Positions 1 to 64,000 of a stretch of DNA of 64,000 bases are shown here, one piece after another. This stretch comes from Tenrec ecaudatus (taxonomy: Eukaryota; Chordata; Mammalia; Afrosoricida; Tenrecidae), in assembly GCF_050624435.1 (NCBI RefSeq), contig NC_134536.1, forward strand, positions 130,850,758 through 130,914,757. Reading direction: 5' to 3'. How positions within the stretch are numbered: the first letter of the stretch is position 1; every line of letters begins with the position of its first letter. Made by a program: the position numbers and the translations under genes. The notes below the pieces were generated by a model, which did no database searches, was not told where the DNA came from, and was given only the letters and a program-made list of their open reading frames with translations.

Positions 1-692
1 ACTTTAAAAGGCGTAAAAGCAAATCATCATGCCCGGGAAGGCATGTTAAAGGATAGCTGCCATTCAAAGAGGAAGGAGCGCTAGCGGGGCGGTGGGTTGG
101 GCACGGGGAGGCGAGCTATTGTTGGCAGTTCATAACTACCAGCTGTTCTGCTGATGAGGTTGTCTACTTGCAGAGAGATGTTGTCTTTTCTGTCTGTTTT
201 TCATGTTTAAACTTCTATGTCCCTAAAGACTCAGAGTCCATGTCAGCTTTACTTTTCCTTTTTTAGCCATGCTGACCCATGTTTACATCCAAGGGGCAAG
301 GAATCAGCAAGGTAGGGAAGGCTGTGGGCCTTGTTGGCTTGTGTGTTTTCAGGGGAGCATATTAATGCAGTCGCACGGGCCATCTTAATAGATGAAATCA
401 GTAATCGCACCCTGGTAGCCCCACAAATGTGGTTCTCTATTTTGTACCCTCACTCCAGTCCTCCCTCTGAAACTTCTTATTCCTACTTTCTCCCTGTCCC
501 ACCATCTTTGGTCTCATCATATCTTTTGGTATAAAAAGCACTTTTAAAAAATGCTTCCTTTTTAAAATGTTACCTTATAATAACGGTGTCATTAAATACC
601 ATGTTTATTTTAATAAAATTAACTTTGCTAAGAATAATGTTTTCTGGTTTTGTCCATGCCTTGCTGTATTTAAGACAGTTGTCATTCTTTGT
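1..692. other. Non-coding flank, no gene seen
   Basis: A degraded SINE-like piece (wording similar to GTTCATAACTACCAGCTG) lies near 120-175 on the plus strand. The rest is AT-rich unique-looking sequence without a convincing exon. If the ADCY10-like gene is intact, this is inside one of its introns. Confidence 0.5.
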
Positions 693-3556
693 TTAAATCA
701 TTTTATTGAGGGTTCTTACAACTCGTTACAATCCATACATCAGTTGTATCTGGCATATTCGCACATATATTCCATCACTCTTTTCTAGAGTCATTGGTTT
801 TTTACTGATGCATAATATTCTCTGGTACGAATGTACCAAAGTTCATCTATTTCTCTGTCATTGGAGTTTTGGGTTGTTTCTATGTTTGCGCTGTTTGGAA
901 ACTGCTGCAATAAACATAGGTGTGCGTGTCTGTTCATGTTGTGTTATTTTTTAGGTTAGACACCCAGTAGAGAGATTGCAGAATCACAAAGTAATTATAT
1001 TTGCACTTGTATAAGGAAGTGTCACCCTGATTTTCATAATGGTCCTACAATTCTACAATTTCTCCAGCAACGTATGAGCTTTCCAATCTCTGCACACACT
1101 CCCGGCATTTATTTAATTTTGCAAAAAGTGATGTGAGGTAGTTTCATTAATTTGTATTTCTCTTACTGCTAATAAACATGGACATTTCTTGATACGGTTG
1201 TTGGCTGCCTGAATGTCACCTTTGGTAAACTGTCTATTCATGTAGTGTTCCCATTTTTTCATTGGGTTATTTGTATTTTTCTTAAGATGTTGTTCTGTAT
1301 AGATTTGGGAACTTAGCCTTTCATCTGATGTCTCTTTACTAAGTATTTTTTCCCCCTACCTGGGGGTTTTCTTTTAGCGCTTTTGATGTGCATAAATGTG
1401 TTTTCAGAAGATCCCACTCCTTTATTTTGTTTGAATATTATAAATTACTTGGTAGTATGCTTATGCCTTGAATTAGGGCCCTTCAGCTTATCCATTTTTT
1501 CTGTTATGGTCTCTATAAATATGTATATTAAGGTCTCTGGTCCATCTTGACTTCATTTTTTAGCACAGTGTGAGGCATGATCCTGTTTAATTCCTTTGCA
1601 GGTGAAGACCCAGTTTTCCTGGCTCCATTGTTTGAAAAGGGAATCTCTTCCCCATTTAATGTGTTTTAGTCTTTTATAAAAAATTGGTGTCTGTAGGTAT
1701 TTGGTTGATATTTCTGGGTTCTCAATTCTAATCCATTGGCCTTCATAGATGTTGTTGTACCAGTATCAAGGTGTTTTGATTACCAGAACTATGTACTAGG
1801 TTTTAGAGTCTAGAAGTGAAAGGTCTCCTACTTTGTTTTCATTTTCTAATAGTGTCTTCTTTACCCTGGGTTTCTTTCCTTTCCATATAAAGTTGATTAG
1901 TTAAGTGGAGAGCAAATGTTTTGAGAATGATGAGGGCAAAGAATGTACAGATGTGCTTTACACAACTGATGTATACATGGATTGTGATGAGTTGTATGAG
2001 TCCCTAATAAAATGTTTTAAAAAAATAAAGTTGATTAGTTTTTCCATTCCTTTGAAGAATTGTGGTGGGATTTGGATTGAAATTGGGTTGAACTTGTCAA
2101 GTATTTTTGGTAATATTGTCATTTTCTAGTCTACCTATCCAGGATGATAGCTTGTTCTATTTGTGTTTCTTTTGGTTTCTTGTAGGGATGTTGTGTGGTT
2201 TTCCTTGGATGTTTGTTTACCTGGTAAGATTTATTCCGAAATATTTTGTTTTGTGTAGTTATTGAGAATGGTATTTTTTGTGTCATCTTCTTTAATATAC
2301 AAGAATCCAAATGGTTTCTGTATGTTGATCTTAAAGGCTGCTATGCTGCCAAAATTTTCAATTACCTCCAGCATTAAAAATAATGGAATCTTTGGGGGTT
2401 TTTAGATACAGGATTATATCCTTTGCAAATAGTGTTGTTTCTTCTGTGCCAATGTGGATACCTCTAATACCTATTTGATGTTGTACAGCTCTGGGTAAAG
2501 CTTCCAGACCTATATAAAGGTGGGGATAAAGGGCAGCCCTTTCTGGTTCCTGTTTGAAGGGGGCCTGCTCTCAATTTCGCTGTACCGAGATGCTATTGGT
2601 TCCGCTTATGTGGCTTCTATCATGTTGAGGAATTTCTCTTCTATTCCTGTTTTACTGAGTGTTTTTATCAGAAATGGATGTTAAATTTTATCAAGTGCCT
2701 TTCATGTGTCATTTGACATAATCATATGGTTCTTATCCTTTATGTGAATTACATTGCTTTTGGGAATCCTTGTATATTTGGCACGAATCCCACTTGTGAT
2801 ATATTATTATTTTGATGCTTTGTTGAATTTTGTTGGCTAGAATTTTATTGAAGATCTTGGCAAATATATTAGAGATATTGGTTTATAATTTTAAATTCTG
2901 GTGATGTCTTTGCATGAGTTCTATATCAAAGTTATAGTTGCTTCATAAAATGATGTTGGTAGTATGCTGTCCATACACTGTGAAATAGTTCATGTAGAAT
3001 TGGCATTAACTCTTCCCTAGATGTTTGATAGGATTTAGTAGTGAAACAACTTTGATGTTGGGAGTTTTTATGACTAGATCTATTTCCTCTTGTTATAGGT
3101 TTGTTAGATTTTCTACATTAGTCTATGGCAATTTAGGTAAATATTGTTTTTAGATATTTATCCATTTCTTCTACATTTTCAAGTTTCTGGAATACAATTC
3201 TTCATAATACTTCTAAAAAAATCACATTTGGCTCGGTCATAATATCACTCATTTTATTTATTCATAGAATTTGCTTTTTTTCCCTTCAGTGGTTTATCCA
3301 TTTTGTTAAATTTTTTGTAAAGTACAATGAGTACTAGAGAAAAATGTAAATTTTGTTTTTGTTGAGTGGAATTTTATGTATTTAAGAGATCAAGGTGTGT
3401 TGATGCTTCTGTCTTTTTAAATTTTCTTTCTAGTTAATCCATCTTTGGTTGAAAACCTAGTATTATAGTCTATTTGTCTCTTCTCTTTTGTAAGAATTTA
3501 TTTTGAAGGTCTTTTTTGGGTGCATATACATTTATTACAATTTCTTGTTCAATTAA
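693..3556 (-). mobile_element. Decayed L1 LINE, 3' portion, antisense (part 1)
   Basis: Read on the minus strand, the stretch ends at about 693 with an L1-type AATAAAATGATTTAAAC tail. Going right it resembles the 3' half of mammalian L1 ORF2, for example the antisense wording around 870-920 (TGTTTCTATG, GCTGCAATAAACATAGG) and 1190-1260. It is riddled with stops and indels and encodes nothing intact. A young insertion at 1903-2024 and the elements at 3557-4911 interrupt it. It resumes at about 4912. Confidence 0.75.
1887..2040 (+). mobile_element. 5'-truncated L1 3' end with perfect 16-bp target-site duplication
   Basis: A 122-bp insertion (1903-2024) ends in AATAAAATG followed by an A-rich tail. 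It is flanked by identical 16-bp copies of ATAAAGTTGATTAGTT at 1887-1902 and 2025-2040. The body matches the last part of the L1 3' end also seen at 4230-4331 (ATGTGCTT, ACAC, GTATACATGGATTGTGAT). The perfect duplication marks a recent target-primed insertion into the older antisense L1. Confidence 0.85.
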
Positions 3557-4460
3557 AGGTTTCTTGCTGATGGTGCTGGCTATCAAAAGATAGAGCATCT
3601 GGGATCTTAAAGGCTTGAAGGTAAACAAGCGGCCACCTAGCTCAGAAGCAACAAAGACCTCAAGGAAGAAGCACACCGGCCTGTGTGATCTCGAAGTGTT
3701 GATGGTATCAGGTATCAAAGAACAAAAAGTCTTATCCTTGTGAATGAGGGGGTGGAGAGTATGGAGTGGAGATCCAAAGCCCATCTGTAGGCAACTGGAC
3801 ATCCCCTTACAGAAGGGTGTTGCAGGGAGGAGATCAGTCAGGGTACAGGGTAGCAATGATGAAACACAACTTTCCTCTAATCCTTTAATGCTTCCTGCAC
3901 CCACTCACCCCTCTACTATCATGATCCCAATTCTACCTTACAAATCTGGCTAGACCAGAGGATGTGCACTGGTACAGATCAGAGCTGGAAACAAAGGGAA
4001 TCCAGGACAGATAAACCCCTCAGGACCAATAATGAGTAGGGGCAGGGTAAGGTGGGGTAGAAAGAAGGAACTGATCACAAGGATCTACATATAACCCCCT
4101 CCCTGGGGGTTGGACAATAGAAAAGTGGGTGAAGGGAGATTCCAGACAGTGTAGGACATGACAAAATAATAACACTTTATAAATTATCAAGGGTATGTGA
4201 GGGGGGTGGCAAAAAAAGAGGAGCTGATACTAAGGGCTCAAGTAGAAAGCAAATGTACAAATGTGCTTGACACAATAGACGTATATATGGATTGTGATAA
4301 AAGTTGTATGAGCTCAAATAAAATTAGGAAAAAAGACTTGATAAAAAATTTTCTAAAATTGATTGTGGTGATGACTGCACAAATCTTAATATGATTGAAA
4401 GATTAGATTGTATGATATGTGAAGTACATACCAATAAAACTATTTTTTTAAATAGCGGTT
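3557..4460 (+). mobile_element. L1 3'UTR and tail, nested in older L1
   Basis: The sequence reads as an L1 3' end. It contains the TAGAGCATCTGGGATCTTAA region, the AAAGCCCATCTGTAGGCA stretch (also found inverted near 28.67 kb), and the GTATATATGGATTGTGATAA tail followed by AATAAAATTAGG at about 4318-4329. A second tail-like piece with CCAATAAAACTATTTTTTT follows up to about 4450, so this may be two fused L1 ends. No open coding frame is supported. Confidence 0.7.
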
Positions 4461-4507
4461 TCAATAGTTAAAAGAAAAAAATAAAGCTTTCTCATTACAT
4501 GGTGACT

Positions 4508-4911
4508 GTGGTAGTTACATAATTTCATGTCAACTTGATAAAGGGGTGGAGTCTAGCCTGTCAATCAGGTCACAGCCTGATGATGCTTCCTTGTGGATGT
4601 GGCCTTCTCAAGAAGACTCTGGGAACTCCCTTTTTCTCCCTGGAGGGCCACACTCTCTCTGCTTCACTTTCCTGCTTGGAGAGACGCTGTCACTGCCACT
4701 CAATCCAACAGACTTTTCACCCAACAGACTATGATCTTCCAGCATTTGGCATCATTGTGAGTGGGAAGAGGAATTTATAAACTAGTATTGGAAATATGGG
4801 CTAATATTGGACTTAGGGATTTGACCTGGACTGTGCTGGGATGTTTTCTCAATATATAATTACTTTGATATACAAGTGCCCCTAGAGTTCTCTAGTCAAC
4901 CCAAACTAACA
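4508..4911 (+). repeat. Unclassified interspersed repeat with short terminal inverted repeats, copy A
   Basis: The copy starts TGTGGTAGTTACATAAT and ends CTAGTCAACCCAAACTAACA. Its left end is the inverse of the right end of copy B (13362-13824), giving a 10-bp terminal inverted repeat TGTGGTAGTT / AACTACCACA. It shares long blocks with copy B, such as CAGACTTTTCACCCA versus CAAGACTTTTCACCCA, and GGAATTTATA. No coding capacity and no clear target-site duplication were seen. It could be a MITE or a solo LTR; I could not assign a family. Confidence 0.65.
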
Positions 4912-5500
4912 GTCAGCAGTTACTACCTTCTTTGTCTTTCATTATGCCATTTACTTTGACATCTATTCTTATGCCTGGGATGGATTTTTTCCCACCCTTT
5001 GACTTTGTCTTTTATTTAAAGTGTGTATCTTGTAAGCAACATATTAATGGTTTTTGTTTTGTTAGTCTTTGTTTCTTAACTTGTGAATTTAATCTATTTA
5101 CATCAAGTATTGTTATTGTTCAATATAGTTGTTGGCGTCATTTTATTTTTTAATGGTGATATTTATTTCAATTTTCACAATTTTTGTTATATTCTTTATT
5201 GGTTGTCATCAGAACCTTCTTTTTCTGTTTTATCTGTTTAACTTGCCAATATGATTTTCTTTTTTGTTTTGTTGAAGCTTTAACTTTTTGAGGGTTGCTT
5301 ACTTTTTTGGTGGTTTTCTTTCCACAAATGATTTGTTGTCTTTTGCAGTTTGGTATCTTCTCAGTTTGACTATTTATTGTTTACTGTTCCATTTAAAAAA
5401 ATCTTCACCGCAGTGTTCTGTGATTCCTTGCTTTGATGTATTTAGTTCTATTTTCGTTTGAGTATTAAAGAGCATGTGTTTTCCGTAATAATTTTGTTAG
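4912..5500 (-). mobile_element. Decayed L1 LINE, antisense (part 2)
   Basis: This is the continuation of the antisense ORF2-like sequence after the nested insertions. The wording CCTTCTTTGTCTTTC, followed by the AACATATTAATGG stretch near 5040, matches antisense L1 ORF2 further upstream in the element. The element fades out near 5.5 kb. Confidence 0.6.
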
Positions 5501-6499
5501 AAAAGGAGTTTAAAGTCTTGGAAACCCTGTATTGGGTCACTAAGAATTGGAATACGCTCGATGGCAATGGTTTGGTTTTGGTACAAACATAAAGCACATA
5601 ATTTCTCTAAGAGACAATCATTAAGAATATTTTATTTTTGAAATAAAATGCATATAAACATGCTGCAGTGAAGTAATATTACTTGGTATGGCTCTTTTAT
5701 CCATAATTTTATAATTTCCAACAAGTGACTGGGTGGGCTCATGCAATTAAAGTGTAAAAGTCTGATGAGTTATGCCATTTTCCTGGGCATAAATTGAGCC
5801 ATTTCAGAAGCAAGAACAGAGGGAATCCTGCCATTGACAAGATCCTTTCATGAAGTGGTAGTGACAGTTAAGGCAGAGGCCAAGGCACCAAGACGATGAG
5901 ATAGCACAGGCTTCTTGGTCCATGGAATGAGTAAAGTTGAATGCTTTGGGGCGGTAGTGAGCTACGGTATTTAAAAGCACTAAAGGAGTTTTATAACATG
6001 TGCAGGGCAGACCATGGGCCACACAGCTATGATACTGGGGGAGAGAGACAAGTATGCCAACATGGCTGAGCAGAGGTGCTTCAGACAAAAGGACCCTATC
6101 CTTGAAGTTCTAATCCTGATGTGTGGTTAACTTCCATAATCATGAATGATGTCTGTGAGTCCTATGTGGCCAAGCCCCAGATTACTAACTCCATTGTGGA
6201 AGGGACAGTTGGTGTTAGAATGGGGTAAAGGGAGTTAGCAGTTGGAAGCATATCTGACTTGGGTCTCATAGGCACCAACCTTGCACAGATGTAGAGTCGA
6301 TTCTTCTTCTCCTTTGTTTAGCCATAGTAAGTCGGATGGGACCCCCACACCCTTTCTTAAAAGAGAGTCCCTCCACCCCTTTCTGAATGCTGAGTCAAAA
6401 GGACACAGTGGTAAATAGAGGCAAAGAACTAGCCTCCCCTTCAAAGGCGTCCTCTCACAGCCCCCAGCACCACACCTTGTTTCCATACAAGTCACTCAC
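5501..6499. other. Putative intron 2 of the ADCY10-like gene; no exon found
   Basis: This lies downstream of exon 2 on the minus strand. A SINE tail fragment is at about 5548-5585 (CTCGATGGCAATGGTTTGG). The stretch 5800-6110 is unique-looking and of balanced composition, but neither strand gives a frame I recognise. I looked here for the next ADCY10 exon, which should carry an equivalent of the GGDILKFAGDALLALW segment, and did not find it. Confidence 0.5.
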
Positions 6500-6604
6500 G
6501 CTCCACGATGTCACTAATGTAATAACTGAAGATGTGGGCCAGTTTGTCCATGTCATGCTCCGACTTGCACGTGAGGCTGAATCTGTCCATTAACGCTGTA
6601 AACC
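6500..6604 (-). CDS. ADCY10L: ADCY10-like soluble adenylyl cyclase, exon 2 (partial gene)
   Basis: Reading right to left, an acceptor TTGCTTTCTTGGTCAG precedes the exon and a donor GTGAGT follows at 6499. The exon is 105 nt and joins exon 1 in phase: the last G of exon 1 plus GG gives glycine. It encodes FTALMDRFSLTCKSEHDMDK then LAHIFSYYISDIVE, which aligns without gaps to the start of the first class III cyclase domain (C1) of ADCY10, FTAMTEKFSS... through ...ISAIVE. No stop or frameshift is present. The next exon is not found, so the gene continues off the left edge or is broken there. In human the corresponding locus beside NFYA is the pseudogene ADCY10P1; here the 5' end is open. Transcription is not shown by the sequence. 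Confidence 0.8.
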
Positions 6605-7067
6605 CTGACCAAGAAAGCAAAATTGACCAGACGTTAGCTGCCCATCAGACCAGTGTAAGGAAAGCTGGGGCTGAGTAACCCCATTATTCTTTTAACACAG
6701 TGTCACTTAGAAAGCAAAGTGCTCAGGGGCAGGCAGGCAGGCTGCTGCTTCTGGAAATTCAGATTCCCAAGGACCACTCTGTCCACGTTTCCAGGAGCTG
6801 CAGTCAGGGAAGATTCACCCATCAGCACCCTTTTTATCGGAAATCGGTTTCCTCTCTCCCATTACCCTGGTAAGGCTCTCAGACCAAGAGAAGGTTTCCC
6901 ACTTGAGAGGGAGAAACCACCTACAAAGGGATGGGTCAACGTTTTGCTAGGGAAAACTCATGAATTTCTTGAAGATAGGCACCTGCTCTTACTCATCAAC
7001 ACACACATGCCAGATAATAAACGCTCTCATTAAGGGGTGGGGAATGGCTGGCCCTTGGGCCTACAAT

Positions 7068-7275
7068 CTGCAAACCAAACTCACTGCCATTTGGTTCTGA
7101 CCCATAGCTACCATACAGGGTAGGATGGAACTGCTTCTGTTGAGCTTCAGAGATTTTAACTCTTCAGGGCATAGGGAAGCCTCATCTTTCTCCGGCAGAG
7201 TGGCCAAGTGGTTTGAACTGCTGACCTTGTGGTTAGTAGCGTAACACTTAAACTACTCCAATAGCAGGGCAGCCC
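7068..7275 (-). repeat. AfroSINE-like SINE
   Basis: This antisense copy reads AAACTCACTGCCATTTGG at its 3' end and GAACTGCTGACCTTGTGG over the tRNA-like B box. It lies in intron 1 of the ADCY10-like gene. Confidence 0.75.
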
Positions 7276-7559
7276 ATCAGACCACGTTATACCGGCGGAA
7301 TCATCACCACCAGCTAACATCACATGGCTCGCCTACGTGAAGCAGTTACAGGTCTCACATGAAATGTTTGACCAGTTTGGTCGGGACACATTTTAAACAT
7401 CCATATAGCTCGCGGCAGGGAAAAAAAAAAAAGATTCCCCGCTCCTGCGCCTGACATTTGTCGAATGAATACGACTTCAAGCAGCTACTGTTATCGGATG
7501 TGGGCAGTTTTGACCACGGTGCATTTACTGCCAAACGCGCAGGATGGGAAGGAAACCTG

Positions 7560-8130
7560 GGTTCAAAGGGAGCCTTGTGGGCCCGCGACGGTGCCTTCCC
7601 CGAAGTCCAATCGTCCCTAAGGGGCTCCTCCGGGTCGGAAAACGGCGACTCGAGGTTTCCTGGGGCGGCGGCGCGCAGTGGTTCGCCAGGGACCAGGCCC
7701 GTAACCGCCGCGGCCGCCCGAGCTAAGGCCCAACGGCCGCGCCTTCCCTCGTCCTCACCCGTCACATGGACGCCCAGCAGGACTCCCTGGGCCGTGGCGA
7801 GCTCGGGTTCCGACTCCCCGGGCTTCCGGAAGACCAGCAGGTCGGGAAGCAGCGCCGCCAACCGGGCCTCCACGGGCCACAGAGGCGGCGCCGCCTCCCG
7901 CTTGCCGGGCGCCATGGCGGCGGCGGGCTGCCCGCCAGACTACTGGAAGCGGCGGCGGCGGCGGCTGCGGACGCGTCGCCAGCCCTCTTGCAGCAGCCAA
8001 TCCGCGCAGCCCCCTTAGGAACGCGCCAATCGAGAGCGGCGGCGGGGCCGGCGCGCCTGCGTGACCCCGCCCTCCCGCCGGCGCCCCGCCCCCGGGCGGG
8101 GCCGCGCCCTCCCGCGAACGCTAGCGTTAT
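7560..8130. promoter_or_regulatory. CpG island / promoter of the ADCY10-like gene
   Basis: The interval is very GC- and CpG-rich and surrounds the first coding exon. Two CCAAT boxes (7997-8001 and 8026-8030) lie about 80-115 bp upstream of the minus-strand start codon. No TATA box is evident. The unmethylated-looking CpG content is evidence of a germline-active promoter and argues that this is not merely an old dead copy. Confidence 0.65.
7759..7915 (-). CDS. ADCY10L: ADCY10-like soluble adenylyl cyclase, exon 1 (start codon)
   Basis: The start codon at 7915-7913 sits in a near-ideal context (GCCGCCGCCATGG). The exon encodes 52 residues and one base, then a donor GTGAGG. Residues 12-52 (LWPVEARLAALLPDLLVFRK ... 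GVLLGVHVT) align to human ADCY10 from WPIVRIAAHLPDLIVYG through GVLMFVDIS. This identifies a soluble, bicarbonate- and calcium-responsive adenylyl cyclase relative making cAMP from ATP. One difference is striking: the aspartate corresponding to human Asp47, a catalytic metal ligand, is His50 here (codon CAT). If the alignment is right, metal binding at one of the two Asp positions is lost, so the product may be catalytically impaired, or the gene may be drifting toward the pseudogene seen in human. ADCY10L is a descriptive symbol. Confidence 0.8.
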
Positions 8131-8354
8131 TTCTGGCGGGCTTGAAAGGTTCCGGTGAAGTTTCTACGGGAAGGCTCATCACCCGTGAGGAGTATCGGCA
8201 GGGTGGCCTCTCCCCCGCACCTCCAGAGTAGAAACTCGGTCTCTGAAGTTAGTTGGAGTAATTCCTTTGGGAAAAACCGGAGTACAGCAAATTTGGATCG
8301 CTGTTTTGGCGTTTGCTTTCAATCGTTAGGCTGTCACATCCCTTTTCCTGTGCA

Positions 8355-8512
8355 CAGGCGCCCCGATGACATCGTGGTTGCGCGTTGGACTGCTAACTGC
8401 AGTATCACCAGTTCGAAACCACGAGCCCCTTCGCGGGAGAAAGAGGTGGTGGGGCCGCTCTGCCCTTGCCTGTCAGGTGGCTGAGTCGGAAACTACTTCA
8501 TAGCAGTGAGTT
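8355..8512 (+). repeat. AfroSINE-like SINE
   Basis: A sense copy, with CAGTTCGAAACCACGAGCC as the B-box-like core, GGGAGAAAGAGGTGG downstream, and a GCAGTGAGTTTGGATTGG 3' end. Confidence 0.7.
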
Positions 8513-8650
8513 TGGATTGGAGTCCCAGAGTCAACCCAGTAGCGGTGAGTTTGGTTTGGAATTGTTCTGCCCGTTCAGCAAAAAGTAAATCCAAGTGGTC
8601 TGCATTGTTTGTACATCTACCACACCTCGGACACCAACTGCTATCTTTTG

Positions 8651-9270
8651 TGGAGCCCTGGTGGCACTGTGAGGTGCTCAGGCCGCTGCTAATGACTGAT
8701 TGCAAACACCTCCCACCCACCAGCCCTTTGGCTGCAAACTTGGAAGCTCAGACACTTTTGTCTTTAGCAGCTATGAATTTTTACCCACGGAATCACTATA
8801 CATTATAATTAGTACTCCAGTAGGAAGACCAGGAGCCCTGGTAGCATGGTGGGTTGAGTCAGGCTGCTAACCATAAGGTCAGCAGTTCAAAACCACCAGC
8901 TGTTCCGCAGAAGAGGACTTTCAACTCCAGTATTTAGCTTTCAACACCCACAGGGGTGGCGCTTCCCTGCCCTTTGGGGCCATCGTTGAGTTAGAATCAA
9001 CTATGTGGCACTGAGCTTATCTTCAACCCACCGTTGCCAGAAATCTCAACGTAGATGGGTCAAGAAAAGGAAGAGTAAGATATATAGCCAAGAAGCCCAG
9101 AGACTGACTGTCCATAGGGACTGAGATGGCTTAAGACCACTCAGCAGGATCCTCTGAAGAAAGGCCTGACCACCTACTTCAGAGAAAGCACACCCATTGA
9201 GAACCCTATGGAGTTCATCAGTCATCCCCTCTGACACACTGTAAGCCAGAACCGACTCGGGCTTGCTTTG
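8651..9270 (+). repeat. Cluster of three AfroSINE-like fragments
   Basis: Successive plus-strand pieces begin at 8651 (GGAGCCCTGGTGGCAC), at 8831 (GAGCCCTGGTAGCATGG, nearly full length to about 9020) and near 9090. The last carries the CTGAAGAAAGGCCTGACCA variant and ends GTAAGCCAGAACCGACTCGG. They fill the gap between the ADCY10-like promoter and the 3' end of NFYA. Confidence 0.7.
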
Positions 9271-9403
9271 GTTTCTATTGTTTAGTCCACAGGGATCACA
9301 CATGGGCCAGTCCAGATTCCAATACTGACAAGCATAATTTACTGAGAAACACAAGGGATGTAGACACTTCAAAATTCAACTTGCTCTTCAGTAGTTTTAC
9401 AAA

Positions 9404-11812
9404 TTTATTTTAAAAAATAACAAGTGCAATGACATCAATGATTGATCACCTGTACTGCCCCTACTCCTGTGGGAAAAGCCTTCTGTAGAGTTGAGTCCCA
9501 AAAGTAAATCAAGACATTATCATCAGGCACCCAGTAACGAGAAGATGCTGTTGGCCCAGTGGTATACACACTGACATGTTCAATGTACCATTACAATTAA
9601 AAAGCTCAACATGGACAATTATCTGGAAAAGAGTGCACCAAAGAGGTGAAATACTATGCATGACACCAATTATTCATTTATCCATCCACTCTGTGTTCAG
9701 TAGTAATCACTACAGTCACGAGGACGAAGATGTAAAAACTTCTAGTAACAAAAGAAAAACACCAAACTTCAGACACCCCCACCGCCCCCGCAGCTGTGGG
9801 CTAAAATGACCACAATAAAGGGTCACATGTTCTCAGAAATGCAGTGATGGAGTTAACAATTTAAGCATTTTAGATTGAAAAAAAAAACACAACCTAAACT
9901 CACTCGTTTTCCCACCCCATGCAAAAAAAAAAAAAATCAAAATTTAAGAATGAGGTTGAAAAAAATGAGGTTGATCTTATGTACAAACTTACAGACACAA
10001 ATAAATAGCAGTTTTGAATGGTTCTTGGTTTAAGCACTAGAGATTACATTTGAGGAATTTCTGAAACCCTGCATTTTAAAGATTCCCAACTAATGAATAT
10101 TAACTCATTGTTCTTAGAAATAGAGCCATCAAATCAACAAATAGGGGTATGTGTGAGGGGGAATACTGAATAAAGGTATTATTTGTAACCTATCTGACGA
10201 GCCACAAGCTTCTAGTGGAGTCTACCAAAGGGCCAGCCCTCCTGACAATGTAAGAAGCCAGGACAAATGACTAGATTCCAGGGACTAGGAAGAGTTCCCC
10301 CTTCCTATTCCTTTGCATAGCTCTGTCATCTCTACTTGTACCATGACGACCCTCTCCTCTGTGACTTTTCCTTTAGGGCGCTCACTCCTCTCCCTCTCAA
10401 TACAGTTAGAGTGAAGTTCAACGACAACAGCGTTTCCTTCCTTCTACAGTAGTCGGGAACTCTTGGAGGCTCATCGCCATTCTCCCAGGGTTCACCCTTT
10501 GAGAGAAGAACTAGCTTGCGGAGTCACAACCCACTCCTGGAACTGTGGCTCAGTTCTTGCCCTGCCAGGCATTTCTGTCTCGTCTGGGGTGTTCCTCCAA
10601 GTTCAGAGGCAGCAGTGTGGACACACTTTTCTGCACAAGGGCTGTAGAGACGGGAAAAGGGACTTGGGGAGACTCAGCACTATGGGAAGAATGAGAAGAC
10701 AATTTGCTCTTGGTGGCCTGCTCAGCACAGGGCAGACTGCCAAGGACTGTGTTTCAGACTTCACCCTTTTCACACTGATGCTAGGTGTGAATGCAAATGG
10801 TTTTCTTCAGCTTAATGACTCCCCCTAGACATCGACAGGAAGACCTGGAACAGCATGCTATGTGACAACATGTGCATGAGTAGACAGAAGGCTTTCCTTC
10901 TCAGAGGCTGAACACACACCAGCTCTTCTACTTCCCAAATGCTAGCCCCACACCCAGGATCGGAAATCTCTACTTCTGCTGTGGGGAAACTACTACAAAT
11001 GTCCTCAAGCACTCCAGCATAGCAACTGCATCATCATTTTGTTTCCCACGTCAAGGTCCAATACCCTCTAAGTATGTCTGAGAGCTGCCGTAGTTTAGAA
11101 GCATGATCCAGAGGACCTCTCAGCAGACCACCAACTTGTCAACGTGAAAGGAAAGAGATTCCGCGATGGAGTTTTAAGTGCTTAAAACTCTTTTCTTGGC
11201 TTGTGTCCAAAACCACCAATCTGCCATTTGGGGAGACCGAGATTCTTATTACCACAGAGTAGATGAAGGTACCTCAGAGAATTTATTTTCATAAAAAAGG
11301 ATGGAACTTCCTAGCTTGGAAGCCAGTTCTGCATACAGCTGTCCATTCTGTTAGATGGAAATCACCACCAGAGGGAGGGATGTGTTCTAGTTAAGTTCCT
11401 GTGAGGGTGGGGGAGGAGTATGGCTGTGGGCTCCCGCCTGCAGTTAGGTTAACAAAGCTGTTCTCCTCGGCTGAGATGGCTGGCTGGCTTTGTCAGTCAC
11501 GGTAAGTGCTGTATTTGGTGCTGCTGAGCTGGCAGGGATCCCTTGCATCATCGAAATCCACGAAATGTCAATGTCATCAACAGTCTGAAACCAGTCCTGA
11601 CTGAAGGGTGAGACAAAGGCTTTCAGCTTCAATTTGCCAGACAAAGCGGCAAGTATAATACTGAGCCACTTATCAAAAGCTAAGTGGCCTCTGTCCTGCC
11701 GAAAAGGACAGAATATGATCATGAGTGCCCTCAACTCTCTGAAGAGTTGACCGATTTCCTGGATCCGTGGCAAGGAACATGGCCTTCATCAACTGCTTCA
11801 TGTGACCCAAGG
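9404..11812 (-). other. NFYA: NFYA 3' untranslated region with candidate poly(A) signals
   Basis: About 2.4 kb follow the stop codon before the last likely signal. AATAAA on the minus strand occurs at 11282-11287 (about 0.53 kb after the stop) and at 9404-9409 (about 2.4 kb after it). I infer a short and a long 3'UTR form. SINEs are absent from the interval and dense just beyond 9.27 kb, consistent with constrained transcript sequence. Cleavage positions are not proven. Confidence 0.6.
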
Positions 11813-11866
11813 TTAGGACACTCGGATGATCTGTGTCATTGCTTTTTCATCAGCCTCGTTAGGATC
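11813..11866 (-). CDS. NFYA: NFYA last coding exon
   Basis: After the acceptor TTTTCTGTCTCTAG it encodes DPNEADEKAMTQIIRVS and a TAA stop at 11815-11813. Confidence 0.95.
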   Translation of the reverse strand, partial: DPNEADEKAMTQIIRVS

Positions 11867-14800
11867 CTAGAGACAGAAAACACAATAATGACAATTACTT
11901 GCAAAAGGAAACATCAGGGACGTCTTGACGCTATGTCTGCATACATGGCTTAAAAAGCTTCAGCCCCATTACGAGAGACGTGACCTTACAAAGATTCAGT
12001 TCTTACAAGTTTAATATCAAACACTGAAGATTTCCTCTTGCCTATGCAGAATAGAAAGCATAAGGGCAGAGGGAAGGCCAGGAGCAGGAGGAAACAGAGC
12101 TGGACGTGGCAGACACTAGACACACTGGTTCTTTGGCAGTTTTGGTACACATGCTGTACAGATGAGAAGGTGAAGGGCCTTCAGGGAATGGAATGAGCTG
12201 TGCATGTAAAGGTCACATTACAGTGTGGAAAGTGGACCAGAAGGAGAGGAGACAGGAGGCTGGTTAGGCACGTTACATTCATCTAAGCAAAAGACGGGAG
12301 AGGTTTACACCAGACTGTTAACAATGGGCAATAAAGAATAGACTCATCCAAGTTAGAGTTTAGAGGTAAACCCAAGAAGACTTCTTCATGTGGACAGTTC
12401 CAGCTTCACAAAGTGGGTCAATGTCCAGATCTCTTGTTGAAATGAGTAAAGACAGGTTTCTAAAACCAGGTGAATCCTGGAATTAAATTGCTTCTGCTGT
12501 ACGACTGATTAAGCATTTTGCCTTAGGTAAATTACTTAACCCCCTCCTAGACCTACGATTCTGTATTTGTAATAAGGAACAAAGACCACTGGATCAGAGG
12601 CCTTTAGTACTGTAATTAAGACCAAAAGGAAGCTAAGAGGTAATGTTCTATCCACTTTAGTGAACTTGAGGAACACCAATGTTCCTCAGTGTGAACGGCA
12701 AGATGCTGCTGCCAAAGTGTTCAAGCCAAGAAAAGCATGCAGTGAAAATGTGGCTTCTTACCTGCATATGAGGACTATCTTTTTCCTTTGGAGAGAAAAA
12801 CCGCCCACCTTCACCACGCTTCCGGGCCATGGCATGGCGGTGCCGAGACTCATGCAGGTATTTCTAAAACAAGTGAAGGGCGCCTTAAGCACTTGTCAGA
12901 CGAGCATAGTTATTTAATGCCCAATCGCAGTCTCAAAAACGTAGGTAGCTATGATCAACCACACGAGCAATAATTAAGAATTACAGAATGGAACTATGGA
13001 ATATTGTATATCTGTAAGATATCCCACCCAATAAAAGGATTTTAAAAAGAATTATGAGAAAAGGATTTGGAGAAAGCACTAACAGTATAAGGAAGCTTCT
13101 AAAAGTTCTTGGAAAAGCTTATTATCTTTTAACTTCAATTTTTCAATGAACTTGTGGAAACCCTTTCATGTCCCTGTGTAGCTTCCCTAAAGCACCACAC
13201 CACATGGACCATTCCCTAGTTCCCAATATGCACCCTCCTGTCCTGCTTTAAAGTGGATTGGTGCTGACCCAGACCTTAAAGAGCGCCCCACTGCATTTCC
13301 AGGGAGGCCTCTTTCTCTCTCCCATGGTGCAGTGGTGGGTTTGAGCTGTAGCCCACCAGACTATGGCAGTCACATAATCTCTCAATTGAGTATGGGATAG
13401 AGGCTAGCTTGCCAATTAGGTCACAGCTTGATGACTTCATTTGGAGGCGCTGAGGAGATACATAGCTCACTGGAGGCCAGATACACTCTCTCCCTTTGAG
13501 ACATTCCTGGTGACAAGCCACATGGAACTACGCTGATGGAGCCGGAGGAGCCATGCGGAGACCCACACCAGCACTGAGATGCTTCCACCACCACTGGATC
13601 CACAAGACTTTTCACCCACTGGCCTGTGATCTTCCTGCATTCGGTGTCATTGCATGTGTTGCATGAATCTGAAGAGGAATTTATATAGACTGGTATCGGA
13701 CATATGGGCCAATATTGGACTTATGGACTTGATCTGGACTGGGTTGGGATGTTTTAATATACAATTGCCCTTTCTAGAAAATATAAGTGTCTATCTGTTT
13801 CTCTAGTCAACCCAAACTACCACAGAGACCATTAGGGTTCCTTTCTGGTTTAAGAGCAGAACAAAATTTTTGTTGGGCTGCTAATAAATGGACTGCATTT
13901 CCTAGCCTTACTTGGGGCTAAGTGTGCCATGTAACTGAATTTTGGCTAACGAGATAAAAGTGTAAGTATCATATGGAATTTCCTGAAAGTTACTTGCAAG
14001 AGAAGGCGTATTTTCCGTGCCCCCTTTTAGGCAGCCATGTGCGTTATGAAAAGCCTGGGATGAATATGAGAGCACTGACAGAATGGTTCTTCAGACAAAT
14101 GTCACCAACCAGGGAACAGTTTACCTTGGAACTTCTTTTATAGCACTGTTGTTTTGTTAGCATCATTGTAGCTGCATTTAGCAACAACAAATAATAGCTT
14201 GTACAAAAGGACAACAACCACTGAACTTCAATTATCTGCAAAGTACTTCAGGACACAAGCATACAAAAGTTAGCTTCCAGAATGGAACCTTGCTGCCGCC
14301 TCCCACAGCCCGCAAGATCACACACACCCTCCTTTCCTTTGGGATCTTCCCCTCTGCCTCTAGCTTAGCCCTGGCTTGTCGTCTCTTAAGAATTCGGTGG
14401 TACTGCTTGGCGTTCACATAGAGAGGCTCTTCCTCCAGCATCTCTGCTCCAGGGAGAGGGATTCTTTGGATGGCGGGCACAGATCCAGCCCCAGGCACCA
14501 TCTGTATGGAGAGGAACCCAGAGCTTATTAGTGGCAGAGTAAGGATGTGAGCTTCCTGCTCCGTATTACCTTTTTCCTCATGAATGCTAAGAACAGCAGC
14601 TTTTATTGAGTGCTTGTTTAAATGTAGACCAAATCCTAGACAATGTTTATACGAGCAGTCAATATTTTTAACAGACAGCCCACTGATTCGGCCCTGGGAG
14701 TGTAGTAAGGGCTACCCTGAAGACACACAAGCCAGGCTTAAGTCACATACACCATGGCCACAATTCCTAGGAATGACTGCTAGTAATTAATGGCAGGAAG

Positions 14801-17800
14801 AGCAGTGATACGGTTTCACCCACTGCCTTCAAATCCCTGCAGCATTTTCAGGTAAACATTCAACTGCTAACCACAAGGCTGATAACTCAAACCCGCCAGC
14901 TGCTCCAACAGAGAATGCTGAGGCAATCTGCGCCTGCCAACTGTATAGGATCCCCGTGAGTCAGGATCGACTGCAGGGTCGGAAGTTGGGTTTGAACGAT
15001 TTAGATGTACAGGTGCTCACAGACAGAGGAGAATTACCCCACAGCATTTCTGAGGCGGAAATCTTTATGGAAGCAGGCTGTCAAAGCTTTCTCCCATGGA
15101 GGGGCTTGTAGATTTGAACTGCCAACCACTGTACCATCAGGTGCCTCCATAAGACATGAAAGTAGCCCAAAGGAAAATAGGTACAGATTGACCAAGTGAT
15201 ACTAGACACAGTCATGTAAATGCAATTGCTTCATATAACTGAACCCTAATTTCTGTAAACCAATAAAACTTTATACTGTACGGACTGGGGGGAGCAACAG
15301 GTTCCCACGTCTGCTTTTCTCAACTACAGTCACCTCGGAACATGTCCTTAACTTCTCCACTGTAGGCCCAGTGGACCAATTTCAATGTAAGAAGATCTGG
15401 CTTTCACCCATAGCACCCCATGCTCCTGCCTCTCCCTTTATCTGGCTTCTCAATATACATCATAGTATTTCTCTATTGGTTAAAACAGTCTGATTCTTAC
15501 TTTTCTTATTTTTTTCACTGTGAGCACTATCTTTCTACTTCCCCCATATTAGTGCCAGACCTCCCCTCATTACTTTTTAAGATTGCATAAAGCCAGTTGT
15601 TCACATCCATTTATTCACTGCTTTCATCTCCAGAGCCTAGAATAGTCCCTGGCAGATAGTGGTAAGCGCCCAGGATAAATTATGGTCCATTGCAGTATTT
15701 ATTTAAAAAGAGATCTTTGAAACTGCTCCTCACCCCTCCCCGCCCTGCCTGGATCACTCTCAGTCCCAAGAGGTCACGATTATTTATAGGTTTTTAAGAA
15801 ACAAAACCAAACCCATTGCTGTAGAGTCGATTCTGACTCCTAATGACCCTAGAGGCCAGAAGAGAGCTAGCTCCTAGGGCAGCGGTTCTCCACCCGTGGG
15901 TCGCGATCCCTGGGGGGGGTGTCAAATGACACTTTCACAGGGGTCACGCAATTCATAACACTAGCAAAGTTATAGTTATTAAGTAGCAACAATAATTTTA
16001 TGGTTGAGGGGCCAAACAACATGAACTGTATTACAGGGTCGTGACATTCGGGAGGTTGAGAACCGCAGTCCTAGGCTTTGCAAGCTGTGAATCTTCATAG
16101 CAGACGACTGCCACTGAGTGGCTTGGTGGTAGAGGAGCCCTTCACCGCCCTGCCACTAGGGACCCTGTTTTTTAAGGAAGAATCAACATGCAATCTCCAG
16201 AGAACGTCAGCGAGGTTCATGGCAAATGAGATGCCGAATGTGAACACAGTAAAAGGCTCCCTCTTCTTACCATGACCATCCCTCCTGAATTGACGACATT
16301 GCCTGCCACCGGCAGTGTTACAGTGACAGTCCCTTGCCCGCTACTGGTTGTGTTGGTATTGGCTCCTGTCTGGACAATCTGGGCTCCTGCCAGGCTGGCT
16401 GCTGGGATGGTGATCATGCCTGAAACAGGGACTGTAACTTTAAGAAAATAAAACATAAAACAAACAAAAAACAGGCACACAGAAAGAAGGGAGCACAGTT
16501 AGTCCCTCTTCTACCTGGCCCACACTCATGCACTCTGAAAACCAGCGCCCTCCAAAGCCACAGGAGAGAAAAGGCACTTTTTCCCTCACTGCCTGATATG
16601 CCAGGTCCCAGCTCTCAGTACAATCTCTGCTTACACACAACATTTCTCTGGGGATTCCACTCCGTTCCCACAGCGACACAAGGAGTTTGGAGGCCTCCCT
16701 CTGTACTTATGGTGCTTGTGCGAATGAACACTCTGCTCTGGGAGATGATTTTGAAAAAAAATGGTTTGCTCCAAAATAATGATGAGACTTTCACTTGCAT
16801 GACTGATAATTACAATCACGTCAAGCATTCCCAATCACCAGGTTACCAATAGATGGGTGTAAGGTATCAAAAAAATACTAGGATCGCATTTGAAAAATCC
16901 TAAGCAGCACCTGACTGTTGGAGCTCACCAGTCTGCTGGAGATCCTCTGAGGGCTCAGTCTGTTTCCAGAGGAGCGGTTCGAGCACATGCAGTTACGGTA
17001 ACATCTGGAGCTCATAAAGGGCAAACATTTTAAGCTCCAACATAGTTGTAGAACCTAACTAACATGTGCGCTCTGTGTAGATTAAGCTGAGAGATGTCTC
17101 CCCAAACCCTCAAGTCCAGTTTGAGGATGTCTGTGCTTCTATCGGCAGTTTTCTCTGATTCCCAGTCCATGTAGATTCACATCGTGTTTCTAGAGCACAC
17201 CCCGCTCCTCATAGGAGCTCTCCATTATATGTGTCTGTTCACATGTTTGCACCTCACATCCGAGTTCAGTGGGTTTGAAGCCTGGACCCTGCAGTTAAGG
17301 AAACCCAATGTCCACGTAGGCAGAGAGGTCTTTTGGGAAAGCATGAGCAAGGAGGGGCCTGGGGAGTGGTGGAAACAGGCTGCAATAGCACTCTACATGT
17401 CAATTTGATTTCTGGTCCGTTTCTTCTTCAACCAATTAAGAAACACTTAGTTTTCAATCTTCTATTTAGAAATATTTCTCCCCAAAGAGCATTAAAAGGT
17501 TACCTAATCAACGGAACCAGTCTTTTAACAAATATGGGAGGAAAAATTCCTACAAAATCAAAGTTGGTCATGAAATGGTGACAAGGAACCAACAAATCAA
17601 TAGAAGCCCAGAAGAAATCTCTTTTACTTTCAAAATATATGTTGGCTAGAAGTGCATTACTAAATCGCCAAAAGAGGGAGTGGCTCAAGGCACAAAGAGA
17701 ATCCCAAAGAAATATACTTCAGGGTGCCTTACCTTGCTGAAGAATGGTGCCGTCTGCGTTCACGGGCTGGTAGACGATGGTCTGCCCTTCAGCCGTCTGC

Positions 17801-20800
17801 GCCACTTGCTGACCCTGCACAGCGATCTGCTGCTGTGTCTGCAGGAAATACATCACAGCGCTGTGCGGTTCATTCCGCAGACACCACAAAGAACAGGACC
17901 CAGTGGCACTTGTATTTGTTTTTAAGGCTCAATCCTTTTGGAATGGTCTTCCTCCCTTTCTGCAGTCGCTGTGGGCGGTTAAGTTGGTTCCCTGAGCAGA
18001 ATGGGCCCAGAGGACTTCCCAAGGCGGTCATCTCCACGGCTGCTGGCCACGTTTCCCTCCCGCAGAGCTGCTGCTGTGCTTGCAGTGCACACCCTTTCTT
18101 TGGTGTGCAGCCACACGCGCGCCATGCACCGCCCGGGCTCCATGAAATATCTGGTTCAGTGGTCTGACCCTTTCAGGCCAAAATCTGCCGTGCACCAGCG
18201 CTGAGAGAGCTCGCAAGTTACCTGAGTTTGGCCAGCAGTGACAGCAGTCTGAGGCTGTTGGATGATGATCTGCTGGGTCTGGCCCTGCTGGCCCTGCACC
18301 TGCACAGCTTGGCCCCCCTGGATCTGGATCTGCCCTGGTGGAACCAACTGTATCTACAGAAGACAACACAAAGAACAAATGGAATGGGATGAAGCTCGTC
18401 TCTGGCAGTCTCTGGGTGGTGCCAGTACTCTAAATTCCTCTGAAAAACAGCAAGCATCCTGACGAGGGGGCAAAGGAGGAAACCCAAGTCCAAGCCTGCT
18501 GAACGTGTTTTCCATTCATAAAAGCAAGGAGGGAATTCTGGACATTGCATGCATGCTTGTTGCTATTATGGAATCAGTGTCAGTTTTTTTCAAGATATGA
18601 TAGAAGAGACATTTTATACCTTGGAAGTATATGAATTCAATAAAAGTACATTTTGAAGAGCTTTTATCAATGAAATGCTGTATTTTCCTAAAACAATCCT
18701 GGGGGGCGGTGGTACAGAATGTTTTTAAAAAGGCTGCTTGTTACTAACTGCGGAAGCTGCATGCTGAATGCCTGTGGGTATCACTGTCCTGTTCCTGTTG
18801 CTTTCATCTTTGAACTTTACAAATGTTAGTTACTGTCCAACTTTAAGAGGAAATTCTGTAGATTAGATATGAAACCTTTAAACATAAACTTTATACTAGC
18901 TTACTAGACTCCATATAGTAATGACTCATATTTAATACATTAACTAAACAAAACTGGCTGCCATTCAGTTGATTCCAACTCATAGTGACCCTCAAGGTCA
19001 GGGTAAAACTACCCTGTGGGCTTCCGAGATGGTAAATCTTTTATAAGAGTAAAAAGCTTGTCTTTCTCTCCCTTGAAGCTGCTGATGGTTTAGAACTGCT
19101 GACCTGGAGGATTAGTATAACTTGTAACCACCCCACACCAGGGCTCCTTCATATTAACATCATACCACATTTCAATCACTTAACATTTCCCTCCTACCCT
19201 AAAGGTAATCACTATGCTATAACTGGCAAGAATTTAGAACAGATTTTTTAAAGAGCGCATCCACAAACAACGTGTTACTGTTTTACATTGAATAAACAAA
19301 ACCATATTGTATGTATGTATGTATATTTCTGTTCAATCAACATTGCTCTCAGCATAAAGCTAGTTGAAACAAAATTAATCCATTCTCATTTAGTTTCTGG
19401 TTTGCTTCTAACAGAGCATGTTAGTTTTCCACTTGACAATTAATATTCCTCAAGTTTTCTGGGCTTTTCCTACTGCCTCCCCCTCTCCCCCACCGTCTTA
19501 CTGGGGTCCCTATGTCCATTCTCCCTTCTTTCCTGCCTTCTGGGGACCTTGCCCTGTGGTTGATTACTCTGTGGACTAGCTCCTCCTGAGCGCTGCTTTC
19601 CCTTTAGGCCTCTCTGTTTGGCTGGAATGTGATCCGGATGGGTTCAGAACCAGATTGAAAGGGTGTATGAGGACCACAGCCTCAGCGGTTCCATCAATCT
19701 GCCAGACCACAAATCTGCTTTTTAAAATGTTTAATGATTTCATATTTTGCTAGCCTTTTGTGGTTCTAATTTGCATTTCCCTTATTAGCTAGTAAAATTA
19801 GGCTATGCCTACATGTTTGTCTGGCTTTTAAAATCGACTTGGCTCCTGGGTTGTGTGCTAAACCTCAGCTAATCATCTTGTATAGCAAGGGGTGCTACCC
19901 TGCTCCAGTCCTGCATGTCAGAGCGCACCTACACACACTGGCCTATAGCCTTTCCCTCGCTTACTCAGCACCTCTGCTCATTTGTCTATCTGGTTGTTAG
20001 TTTTGTACTAACACATACATTCTGTTCTGGATATAGATCTAAATATGCTAAAATTATCTTCTCCAAATCTTTACCTTATTTATTACCTTTACTCATGCTA
20101 TACTTTGGTATTTTTTTCAAGGAAATCAAGTCTCTTAAAGGTTTTCTAAGTTTTAAGGGAATGCTTGAAGAAGGAGCTCATTGAATAGTGGTCCGGAACC
20201 ACTATGTATTTACTATTCTAATGCCTTCTTTGCTTTATCATGACATGCATTAAATTGGAAGCATGGTTCTACCTTTGTGATAGAATGTTATTGAAAGTTT
20301 TGCCCTATCACCAACCCCCAGTGTTTATGTATAGAGTCCTGTCACTCCAGAGTTTAAGCTGCACAAACCAACAATTCATGGATCACACTAATGTTGCCAG
20401 CCTATATTGTTGTGGTTTCGTTTCCTCAGCAGTGTTTTAAATTCTATACCACTAGCTAGATTAACGTCATTATCAATGGAATGACCTCATGCCCCAGGGG
20501 AATGATTGATATTATTCTCTAACATAAAATGATAATGTCTGTGAGACATATAAAAATCATAGATACTTATGAATGGATCTAGGGTTCACATTTAATTCTA
20601 GCCTCAATCTAGGAGATTTATTTCTTAATGCTCACCTTCACTGAGTTCACTGGAGGATATGGGTTGTGTTAGTCTGGGTAGGCCAGAGACACAAATCAAG
20701 GGCGACTCCTAGGTGTATGAGAGTTTTACACCTAGTCCAGCCTAGTCCAGATCAAGTCCTTAAGTCCGATATTCACCCATATATCTGACACCAATCTATA

Positions 20801-23800
20801 AATTCCTCTTCAGACTCATGAAACACATGCAATGATGCTGAATACAGGAAGACCACAGGCAAGTAGATGGGAAGTCTTGTAGATCCAGGGGCAGTGTAAA
20901 CATCTCAGTGCTGGCGAGGGTCTCCATGTGGCTTCTCCAGGTCCAGGGTTTTGGCTGCATCAGGGTAGGTCCATATGGCCTCTCCTCAGGGATGTCTCAA
21001 AGGGAGTCAGCCTTGTCAGCAGTCTCCAAGGACGAAAATCTAGGAGTTCCCAGAATTCTCAGGAGAATTCTTCGTATGTGTCTAGATACGTACCGTTTTC
21101 TTACTATAGAATACAGTCAAAATTACTACTCTTAGATCAAAAGATTTATGTATTAACATTTAAAGAGATAGTGAGATGCCTTTCCAAAAGGATTTAAAAT
21201 TTTGAAAACTAGAGGGCTTTTTTCTCTATTTTCATTCTCGTACTGAGCGTACTTCATTTTTGCTAATCTGATGACAAACACTTTCCGGTTGTTAAGATCT
21301 GATAGTGCGCAGTTGTAGTTTGACTTTTGAGCGGCCATTGCAATGAGTTGTCAAGCTGCGCGGGAGAAGCAGGGTGCCTGGGGAGGGTTGGCTGGTGTAA
21401 CAACGAGTAGAGAAGGGTGAAGGGTAAGGGACCACATCTGACCTCTGCCTCGGTGAGTGTGATTCTCCAATGCTGTGGTGGAGGCAGAGGTCAGACGCCG
21501 TCCCTGTGCTTTAGACGAGTGTCCTTCCTCTTTACACGTCTTCACACGGTCGTACTGGACGTCACCGGCGTGCGTTGCTGCTCTCAGTTTCCATGGAGTC
21601 ACACTAGACTCAGAGGACCCCGAGGGTGCACACAACAACTGCGCTCGAAGGCTTTCAAGTTGTCACTTTCATTTTTTTACTTTTGAGGGCTCTTACAGCT
21701 CTTGTAACAATCCATAGATCAATTTTATCAAGCGCATTTGTACATAAGTTGCCTCCTCCACCCTTGTGGCCCCTTGATAAATTATAAGTTATTTTTTCAT
21801 ATCTTACAATGACTGCTGTCTCCCTTCCCCCACGGTTTGTTGTTCATCCCCCTGGAGGGGGTGGGGTGCTGTTATGTGTCAGTCATCACCATCGGCCCCC
21901 TCTTCCTTCACGAAGCTATAACTACCAGGCCTTACTTCTTAGGTACCATTTGGGGGTGCTTGAAAGCCCAAGAGTTAATAGTACAGAACTTAACCATTTG
22001 TGTGACTCTGTGACAAAGGTACAAAATGAACTAAACAAATGAGGTAAAATTAGATACGACAGCAATCATTGCACCATTTACAATAATCGATCATTTTAAA
22101 CCTCTAGTCTGACAATCCGCCTCAATGTGTTTTTTTTTTACATGGCTCACCTGCTGCAAACCCTGTGTCCCAGACACAGGTACTTGCATGATGGTCTGAC
22201 CTTGCCCACCAGGAACAGCCTGGACCATGATGGGTTGGCCAGTGGATGTGATTAACTGTCCTCCACTGACTTGCACCATTAATGGCTGCCCCTGGACCTA
22301 GAATGTAAAAAAGAAATAAGAACAGTGAAATAACGCAAAGACACAACCAGGCTTTTATCAAAAGGTAATGACGGGAATTATGCTGCTGCCTTCCTGGGGG
22401 AGGGGGAGGGGAGTTAAAGAGACATTAAGAAACTAGGTCTGGAAAGCCCTCAACTTATCTATTTAAATATCTACAACATTTGACATCTCTGATGAAATGA
22501 AGTTAAATAATTTTAGGTCAGATATGATGAACTACATTCGCCTTTTAGAAAGTCTCAAAAGGCACAAGGTATTTATCACCAAACAGGCTAAACAGATGAT
22601 AGACACTTGAAACATCCAGGCTATTTGGCTTTTTAGACAAGTAACTAGGACTGGTCTTTCGGATGGCTGGAGAAGCAACGCGAGGGAAAAAGGATTGTGG
22701 TAAGGACGGTTAATACAGGTTCTACATTAAGCTGAAGGGGCTAAATAACTGTGCCCAGTAGATGGCAGGAGGCTGGGTGGCAAATAGCTGTAACAGCTTA
22801 TGTCCCAGAGTCTCCTAAGTATAAATGAAATGTATACCTTTAGCCCTCGGCACACATTCTGCGAAGTCTAGATACATTTGTTATTTAAAATAGCTCACTA
22901 TCAAAAAGTGACTTTAGATTTTCCTGCAGTTTCCCAGGTGGAATTCCTCATAACAGACCCTACAATATTAACATGCTTTAGCCTCAACAAAAACAATGTT
23001 AAATATTGAAAGCACCCAGAATAATCAAGTGTACAAATAAAATCTGCAACTTTCAAGTCCCTTTAAGTCAGCAGTTCTCAACTTGTGGGTTTCGACCCCT
23101 TTGGGGTCGAATGACCTTTTCACAGGGGTCACCCAATTCATAACAATAGCAAAATTAAAATTATGAAGTAGCAATGAAAGTAATTTCACAGTTGGGGGTC
23201 ACCACAACATGAGGAACTGTATGAAAGGGTGGCGGCATTAGGCTGAGAACCACTGCTATAAGCAAACAGACTACTCTGGAAGCCAGAACATTCCTGGAGC
23301 TCTGTAACATCCAGAGTCCCAATTTAAAACAGGCCTAGCTAAAAGAATGCAAGGAGGCCCAAAGTAAACCACCTCAGAAATGTATTAAAATGATAGAGAA
23401 AAAAGGTCAACGTCAGCCAACCTATATTTAGGACACAGCAGCTAAAGCAGCTCCGTCAGTCCTGGATGTACAGGCTACTTACAAAGGTCACTCCCACCAC
23501 CATCACCACCACCACCACCACCACCACTGGATCAGAGTCATTCAGAAACTCAAACCCAAGGTTCTATTAAACTGTCCCTTGGAGAAACTCCACTTGGCTT
23601 CTATGGATTTTATACAGCCAGATCTTATAAACTTCCTCCTTCCCTTTTCCAAATCAAGCACTCCCCTTGTTACACCAATGTCTGCATATGCTATGAGTAA
23701 AGATTAAAAAAACTTAGGGCACAAATAACTAAAAGAACTATTTAAAATTCTCAAAATAATGAGACCCCTAGAGAAAAAATTTTCATTATTTCCATAAAGT

Positions 23801-26800
23801 GTTTTCCATTTCTTTTAAGTCACAACTGTAAGTGGGAAAGACAAGTTTTAAGGCACATAAAATAAAGGGTCATTTTCATTTCTCCCCTCATCAGCATGCT
23901 ACATGTGCACGATAAATGACATGGGACTCTAAGGAGCCCACTGTGTTGACAACGTAGGAACGGTCGATTACAAGGACACATGCACCAGACAAAAAGCCAT
24001 TCATTCGGTTAAGAGCATGTTACGTTCCCATTCCAGAAGTGGTTAATGGCAGCCCCAAATTCTTTTTCACATGTCAATAAGATGAAGCAAGCATGAGTGG
24101 CATGAATAACAAGCTGTTGAAGTCTGAGATTCTAATCTACTTGAGAACAATTGCAAGCTCAGCATCTTTCAGCTGAATTCAAGTTCAGAATTGGTTGAGT
24201 ATCCTAACCCTACTGGTCAGCAGGGAGAGGAAGCCTGGGAGGGCAGAGGGAAATGATTACAGTAGTTAACAGCAGGGCCCGTAAAGAAATGAAATGCCAT
24301 TTCTACATGGCAGGCCCTACTTTCAATCATTTCCCAGTCAATGAAAGCAAAAAGGCAGCACAGCCAAATCTTGCCAACTTCCCCCAAAATATGCTAATTC
24401 TGATCAAATGAGCTTGCAGACAGAGAAGACTACTGGATACAGGCACTGATCACATTTATGACCCCTACTCATAGGACACTTAGCGTGAGGTTAAGGAACT
24501 ACTATTGGTTAACCATTAATTTTTATACTGGTTCTAACACCTAAGATGTATACAAGGTATCAACCCCACGAGTCATAGGTAATTGTCACAGATCTAGACA
24601 GGTCACCATTTCCCCAGGAAAGGTAGTGGATAGGCGGCAAATACTAAGAAATTAACATGATTTAGTGATTAGAAAACTCCTGCCAACTACAAAGATAATT
24701 GTTCAGTTTAATTGCCCTTTTGGTAGAAATAAAGCTTAATTGATATATACAGGTACGCCCTCCAAAAAAGTCCCAAATCTACTGCCAGCAAGTCAATTCT
24801 GATTCACAGCAACTCGACGGGGCAGAGTAGAATGGACCGATAGGATCGCCAAGGGTGTAAATCTATATGGAAGCTGACAGCCTCGCCTTTCTCCTGTGGA
24901 GTAGCTGGTGGTTTTGAACTGCTGATCTTGTGATTAGCAGCCTCACCATGTCCATATATTTCCCTCTCTATTTTTCTAGCCCAGGTTCATGGAATTTTAC
25001 CAAGCAATCTTGTTCAGAATCTCAACTCTGAGTAGGATCAAATGTCACTGGTAAGAATGCCGTCTCGGAGGTCCCTCATGCCATTTTCTTCCCAGGCATT
25101 CCCATAGAAGTAGGTGAGCCAAATGCGGCTTCCAGAAATTGTTACCTGGAGACTGCATGAAACATTAGGCATCTGTGAAGCCTCACAAACAAGTTAGCAG
25201 CACTGAAGACATGCAACCGACTTTGCCATTCTTACTCGAGAGCCAAGTACACACAGCACCAGACAGGATGGGGGAGGGGGCCATGCAGTGCTCACAGAGA
25301 ATCGGAGAGGGCACCACTACCTGGAGGGTCTGAACTTGCTGGCCTGAGGCGGATGCCACCTGGGCCTCAGTCTGCAACTGGACAGCAGTGACACCACCCT
25401 GCTGCTGAGAACAGGAACAGGAAGAGCTTGAGATGTGGCAAGAAGGAAATGTATAGTTCAAGATATGAGACTGCCTTACCTCTTAGATGCGAGAGGGGCG
25501 TCATCTTCTGAAATACCACCCTATGCAAGACTTTCAAAACCAGACAGACTCATCGGTGGCATCACTACCGAGTGATGCCAGAACGACTGTCTGTAGCAAT
25601 GTTATGCAGTGGTTCAGCACAAGCTTACTATGTTTTACAAGAATTAGATTTTTTTTGCAAACTCAGCTTGTATGTACCAATAAAGGAGCTTCTAAAATGT
25701 CATGTAAATTTCATCTCAAAGTCGCTTTATGAACTACAAAGCTAAAAACGATGTGCTGATTGAGTTCTTAACCCTCCTCCTGCGCTCTGCTCAGAGGTGT
25801 CATTTGCACGCATTGCAGCAATGTTTGAGGCAGGTGGGTATTTCTGTATGTGCTACAAGAATGCACTGCTCGTTTCCCGGACGCCGGTGTTTTCATAGGC
25901 TCTGACCTTGCCCTGGACGGTCTTTAAGTGTCACCATCGACTCGATGGCAGTGAGTTTGTTTGAAATCGTGTCAAATTGTATGGTGGTCTATTGACAATA
26001 TTGGGCTAATTACTACTTGTGAACCTGTTTCAACGTTTTTGAGAATGTAGCAGTAATTAAAATGGAAGGAGAAAAAGTTTAAAGGCTTCTACCAAGTTAC
26101 CAATAATGTCATGAAAAATGCTGTTTTAATGCACAGAGATCTTACAAAATAATTTAGTATTCACATAATTTTTAAAGCGTTACATTTAAGCAATTTTATC
26201 CCACAATTAAAATGCATAATTAACATGAAAGATGCTATGAGCCTTGGGAGGCTGCTACCACAAGCTCAGAAGCGGGAAGCCCCAGCCACTCCTCGGGCGG
26301 GACAGGGCTTTCCACTGCCCCACAGGGTCACTGTGAGTTGCAATCGATTGGCTGGCAGTGAATGTGTTTGAAGGACTCTGTATGGGCTGGTATGGGAAGA
26401 GATTCCATAGGTGGGGGAGTCTGACACTATGGGTTTACCTAGTGAGTGACACCGACCCTAGGAATACCGTGGTGGCCCACTAAGTGATAGCTGTTTAGCC
26501 GAAGGCAGCGGTATTGAAAACATTAACTCTTTATTCCCAGTAGAATAAAGGGTAATTCAAGACACACTTCCATGACTCAAAAGGGTCAAAAAAGTTTTCA
26601 TCATTAAGGCAAAAATTATTAATGCAAACCTTCCTTATAAAGGTATGTGACCCTTTTGCTTATTCTAATGCTTTTTTCATTTCCTCAAATGAATTCCCAA
26701 GAATACAGTTATCAGGTTTTAAGTCTTGAAACTACAATGAAGAATTTCTAAGGCCTAAGATGGGAAGAACGGAGGTCACTGTTCTGATATCCCCAAATGA

Positions 26801-27772
26801 AGGTTATTGCCACCCAACCGAACTGCCACAAAAGTGGTATTTTCAGTGACTCAGTTTAATTTTCACATCCTCCCAATGGCAGGTTTAGACAGATCCCAAA
26901 TTCCCTCACCAGCCAGAAGCCTGCTCTGATTGGAGGGCCCTTTATGGAAATCTCACCTCTGAGAGGACGGATGAAGCCAGCTGCCAGAATCACAGCAGCC
27001 AAATGGACAGCAGAGGCAGCGAGAAAGATAAAAATGGTTTTTTGTTTTTGTTTGGGAGTGGGGTGAGAGGGCTAAAATAAGCCCAGACATAAATAAAACA
27101 CCAGAAAATATAGTCAGTATAAATTCAAAAGCATGACCTATCTTAATTTGGGATAAATGAGCAGCAGGGAATTCCTTTGACGGATGTGTTTGTCTAGTAT
27201 CTAACCATGACTGTCATGCTAAACCAGAAGTCTTCACAATAAGCACTGTGGTGGCACCTGGGTTTGCTGTTGTGGCCAAGCACTTACTCAGCTCTAGCAC
27301 ATTCCAGAGAAGCAGCCACATTGTGTTTAGGGAAAGAAGAAAGAAAAAACACAAAGCTCCAAGATTCTACCTGAAAACACAGAAGTTGTGACTTCTAGTG
27401 ACAGAAAGGGGTACTTTATTATTAAGTCAGCCCCCTCCCCCACCCCTCACAAAAAGAGAAAACAGATCCTATGTGGCCATGGGCTGGATAGAATTCTAAC
27501 CAGAGGGAATCGAAGGGCAACCACAATAAACCTGTCTTCAAACAAAACACTTCGCACCAGTCCTCGAACCCCAGTATTTGACAAGATTAGGCATCTCAGA
27601 TCATCCCCGCCCACCACAGTCCCAGACCAACCAACCGAGCGGTGCCTTACTGGCTCCACTGCCGCAATGTTTAAAGCTGTGTTGCTCCATCCCATACCTG
27701 CTGCTGGATCTGCCCAGCCTGCACGACGATCTGCTCGGTGGAGCTGTTGCTGTTCGTTGTGTACTGCTCCAT
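11813..27772 (-). CDS. NFYA: NFYA, CCAAT-binding factor NF-Y subunit A (complete, 9 coding exons)
   Basis: Joined coding exons (from the 5' end): 27698-27772, 25318-25404, 22151-22297, 18222-18353, 17733-17838, 16271-16437, 14328-14501, 12762-12863, 11813-11866. They give 347 residues, the length of human NF-YA, with only a few substitutions noted (for example Thr6, and DPNEADEKAM near the C terminus). NF-YA is the sequence-specific subunit of the nuclear trimer with NF-YB and NF-YC that binds CCAAT boxes. Residues 1 to about 260 are the Gln-rich, Ser/Thr/Val-rich activation region. The CBFB/NFYA domain follows: the A1 helix (EEPLYVNAKQYHRILKRRQA, subunit contact) in the seventh coding exon, and the A2 DNA-binding helix (HESRHRHAMARKRGEGGRF) mainly in the eighth. 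The second coding exon (25318-25404) is in phase and is the one skipped in the known short isoform. All splice sites are GT-AG. The gene is divergent from OARD1. Confidence 0.96.
12762..12863 (-). CDS. NFYA: NFYA eighth coding exon (A2 DNA-binding helix)
   Basis: It encodes 34 residues from KYLHESRHRHAMARKRGEGG to KDSPHMQ. The acceptor is CTTGTTTTAG and the donor GTAAGA. It carries the His/Arg residues that read the CCAAT minor groove. Confidence 0.96.
13362..13824 (+). repeat. Unclassified repeat with terminal inverted repeats, copy B
   Basis: This is the best-preserved copy. It starts TATGGCAGTCACATAATC and ends CCCAAACTACCACA. The middle includes GTTGGGATGTTTTAATATAC and a GGAATTTATATAGACTGG block shared with copy A. 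It lies in the NFYA intron between 12864 and 14327. Confidence 0.65.
14328..14501 (-). CDS. NFYA: NFYA seventh coding exon (A1 helix)
   Basis: It encodes 58 residues from MVPGAGSVPAIQRIPLPGAE to GKIPKERR. The donor AGG|GTGTGT is weaker than its neighbours and is followed by a short TG run. Confidence 0.96.
14852..15160. repeat. Two AfroSINE-like fragments in opposite orientation
   Basis: The piece at 14852-14997 is sense (CAACTGCTAACCACAAGGCT ... GTGAGTCAGGATCGACTGC). The piece at about 15008-15160 is antisense (GCGGAAATCTTTATGGAAGC ... AACTGCCAACCACTGTACCA). Both are in the NFYA intron between 14502 and 16270. Confidence 0.65.
15808..16168 (-). repeat. AfroSINE-like SINE split by a SPIN insertion
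   Basis: Antisense SINE sequence (CATTGCTGTAGAGTCGATTC) runs to about 15879 and resumes after 16068 with TTTGCAAGCTGTGAATCTTC to about 16168. The two halves are continuous once the hAT element and one copy of its target duplication are removed. Confidence 0.7.
15880..16068 (+). mobile_element. SPIN-like hAT MITE
   Basis: A 189-bp non-coding element with ends CAGCGGTTCTC and GAGAACCGCAG (inverted, one mismatch). Inside are GTGGGTCGCGATCCC, TTTCACAGGGGTCAC, AATTTTATGGTTG and a closing GGTCGTGACATTCGG. These match my recollection of the SPIN non-autonomous consensus. The 8-bp duplication typical of hAT transposons is visible: TCCTAGGG at 15872-15879 and TCCTAGGC at 16069-16076 (7 of 8). Confidence 0.85.
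16271..16437 (-). CDS. NFYA: NFYA sixth coding exon
   Basis: It encodes TVPVSGMITIPAASLAGAQI through NVVNSGGMVM. The acceptor is TTTTCTTAAAG and the donor GTAAGA. It completes the valine codon split with the preceding exon. This is the Ser/Thr-rich part of the activation region. Confidence 0.95.
17733..17838 (-). CDS. NFYA: NFYA fifth coding exon
   Basis: It encodes TQQQIAVQGQQVAQTAEGQT then IVYQPVNADGTILQQ plus one base. The acceptor is TTTCCTGCAG and the donor GTAAGG. Confidence 0.95.
18222..18353 (-). CDS. NFYA: NFYA fourth coding exon (Gln-rich)
   Basis: It encodes 44 residues starting IQLVPPGQIQIQGGQAVQVQ and ending AVTAGQTQ. The acceptor is TCTTCTGTAG and the donor GTAACT. It is the densest glutamine tract in the protein. 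Confidence 0.96.
18944..19149 (-). repeat. AfroSINE-like SINE
   Basis: A near full-length antisense copy from AAACTGGCTGCCATTCAG to ACCACCCCACACCAGGGCTC. Confidence 0.75.
20665..21040 (-). repeat. Unclassified repeat with terminal inverted repeats, copy C
   Basis: The element is inverted relative to copies A and B. The minus-strand 3' terminus reads ACCCAGACTAACACA, and the shared blocks GTCCGATATTCACCCATATA and TAAATTCCTCTTCAGACTCA are found inverted. The right end is degraded. Confidence 0.6.
21431..21501. other. Perfect 15-bp inverted repeat (hairpin) in an NFYA intron
   Basis: TCTGACCTCTGCCTC at 21437-21451 is mirrored by its exact reverse complement at 21481-21495 across a 29-nt loop. 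A further GGGAC/GTCCC pairing lies outside an unpaired 4-nt bulge on each side. No repeat family was recognised. Confidence 0.75.
21672..21990 (-). mobile_element. L1 3'UTR fragment, antisense
   Basis: It carries the wording GAGGGCTCTTACAGCTCTTG, CCTTGATAAATTATAAGTTA and CCCTGGAGGGGGTGGGG, shared with the L1 end at 28.15 kb and (inverted) at 4.1 kb. Confidence 0.7.
22151..22297 (-). CDS. NFYA: NFYA third coding exon
   Basis: It encodes 49 residues from VQGQPLMVQVSGGQLITSTG to SGTQGLQQ. The acceptor is ACATTCTAG, with a poly-T tract just upstream, and the donor is GTGAGC. Confidence 0.96.
23069..23255 (+). mobile_element. Second SPIN-like hAT MITE
   Basis: A 187-bp element with ends CAGCAGTTCTC and GAGAACCACTG. 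The interior has GACCCCTTTGGGGTCGAATG, TTCACAGGGGTCACCC and GGGGGTCACCACAACATGAG. The flanks CTTTAAGT (23061-23068) and CTATAAGC (23256-23263) agree at 6 of 8 positions, as expected for an aged hAT target duplication. It lies in the NFYA intron between 22298 and 25317. Confidence 0.85.
23490..23529 (+). repeat. (ACC)n microsatellite
   Basis: An imperfect run of CAC/CCA trinucleotides in an NFYA intron. Confidence 0.9.
24776..24946 (-). repeat. AfroSINE-like SINE
   Basis: Antisense copy: CTACTGCCAGCAAGTCAATT through GAACTGCTGATCTTGTGATT. Confidence 0.75.
25318..25404 (-). CDS. NFYA: NFYA second coding exon (alternative, skipped in the short isoform)
   Basis: It encodes QQGGVTAVQLQTEAQVASAS then GQQVQTLQV. 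The acceptor is TCCTGTTCTCAG followed by CAGCAG. Two in-phase donors lie 3 nt apart: CAG|GTAGTG (exon end 25321, 28 residues) and CAGGTA|GTGGTG (exon end 25318, 29 residues). I chose the second because human NF-YA has two valines at this junction and the next exon supplies only one. Skipping the exon keeps the frame, giving the known short isoform. Confidence 0.9.
26255..26372 (+). repeat. AfroSINE-like SINE fragment
   Basis: Sense copy ending GGGTCACTGTGAGTTGCAAT and GGCAGTGAATGTGTTTG. A smaller 3' piece (CACCATCGACTCGATGGCAG) is at 25931-25965. Confidence 0.6.
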
Positions 27773-27834
27773 GTTAGACGGCCACCCACAGGGAGCTTGG
27801 CTCTGGTGAGGCTAAAAGACTGGGAGCTGTGCTC
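27698..27834 (-). CDS. NFYA: NFYA exon 2 with start codon (coding 27698-27772)
   Basis: The acceptor TTTCTCTTTCTCACAG precedes 62 nt of 5'UTR (27773-27834). The start codon is at 27772-27770 and 25 residues, MEQYTTNSNSSTEQIVVQAG then QIQQQ, follow before the donor GTATGG. The start matches the human protein start. Confidence 0.95.
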
Positions 27835-28154
27835 CTGTGAGAAAGAGAAAGGGCAGGAGGGAAACTCAGGGGAGAAAGGCAAGCTGGTAATTAACACTGA
27901 TAAAGGTATTTTGCTTAGATGTATGCGGAAACAGGATAAAAGAATAGCACATCTTTGTGTTTAGCATCACTTTAGGCTTTGATCAAAGGGCAATCATCAC
28001 AAAGATCTGAAAATACTCTTTTCAAAATGCTCTTAATGTTTTGGGGGGGCAACCTTACTCGGCCATTGGTCTTTACAAGGCTAGGCTACACGGGGCTCAT
28101 GGAACCCTGAATAGAGGGCAATATTTTCACTTTAGAGAGCAACTTTTCTTTTCT

Positions 28155-29130
28155 TTGTAAGATCATTTTATTGGGGGCTCTTAAAACAATCCATACACCA
28201 ATTGTATCCAGCATATTTGTACATAAGTTGCCATCATTTTCTAAGTATTTACATTCTACTTGAGCCCTTAGTATCAGCCTCTCTTTTGAGGCCCCCCACC
28301 TTTGTGACCCCTTGATAAATTATAAATCACTATTTTCCTATCTTACACCCACCGCTGTTTCCCTTCCCTGGCTGTTTCCCTTCCCTGGCGGTTTTTTCTC
28401 GCCTCCTCTCCACACCTTCCCTCTACCCTCCTGGTATCGATAATCCCATTTCTTTTCCTGAGGGGGTTATCTGACTTGAATTCCTTGTGTCCTGAGCTGT
28501 TATCTATCCCTGTGTATGTGCTCCAGCCTTGCCCGTGGTGAAAGGCAGCACTGGGGTCATGATAGTGGGGCGTGAGGAAGCCTCAAGGAATCAGAGGAAT
28601 AGTGTGTTTCGTTGGTGCTATACTGTGCCCCGGTTGACTCATCCCTTCTGTGGGGGGATGTCCCTTTGTCTACAAATGGGCTTTGGGTCCCTGCTCTGAC
28701 CCCCCTCGAACTCACAATATGTTTTTGTTTGTGGTCTTCTGATGTCTGTTACCTTATCCTGTTGACACCTCATGATCGAACAGGCTGGTATGCTCCTTCC
28801 ACCTGGGCTTGTTGTTTCTCTGCTAGATGGTTGCTTGCTTAACTTCAAGCTTTTAAGACCCCAAACGCTGTATCTTTTGAAAGCTGGGCACCATCAGCTT
28901 TCTTCACATTTGCTTGTGTAACCACTTTGTCTTTAGCAATTGTATCAGGAGGGTAAGCAACACAGAATGTCAGGTTGTTTGAACAAAGTGTTGTGTTGAG
29001 AGAAGGCATAAGCAGAGGCCCACAGTCCATCCACGTCTTCAATGTATTACCATATAAATATAGGTACCTATGCCAATACCTCTATTTTTATGAATTAACA
29101 TGTTTACATAAGTGTACACCTATTGTTAGG
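28155..29130 (-). mobile_element. L1 3'UTR and tail, antisense
   Basis: The minus strand ends at about 28155 with CCCCCAATAAAATGATC. To the right are the TTGATAAATTATAAATC block, the inverted CATTTGTAGACAAAGGG-type segment near 28.67 kb, and CCAAACGCTGTATCTTTTG. This is a 5'-truncated L1 in the first NFYA intron. Confidence 0.75.
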
Positions 29131-30470
29131 TAGCTCAATAGGGGATTGTTCCTCTCTGTGCCAAGCTGCCCCTAAAGGAGGCTGGTGCAGAGAATCAGAC
29201 AAGCCCAGCCAGCCATAAAGGCAAGAGGGCATGCACAAGTTCAAGGCTTTGAGACAGGAAGCCAGTACACTTGGGAGGACCCCAATCTGGGCCAGTGGGG
29301 CTTAATTCAGCCAATGGGGTCAACCAGTATTATGGAAGCCAGAAGCTTCGAGACACCCCTCCCCCTTCCTCTGGCCAAGGTTTCCATGTGTGGGTGTGAA
29401 GTGCCCTGAGAGCGCCTGTGTGACACCTGAAACAACTTCTATCCTTTATAAAAACTCACTTGGATGACAAACCAGGCTTCAGGCGTGAATTCTCTCTTGT
29501 GAAGCCAAGCCAAGGACCAAGGTTATTTCCCACCCAAGGAATATAGCACTAGGTTTATACCTCTATCCATAGCTTTGCTTACTAGATCTTTCCTGTTTCC
29601 TTTTACCTTTCTCCTGCCCCTCACCCTTCTTCTGCCTTAGTAATTCCTCTCAGCTAGATTGCTGTTGCTCCAACACCCTCAAGATCTCTACGTCCTCCTC
29701 GTTGATTTTAATTCCCTAGTTGTTCCCGTCTACAGGAGCTGCTAAAGCGCCGAGAGGACTGTAGGACCGTAGGACCGACAACAGCTTGACACATGATGAC
29801 TCCGTGATGGAGCATACCATGACAGAGGGCAACACTGGGGACACCTGGTGGGAGTGAGTCCAGTCTGAACTCCCCCAGCAGGGTGAACCAGAAAGGAACA
29901 TAACAGCTCAGCAACAGGAGCAAAGCAAAGCAACTGGTTTCTTTGATTCTTAACAAGTATCTGCTTAGCTTGTAGGACATGTTACTCGAGCGACTGCTCC
30001 ACTTGCTTTTCAGATTCTGTATTTCAACCAATACCAAAGCATGGAAATAAACTATAAACAATGAGCCCTGGTGGTGCAAAGCTAGTGATGGCTCAGGTTC
30101 CGGTTGGAAGACATTAGGAATAGCCTGCCTGCCCCTATCGACCAGTAATTCCAGGGACCAGTGAGCCATGTGCCTCAGCCCCAAATGGAACAATGAAAGC
30201 ACAACCCTACCTTGGAATTCTACACATTCCCTTTATTGATTTACCTTCCTTCCCAACTCGCTCTTCACAACATTAAAAAGTGTGACTCTCGGTTTCCCCA
30301 ATGGGGGCCAGTGGAGTTAGCCCGAGATTTCAGGGCTCCGTTTCTTTCTCGCCCTTTCCCTTCTCTCCTCTCCCTCCCTGGCAGTGTGGATTCTCTGGCT
30401 CCCTGCTAGAGTCTGTGAATCCCTCCTGGGGATTCCTCTTTTTCTTCCCTCTGGCCTGGCTTCTTTGCAG
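29131..30470. other. NFYA intron 1 sequence without recognised gene
   Basis: Mixed unique-looking sequence. A short SINE head (GAGCCCTGGTGGTGCAAAGC) is at 30063-30110. Long frames here on both strands do not resemble any protein I know. Confidence 0.5.
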
Positions 30471-30471
30471 C

Positions 30472-30745
30472 GAACTTAATAGCTAGCAGTTTGAAACCAC
30501 CAGCTGCTCCTTGGGCTTTCTGCTCCAGTAAAGAGAGAATCTCAGAAGCTCACAGGGGCGGTTCTGCCCTGTCCGAGAGGGTTGCTGAGGTGCCACTGAC
30601 TCAACGACAGTGAGTTTGGTTTGAGCGTTTTTATATCAACAAGAACCCTGGTGGCAGAGTGGGTTGTGCCTTAGGCAGCTAACCTCAAGGTAAGCAGTTG
30701 AAAGCCACCAGCTGCTCCTAGTAAAAAGATGAGGCTTCCTCCTCT
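30472..30745 (+). repeat. Two consecutive AfroSINE-like copies, head to tail
   Basis: The first (30472-30633) ends CGACAGTGAGTTTGGTTTG. The second starts at about 30642 (GAACCCTGGTGGCAGAGTGG) and runs to about 30745. Confidence 0.7.
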
Positions 30746-32894
30746 GCACTGCCAGGGCTCCTCTGAAATATGTGGTCATGAGTAAGAAACACAATGGCAT
30801 GCAGTTTTTCTTCCTCATGGATCTAAGTGGAGCTAACGTGTTAAAATCATGTACCAATTTGTGGACATTTAAACCCACTGTGTTCTGAAGGGTAAAACAC
30901 CCCCAACCCCACCACCAACAAAATAGAAGTAGCTTCCAATTAAGTAGCCATTCTATGGTACTGCAGAAGTCATTCAACTTGGGATCTGAAAGCAGCTTTT
31001 CAACAGCCATGTTCTTCTTACTATGAGCTTTGCTTGGCTGACCTGGAGCTCTTGTGGACCAAGTTTCCCACCAGATGAAGTCAGCCTGGTTTAGCCTGTC
31101 TAACTTTTGCGTCAAACACAAAGGCCTGAATGTTTCTTTTCCTTAAAGACAGGCAGACAAACACAAAGGGTGTTTACTTTGGCTGACATGAAAATTCTCT
31201 GCAGAGCCTCTGCCTGCCTTTCAACGCACATAGCCAACCACTGGGAGCCCTTTCTACGGGGATCTCTATTTTAAAGCAAAAGCGTAAAGCACAGGTTACT
31301 GTATTTGACGACTAACTGGAGGAAGGAGGCCCCAAGTTGACACAAACAGTGATTGCGCTCAGCTGCTAACCAGAAGGCTCAAGTCTGCAGAGGAGCCTCA
31401 GAAGATTTGGTGCTTTATCTACTTCTGAAAAACCAGCCACCAAACACCTTATGGAGCCAACTTGGCTTTGACATACATGGTGTCAACCATTAGCCAGAAT
31501 CGACCCATCTGGGTACTGGTTGTCAAGTAAAGTCTAGAACAGTAGTTCTTAAATGCTTAGTAAGAAACACATTTCCTAACCTGTAACAGAAACAAAGTTT
31601 ATCCCTATGCAGCATGAGATGCACCTTGGAGTTTGCTATTCTACCATAAAATATTGTATCACTAAACTGATTGCGCAATTCAGACAGGTCCTAAACTGTC
31701 CAGCAAAGACTAATCTAGGGAACAAAGAGCTGCCCAGTATCCCCCATCCTCCTATAGTGGTTTCTGGATTGAAGCGCCGTAATTTGTCCCTTTTCTCCCT
31801 GCAAATGACATAGTGAGTACCCAGACACAGTCCTAAATGGTTAAAGAATAAAAATCAAATCCTAACCAGGATGCTAACTTCTAAGTGTCTACGTTTATTA
31901 AGGAAGTAAAAACCTGTAATGGAACCCAAGAGAAAACAGGTATGTAGGAGTCTGGAGAACAGAGTCCTTCCAACAGCAATAAATCAAAGGCTTTAGGGAA
32001 AGGGAGGGTTGGGGGTGAAGTAGGAGAAAGATGAGACTTTCTGCTCTCATCATCATTTACAGTCTAAGAAACCTACAGGCACAATTCTCCTCTGTCCGAT
32101 AGGGTCATGATGAGTTGGAATCGAGCCGATGACGCTAAGTTGAGTTTGAGTCATTTGAACTACTTTATGAGAAGAATTTAGATATACGATGCAGGAAAGA
32201 GGGGAGCAGCTTAAAGCGCAGACTCAAGGGCTCCACGCCGACAGCAACTGGAGGCCAGGTAACACACACAAGCCCCACAGACCAGATTCCAGCTCACGGT
32301 AACCGCGTTTCACGATACAGTGGCCACCTTTCTGAAGCACAGCACCAGGAGTCTGTGGGTTTTGTCCTCCAAACTATTCATTGAACACTGAGGAGCCGTT
32401 AGCAGTAGAGCCCAGACTACTTTCTCAAATACTAGGCTTCATTCAGTATGTGCTTCCACAGGGCGGGGTCTAGAAGGTGGTTGATAATGAAATAACCAAG
32501 CAATAACAACTACCCTTGTTTGCTGGTTTCAATGTGCCAGATGTACCATCATTAAACAGGCAGACTATCACATCAATTCCAAGGGCATTTTGTTTATTTT
32601 TATATATCAAGGATTGTACAATCATTACCACATCAGTTTTAGAGCACCCTTCCCCCATGGTTACGTCACCTTTAAATGAGTTGCACACTCACTACAATCA
32701 GTTCGAGTGGGTCCAACAGCACTTTAAATACAATTGTACACAGAGCATTATTTTACTTTAAAGTCACACACTGTCATCATTAATATGGATCATGCATATA
32801 TTCAACAAATTTAGAAAATTACCGAAACAGCAACAAAACACATGTTCCAAAAAGCAACAACAAAATTGTCCTTCAAGTCTCAGTAGCGGAGAGA

Positions 32895-33000
32895 CCACTG
32901 GACTAGGCGTCTTCTGAACCATCCGATGGCTCTGACCTGCGTTTAAGTGTGATGATAAACACGGGCACCAGGAAGAGGCGACCTACTCTAGCTGCCAGGG
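32895..33000 (-). other. Short open frame, possible retrocopy remnant
   Basis: From the ATG at 33014 the minus strand reads MHLVQPLAARVGRLFLVPVF then IITLKRRSEPSDGSEDA and a stop near 32909. This looks like a hydrophobic segment followed by a charged C-terminal tail. An AT-rich stretch with AATAAA on the minus strand near 32597 follows, like a 3'UTR. I do not recognise the protein. An in-frame stop lies just upstream, so at most it is a 5'-truncated processed copy or chance. Confidence 0.2.
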
Positions 33001-33666
33001 GCTGCACCAGGTGCATAACATAGTGAAAATAATTTTTTTAAGTTCCAAGAGAGAACTCTTCTCTTCTTCCCCGAAAGAGAACAATCACTGGGATGGGATG
33101 CAACCCGTCAGAAACTTGTTTTTCAATCTCGGGAGAGAGGGGGACCAAAAAAGCAGATCTTTTCTACTTGAACCTCCAGACAGGTTCCAAAACTGCTTCT
33201 TAAAAAGTCCTCAGCAAGAAAAATATAAGGGGCCTTCCACCAACCCGGCTTTCCAGGCCCAACTCTCCTACTGCCTATCCCTTCTCTGCCAGCATTGCTC
33301 TTCCTGCCATTCTGTTTGCTCTGCAGAAACCACATCATTCTTCCGGGCCAATTACAGGGCGGCAGCGGGAACCTTAATCGAAGCTGGTGACACCTCATGC
33401 ACCAAGTGCTTCCTCGGGCGCTGGGCTCCTTTCCAGCACTAACCGGTTAAGCATTGATCCTTCATCTATCTGGCCCTCTCCACCAGGCGGGCGTGTCTCG
33501 CATTTACTTCTACCCACTCCCTCTCCCCATCTCACGGATCGAAGATACCGGGCACAGACTAACTGCCGCCAACCGAGAGGCCCTCACAGCCCAAGGAACT
33601 GTGCACGCCACTTTCCATTCCATCACCACCTGATGAGGAACCGCTAACATGGGACTAAAAGAGGGC

Positions 33667-33706
33667 ACCAAAATAAATAAATAAATAAAAATAAATAAAT
33701 AAAAGA
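33667..33706 (+). repeat. (AAAT)n microsatellite
   Basis: A run of AAATAAATAAATAAA units interrupted once, in NFYA intron 1. Confidence 0.9.
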
Positions 33707-34640
33707 GGGTACCAGAAAGCACGACCCGGACCCACTAGACTCGTCAAACCCGACAGCCGAAGCCACCCAGAAAGAAGGAACAATCTAGTCTACTCGCGGG
33801 AAGGGCAAGAATCCGCGCTGGACGACACGGATGTGAACTGGGTGCTCGCTAGGCAGCCTCGGCGAGGTGGGGGGGACAATCTTCCAAGAGCGCCGGTTTC
33901 AGGCACCCTGGGGCAGGTTTTACAAGCCGGGCAATAAAGGGAGCCCGTTAGGTCGGGTTCCCAGACGGAGGGGAGCAGGGCGGGGAGCAGAGGAAATGAC
34001 GAGCCAAAGGGGGTGGGAACGGCGTGGGCCGGGGACCCGGGCCAGCGGGCCGGCTGGGAGGAGGGGCGCGGCAGGCCGTGGGCGCGCTGATGGACCCCCT
34101 CCCCCGGCCAGGGAGGCGGCAGGGGCGGGCCGGCCCCGTTTCCCCGCCGCGCTCCGGCCCGGGGACCTCGGGGGCCCGTGGACCACCAGACCGGCCGCCA
34201 CCACGACCCTGGGGGTGGGGAGAGTTCCCGTCCGGGGAGTTAACTGGACGCCTGCAAAGGCAGGCGAGACTGAGGAGGCCGAGGCGGCCAGGGGACAACC
34301 GCTGCAGCCCAGGGCGCGTGTGTACCTGAGCGCAGGGGCTTTCGTGGCGCGCAAGCCAGCCCCCGGGCCTGGGACTTGACAACCGGGCCTAAGGGTCCGG
34401 GGGAAAGGGAGGCACCCCCGACTGGCATCGGCTCCCTGCGAGGGTCGGGAGCCCCAGGCGCCTGCTCCCAACGGCGCCATCCCGGCCGAGGGCGGCCCCC
34501 TGCAGGCCCAGGCAGGGAGTGTCCCGAGGCGCTCGTAGGCTCCAGGCCGGGGCCTCAGGCCGCCCGGCTCGGCTAAGCTCAGCTCGACTCCCCGGGCTCG
34601 ACGGGCGCCTGGGCCTCTCCTGAGTGGTCAGCAAGACCCG

Positions 34641-34763
34641 CCAATCGGGGCGCTGGGGCCGGCTCTGGGCCGCTGGATATTGGCTCCTCACACTCACCGG
34701 GTCTCGCTCCCCCGGTTCGCTGCCCGCGCTGATTGGCTCCAGTACCGGACCCCGAAACCCAAT
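34641..34763. promoter_or_regulatory. Four CCAAT boxes in the NFYA proximal promoter / exon 1
   Basis: CCAAT on the plus strand at 34641-34645 and 34759-34763; ATTGG (CCAAT on the minus strand) at 34679-34683 and 34732-34736. Flanks such as GATTGGCT and CCAATCAG agree with the extended NF-Y consensus. All four fall within 123 bp of the gene encoding the NF-Y DNA-binding subunit. Confidence 0.8.
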
Positions 34764-34815
34764 CAGAGGCTCCAGCCGCCGCTACCGCCGCCACTGCCGC
34801 TGCCTCGCAAAATGG
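34698..34815 (-). other. NFYA: NFYA untranslated exon 1 (inferred)
   Basis: A strong donor, CCCG|GTGAGTG, on the minus strand at 34697 fits the end of a non-coding first exon. The start near 34815 is a guess based on the AAAATGGCG element there (34809-34817 on the plus strand, YY1-like). Splicing to 27834 would give a 6.9-kb first intron. Confidence 0.45.
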
Positions 34816-34857
34816 CGAACTCGAACAAAGGGGAATCGGGCCTCCCTCCAACCGTCT

Positions 34858-35184
34858 CCGCGCAGGCGCCTCGAAGGCCACACCCCCTAGCTCTAGTTCT
34901 GGGCCCGCCCCACCCCCATAGAAAGAGCACTGCGCAGGCGTCGCCCGAAGCCACGCCCACCTCCCTGATTTGACACTTCCCGGGCCGAAAGAATACGCAG
35001 GCGCCTTCGCGACGCGTGGGACCCACTCCACACTGCCCGGAACATAGCTATACGCAGGCGCCAACGGACCCAGTACCCAGCAGCCCGCCCCCTTCTGTGC
35101 GGCCGCTGGAGACACACCCCTAGTGCTAGTGCGCAAGTGCGGCTCTCCCTAAGCGCGATCCGCTTTCTCTTTACGCATGCGCGG
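34858..35184. promoter_or_regulatory. Run of NRF1-like sites between NFYA and OARD1
   Basis: CGCAGGCG-type motifs occur near 34860, 34931, 34994 and 35051. A TGCGCAAGTGCGG variant is near 35130, and a near-perfect ACGCATGCGC site at 35173-35182. NRF1 drives many CpG-island housekeeping promoters. Confidence 0.6.
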
Positions 35185-35189
35185 GCGGC

Positions 35190-35310
35190 GGCGGCGGGAG
35201 ACGGCTGCATTTATCGCCGGAAGTTAGCGGCCATCACCAGAGAGCGCGGGCTCGGCCAGCTAGAGGGGCTGGTTTCCGCCCCGCTACCGGGTTGTGGGCG
35301 GCCATCTTAG
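35190..35310 (+). other. OARD1: OARD1 untranslated exon 1 (inferred)
   Basis: A donor CTTAG|GTGCGT at 35311 ends a CpG-rich non-coding stretch. The segment GGCGGCCATCTT just before it is a good YY1 motif on the minus strand. The 5' boundary is approximate. The first intron would run 35311-36036. Confidence 0.4.
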
Positions 35311-36036
35311 GTGCGTACCAGTGAGGCCACAGCGGGATTGGTTCCGTGGCCCGGCTTGCCCCTTGCCCCCCACCTACCAGGGCCGGATCCGGGTCTCTTC
35401 CTCACGGGGCGGGGAGCTCTAGCGGCCGTGAAGGGGGACCCCGGTAACGCTGGGGCTGTGAGGCAGTTTCCCTACGCCCACAACGCCACCCCAGGGCCGG
35501 TCCTCCGCGCTCGCTGAGGCGCCGGAGCAGTAGAGAAGGGGAGGCTTCCCTAGAGTCCGCCCCCAGCCCCCCGAAAAGGGTGTGAAACTTCTCGAGAGGT
35601 CGCGTTTCCTCTTCCTCCGCTTGCAGCTCTGCCGGCCCTGGCCCAGCCCTGTCTTGCCGCCCTTGGGTGACTGTACGCAGGCCCGTCCCTGCTTGCAGGT
35701 TCCGCCCACCCATGAGTTGCTTTAGCTTTGGGCTGAGAGCAGCGGACTTGCCCTAAATCGGGCTCTGTCCCGAGGAGTGTCGGGGTGGATGAGTGTGAGA
35801 GTGAGTGCGTGTGTGTCTGTTTGTCTGTGTGTGTTAAGACCCCCCCCCCCATCGCTTGCTTCTCCGTGGTCCACTCAGCCACGCGACGTGAGTGCGTCTC
35901 CCTCGCCCTTGGCCCCAGGTGCATCGTGTCCTCCGTCCTAGAGGCTGAGCGTGGAAACCTGCTGCGGCAGCTGCCACGTGGGGGCCGTCAACGGTGCTTC
36001 AGCCTGCCCGAGCCCATTGCTCTTTCCTTTCTCTAG

Positions 36037-36116
36037 CTGGAGAAGCCTTCCCATTCTGCAAGTAGCGACTTAGTAACATGGCTGACAGCCCTAAGGAAGA
36101 CACGGAAGAAAGCCGA
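36037..36116 (+). CDS. OARD1: OARD1 exon 2 with start codon (coding 36078-36116)
   Basis: After the acceptor CTTTCCTTTCTCTAG, 41 nt of 5'UTR precede the ATG at 36078. It encodes [13 protein letters not shown], then the donor GTGCGT. The N terminus is the least conserved part of the protein relative to human. Confidence 0.93.
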
Positions 36117-39100
36117 GTGCGTACGAACTTAATTTATGGGCGACTGAAATTAAGATAACCAAAGCACACACCCCACCCCTACCCCCAAAAATACCCCGGA
36201 GTTGATCCCGACTCATAGCGACCCTATGGGACAGGGTAGGACCGCCCCTGCTGTGGGTTTACTAGACCATAGCCACACCCAGCAGTCGGTGGTTTGAAAG
36301 TGCACCAGTGAGGTCAGAATTCATAAACACTTTTTAATTAAGAACCGATTGCCTCCACCCCCGCCCCCCCCCCAGCAGATTTACTTCAGAATGGAGAATA
36401 CAGCCCTAGTTAGGGACCGTCCATCACTGATTTACATGCGTTCATCGGCCCTAATTAACTTCTTGGAGCCCTGGTGCGGTAGTGGTTGGGCTGAGGTACG
36501 GACTGCAGTTCAGAACCACCAGCAAGCAGCTCCTTGGAGGAAGCCTGGGCTTTCTACTCCTGGAAACAAGTTACAGTCTGGGAAACCCGCCAGGGGGTCA
36601 CCATGAGGCAGCAGGGTTTTGAGAGGTGACACCTCCTTAGCTTTGAAGAGTTCAGGCGGGAAGTCAGATTCCTGGGGCCGGAAGGGTTGTAGTACTGGGG
36701 ACCCTGCAGTAAAGGAAACGGAAAGAGGCAGCTTAGTATTTTTCAGTACGTAATAAAAACTCTTTTCTTTCACGCATTTTAGATCACATATGTCAAAGGA
36801 GACCTTTTTTCATGCCCGAAAACAGACTCTCTGGCCCACTGCATCAGTGAGGACTGTCGCATGGGTGCTGGGATAGCCGTCCTCTTCAAGAAGAAATTTG
36901 GAGGGGTACAGGAACTGCTAAGTCAGCGTGAGTTCTGAAAGCTGGAACGTCTTTTGCATCTCTCTCCCCCTATGTTTATTTCACAAGATAGAGTGTAACA
37001 AGAAGGGCTACTAACCAATGTGGATGCAGCTCAGGGCTTCCAACTGGTGATGTGTGGATTTTCTACACCACTGGAGCAGACCTGAATTTTTAAAATTTGG
37101 GTGAAGCAGAATTATACCTAGTGTCGGAGACTTGGATGAGGGGCGAAATAGCCCTTTTTAGGAGCATGTATGGGAGATTAGTCCCAGGACGATGGCAGGT
37201 GACAGGCCTTCAAAGCAATAATCTGCCATCTGTGGGCCACCTCCTTTTCCAACTCTGTGGTTTCAGAGATTTGGTTGCCATGTAACGAGCTTGCTGCCCG
37301 GGCTCTCTAGGATGGAGATTGCATTTCTAGCAGGCTGTCGACCTGTAGTTTTTCCGCTTTGGGTTGTTAAGGTACACCCACATTTTACAACTTCAGACCC
37401 ATTTGGTCTTGTGTTGCAGTAGCCAAAACAGAATGGGGGAGAACCCATTTGAAGCCCTGTTGTAACTATTCAAACGAGGTGTTTCTTGCACAAGAATTGC
37501 ACCTAGTTGGAGCCCTCATAGCACCAACAGGAAGCTTGTGAAAGTTCGGAGTGTACTGACTGTTAGCTCCTTCCCGGAGAGCGTTAGAAGCTGTGAAGTA
37601 CTCAATAATGCCCGCAGTGAAAAGTTGGACTTTCATTCACTACTCCTCTACTTCGGCTTCAAGAGGAGTTTAGAAATTCCTCTTCCTTACCTCCTTCTTT
37701 CCTGTCAGTTTGTATCAGTGCTATAATGCCGGAGCACGGAAATGAGGCAGACAGTTGTTGACACCCCATTCCAGGCTTGCTGGAGTTAGTCCCCACCAGG
37801 GATTCTCATCCCAGCCTCAGATAAGGAGGATTTTTTTCTGACTTGTACTTTGTGATGTTGGTTTGTTTTGTTTTTTTAATATAACACCTGTTCTGCATTG
37901 AAAACTCCTGATTAATCAGAACCTTTTATAATTCTTCTGTATGGAAAAGAATAAAATGGAGAGGAAGGAATGTATTTGGGATTAGGGGCAGGGCCAAACG
38001 CAGGCACATGGCAGGTCAAGGCGCCGAGGGGAAACGGGGCTCCGTGTTCCTAGGAGACCAGCTCCTTGGAGCTTGAGAGTTATTTCTGGGTCCAAAAGGT
38101 GAAGAACTCCTGAGCGAGGAGCCTGGCAATTCCGTTTTCCCTTTCTCCTATTAAGTTCTTTTTCTTCTGTTCTTAGAGAAGAAAACTGGAGAGGTGGCTG
38201 TCTTAAAGCGAGATGGGCAGTACATCTATTACTTGGTAAGATGGCTGGGTCATAAGTACTGGTAACCAGTGAGCACCCTGTGCTTCCTTTCGTTGGTCAT
38301 GATGCTCCATTCAAGCCAAGCCAGGCTGTCAAAGACTTCCCCTTTGGGGCCAGCTCGGATGCAGTGGGGGTGGCCCCTGGAGCCCTGTGTTGAAAAGGAA
38401 TGGGAGGCTGAAGCCTCGCGCCGTGGGAAGTAGCACTATACCTGCCGCAGGCCTTCCAGGTTTGTGCGAGAGTTTGGGGTGCCTCCCCAGTCTCGAAGCC
38501 AAACCATAACTGGGTCCTTGCTTCATGATAGTGAGATAAAACAATAATCTCTCCAAAGACAAGTCATAGATAGCTCTTCTCGGGCCCTCAGCCTGAGGGT
38601 GAATTCTGTAGTTGTCCATAGGTCTTCAGCCCCGGAAGAGCCGAGACTCCCTTAGACAATGCTGCTGGTCACCGACCGTCCCAGACCACCACATGGCTGA
38701 TGGGCACAGCAAACAGAGAGAGGTTCTGCCTTTTGGTATATTGTGCTCAAAGCTGACGTGGGCTCTGGTGATTTCCGATCTTTGTAGCATGTTTGAGACA
38801 CTGCCAATCTCTTCCTGGCTTTTTAGACAGAAGGTAAAAGCAAGCACCATTTCTCAGTAAATAGAGGCTTTTCTGACAGAATTTTCACATGGCTCGGGTA
38901 GCTTGTAATAATTTCTTTTGAAGAATTAATACCCAACTCGTCCCGAGGAGTTAGAGATTAATAATGTCCATAATGTCCAACTCTTCCAAGATGTACTTGA
39001 ACTCCATTCTTCCCCGCTCCTCCCTTAAGTACATTCTCTCGTGTCCCTGGGTCTTGTGAGTCACAGCAGTGCCCCCACAGAATCTCAGGAAAGTTTGAAG

Positions 39101-41623
39101 CAATGTCCAACATGGCGGTAGGTGCTCTTCAGTCCAAAATTCGAAGGCAGACAGTGGTGAGCCAGATGCAGGTAGGTACAGAGCCTGAAGCTGAAAATTC
39201 CCCAAAGTCCCAGTAGGCCCTCTCTCTCCGACCAAGGCCCAGGCAGGGGAGAGAGGTGGGGCTTGCCGGATGGGGAGACCTGACTAGAACTGGGTGGCAG
39301 CAGCATTGTGTAGCCCCAGAAAGGCAAGAGCGGGGTTTGGTTTCCACCCATTACTGAGGTGGGTTCTTACAGATGTCATGAAGGAGAACAGCCTGATTCA
39401 GACACTGTACTGAAGTCAGAGCTTCCTCCCATCCGACGCGCCTCTGTTAGTAGAGAAGGCTTCCACACAGTCCAGAAGTATATCACACCAGGAATTGTGG
39501 TTAGAAGGGCCATGTTTGCCTCTACCCCACAGCTTGTCTCGGAAGGAGCAGAGATTGTTTGTCTACCTTGTTGTAGAAGACGGGTAAGAGGTAGGCTGTT
39601 CTTCCCATGAGGGCCTAGGAAAAGGAAAAAGGGGGTCATGTGACAGCATCTGGGTATCTCAGGCCTTCCATTGAGAAGGTTTCCTCGAGGCTTCTGACCT
39701 CAGGGTAGAAGGGACAACCTGGCTTTTGCCATTCATGCTGTAGACTTACTTGCTGTCCACATAAATGTATTTTGATGATTAGTATTGGGGGTGGGGAATG
39801 TCCTGACTTTTCATTGCCTATCGTTTTGAACTAAATGAAAGTTTGCATCCTGTCTTTGAACTCAGATTACAAAGAAAAGGGCTTCGCACAAACCAACTTA
39901 TGAAAACTTACAGAAGAGCTTGGAGGCCATGAAGACGCATTGTCTGCAGAATGGGGTCACCAACCTCTCCATGCCCAGGCAAGGAGGTCCTGCGCCCTCA
40001 GTGGAGGGTGACCTGGTTGGGACGGTTACTGTCTTACCCAGAGGCAAAGACATTATGTCACTCAAAATCTAAAAGCTGGACAACTCTCCAGCTTTGTAAA
40101 ATCTCCAGGGAGCCAGTTCCCTAACCAGCAGCCTATCTTAAGTCCGAGCTGTGGTTGAGTGAATCCAGTAGCGCACTAGAAGCACACACCGTCCTCAGCC
40201 TGTGCTCCACACACAGAAGGCTGGAGCCGTTGGAGTTTAATACAGTGTTGAGTCCCCAGCCTCGGGCACCTAAAGCTCAGCCCCTACTCCTGAAGTGCGT
40301 GACTGAGCCACTGGCATTTCTATCGTAGGCCATGCCCGGGTTCCTCAAGCCATAAATTCTGCATGAGGACAGTTGTGACTTCTCAGTACGTTTTAAACTT
40401 AGTGGTCAGTGTGGGTACTAGCCAGAGGAGTTGCCCCTGGTGTGACATCTTCACATGGGAGCCTAGCTAGCGGGTACTTCTACAAATGGCATTGGGGGTC
40501 CAAGAGACCCTTTGCTGCCTTTTCAGGAAATAGGCCTGGGGTCATCTCTTTTCTTCCTGTCATTCCCATTGATTGCAGCCCGTGCTGACCCCCAGGTCCC
40601 ACCTTGCGTGGGAGTGTAGACGTGGCGTCCCTTCTCTTGCACTAGCCCTAGTGTCGTGAGGGCCGGCCCATGCATCAGAAACCTGGGGAAAAGTACAATC
40701 CTTTAAGGACTGAACCATCACAGTACTGTAGGAAATTGGCAGTTTTAAGCCTCTTCTCCCTCTCCCCCACCCCAGGGATGTTGAGGATCAATCAAGTAAG
40801 TAGCCTGTTAGAAGAAAGGTAGGTACCAGGTGGTAGAGTTTTATGAACTGCCGGAGGCCTCTCCCTAGGCCATTGCCAGCACCTGATGCCTGGACGGTGG
40901 CCAGCTCGGCATTTCCCCACGATCCTCTGTGACTTCCTTCTTGCGGAGATACCATCCCTTGTTCTCTTCTGTGTATCTACCTGAACGTGCCACCAGCCTA
41001 TGTATATTTCTAAGAGTGGCCGCCCTCCCACACACAGCCGACGCGTCTCCATCAGTAGGCACAGGGATGGCGAGTCGGCTAGGTCCAGGTGGAGCCTGAA
41101 ATCACTGGGAGCCTCACCCCACCGCCATCGAGTCGATGCCAACACATAGCCACCCTGTAGGACAGAGTAGAACTGTCCCTGTGGGGTTCCGAGACACTAG
41201 CTGTTTACAGGAAGCTCTCTTACAAGGCGGTTTCAAACTGCTGGTCTGCAGTAAGCAGCCGAAGACCATCCACTGAACCAGCAGGGCTGAAATAATTGGA
41301 TGTGTGCCTTATTGGACAAAGTGGTGACGGTGGGACCCCAGGGCTGTCCACCAACAGCCTGGCGGGCACAGAATTGGCTTTTCACCCCTCGCTGGCGGCC
41401 TGTGGTACAGGCCAGAAAGTGCCGGCTGTGTGTGGAGAGACCCTGGAAGGAGGGAAGGAACAGTTCCCCAGAGGCTTCCCTGCTGCTGTGGAGATGATGC
41501 ATCTGCTTTGTTTTTTCCAGAATTGGGTGTGGTCTCGATGGCCTGCAGTGGGAGAATGTGTCCACAATACTGGAGGAGGTGTTCGAGGCAACCGACATCC
41601 AGATCACCGTGTACACGCTCTGA
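36078..41623 (+). CDS. OARD1: OARD1 (TARG1), ADP-ribose glycohydrolase (complete, 5 coding exons)
   Basis: Joined coding exons: 36078-36116, 36783-36927, 38177-38235, 39866-39978, 41521-41623. They give 152 residues, the human length. OARD1 is a single macrodomain enzyme of nucleus and cytoplasm. It removes ADP-ribose attached to glutamate/aspartate side chains, reversing PARP modification, and also deacylates O-acyl-ADP-ribose. The macrodomain starts at [20 protein letters not shown]. The catalytic lysine (Lys84, in LITKK) and aspartate (Asp125, in IGCGLD) are both kept. The gene is transcribed away from NFYA and toward APOBEC2. The last intron begins with GC in place of GT. The 3' end is unclear: the first AATAAA on the plus strand after the stop is near 43749. 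Confidence 0.95.
36180..36310 (-). repeat. AfroSINE-like SINE fragment
   Basis: Antisense, with GTTGATCCCGACTCATAGCG and GACAGGGTAGGACCGCCCC. It lies in an OARD1 intron just after exon 2. Confidence 0.7.
36463..36635 (+). repeat. AfroSINE-like SINE
   Basis: Sense copy beginning GGAGCCCTGGTGCGGTAGTG. It lies 150 bp before the acceptor of the next OARD1 exon. Confidence 0.75.
36783..36927 (+). CDS. OARD1: OARD1 second coding exon
   Basis: It encodes [20 protein letters not shown] through [13 protein letters not shown] plus one base. The acceptor is CACGCATTTTAG and the donor GTGAGT. It contains the macrodomain loop [14 protein letters not shown] that contacts the ADP-ribose phosphates. Confidence 0.95.
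38177..38235 (+). CDS. OARD1: OARD1 third coding exon
   Basis: It encodes (Q)[19 protein letters not shown]. The acceptor is TTCTTCTGTTCTTAG and the donor GTAAGA. Confidence 0.95.
39866..39978 (+). CDS. OARD1: OARD1 fourth coding exon, followed by a GC donor
   Basis: It encodes [20 protein letters not shown] through NGVTNLSMP plus two bases. The catalytic lysine is the third residue of the exon. The donor is CCCAG|GCAAGG, a good match to the consensus except for C at intron position 2. Read-through would add about 30 codons before a stop at 40069-40071. Confidence 0.93.
41111..41287 (-). repeat. AfroSINE-like SINE
   Basis: Antisense copy, CCACCGCCATCGAGTCGATG through ACTGAACCAGCAGGGCTG, in the last OARD1 intron. 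Confidence 0.8.
41521..41623 (+). CDS. OARD1: OARD1 last coding exon
   Basis: The acceptor TTGTTTTTTCCAG precedes (R)[20 protein letters not shown] then [13 protein letters not shown] and a TGA at 41621-41623. It contains the catalytic aspartate. Confidence 0.95.
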
Positions 41624-44600
41624 ACAGGCGCACCCTGCAATGTCCGACTTCTGTGTCCCCTGCTGGGCCCGAAGGCTGCACTGACCGGCCCTAAAACGGG
41701 CAGAGGAAAGCATCCTGTGAAGTAGTCTTTCTCCTGGGCTCGGGACTGGACTGTGCCTGGTGGAGGGGCTTGGGGATTGGTTGGTTGGGGTTTTTTTAGG
41801 GAGGAGGGAGTTGGTGGCTACCAGGAGACAGATGTTGGGCCTCTGGCCCCACTTTTGCTCCAGTGTGCTACCTGGTTCGGTTGGCCACTAGGTGGCAGCA
41901 TTGATGCTAATTCTCTGCTTTTTCAAGAGAAACTTCAGGGAGGATGAAAACATCTCAGTCTTTTGTCTTGTGCACACGCGGTATTGTCCACACGTCTTCA
42001 AATTGACCCCAGGAAGTGAATTATGGGTCTCTTTTTGTTGGTCATTTTATTGTGTTGGATGATTTTACTTTTGTTTTCATTACAAAATGGAGTTCTACCT
42101 TGTTGACAAGCAATTTGTAGTAACAAGAATGGTTTTTGTTGGTCTGGGCTTGGGTGTGATGTTCACCTGTAACTTCATTTCAAAATCAGGATCCAGGGGG
42201 AAGGCCCAGCAGCATACTTGGGCCTGGGCAGGAATTGTGAGTCAGGAATTATGCCCAGGGCCGGCTCTCTGTGACCACACGCGTGTGAATGCCATCCTGA
42301 GACCAGTGGAATCAGGTGTGAAATGCCTGGCCAAGTGCTGCTCACACCGTCAGGGGTTTGCAACAGCATGCCTTCAGACAGACACACCGAGGCCTCGCCC
42401 CTCCATTCCCCTCAAACCAGGGTGGGCTGCTGCAAAGGAGACTGGAGGGCAGGCCTGGGAGGCGAGCCCCTTGCCCCGGCCCCTTCTCTCCTCGACTGGA
42501 GGGAGCCGTGCCAGGTGCACTCCTGGTTTCCTGGTGAGGGAAGACTGGATTTTTCCCAGATGTTCTGTGTCGAAGCTACTGGGAAAACGAGTGTTTATTT
42601 CCTCTTGGCTGTGGCACTGAGAGTTAAAGCAGCCAGACCTGTCACTGATTTTCTCCGAGTGAGTTCTGAGCCCGTCACAGAGCTTACTGTGTTCCCCAGC
42701 ACCACAGGACGACGGGGCTTTAAAGGACTGTAGACACACCGGAAAGCACTGGGGAGGCACTAGCCGGGTCCCTTCAAGAGAGGCCTCATACCACCTTCCA
42801 GCCTGATAGGATAAGAGGCAGCTGTTACAAAAGCTATTACATGTCTCCCTCATCTCCGTGTGGAGTGGACGGGGTCTCCATGTGAGTAGGGTAGCGGCAG
42901 TATAGGGGCAAACTTGGAGACTCCTGGAAGCTTTGTGTCTGTCCAGGTACATGGTCAACTCCAAGAGAGGCAAAAAGAGGGAGAGGCATACGCAAGGTAG
43001 AAAGTGATGATGGGGTTGTGAGAGGAAATGAAAAAGTATGCAACACCTGGGCTAAAACACAGGCCTTTTCGACTTTCTAAAAACTCAGGGTTAACTATGC
43101 TCTGGAGTGTGAGCCTACATAATTCTCTTAACATGTCCAGGATGGGAGGTAATCGGAATTCAGATAATTTGCCTTGTCACTTGCAGCTAGTCTGGGGTCA
43201 AATTCCAGTGGGTTATCTTTAGACTGGAAGCCCAGGCTGATAGTGAGCACATTGTTCCTGGAAACCTCCTTAGAGTTTGCCAGGCGTCCAGAAATCCACA
43301 CACGAAGATCTGCTGTTACTGAGGAGACACTGAGAAGTGAGAATTTCTGCTTCCCCTAGCCATCCCAGTCTTCAATACCACATATGACATGCTTTTCACA
43401 ATCTGTATCCAAGCACTGGTATCTCCCCGTGTCTCACCCTCCTCTACTTCCTCAGTGAGTAGCTACTGATCAGGCATCGGGAGGTGGGATTGCCCTCACC
43501 TGTTTTTCCTTTATCCTCTCCCATGGGTCCATGAGTCAGAACCGATTCGACAGCACCTAGCAACAGACAACATCCCGGGCTCACCTTTCCTAAAAGTGCC
43601 ATGAAGATCGGGACCCGGGTGGGAAGTCTATGTGGGAGAGTTGGTGTCCCCGGGCCGAGAACAGGGCCCGATTGGTTTAGTCATTGCCAAACCACTTGGT
43701 AACGTTTCAGTTTGGTGATGGTAACTGCCAACCATCCACATTCCTTCAAATAAAAAGGCTTGGCTACAGACCACACACCACTTCAGTTCTTTTATTAATT
43801 CTGCTGTTTTTGAAAACAGCATAAATGCATTTCTGGGTGTATTTCAGAGACCTGCACCGTGGGTGTGACTGGCTCTGTGTTTCTCAGTCACAAGGAGCAT
43901 CAGCCCCATGGTGCCTGCTGCCCCCAGGTGGTTGCGTTTGCCTCCGGGCAGCTCGCTTTGCGCTATTCCAAGAGCAGCCTGAGAGCAAGCACAGCCGGCG
44001 TGCAGCACACGATGAGAGGCGCGTGTCCAGTCCTCTGAAGGCCCCGTCCAGTCGGATCGGTTGGTGTTGGATGCTGTCTGGCTCCAAGTGCCATTAGGAA
44101 GACATGGTTGTTCCAGATGGCCATGCGTGTCACTACTGTCTCCTGGCAGCAGGCAGACCTTCATGAGAAAACAGCATGTTAGCCAGAGCCCTGCTGACCC
44201 CAAACTAGAGGGTCAAAAATTTAAATCTAGGTGTCCCAACAAGGCCTTGAATTCCTGCTGGGTGGTCTCCCAGGATTTCTGGTGACCCCAGGATGGGATC
44301 TGTTCCTTTCATATTTCTGTCCCAGAGCGAAGGCCACAGATGAGATCTGCCTTCACAGTTCTCTTACTTGGGCTCTTAAATCCTATTCTGTCCCTTCCGT
44401 AGCGAACGAGAAGTTTAACAAAGACTCATTTCTTTTGAGGCTTTTCACTAAACTGAGCCATCTCGGGACTGTGACCATGACTTCATGCCCATGGATGGTT
44501 TGTTTTGTTGTTTTCTTTCCTTTTAACTTGGTACATTTGAACCTTTAGGAACTTGACCAACTCAAACACAGGACAAGGAAGCATGCTAATTGGCTTGGAT

Positions 44601-45409
44601 ACTACAGTAATCGGTTAAAAATTAATTTGATTTAAAAACGGGATTTCCCCTTAGAGATTTGTTTTCCGCCCCCGCCCCGGTTTTTTTTTTACTTGTTTAG
44701 ATTTGTTGAAGATAGATAAGACTCAGTTATCCAAAATGAAAAGATATTTTAAATCTACTTGTTCACAGGCCTCCCTTTTAGAGCAGCGTTAGCTTCCTGA
44801 TTATTTGGATAAAAGCAAAAAATAAAATCCCAGAGGGCCTGCTAGTCAAGACAGCTGGAAGAGGTGGTCCCGGGCTGGAAGTCCAAGAGTCTGCCGCCCA
44901 CCCACCACTTGCTGCTGTCCCCAAACCTTCCAGCCTGCTCCGCCAGGGCTCTTCCTAGACCTATGTAGATTTGTCGTTACAGGGACGGCCCCGATCCTAA
45001 CAACCTTACAGGGGGCTTGGGAAGCTGCCTATTTGCAGCCGTCAACCTCAGAAATGTTCCACTGCTACTTGGCGTTTCTCAGGGTGGAGTCTGCTGGGGA
45101 CAGGGGACGCCGAGGCCACAGCCTCTTCTACGGGCACTAGGAGAAAGACCCCTGAAAGAAGTGGCATCGCCTCAGGAAAGCACGTTGCTTCTGTGCTCTC
45201 TTGGTGGGTGGGTGGTTTGAGGATTGGAGATGGGTTCTAAGAGGGCGGTGGTACAGGAGATTTTGATGAGTTACTTGGGCCTGACAAACGGCATTCATCA
45301 TAGCCCTTCTGGATGTGCAAACTAGGACAGACCAACTCCAAAAAAAGCCTGTCGCGGAGCCTCCAGCCCACCCTTTCCTGAGGCTAACTGGCCCGTTTCT
45401 CTGAGAGTC

Positions 45410-45605
45410 TAATTTACCCTCAGCAAGAGGCCAAATTGGCCTTAATTGTGTCCTAATTATTTGCTTAAATAGCTAATCTTTACTTCCAGTTCTGTCACCT
45501 CTTGATATCCGGAGGAGGCTACTTCTGAGCTGCTGCCTGATTTACAAGCATCGTTTTAACCCCTTGCTGATCCTGTACAGTAATAATACACTGCTGAGTC
45601 ATGCC
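45410..45605. promoter_or_regulatory. Candidate regulatory patch with TAATT motifs and an NF-E2/Maf site
   Basis: Several TAATT-type homeodomain cores (CTAATTTACC, CTTAATTGTG, CCTAATTATTTGC) lie in SINE-free sequence. At 45592-45604 there is TGCTGAGTCATGC, a close match to the Maf/NF-E2 element that also contains an AP-1 core. This is inference from motifs only. Confidence 0.3.
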
Positions 45606-45965
45606 CGGTCCTCTCTTCTGCTCAGATGTTCAAAACAGGAGGAGATAGTTCTTGAATGAGATAAGACCACACAACAACCATGGATCTCTCTCAACGTGCC
45701 ATCGTGGGTTTAAAAAGCTGAAGGTGCCTCTTGAGGACAGATCCACTGGGGGAACTACCTGCACAAGGACCAGTGATGAAGCAAAGAGGTTCGGAAGGAA
45801 TGAAAAATCTGCATCCGACAAAAAATGCACCGGTCAGATTGCACCTGGGGGTGAGAGTCTGGGACATCAAAAGTATACAGGGTCACGAAGTCTGCACATA
45901 CACATGGCATGTGTAGGACCTTTAAACAGCATCTCTGTTGTTATTCAGTAGCGATCTAATCCTAC

Positions 45966-46270
45966 TATGGGGAGTCCCTGCAAGGCTGTGGTTAAACAGT
46001 CATGGAGGAACCTAAAGGTTAGCAGCCCAACCCGACCCGTTGTGCCACAGTCAGCCTTGGTAAAGATTCGCTCCCTGCCATTGAGGCACTGCTGACTCAG
46101 CGAGCCCCTGTGGGTTCTGAGACTAGCTGCCATGGGAGTAGAAGGCCCAGTCTGTCTCTCGAGGAGCTGCTGCTGGTTCACAACCGCCAACCCTGCAGAT
46201 CACAGGCCACGAAAAGCCCAGTGGGGCAGTTCAACCTTGTCCTGTAGGATCTGAGTTGGAATCTACCACA
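45966..46270. repeat. Degenerate AfroSINE composite
   Basis: SINE wording appears (AGGTTAGCAGCCCAAC, CCCTGCCATTGAGGCACTGC, GTCCTGTAGGATCTGAGTTG) but in a scrambled order, suggesting two overlapping old insertions. Confidence 0.5.
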
Positions 46271-46545
46271 CCCCGTGGCCCTCTCACAACAGACTCATGT
46301 CAGCTCTCCAAGCCTGGCGGTCCCTGTCAACCTGGACTGCCCCAGCTCTGGGGCAGTTTCGCAGGGCATCTAAGACTTCCGGAGAGGTGTTGAGAGGAGA
46401 GACACACGTGACTGGGTTGTAAAATGTTTTCACGACCAACCAATGCCAAGGAACATCATGCCACCGTTCACCCTCCCTGTCCTTGGCTCATAAAGTGGCC
46501 CGACCCTAGCCCCAGAGGAACTCACGCGAGGCGGGGCCCAGGGCC

Positions 46546-47089
46546 CTACTGCAGGATGTCCCCCAGCTTCTGCTCGTAGTAGAGGAAGTTCTCCTGAATG
46601 TCCTCCCAGGGCTCAAAGGCCTTGGAGTCGCCCTCTTCCTGCTCCACAAAATTCTGCCAGACGTACTCGAAGTCCTGGGGCTTCATGATGCGCAGCTTGC
46701 AGCCGGCCTCCTTCAGCTTCTTCAGAGCGGCCTGGACCTCAGCCTCCTCCCACATGAAGAGCCGCCCCACCAGGATGAGCAGGCGCAGGTTCTTGGTCTT
46801 GCTCAGGGTTTTGATGATGCGGTCGGCGCAAGCCGCGCAGGGGCTGGACGACACATACCAGGTGACGTTGTAGCGCAGGGCCGGGTCGCAGGCGGGCAGG
46901 ATGGTGTTAAAGAAGGCCTCCTCCGCGTGGTTGGTGGCATGCTCATCCTCCAGGTAACCCCGCGACGCCTGCACTTGGCCCCCCTTGCCCTGCACCTCCA
47001 CCACGTAGCAGAGGAAGGTCTTGTTCCGCCCAGAACTGTACTCCACGTTCCGGAACTGGAACTTAAAGTAGTGGGCAGGCAGCCGTTCT
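46546..47089 (-). CDS. APOBEC2: APOBEC2 second coding exon (deaminase domain)
   Basis: The acceptor CCTTTTCCCCTACAG precedes the exon. It encodes ERLPAHYFKFQFRNVEYSSG onward to YYEQKLGDILQ and a TAG at 46548-46546, with no interruption. The coding strand is GC-rich, which makes the two overlapping frames on the other strands appear open. Confidence 0.96.
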
Positions 47090-50000
47090 CTGTAGGGGAA
47101 AAGGACAAGGGAGAGGAGGAGACATGGCTGATGCTAGGGCCAAGGGCTCGTCGGAAAGGCGTGAGAGCGGTCAAGAGGGTTTATCTGGATGAGAGGAAGC
47201 ACTGTGGAAGGGCATTGTGGCTGGGGCTGTATTCTGGTAGTCCACGTAGGAGGGGCACTCCTGGAAGCCAGTGCGTCTTTAATCCAGCCTGAGGGGCTGA
47301 AACTGGGGTGGCGGGGGCAGGCCGCGGAGGTCCTGGTCCATTTCCCCAGACCACTTAGATGGGAGTGTCCGCAAAGGAAGGGCTGAGGCATCTCCCAAAG
47401 CTCCGTGGATGATTCCCATAGGAGGCCAGGTTTGAGAGGCCACTTTCTAAGGACAACTTGATCAAGTCGCTAGCGTGCCTGATGCCACCTGCCAGAACCA
47501 CCCAGAGATTTTGCTGAGCGTTTCATGCCAGCCTTCCCCACCCCCACCCCCACCCCCTTTGTCATAAATGTCGATTGCTTCCTGGGCAAGGGATGATCTA
47601 TGGTGTGGAGCACACTGCGCCCTTAAAAAATCCCCAAACAGAAAAACACAAAACCCAAGCCCACTCCCACTGGGTGGAGTCGGGCACGTAGGGATCCCAC
47701 TGGATGGAGTAGAACTCCCTGGGGTTCCTGAGGCCGAAAGTCCTCATGGAAGCAGATGGCCAATTGGTGCACTCTTGGGACTGCTGGTGAGTTCTCAAAG
47801 GCCATCTTCCAGCCAGCAAGCAGCCAAGGTTTAATCCACTGCGCCACCAGTGGGGCACCTGCTGATTGTACAAGAATCTTGATGGGTGGGGCCAGAACTT
47901 AGCTTGTGTGTAACCCTGAGTCACTTAACAAAAGACTGGCCCTCTCCCCTTCGGGTGCGTATAATCTAGCTAGGAGCATTAGCAGGATTGCCGAAAACAC
48001 ATTGGTAGCGCGGAGACCGTTATTTGGCAGGTTCTGGAGTGGAAGAAAGGCCCCCTGAGAGCGCCGTCCAAGGAATACAACTGTGCCTGCGAAAGAAGGG
48101 GGGAATCGAACTGGGGGAAAGCCCACCCCGCTCATAGCCACCCTGCAGGACAAAGGAGAACTGCCCCCGTGGGCCTCTCAGACCGTAACTCTCGACGACT
48201 GTAGAAAGCCTCACCTTTCCCCTCTGAGCAGTGGGTGGTTTCAAACTGCTGACCTTGATCAGCAGCCCAACATAACCAATATCCGCGAATATAATTTTAA
48301 GCACATGCTGGCACACATTAGGCTGCTGTACATCACAGGGGGCTTACCTTACCGGTGGAGAGCTCAGAGCGGCGTGGTGTCCCCTCGGTATCCAAGAAGC
48401 TCTGAAGCTCGCCTGCACCGGCAGGGTTTTTATACCTTAAGGCAAACAACTTTGCTTACGTCACTGTTACCTTGATGGCTCCGTCTGGTAGTTTGGATAC
48501 GTTTTACCAGTGGGCATCTGGAGCTTGTTTACTTGTACAAACACCGTGACTAAGCATTGATCCTTCAGCTACTTTCAATATAGAGTTTCTTTTGCTCATG
48601 TCAATACCCACCCTACACGCCTATGCAACTGGGTGTCAGTGTGGTTTTGAGGTATCTTTGGGAACCCAGCATTCACTGGCTTCAAGGAGGATCTGGGAGA
48701 TCAGGAACCAGAAGCAGCAGAAAAGGCTCAGGTTGCTTTTTTAAAAGTTTGGTACAAATGGTTGTCACTGGCTGCCTTTAAATCCGCTGCTACACAACCA
48801 AACAAAACGCTGCCCGTGTCCGTACCACCTCACTCTCAATAGAGACTGCAATTGCTTTGTCCCCTGGGGTTTCCAGTGGCCGATCACCAGAACAGATCAC
48901 CCAAGTCATTCTTCCTTGCTTCCTGGTCCACCTTAGTCTGGAGGCTCGCTGGAACCTGCGCAGGATCACACCAGCTCACTGACAGGCAGGGGTGGGGGAG
49001 GGGGGCTGCACCCCAGCTCTCATGGGCATAAGAGACTGGAGGGGCCAGGAAGGAAGAGGAAGAGACCGAGCTGGAGAAGTGGAAGGGTCTCCCCGACTGC
49101 CCCTGAAGATCGACTATGGTGTCAGGAACGGCTGTCCCCTCTCTCCACTCCTGCCCTGTCTCCAGAGAGGTCACGCAAACACTTGGCCTGCAGGGGAATC
49201 CCTGATGTCCCAGGCCCTTGGCTCATTAGAGAAGAGCAGTGGGTGCCCAAGAGCTGAGTAAACTTGAGTCCTATCCCTGCAGGGCGCCCTTCACCCCCCT
49301 ACCAACACCCCCCCCCCCCAGATCTCCTCCTCCACCCAAGTTTCCATGTCCCCTGTTGTCATGTTGTTTCCACTCTGGACATGGACATGTTGGAAGACCC
49401 AGCCCCAGGATTCCTTTGAGCTCTATTCTTAGCGCTCTAAGTCCCTGTCCTGATGTGGAGGGTGTGTGTGTGTGTGTGTGTTTATTTACTATTGCAGGAG
49501 AATGGGGAGCTGATGATCCCCCCACTTCTCTGGTGAACCTTGCTAGGAATTCCCATAACACTCAGCGCTTCCTGTGACACCCTCCCCACCAGGTCACTCC
49601 CCCACGCCCTTCTCTTCCTGGAGAGGAGTGGGGAAAATGAGTGGGGACAAGGCTCCCCAGAAGCACAGGGCCACCCTTCTTTGCCCTTCAGGTCCTGCCA
49701 GACCACCCTCCCCTCCAAGTCCAATCCAGAGCCATCAGGTACCATAGATTCGCAGTTGGAACCTTGGGAAATATTCTTGGCTACTGGGTTGGTTGGCTTG
49801 AGAGCTCCAGCAATACAGGAGTTGCTGGTGCCTGGGTGGCCCCTCGGGGTTTCCTTCTGGGAACCCCACTCCCCACCCCACCCCCAAGCACTGCTCCAAC
49901 CTTGCCAAGTCCCCACCAGCAGAAAGAATGTGGCCCAGCATGCATTTCCAAGTTGCTCTACTTCTCTCCGCCACTTTTAAGCTCAGACATTTCTCCCACC

Positions 50001-50910
50001 CACCCCCTCCTCTTCCCTAGGCCGGAGGAGGGGGTCCAAGAAACCTGAAACCCCAGGCAGAGGGAGAAAGGTCACCTCTCTATAAATATCCCATTGCCTA
50101 CCCCTCTGGCCAGCAGCCCGATGGTCTGCTCTGCCACTCAGCACTGAACTAAGTGCTTCAGGAACAGAAACGCTTTCAAGGTGCCAAGAGATGGCGGGGA
50201 AGGATTTGGTACCTCGTCCCGCCCTCAGGCTTGTTCAGAGACTGCACTTGCGGGCTGCTGGGGCTGAAAGCGCGGAAAGGATGACCAAGTTTCTTTGGGG
50301 CTGCCACAGGCCGAGACAGCCAGGCCCAGAGGGGGCCCCAGATGTCCGACGTTTCTCCAGGGAAGTCAGACAGCACGGGCCCCTCCGGTGGCTTCGTAGA
50401 AGCACAATGTAAGCCCACACTGTTTTGCCCACTCGCAGGAGGAAGGAAATAGCGACACCTAATTCCTTGGATGCAGGAAGCCTGGTAGGAATTTGTAGTG
50501 GATCTGCTAACCAGTGAATTTCTAGTTGGGTTGCTAACCATCAGGTGGGCAGTTCGGAACTACCAGCTGCTCCGAGGGAGAAAGATGAGGCTTTCCACTC
50601 TGTAAGGAGTTACAGTCTTGGAGACCCACAAGGGCAGTTCTACCCTGTTCTATAGCGTCCATGTGAGTCCACTGGACGGCAGTGAGTTGAGTATTTTTAA
50701 TTTCTTGGATAATCACAACATCTTTTCCTCTTTTCGCCATGTGAGCATATGGATAAACCTAAGTATCATATACTTAAGACGTATATCCCTTCATTCCCAG
50801 CCCTAGCAAGTATTCGACTGTTCCATGGCGTGTGTGTGTGTGTATGTGTGTCTGGGTGGAGTAGCAGGAGAGAGAGGCTGGCATTAGATTTCATGTGGGT
50901 GAAGTGGAAG

Positions 50911-50943
<33 letters not shown>

Positions 50944-51105
50944 AAGTGGAAGGTGTGTGTGTGGGGGGGTGAAGTGGAAGGTGTGTGTGTGAAGTGGAAG
51001 GTGTGTGTAGGGGGGGTGAAGTGGAAGGTGTGTGTGTGTTTATGTGTGTGAAGTGGAAGGTGTGTGTGTGGGGGGGTGAAGTGGAAGGTGTGGGGGTGAA
51101 GTGGA

Positions 51106-51140
<35 letters not shown>

Positions 51141-51271
51141 AAGTGGAAGGTGTGTGGGGGGGGTGAAGTGGAAGGTGTGTGTGTGTGTGTTGAAGTAGAG
51201 TAGCAGGAGAGAGAGGCTGGCATTAGATTTCGTGTGGGTGAAGTGAAAGGTGTGTGTGTATGTGAAGTGGA

Positions 51272-51314
<43 letters not shown>

Positions 51315-51396
51315 GAAGTAGAGTAGCAGGAGAGAGAGACTGGCATTAGATTTCGTGTGGGTGAAGTGGAAGGTGTGTCTGTGTGTGAAGTGGAAG

Positions 51397-51432
<36 letters not shown>

Positions 51433-54400
51433 GTGTGTGTGCTCCTCCAGAGTGGCAGGAGAGAGCTAAAGGCTGGTCGTCGATTCCTTCAAGCTAATCA
51501 CCCCCGAGCATCCATGTCTTTATGAACAGAAAGCAACAGCCTAATTCCACCTCCTCCCCCAGCCTCAGAGAGCATCTTTCTAAAGCAGGCTTCCTCCCCC
51601 TTTCTGAAACACGACCGTTCCTATTTCATCTACTTCCTCCCAACCTACTGGGTCTGCAATGCTGATGCTCCTAATATCAACGGGAAAAAAAATTGGGATG
51701 ATGCTCTGCTTGGTGGAGGGAAAGGGATGTGATTACATTTACTAGGAAAAATTTTCCTCAGGTTCCCCTTAAAAGGCATTCATTCGCGTTTCCTAAGCAT
51801 AAATCTATCCGGTGAACCTGGAGGGCAGAAGAGGCGGTGTGAGATTAAATATTTGCACCAAAATAATCCGTGAAGTGGAAAATCCACTCCCAGGTAATTG
51901 AGTGTGGACTGGTTTTCAGCTTTCCCTCCCAGACCTTCCAGCAGTGAGCTCCAAGAGGCAGCCTGGCCTGGTTCAATATCCTTCTTTCTGTTTCTGAGGA
52001 CCACTCGGGCAGTGGATGCTAAGAGGTGGGCCTAGGCAGAGGAGTGGAGGAGGAGCCGCAGTGGGTTCTAGCAGCCTGTGCTTATAGGAGCTGAGAAGGG
52101 GGCCAGTGGGCTGGGTGCACCTTGTTGACACTCGATGAAAATCTACCCAAAGCACGGCTGGAGCTGTTCCCTTGCCCTGAGTGACCTCTCCTTGACACAG
52201 GATGCTCCGACTCCCAAGAGCCTTGGAAGCAGGCTGGGACACCCGGTCACTCTGCGGTCCTGGATTCCCAAGGGACTCAAAGACAGCAACATCCAGGAAC
52301 CTGGTCACCCATGCTCCATGCCGCATGCGTCAAGTCACTGCAACTCAGAGCCAACTTGAGAGCACCCGGCACGCTTAGCACTGGACACGGGTCCCAGAGT
52401 GCCCCATGAGGACGTTGCCCGATGGCCAACACCCACAGGGCCGAAGCACGCGAAGCGTGAACCCCGGTGTTAACCCCAGGCTTCAGTTCATAATATTGAT
52501 CGGTATTGGTGTATCAATTGGAATGCACGCACCACACTGACGCAAGACGCTAATCGTAGACACGGTGTGCAGGGAGGGGACAGGGAGACGAGGCTGCCCG
52601 TGTGCAGTATTGCTGGACACCTGAGACTGCTCTGAGAATAAGATGTATTTTGGAAGCAGAACCTTTTTGGGGTTTGGGGGTTGGCTGGTTTTAGTTTTGT
52701 GACATGCCTAGAGGACATACCCCTTCCCCGTCAGCGAGTTTCCAGCAAGCTGTTCACCGTTCTAAGCTTTAGTTTCTTCCTCCGAAGGCAGGGTTAGGAT
52801 TCCAGTCCTGCCGGGTTAGGACAGCGGTAGGCACTCAGTGTGATGGATTGACCCAGTGGCCGTCACCAGGGGCTAGGGCCTGGGAACGAGGTTGAGGCTG
52901 GGCCAAGACGACGGGCCAGGCCTTGCTTCATTCTGTCACTGACACAAAAGCACTACCAACAGCAGGGCTGCTCAGCGTTGTGGGATGGCGCTTCCTCTAG
53001 ACCCCCACCCCCACCCCCACCCACTCTATCTTTCAGATAACAGTGACCAAACCGGATTCCGTATTGATTCCTCCTCTCGCTTCAGAGGTTTCGCTTTCAG
53101 TGGCCTGCTGGTAAAGGTCTCACACCACGCTTTCTGGGAGGGGGCCGCCAAAGAATCCCCGCTCTCTAGCGTTTGTCCCTTTCCATAGTGTAAATACGCC
53201 CACAAGGGCCTGATTTCAAAGGATCATTGAGCGCAGCTGCGAAGTCCAGCACACAATGGCCCAGCACACCGCTACAATTTTAGAGACCTTTGTTACCACC
53301 GCTTTCCCCCTGTTGTTTGGCTAATGTTCTTAGATCCGTTTTTCTAGCTGAAGTGCCTTGTTCTAACCAGAATCATTAAAAGCAGGACTCCTGACCCCTT
53401 ATTCCCACGGAAACCCTCCCTTTCCCATCCAGAATGTCTTAGGAGACTAAGCCGCCTACTCTCTGCTAGTTTGGAGCCCCTGGGTGGACCGTGCCAACAA
53501 TGAACAGGTTTGGTTGCTAAGCGAGAAGTTGGAGCTTCAAGTCCATGCAGAGGCACTCTGAAGAAAGGCCCGGTGGTCTGCCTTTGAAAGACAGCCACTG
53601 GAGCCTCCTGGAGCACAGTTCTACTCTGACAGACACGGCGTTGGAAGGAGTTGGAGCAGCCTGGTAGCATAGTGGGTTACGAGTTGGGCTGGGAACCGCA
53701 AGGTCATTAGTTTGAAACCACCAGTCTCTCTGCGGGAGAACGAGAGCTACAGTCTAGAAACACACAGGGGCAGTTCTACCGTGTTCTCTAAAGTCTCTGT
53801 GAGCTGGAATCGACTCGACGGCAGGGAGCGCGGCAGCTGGTAGCGTCGGTAATTCTCAGTCCCCCTGGGACCGTCTAGTAGAGCAGCTGCCGTGCTGACC
53901 TCTTTGAATCTAAAGCTGTCCCTTCGCCACTTTCTGCACAGACACAGCCGCACCTCTGCGCTATTTTTAGGCTATCTATTTACCAGGAGGCGCCCAGGAC
54001 ACAGAGCTCCAAAGCTGTTGCTTGTGGCTAGGACATGCTTTGGTGTCCACCCCCCCCCCCCCCGCCCCCGACTGCTCCGAGAGGACCCTCCGACTGCCTG
54101 CCCTGCTGGGCTTCTTCACCTGAGCCCCTGGCGATGAAGAGACCTGGAACCCAGCACCAACAAGCTGTCCCCTTCTGTAAACCAGAAAACCAAACCCATT
54201 GCCAATAAGTCGACTCCTGGTCATAGCTGCCCTCTAGGACAGAGTAGAACTTCCCCGTGGAGTCTCCAAGATGGTCAGCTTTAAGGAGACGGCCGGCCAC
54301 ATCGTTCGCCACAGAGTAGCTGGTGGATTTGAACCATGGACCTTCTTTTAGTTAGGGCTCTAGGCTTAACCGCTGAGCCAAATGGGCAATCGTCTGTCTC

Positions 54401-56216
54401 CCTCTGCTGCAGTGGTGCTGAGAACGGAGTGAGCCCGCGCATGGGAATTATGCTACGATTTATAAGTCCTCGGACTAACCAAACATCAGAGGACGTCCCC
54501 TTCAGAATCCGCCCCGCCACCCCCCCCCCCCCGAGACCCTGAAAACACGCTCAGCTCCACCAGCGCAGATTCCTTCCCTTCTTGACCTGCTCTGTCTCAG
54601 TGCTTGAGAGCTCACAACACTGCACAGAGTGGACAAGGTGTGTGTGTGTCTGTGTGTGTGTGAGACACACAGACAGACAGACTAGGATCAACACAGATCA
54701 GCATGCTTTATGGGTTAGAAAAAGGGTCTCCTAGCACTGGAATTGAGGGATTCTCTTAGCCTGGATACTCTAGGCTTTCCCAGATGTCTATCTTATTCAG
54801 TGTGCAGCATGGGGTGAGGGTGGGTGAGACGAGGCTTGTGGACATGGGTAAATGGAAGCTTGGGTACTTCTCAGTCCTTCGGACCTGGGACGCATTTTCC
54901 ACCCGTTCTTTTTGAAATCAACCATAAGCCAAGCTGGAAGGGGCCTTAGGAATCAGCTGGTACAACTTTTCCATTACAAATGGAAACCCAGAGGCCAGGA
55001 TGAACAAACGAATACACAGCACTTGCCAAACGGACAACTGCAAGTCAGAATGACCCCCCCCCCCTCCAACAACCAGGTCTCCTCCTGTGTCTCCAGAGCA
55101 CCAGGGCCCCATGCCTGCTGAGACCCCTCAGATGTGCCCACCCAAAGTCATCACAGGCCCTGCCAGAGGCCCCCCTACTGTGGGAGCAGACCCTGGGGCC
55201 CAGGGTGCTATGTACTCTTGGTCAGGAGTCCAGCGGAACCCCACACTGAAGGGATGTGAGAGGGCAGAGGAGGTAGGCCGGGTTTGTCTTTGAGAACAGC
55301 ACACTCTGCCGAAGACAGAGTGGACCCCGCCCCTCCCTCCCTCCATCCCTGTGGCTGGAGTCCTCCGTCCATCTGCTGTGTTGGCTCTGGGTGCTGTGCC
55401 CGGAGTGCTGTCTCCCTAGGGTGACTGTGGCCCACTCCTAAGGAGACTCAGAAAAGATTTAATGGGAAAACAAAAGGCTTTGCTGGCCGCCCAGCCACGG
55501 GGAGCATGAATCTACCGACCCCTGACCCAGGACCTAGGAGGAGCTGGACGCAGACAGGCAGAGAGGCCTGTCCGGAGTGAACTGGGGAGTAGAGAGATTC
55601 ACGGAAGGCAGAGGGGGGATTGGAACAGTGGCCATGTTTACACATGCCAGTCTCATCTGACGTCCCCTCGCCACGCTTCCTAGCGCGACACCACCCTTCC
55701 CCTGAGATGCAGGAGGCCTGAGGGGTGGCTTTATTCTCTGGAAAGGGCCCTGGTGACTCTGTGGGTGCTGGGCCGCAAGCTGAGAACCGAGAGAAGAGGC
55801 TGTCTGCGCCCCTGAAGATGGACACGCTCGGAAACCCTAAGAACTGGGTTCCGCTTGACGGCAGGCAGTGGGTTTGGGTTTTGCCACTAGCTAGCAGGCT
55901 CCAATTTTCACCCAGAGAAGCCCAGGAAATATGACGCTGCCCCTGGTGGGCACACAGCTGACCCCCTGCCATCCCCACCCTCAGTGTGGGCCGCCTGCCT
56001 CCAGACAGCGAACACTGTCCCAGGGAGGAGGGCCCCCATGGAGGAGGGCCGGGCCCACCCCCATTCTTACCCTGTAACGATCTCGAAGGGGGGCAACTCA
56101 ATCAGCTCCTTCAGCTTCTCGGGGTCGTCCTCCAAGTGCTCCAGGTCCTCCCCATTCTGGGAGGCGGGCGCTGGGCCTTCAGCAGCCTCGGGGACAGCGG
56201 CTTCCTTCTGGGCCAT
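46546..56216 (-). CDS. APOBEC2: APOBEC2, muscle APOBEC/AID-family zinc protein (complete, 2 coding exons)
   Basis: Coding exons 56071-56216 and 46546-47089 join in phase to give 229 residues; human has 224. The acidic N-terminal tail (MAQKEAAVPEAAEGPAPASQ ...) is longer than in human. The cytidine-deaminase fold follows, with the zinc motif intact: His103 and Glu105 in NHAEEAFF, Cys133 and Cys136 in SSPCAAC. The C-terminal half (RLLILVGRLFMWEE..., FEYVWQNFVEQEEGDSKAFE) is nearly identical to human. APOBEC2 is expressed in skeletal and heart muscle. It keeps the deaminase fold, but robust deaminase activity has not been established; roles in muscle differentiation and transcription have been proposed. 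It is separated from OARD1 tail to tail. The 9-kb intron holds SINEs and a minisatellite. Confidence 0.96.
47526..47560 (+). repeat. C-rich simple repeat (CCCCAC)n
   Basis: Four CCCCAC-type units in the APOBEC2 intron. Confidence 0.85.
47655..47860 (-). repeat. AfroSINE-like SINE
   Basis: Antisense copy ending ATCCACTGCGCCACCAGTGG, the inverse of the SINE head. Confidence 0.7.
48118..48272 (-). repeat. AfroSINE-like SINE fragment
   Basis: Antisense: CATAGCCACCCTGCAGGACA through CAAACTGCTGACCTTGATCA. Confidence 0.7.
48273..50504. other. APOBEC2 intron, no gene recognised
   Basis: Mostly unique-looking sequence with a poly-C tract at about 49308-49319 and a (TG)n run at about 49463-49481. 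Long frames near 49.2-50.0 kb on both strands are proline/serine-rich composition effects. A CTCTATAAATATCCC box at about 50079-50093 (plus strand) resembles a TATA element, but no gene follows that I recognise. Confidence 0.5.
50505..50690 (+). repeat. AfroSINE-like SINE
   Basis: Sense copy: GGGTTGCTAACCATCAGGTG through CCACTGGACGGCAGTGAGTT. Confidence 0.8.
50829..51443 (+). repeat. Compound TG-rich minisatellite
   Basis: A core unit GTGAAGTGGAAGGTG alternates with variable (TG)n and G6-7 runs, roughly a dozen or more times. A longer unit (AGTAGCAGGAGAGAGAG, GCTGGCATTAGATTTC) recurs at about 50861, 51195 and 51325, so the array has a higher-order period. The long frames here are repeat-driven. 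Confidence 0.92.
53472..53828 (+). repeat. Two consecutive AfroSINE-like copies
   Basis: The first (about 53472-53640) has the CTGAAGAAAGGCCCGGTGGT variant middle. The second (about 53659-53828) has AACCGCAAGGTCATTAG and ends GGAATCGACTCGACGGCAGG. Confidence 0.75.
54187..54385 (-). repeat. AfroSINE-like SINE
   Basis: A near full-length antisense copy, CCAAACCCATTGCCAATAAG through TTAACCGCTGAGCCAAATGG. Confidence 0.8.
54634..54685 (+). repeat. (TG)n / (CAGA)n simple repeat
   Basis: TGTGTGTGTCTGTGTGTGTG followed by GAGACACACAGACAGACAG. Confidence 0.9.
55725..55893 (+). repeat. AfroSINE-like variant copy
   Basis: It starts near GGGCCCTGGTGACTCTGTGG and ends TTCCGCTTGACGGCAGGCAG with GTGGGTTTGGG. 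It is just downstream of the first APOBEC2 exon. Confidence 0.6.
56071..56216 (-). CDS. APOBEC2: APOBEC2 first coding exon
   Basis: The start codon is at 56216-56214. It encodes MAQKEAAVPEAAEGPAPASQ and NGEDLEHLEDDPEKLKELIE through FEIVT plus two bases; the donor is GTAAGA. An in-frame ATG lies upstream at 56333-56331, but it falls about where, or upstream of where, transcription should start relative to the TATA box. Human also starts at MAQKE. Confidence 0.93.
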
Positions 56217-56350
56217 GGAGGGGCTGAGGCTGGGGACTTGCAGAGAGCAGGGCCTGGCGCAGGGGCCCCAGCAGCTGTCAGCAACTCTGCCTGGCTCAGG
56301 AGGACAAGAGGAGGCCCAGCTGACTGCAGCCACCCGTCTGGGTCACTGCA

Positions 56351-56470
56351 TTTATAACCAGAGGCCTCCTGCCCCTCCCCCAGGCCTGCTCCCTCCCCCC
56401 TCTCTCCTTTTTTTAAATCGAGTGATGAGGGCGGGTGCTGGGCTTGGGGGAATGGAAAATGTGGCCATTG
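56351..56470 (-). promoter_or_regulatory. APOBEC2: APOBEC2 TATA box and CCAAT box
   Basis: On the minus strand TATAAA occupies 56356-56351 within GGTTATAAATGC, which predicts transcription start near 56325, about 110 nt before the ATG. CCAATGG is at 56470-56464 on the minus strand, and a one-mismatch MEF2-like CTATTTATCT (plus-strand reading) is at 56478-56487. There is no CpG island. Confidence 0.6.
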
Positions 56471-56939
56471 GTGTCCCCTATTTATCTGCAGGCAAAGACA
56501 GGAAGCTGGCAGGTGGGAATGGCTTGGCTTGCTGTGCCCCTCCAAGCCCTACCTCTGCATGCTCCACATGCATTCACGGTCTCCCCCTCTCCTTCCACCC
56601 TTACTTTATATCCCACCCCGGGGCTTCCCACCCAGCCTTTGCCAAGGCCACTGAGGTGGGCTTGTAGAAGCGGCTCCTGAGATTTTAGCAGAGAAACTCC
56701 AAGTAGCGTCAGCAAGATGGAACGTGCTAGAGGGCGTGTCTGCAAAGAAACCCTGGCCAGGTGGACTGGGGTGCTGGGGCCCAGGAAAAGGAGGGCCCAT
56801 TTCGGCAGAGGCCAGAGTTGTAGCTCAGAGGGGGATGTGGACTTGCAGGTTAGAGACCTGGTGCACTGTGGGGAACCCCCACCCCACCAAGGAGCCTCAA
56901 GTAGCAATCACAGCTGTCATTAATTACTAAATGTCAAAC

Positions 56940-57125
56940 TAAAACTAAGCTCACTGCCATCAAGCAGATTCCGACTCACAGCACCTTCGTAGGACTGCCC
57001 CCTGGGGGTTCCTGATACTGTAACTCTGTAAGGGAGTACAAAGCCTCACCTTTCCCCTATGTAGTGGCCGCTGGGTTTGAACTGCTGACCTGGTGGTTAG
57101 CAGCCCCGTGTGTAACCCAGGGCAC
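56940..57125 (-). repeat. AfroSINE-like SINE
   Basis: Antisense copy: CTCACTGCCATCAAGCAGAT through GTGGTTAGCAGCCCCGTG. Confidence 0.8.
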
Positions 57126-57867
57126 CAGTAAGCTTAGAGTTTTTGAGTTGGGCCTGGGAGAGTGGACTTGCATGTGTTCACAGGTTGCGGCGGGAGCGAT
57201 CCCCTTCTGAAAAGCCAACCGTGGGAAGCCGTAGGGAGTCAAGTTCTACTCTGACACACTCAGATGGGACTGCACGGGCCGGGGTCCATTCAGCAGCCAC
57301 TGGTGGTGACGAAGGCCGGGACCCTGTAGGTCTTTGTACGAACCGTGCCTTTTCCACCGAGGGCCATGGGAAGGCACTGTTTGTAAACAGTGCTGACCCA
57401 CGATCGGAGATTTAGATCTAGACAACTTACAGCATCCCCTGGGCTGTAGGGCCGAGAATAAAGATGATGGGGAAGAGTAGACACCGGAGGGACCAGATAA
57501 AAGCCCATTGCAATTGGCGTGGTGCCCGGGGCCTCTAGAAACCTCCCAGAGCTGGGTGGCCTCAGAAGATGGCTGGGGTGGGGTAAGGGGTGGTGGTTTG
57601 CAGGTCACCTGGCGGGTTTAGGCAGGAGCCGCATGTGTTCGTGTTGGGAGCAGTGTGCACACACGAGGTCATTCCGAGAGGAATCGAGAGGAGGGGCCGG
57701 GGCCACCTCGTGACTGACAATGAGAATCGGGATGCTGGGGACAGGGCCTGAGAACAGCTCTGAACAGGGTTGGGTTGTGGAGATGAGAAAGGGCTCTTTT
57801 GCAAGATGTGATTAGAGAATCGGAGTCAGAATGGGATAGAGTATTTGGGGTCCCACCTCCAGGCGTC
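57126..57867. other. Sequence upstream of APOBEC2, no gene recognised
   Basis: Unique-looking and moderately GC-rich; small SINE-like scraps near 57240-57290. Overlapping frames on both strands show no familiar domain. Confidence 0.5.
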
Positions 57868-58232
57868 CTGGTGGTGCAGCCAGTTTCACACTGGACCATG
57901 CACCAAAAGATCAGGGGCTTGACTCCGTCAGCTACTCCATGGGAAAAAGGGGAGGCAGTCTGCTTTCTCCAAGGTTGACTGCCTTGGAAACCCTGGGGCG
58001 AAGGTCTACTCTGTTCCATACCATCACTATGAGCCAGAATCGACTTGGTCGCAGTGGGTTGGGCTGCCAACCCCAAGGTCAGCCGTTCGAAACCGCCAGG
58101 TGCTCTGTAGGAGAAGGAGGCTCTCTACTTCAGTAAAGCGTTACCGTCTCGGAAACTAAAAGGGGCAGTTCTATGCCGTCCTGTAGGGTCGCTGTCAGTT
58201 GACGTCACTCCATGACAATGAGTTGGGTGTTT
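57868..58232 (+). repeat. Two consecutive AfroSINE-like copies, head to tail
   Basis: The first starts GTCCTGGTGGTGCAGCCAG and ends AGAATCGACTTGGTCGCAGT. The second starts directly in the tRNA-like part (GGGCTGCCAACCCCAAGG) and ends CATGACAATGAGTTGGG. Confidence 0.8.
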
Positions 58233-59650
58233 GGTTTTGCTTTGGCTCGCTCTGGTGATGACAATCAATGACACGGTCACTGCGACTGGCCACGGGGCGG
58301 GGGGCGGGGGGGCGGGTTCCGAAGGCGAATTTGTGCCTTCCACACAGAGAGCAGGTTGAATTCCCAGCCACCGCACCTGTCGTGGAGGCTTGTGGGCTGC
58401 TATGGTGTTGAATCGGTTTCAGCGGTGTTTCCCAAATAAGATAAACTAGGAAGAAAGGCCTGGTGGTTTCCTCCCAACATCCAGCCCATGCCAACCTGAT
58501 GAATCACAATGGTCTGAGTCATGGGTGCGGCCTAGAACTTCTTAGCGTCTTGTTTCATTTCATCGTGCACAGGTTTGCCAGGAGTTGGAGGGGCAGCGAA
58601 CAACAGCAGGATCCATTAGACCCAGGACAAAGCCTTCTGACCAGGGATTCATTCTCAGGCATTTCCCCCAGGGCGTGTAAGGAGCTGGGGCTTGGGGCGG
58701 GGAGGTGTTGATGGTAATAGTGTCCCAGAGATAATGCCTGCCCTGAAAAAAGTCGGGAGAGCTGAAAACAGGAGCGTTCCTTCACTCATCACAGGTACAG
58801 CTAAAGAGCTCACCTCACTGCTTCATGGAGCCGATGTTCACGGAGGGCAGCTGGGCACCAGGCACCGTCACAGCCAGCCAGACTACCCAAATGGATAAGT
58901 CCTTCCTTGCCAGGCACTCCTGGTCTTCCCGAGTCCAGCACAGCATGCAGGCCCTGCAGCAGACCTCCCCTCGCCGGCTGTGTGATGACCGTGGGTGGAC
59001 CTTGGTTTTTTTTTGAAGGTTAGGGACCTGCAGCTCGGAAAGGTGACCGCCTGGCTAAGACTTGAGTTCCACCCTCCCAAGTGCAAGTTCAGCCTTCTTT
59101 CTGGAGCTGTGCACGGCTTCCTCCAATGAACACACTTGGAGAGCTTCATCGAACGTACCTCCCTCTCCCACCACCCAGCCCAACTGCAGTCACCTATTGG
59201 CGAGCCGATTGAGGGAGTGATGCCATGGAAGAGATAAGCAAGGAGCGCGGATTGTGGTAGGTCCCCGTTTCTGATGACGAACTCACGTCCCCCTCCTTGA
59301 AAGGCTTACTCTTTAAGGATCAGGGGGAAAGCACAGACCAGTTACTGTTGAGTGGACTCTGACGGTGGCCATCCCAGGTGAGTGAGGGCGGGGCTGTGCT
59401 CCACAGGGACTTCAAGGGCCGATGATGTCTCGGAAGATGATCGCCAGGCCTTTCTTCTGAGGCACCTCTGGGTGAACGCCAACCTCCGACCTTTCTGGTC
59501 GTGGCTGAGTTCATTCACCCCACCACCCACAGATGCCTCCTGAAGAATGGGTTCTTATACAGGGATCTTCAAAAAGTTCATGGCAAAATCTCATGGTCTG
59601 TTCATTCCATCCTTCCCTTCCCCCCACTTTTTGGTGTCCCCCTCCTGGCG
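58233..59650. other. Intergenic, no gene recognised
   Basis: Contains a G-rich tract at about 58295-58316. No exon with flanking splice sites and recognisable homology was seen. Confidence 0.5.
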
Positions 59651-59855
59651 GGAGTCTTGGTGGCGTTGTGGTTACCCCTTGGATTGCCAACAGCAAGGTT
59701 GGCAGCTAGAAACCACCAGCCTCTCCACTGGAGGAGATGGGGTGTCCTAACCCCACAAAGAGTAACAGTCCCAGAACCCCACAGGGGCAGGTCTGCCCTG
59801 TCCTACTGGGTCACCCTGAGCCAGAATCAACTCGATGGCAGTGCGTTTTGTTTTG
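59651..59855 (+). repeat. AfroSINE-like SINE
   Basis: A near full-length sense copy: GGAGTCTTGGTGGCGTTGTG through CAACTCGATGGCAGTGCG. Confidence 0.85.
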
Positions 59856-60099
59856 CTTTAGTATGTTGGTTGTCAGGTATGATCCTTAATTGGGAGAGGG
59901 GAAAAGAAAACAATGTTCATATGTCTCTGGCCGAGCCCTTGCCTCGCTGTGTGATTTCAATCTAATTGCATGCTCTCTCTGGGCATCAGCTTTCCTGCTT
60001 GGACACAGGCTGATCTGTTGCTCCAACTTCCAGCATGGCCAAAGGCATGAAAGTGAGGAAGTGGGGGTGGTGGTTGAGTTCTCAACAACTCCATCGCCA

Positions 60100-60260
60100 C
60101 AACCCACTGCCATTGAGTCAATTCCCGCTCACAGCACCCCTAAGGCTCTCCCGGCTCTGAGTCTGTAAGTCTTCCAGGGAGCAGACAGCCTCCTCTTTCT
60201 CCCACCGAGTGGCGGTGGGGCTTGAACGCAAGCACACAGCGTTCCCTTTGGCATTTGGGA
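60100..60260 (-). repeat. AfroSINE-like SINE
   Basis: Antisense copy: CAACCCACTGCCATTGAGTC through GGGGCTTGAACGCAAGCACA. Confidence 0.75.
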
Positions 60261-60608
60261 GAGTGCCCCGGTGAGATCCTTGGGCTGATGACAGACAGCT
60301 TCCTTTTCCTCTGCTCCGGTTCACCTCCTCCCTCCGCCTCCCTGCTCTCCCACCCCAGCATCCATCCCGGGAGGACTCTCGGACAAGCCCAGGCTATTTG
60401 TGGCTCCTCCTGGGGCCCTGAATTCCTGGCTGGCCCCTGGTTCTAGTCTCCAAGCCAGGCCAGTCTCCCAAACTGGCTCCAGAGCACACCAGCTAATCTG
60501 GGGGGATCAGGCGCCAGAAGCCCGACTCCCCCCCACGGCAGCTGCTACTTACTCTTTAGGACGGTGGATCCCCGTCTCCCAAGTGAACCCTACTGGGCAC
60601 CACAAGAC

Positions 60609-60806
60609 CAAACCCACTGCCTTTCAGTGGATTCCAGCTCCCAGGGACCCCAGGACAGAGCACACCTCGTCCATCCTTAGACTTTCTGGGACTGTAAACC
60701 ATGTGGGGAGCAGACAGCCTCATCTTTCTCCCATGGAGGGGTTGGTGGGATTGAACTGCCCATCTTCAGGATAGCAGCCTAACAATCCGCTGAGCCACCG
60801 GGATTT
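60609..60806 (-). repeat. AfroSINE-like SINE
   Basis: Antisense copy: CCAAACCCACTGCCTTTCAG through AATCCGCTGAGCCACCGGGA. Confidence 0.8.
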
Positions 60807-61229
60807 TCCAGTGGCTGATGTTTGGGGAAATAGATTACTAGGTCTCTTTCTTCCAGGACACCTCTGCATGGACTTGAGTGGCCATTCTTTCTCATTAATA
60901 GTGAATTAACCGTTGCCCCACGCTGAGTGTCCTCCACACCTTCTAGTCTCCCCTTTGTTCCCAGTCGTGGGGTAAAGTGGTTAGGGGCAAGACCTCTGAC
61001 AGCGGACAGCTCCTTGACTTGGTCTACCTATCTGCCTCCCTTTCCTTATCCTTGAAATCTGAGGGGGGTGCACGAGTTCATTTACATGATATGCACAGGG
61101 CAACAGCGGACCTGTTGGAAGGACAGTGTTAGTGCCGGCTCTTACAGGACGGTGGAAAAAGCATGAGACTTAGAGGCTAACTGACCTGGTTCAAGTCCTC
61201 CCCCTTCCCATACCGACTCCTTGAACTAA
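60807..61229. other. Intergenic, no gene recognised
   Basis: Unique-looking sequence between two SINEs; nothing coding identified. Confidence 0.5.
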
Positions 61230-61560
61230 CCATCCAGCGGCCATCTGGTCAATTCTGTCTCAAAACTGCCCCCTGGGTCGGGGGTTCCGAGGCTTTAAAT
61301 GTTTAAGGGAGGAGACAAGCTACTCCCCCTCTCTCTGGGCAGTGGGTGGATGTAACCGATGCATCACCCACAGTGCCACCAGGCCTCTGTCCCTCGTGTC
61401 TTCCTCGGCTGGAAGTGTGTGCGGTTAGGGAGTTGAGAGAAACTCTGGGTGGGGCAACTGGCTACTATCACATGAACTGTGAGGTTGGAGGCTGTAGTTC
61501 ACACAGGTGTCTTGGAAGAAAGGCCTGGCGATCTCTGCAAAAGCTAGCCATTGACAACCA
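61230..61560. repeat. AfroSINE-like fragments
   Basis: Antisense to about 61385 (ATCCAGCGGCCATCTGGTCA ... CACAGTGCCACCAGGCC). This is followed by a degraded sense piece with TTGGAAGAAAGGCCTGGCGA near 61510. Confidence 0.55.
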
Positions 61561-61754
61561 GATGGTGAGAGATCCGCCTCTGAGTCATAGAGAGAGCTCT
61601 TATTGTATCGTGTGCACGTGTGCGTGTGTGTGACAGGTGAGGTCTATAGAGACAGCACCGGAAACCCAAAAGGGAATTCTTCCAGCCTACCTCACCGGCC
61701 TCCTGTCAGAGGGGGCAGGAGATGGAAGCAGTGGGGCTCTCACGATGGCCATGT

Positions 61755-62060
61755 ACTCAATTCCCACTCCAGTGGTTGGGTGCCGCGGAGTCGGCTCTGA
61801 CTCACAGAGACCTCGTGGACAACAGAACAAAACACTGCCGTCCTGCGACCTCCTCATGGTTGTTGGGTTTCAGTCTACTGCTGCCTCCATGTTGTCGATC
61901 CATCTCGCGGGGGGTCTTTCCCTTCCCCCCTGACCGTCAGCTTTCCCAAGCCTGATGTCCTTCTCCAGGGACTGGTCCCTGCTGACGATGTGCCCTAAGT
62001 ACCTGAGATGTGCAGCGACCCAGGGTAACTTGAGCCTGCCTCTCCCGGTCTCATTTCCCG
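61755..62060 (-). mobile_element. RTE/BovB-type LINE 3' end
   Basis: The minus strand reads LRYLGHIVSRDQSLEKDIRL and then GGRERPPARWIDNMEAAVD. This is the typical C terminus of RTE-clade reverse transcriptases, where the wording is of the kind LGHI-R-D-SLEKDIMLGK and GRPRTRW-D. After it comes a SINE-like 3' tail (GAGTCGGCTCTGACTCACAG inverted) shared with the AfroSINE family, as expected if the SINE borrows this LINE's machinery. Confidence 0.7.
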
Positions 62061-62936
62061 TGGCCCTTTCAGAAAGCATCGGGAGGTCTTAAGAAGTGGC
62101 TGAGAGGAGGGGCAAGATCAGGCACGGTAGTTCATGGGGTCTCCGCCAGCATGGGGAGCTGCCCAGTGGGCAGGGCGGCCAGGGAGGAGGACAGGGTGGA
62201 AAATAGAGGCCTCACCGAGGGAAGGTTTAAATTGTCACTCTGTGAAAGAAGACACCTTGGGGCACCTTGATGGATTGGGTGCTTAATGTGCAGGGACAGC
62301 TGGAACCCTAACAGGCCGTTGCCCCAGAGACCCAGCGCAGGCATCCCCGCCCTTCTGGTCACTACCGAGACAAGGTACACAAACAACTGAGTGGCAGGCA
62401 CCAGGCACTACACACCCTACTCCCTGCCTAGGGCAGGAGCCTGCCCCCTCTGGCAACCGCTCTGTTGATATAAACATGGGTGGGTGGCCAGGGCTTTGAG
62501 CCTCCTGGGCAGCATTGGAACAGGGGGACAAAGGGTCTCCCAGAGCCCGGGGCCTGGGATGGGAGAAGGCACCAGACTTCCAGGGAAGGGCAGGGGACTC
62601 AGTTCTCTTTCCCGACTCCAGGCAATCCTCCTTGCCACACAGGATACCCTGTGGTGACAGTGGGCCTTTTGTCCTGCTCACTTCGGTCCTCCAGTCCAGC
62701 TGCCTCTCCCAGCACTGCCTCCCTTCCAGAGGTAGGCGCTTTGGATCTTTGAACAAAGTGACCTGATAAGAAGCACGGTTAAGGTGACTAATTATGTACC
62801 TCTTTGAAGGTGCTGTTTCCAAGGCCCAAAGACAGCCCCGAGGAAACAAGGTAAACTTAACCATCAACTTTTGAGAGAAGAAGGGCAGGCCTCAGAATGA
62901 ACAATGTGTGGGAGGAGACAGAGATGACTGGAGCCC
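62061..62936. other. Intergenic; possible conserved patch with a GATA site
   Basis: No exon recognised. A SINE-free stretch near 62735-62880 contains CTTTGAACAAAGTGACCTG followed by TGATAAGA (62764-62771), a GATA consensus. I searched the minus strand here for TSPO2-like transmembrane segments and saw none. Confidence 0.4.
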
Positions 62937-63268
62937 AGGTGGTGTCATGGCGAGGAGTTGGGCTACTAACTGCAAGGACCGCAGTTCAATACCACCAGCC
63001 GTGCCTCCACTCTTGTAAATAGTTGACAGTCTTGGAAACCCACAGGGGCAGTTCTGTTCTGCGCCTATAAGGCTACTATGGGTCGGAATTGGCAGGTAGC
63101 TCTGGTCGTGTATTGGATCATGAGTTGGACTCCTCTCCTCAAGGTCAGCAGTTCGAACCAACCAGCTGCACCTTGGGAGAAAGAGGAGGCATTCTTTTCG
63201 GGAAAAGCGTTCCAGTCTTGGGAAATGACAGGGGACGTTAGAGGGTCCCCACTGATGGCGGCGAGTTT
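62937..63268 (+). repeat. Two consecutive AfroSINE-like copies, head to tail
   Basis: The first is about 62937-63090 (GGGCTACTAACTGCAAGGAC ... GCTACTATGGGTCGGAATTG). The second is about 63096-63268 (CCTCAAGGTCAGCAGTTCGA ... CCACTGATGGCGGCGAGTTT). Confidence 0.8.
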
Positions 63269-63394
63269 TTAAATTTTATTTGATTTTAGATACAGATGAA
63301 GAGCTGGGTGGCACTCCAGTTGCTGAAGGAAAGGTTGGTGGTTCAATCCTGCTCTGTGGGAGAAATGAAGAAATCAGTCAAAATGAAAACACCT

Positions 63395-63880
63395 ATCTGC
63401 CACAGAGTCAACTTGGATTCATCACCACCCTGCAGGGCAGAGAAGACCTGCCCCTGTGGAGTCTGAGGCTGTCAATCTTTATAGGGGTGGAATGCCTCGT
63501 CTTTCTCCTGCGGGCTGTCTGGTTGGTTCAAACTGCTGATCACCCAATTAGGACCCCACTCCTGATCCAATATGCCAACAGAGTTACCTGCTCCTATGAA
63601 AGATTTTGAAAAAGCCACCCCTCAAAAACAAACAAAAAAAATACAACCCCCAATAAATTAAAACAAACTCGGTGCTTCTGACTCATAAACTCACTGTCAT
63701 TGAGTCAATCCTGACTCATAGCAACCCTATAGGACATAGTAGAACTGCTCCTCTGGGTTTCTGAGGCTGTAACTCTTTGTAGGAGTAGAAAGCCTCATCT
63801 TTCTCCTGAGGAGTGGCTGGGGTTTTGAACAGCGGACCTTGCCATGAGCAGCTTGACTCTCTTAATAATCACCACACTGC
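63395..63880 (-). repeat. Two antisense AfroSINE-like copies
   Basis: About 63395-63560 (CTGCCACAGAGTCAACTTGG ... CAAACTGCTGATCACCCA) and about 63690-63880 (ACTCACTGTCATTGAGTCAA ... TTTGAACAGCGGACCTTG). An A-rich tail separates them. Confidence 0.8.
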
Positions 63881-64000
63881 TAGCATCCCAAGTGTGTGAA
63901 GGGGTCCCCAAAGGTAGAGGGAGGCCTGAGTAGGGCCTGGAAGATCTTGGCGGGCACCACCTGCGAAGCCCTTGAGCGGGTGGTGTTAATCCTTAAGTGC

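Follow-up and report, generated by a model that had tools for sequence, protein, structure and literature searches.

A soluble adenylyl cyclase paralogue of Tenrec ecaudatus with an open frame, probably retained and catalytically dead, apparently at the ADCY10P1 locus

The window analysed here is a stretch of 64,000 nucleotides from the Tenrec ecaudatus genome (contig NC_134536.1, termed C65 below), and it holds the first two coding exons of a relative of the soluble adenylyl cyclase (sAC) gene ADCY10, the remainder of which extends beyond the left edge of the window (Table 1). When joined in phase 1, the two exons encode a peptide of 87 residues (MAPGKREAAPPLWPVEARLAALLPDLLVFRKPGESEPELATAQGVLLGVHVTGFTALMDRFSLTCKSEHDMDKLAHIFSYYISDIVE), which across the join reads GVLLGVHVTGFTA where human sAC has GVLMFVDISGFTA, such that His50 lies opposite human Asp47. 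The original prediction, made from the letters of the window, had described two exons with clean splice sites and matching phase, an ideal start context, a CpG-island promoter and a His at the equivalent of Asp47, and each of these features was recovered, the alignment agreeing on His50. In addition, exon 2 has the length and phase of its counterpart in the ADCY10 gene proper of this genome. All four PDB sequences hit by the 87-residue peptide belong to human ADCY10 (lowest E 5.8e-9), and a search of the genome with it gave a significant match at this locus only, four of the six rows being on other contigs with E of at least 0.65, while a Pfam search with the exon 1-2 peptide alone returned no match.

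Table 1. Features of the window and of the adjoining sequence (numbers without a contig name are window coordinates).
Feature	Position	Strand	Details
Window	C65:130850758-130914757		genome of 3.9 Gb
Coding exon 1	7915-7759	minus	157 nt; ATG 7915-7913, context GCCGCCATGG; donor GTGAGG, phase 1
Coding exon 2	6604-6500	minus	105 nt; acceptor CAG, donor GTGAGT
His50 codon, CAT	7768-7766	minus	equivalent of the metal-binding Asp47 of human sAC
Intron 2, beginning	1..6499	minus	exon 3 is beyond the left edge, at -1641 to -1679
Far end of gene model	about -38941 (C65:130811816)	minus	
CpG-island promoter region	7601..8160		GC 0.745, CpG o/e 1.05; CCAAT motifs at 7997 and 8026
Two NFYA exons	14438-14328, 12863-12792	minus	matching a short NFYA peptide at 97% and 100%
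TREM2 exons	C65:130788272-130789677 (L012)	opposite to paralogue	left of paralogue
TREML-like V-domain exon	C65:130801874-130802173 (L013)	opposite to paralogue	left of paralogue

Interspersed repeats are seen at about 7063-7270 and, by eye, at 8340-9000, and part of the former recurs at 72-80% identity in at least 39 other places in the genome. Both look like tRNA-derived afrotherian SINEs. Direct-repeat families of 40 or more bases were not found in 5500-9500, and scans of the window against Rfam at gathering threshold and for tRNAs (ARAGORN, bacterial code) gave no match.

The rest of the gene was assembled after adding 100 kb to the left of the window, by means of a spliced protein-to-DNA aligner written for this purpose and with human ADCY10 as the query, which is identical to the PDB sequence over residues 1-469. 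The alignment runs through 30 exons in order without a stop or a frameshift and contains 549 identities among 1457 aligned residues. Its score of 2201 is far above chance, since the opposite strand, the reversed protein and another stretch of the same strand gave scores of 50, 58, and 50, respectively. With its ends extended by hand, to the ATG on one side and to the donor closing exon 30 on the other, the model spans 4512 nt, and the open frame seen in the first two exons continues through C1 and C2 and over all 1504 codons. The 29 introns (one of which borders an exon that is in doubt) comprise 28 of the GT-AG type and one of the GC-AG type, and the GC content by codon position is 0.574/0.388/0.661, compared with 0.454 in the introns. 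After exon 20 the model is uncertain, as two queries led to different models near human residues 1003-1025. For the final two exons of ADCY10, which cover human residues from about 1494 to 1610, the human and own C-terminal queries gave, among the matches listed, only chance-like pieces, and hence the 3′ end of the paralogue is either undefined or lost.

The genome's own ADCY10 provided the yardstick. A search of the genome with human ADCY10, in which 29 of the 45 first-look candidates were scored, pointed to two loci among the matches listed, with 24 of 30 on contig C1 and six on C65. The C1 gene, which is the own ADCY10, was rebuilt as 31 model exons that match human ADCY10 at 1233 of 1610 positions, although no counterpart could be placed for a small exon around human residues 1003-1025. 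An exon-intron structure in common is a mark of the sAC gene family, and the phases of the two genes agree in all 27 of the exons compared (exons 20-22, where the model is uncertain, and the final two were excluded), with lengths that are equal in 16 and differ by multiples of three in 11. The aligner penalizes frameshifts and so partly favors such a pattern of lengths, but it does not favor the coincidence of splice sites. Identity between the two proteins is only about 38% overall, which shows that the duplication is old, and identity by codon position is 0.509/0.642/0.383. Judged by this comparison of sequences, the C65 gene is an old paralogue of ADCY10 and not a near copy of it.

Conservation of the paralogue is highest in its cyclase domains, with an identity to human ADCY10 of 48.6% in C1 and 49.2% in C2, as opposed to 28.1% in the linker and 31-37% in other regions, and with an identity to the own ADCY10 outside C1/C2 of 28-39%. 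Positions that are invariant in ADCY10 are kept at 192 of 364 sites in C1/C2 and at 221 of 553 in residues 731-1490 (Fisher p 1.5e-4). The paralogue contains the tandem class III cyclase domains C1 and C2, followed by the P-loop NTPase, that characterize the sAC family. Human sAC chains in the PDB match its residues 13-468 with an E of 8e-135, and a Pfam search of the first 768 of its 1504 residues found Guanylate_cyc (PF00211, E 2.5e-12) in two stretches and AAA_16 (E 1.6e-7) at 32.4 bits, just below the cut-off of 32.6. The Walker A (GGKGYGKS) and Walker B (LIFLIDEAQ) motifs of the NTPase are intact. The same search with the first 603 of the 1610 residues of the own ADCY10 found Guanylate_cyc alone, and neither locus was among the 94 matches listed by a genome-wide search with PF00211.

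At the active and bicarbonate sites the picture is one of replacement. Eleven positions were examined and the own ADCY10 keeps all of them, while the paralogue keeps five, namely Lys144, Val167, Met337, Thr405, and Arg416. The remaining six have changed (Asp47 to His50, Lys95 to Asn98, Asp99 to Asn102, Arg176 to Gln179, Lys334 to Arg335, and Asn412 to Ser414), and among the nine catalytic and bicarbonate side-chain residues six differ and three are kept. The original prediction spoke of a single clean change in an open frame; the open frame stands and the single change does not. Given a frame that is open over 1504 codons and the loss of the second aspartate as well, His50 is no lone recent hit. 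With the roles of the residues as given in two papers (PMC12867704, Table 1; PMC12250328), the paralogue has neither of the two aspartates that coordinate the catalytic ions in sAC (Asp47 and Asp99), nor the Lys95 and Arg176 that bind bicarbonate in mammals. In the excerpted part of one of them, active non-mammalian sACs are also without one bicarbonate residue, the sea urchin enzyme having Asn in place of Arg176 and the salmon enzyme Asn at the Lys95 position and Arg at the Asn412 position, with both aspartates present (PMC12867704). Asn98, encoded by exon 3, is thus the state found in salmon at this position, and may represent the ancestral condition and not a loss. Since salmon sAC keeps both aspartates despite its other changes, the absence of both metal ligands from the paralogue is a strong sign of inactivity.

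A targeted loss of catalytic residues was also considered and dropped, as three of nine kept, set against the 192 of 364 ADCY10-invariant positions kept in C1/C2, is not a loss above background. An active enzyme would nevertheless be expected to retain both aspartates. It might be argued that the cyclase head keeps a nucleotidyl cyclase or other nucleotide-dependent activity in which His50 and Asn102 alter the use of metals, given that Lys144, Thr405, and Arg416 are kept, that C1-C2 is the best conserved part of the protein and that histidine can bind transition metals. This is highly improbable considering that both replaced aspartates are ion ligands in sAC (excerpts of PMC12867704 and PMC12250328) and that the adenine-binding Lys334 is an Arg in the paralogue.

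Two options had been offered by the original prediction, a constrained non-catalytic paralogue or a gene that is just beginning to decay. Pseudogenes are recognized by stops or indels that break the frame, and the 1504 codons contain none of either. The open frame and the lost second aspartate favor the first option, while the unrecognized 3′ exons and several weak donors count against it. In neutral simulations (two-thirds transitions, 0.1 indels per substitution, 29 introns, n = 300 per level), where the indel rate and a frameshift share of 0.8 are assumptions of ours, 5% of the runs remained intact at a divergence of 0.005 substitutions per site and not a single one did at 0.01, from which it follows that selection persists or ended very recently. 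Compared with ADCY10, dN is 0.61 and dS is 3.4 (NG86), values of dS having been obtained for two of four region sets, and with dS saturated the dN/dS ratio tells little about recent selection.

Decay would therefore have to mean that selection was lifted less than about 0.005-0.01 substitutions per site ago, leaving the frame open while the 3′ exons and some splice sites had gone, and we regard this as possible although rather unlikely. In keeping with decay, no match was recognized for the final two exons of ADCY10, and when splice sites were scored with an approximate position weight matrix made for this analysis, four of 27 donors of the paralogue (exons 4, 7, 26, and 27) fell below zero as against none of 27 in ADCY10, and the donor of exon 18 is GC. 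The difference in donors overall (mean 6.0 versus 8.3) is, however, not significant (Wilcoxon p 0.11), and the acceptors are alike (6.5 versus 7.1; 26 pairs, p 0.35). Moreover, the exon 7 and 27 donors of ADCY10 are themselves non-consensus, though stronger (3.3 and 3.6, compared with −5.1 and −7.6 in the paralogue). The replacement of six catalytic or bicarbonate residues in a protein whose Walker motifs are intact fits an old loss of catalysis better than a recent release from selection. Decay does agree with the excerpted text of Farrell et al. (2008; PMC2532759), in which, for human, dog and other mammals, a second locus related to sAC "appears to be a pseudogene", and in which it was undetected in mouse and rat.

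As to the donors themselves, those of exons 7 and 26 in the own ADCY10 (C1:179963507 and C1:179890335) read GTACTT and GTATTT, and the corresponding GTTCTT and GTATTA of the paralogue are weaker still. Non-consensus donors shared by ADCY10 and its C65 counterpart may relate to the alternative splicing of sAC.

NFYA is the right-hand syntenic anchor and lies on the same strand as the paralogue, with the TREML-like exon and TREM2 on the other side (Table 1). In the human gene order this is the place of ADCY10P1, between NFYA and the TREM cluster, and on that footing the proposed correspondence with the human ADCY10P1 site holds, the C65 paralogue apparently sitting at the locus that bears this name in human. 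A long open frame at 47133-46549 (minus strand) reads by eye like APOBEC2 (HATNHAEEAFFNTILPACDPALRYNVTWYVSSSPCAAC), and this fits the gene order of human 6p21.1. Corrected protein distances put the paralogue 3.8-6.4 times as far from ADCY10 as the human and own ADCY10 are from each other, which at equal rates would put the duplication far before the placental mammals, while a faster paralogue would make it younger. ADCY10 (1q24) and ADCY10P1 (6p21) would lie in segments paired by early vertebrate genome duplication, and from the protein distance the pair could be as old as those duplications. We infer that the second sAC-related locus of Farrell et al., for which the passage gives no map position (PMC2532759), is the one described here.

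In one excerpted report ADCY10P1 is treated as an enhancer RNA, a role claimed for human ovarian cancer (PMC9107640), and the locus might accordingly matter mainly as transcribed RNA or as an enhancer, with an open frame that is incidental. This is improbable, as an incidental frame would hardly be open over 30 exons with a bias between codon positions and with exon lengths that change by multiples of three.

Mammalian sAC has been described as a single gene (PMC2532759), and its loss leads to male infertility in mouse and human according to an excerpt of PMC11855772. The excerpted text of a study that reports sAC synteny not to be conserved among vertebrate groups does not use the word "paralog" (PMC6660944), and neither this word nor "pseudogene" occurs in the main text of PMC12867704. 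Among the papers listed by full-text literature searches, none was noticed that describes a second sAC gene as intact or as non-catalytic.

Taken together, the evidence makes it fairly probable that the C65 gene is an intact, old and catalytically dead paralogue of sAC (a pseudo-sAC), apparently at the ADCY10P1 locus, that has been retained and is not broken. Its protein would fold as a C1-C2 pseudo-heterodimer unable to hold the complex of two metals and ATP, and consequently no cAMP would be made. If translated, it may act as a non-catalytic scaffold or switch whose state is changed by the NTPase module, the cyclase-like head binding a partner, possibly sAC itself or a partner of sAC, in place of turning over ATP. 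In this lineage, selection would have preserved the frame at least up to very recent times, other mammals having lost the gene. Whether mammals inherited both a catalytic ADCY10 and an ancient cAMP-silent partner with a cyclase fold and an NTPase motor, so that ADCY10P1 is the relic of a distinct gene that was lost separately in several lineages (those of human, dog, mouse, and rat if the 2008 report is followed) and kept here, is a proposition that we hold to be evenly balanced. If the retained second sAC is indeed dead, it would be a natural pseudoenzyme probe of the roles of the sAC NTPase and C-terminal region without cAMP, and which mammals kept it, and what vanished alongside it in the others, would become directly testable.

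The paralogue resembles ADCY10, both human and the own C1 copy, in its tandem C1-C2 cyclase domains, its P-loop NTPase and its long C-terminal region, and differs from it in an identity of about 38%, in the six replaced residues and in the last two exons, which were not found in the paralogue. With ADCY10P1 it shares its place between NFYA and the TREM cluster in the human order. The second sAC-related locus in the excerpt of PMC2532759 is an apparent pseudogene, whereas the frame on C65 is open. The sAC enzymes of salmon and sea urchin are like the paralogue in having a neutral residue at one or both bicarbonate positions, but they are active and keep both metal-binding aspartates, of which the paralogue has neither.
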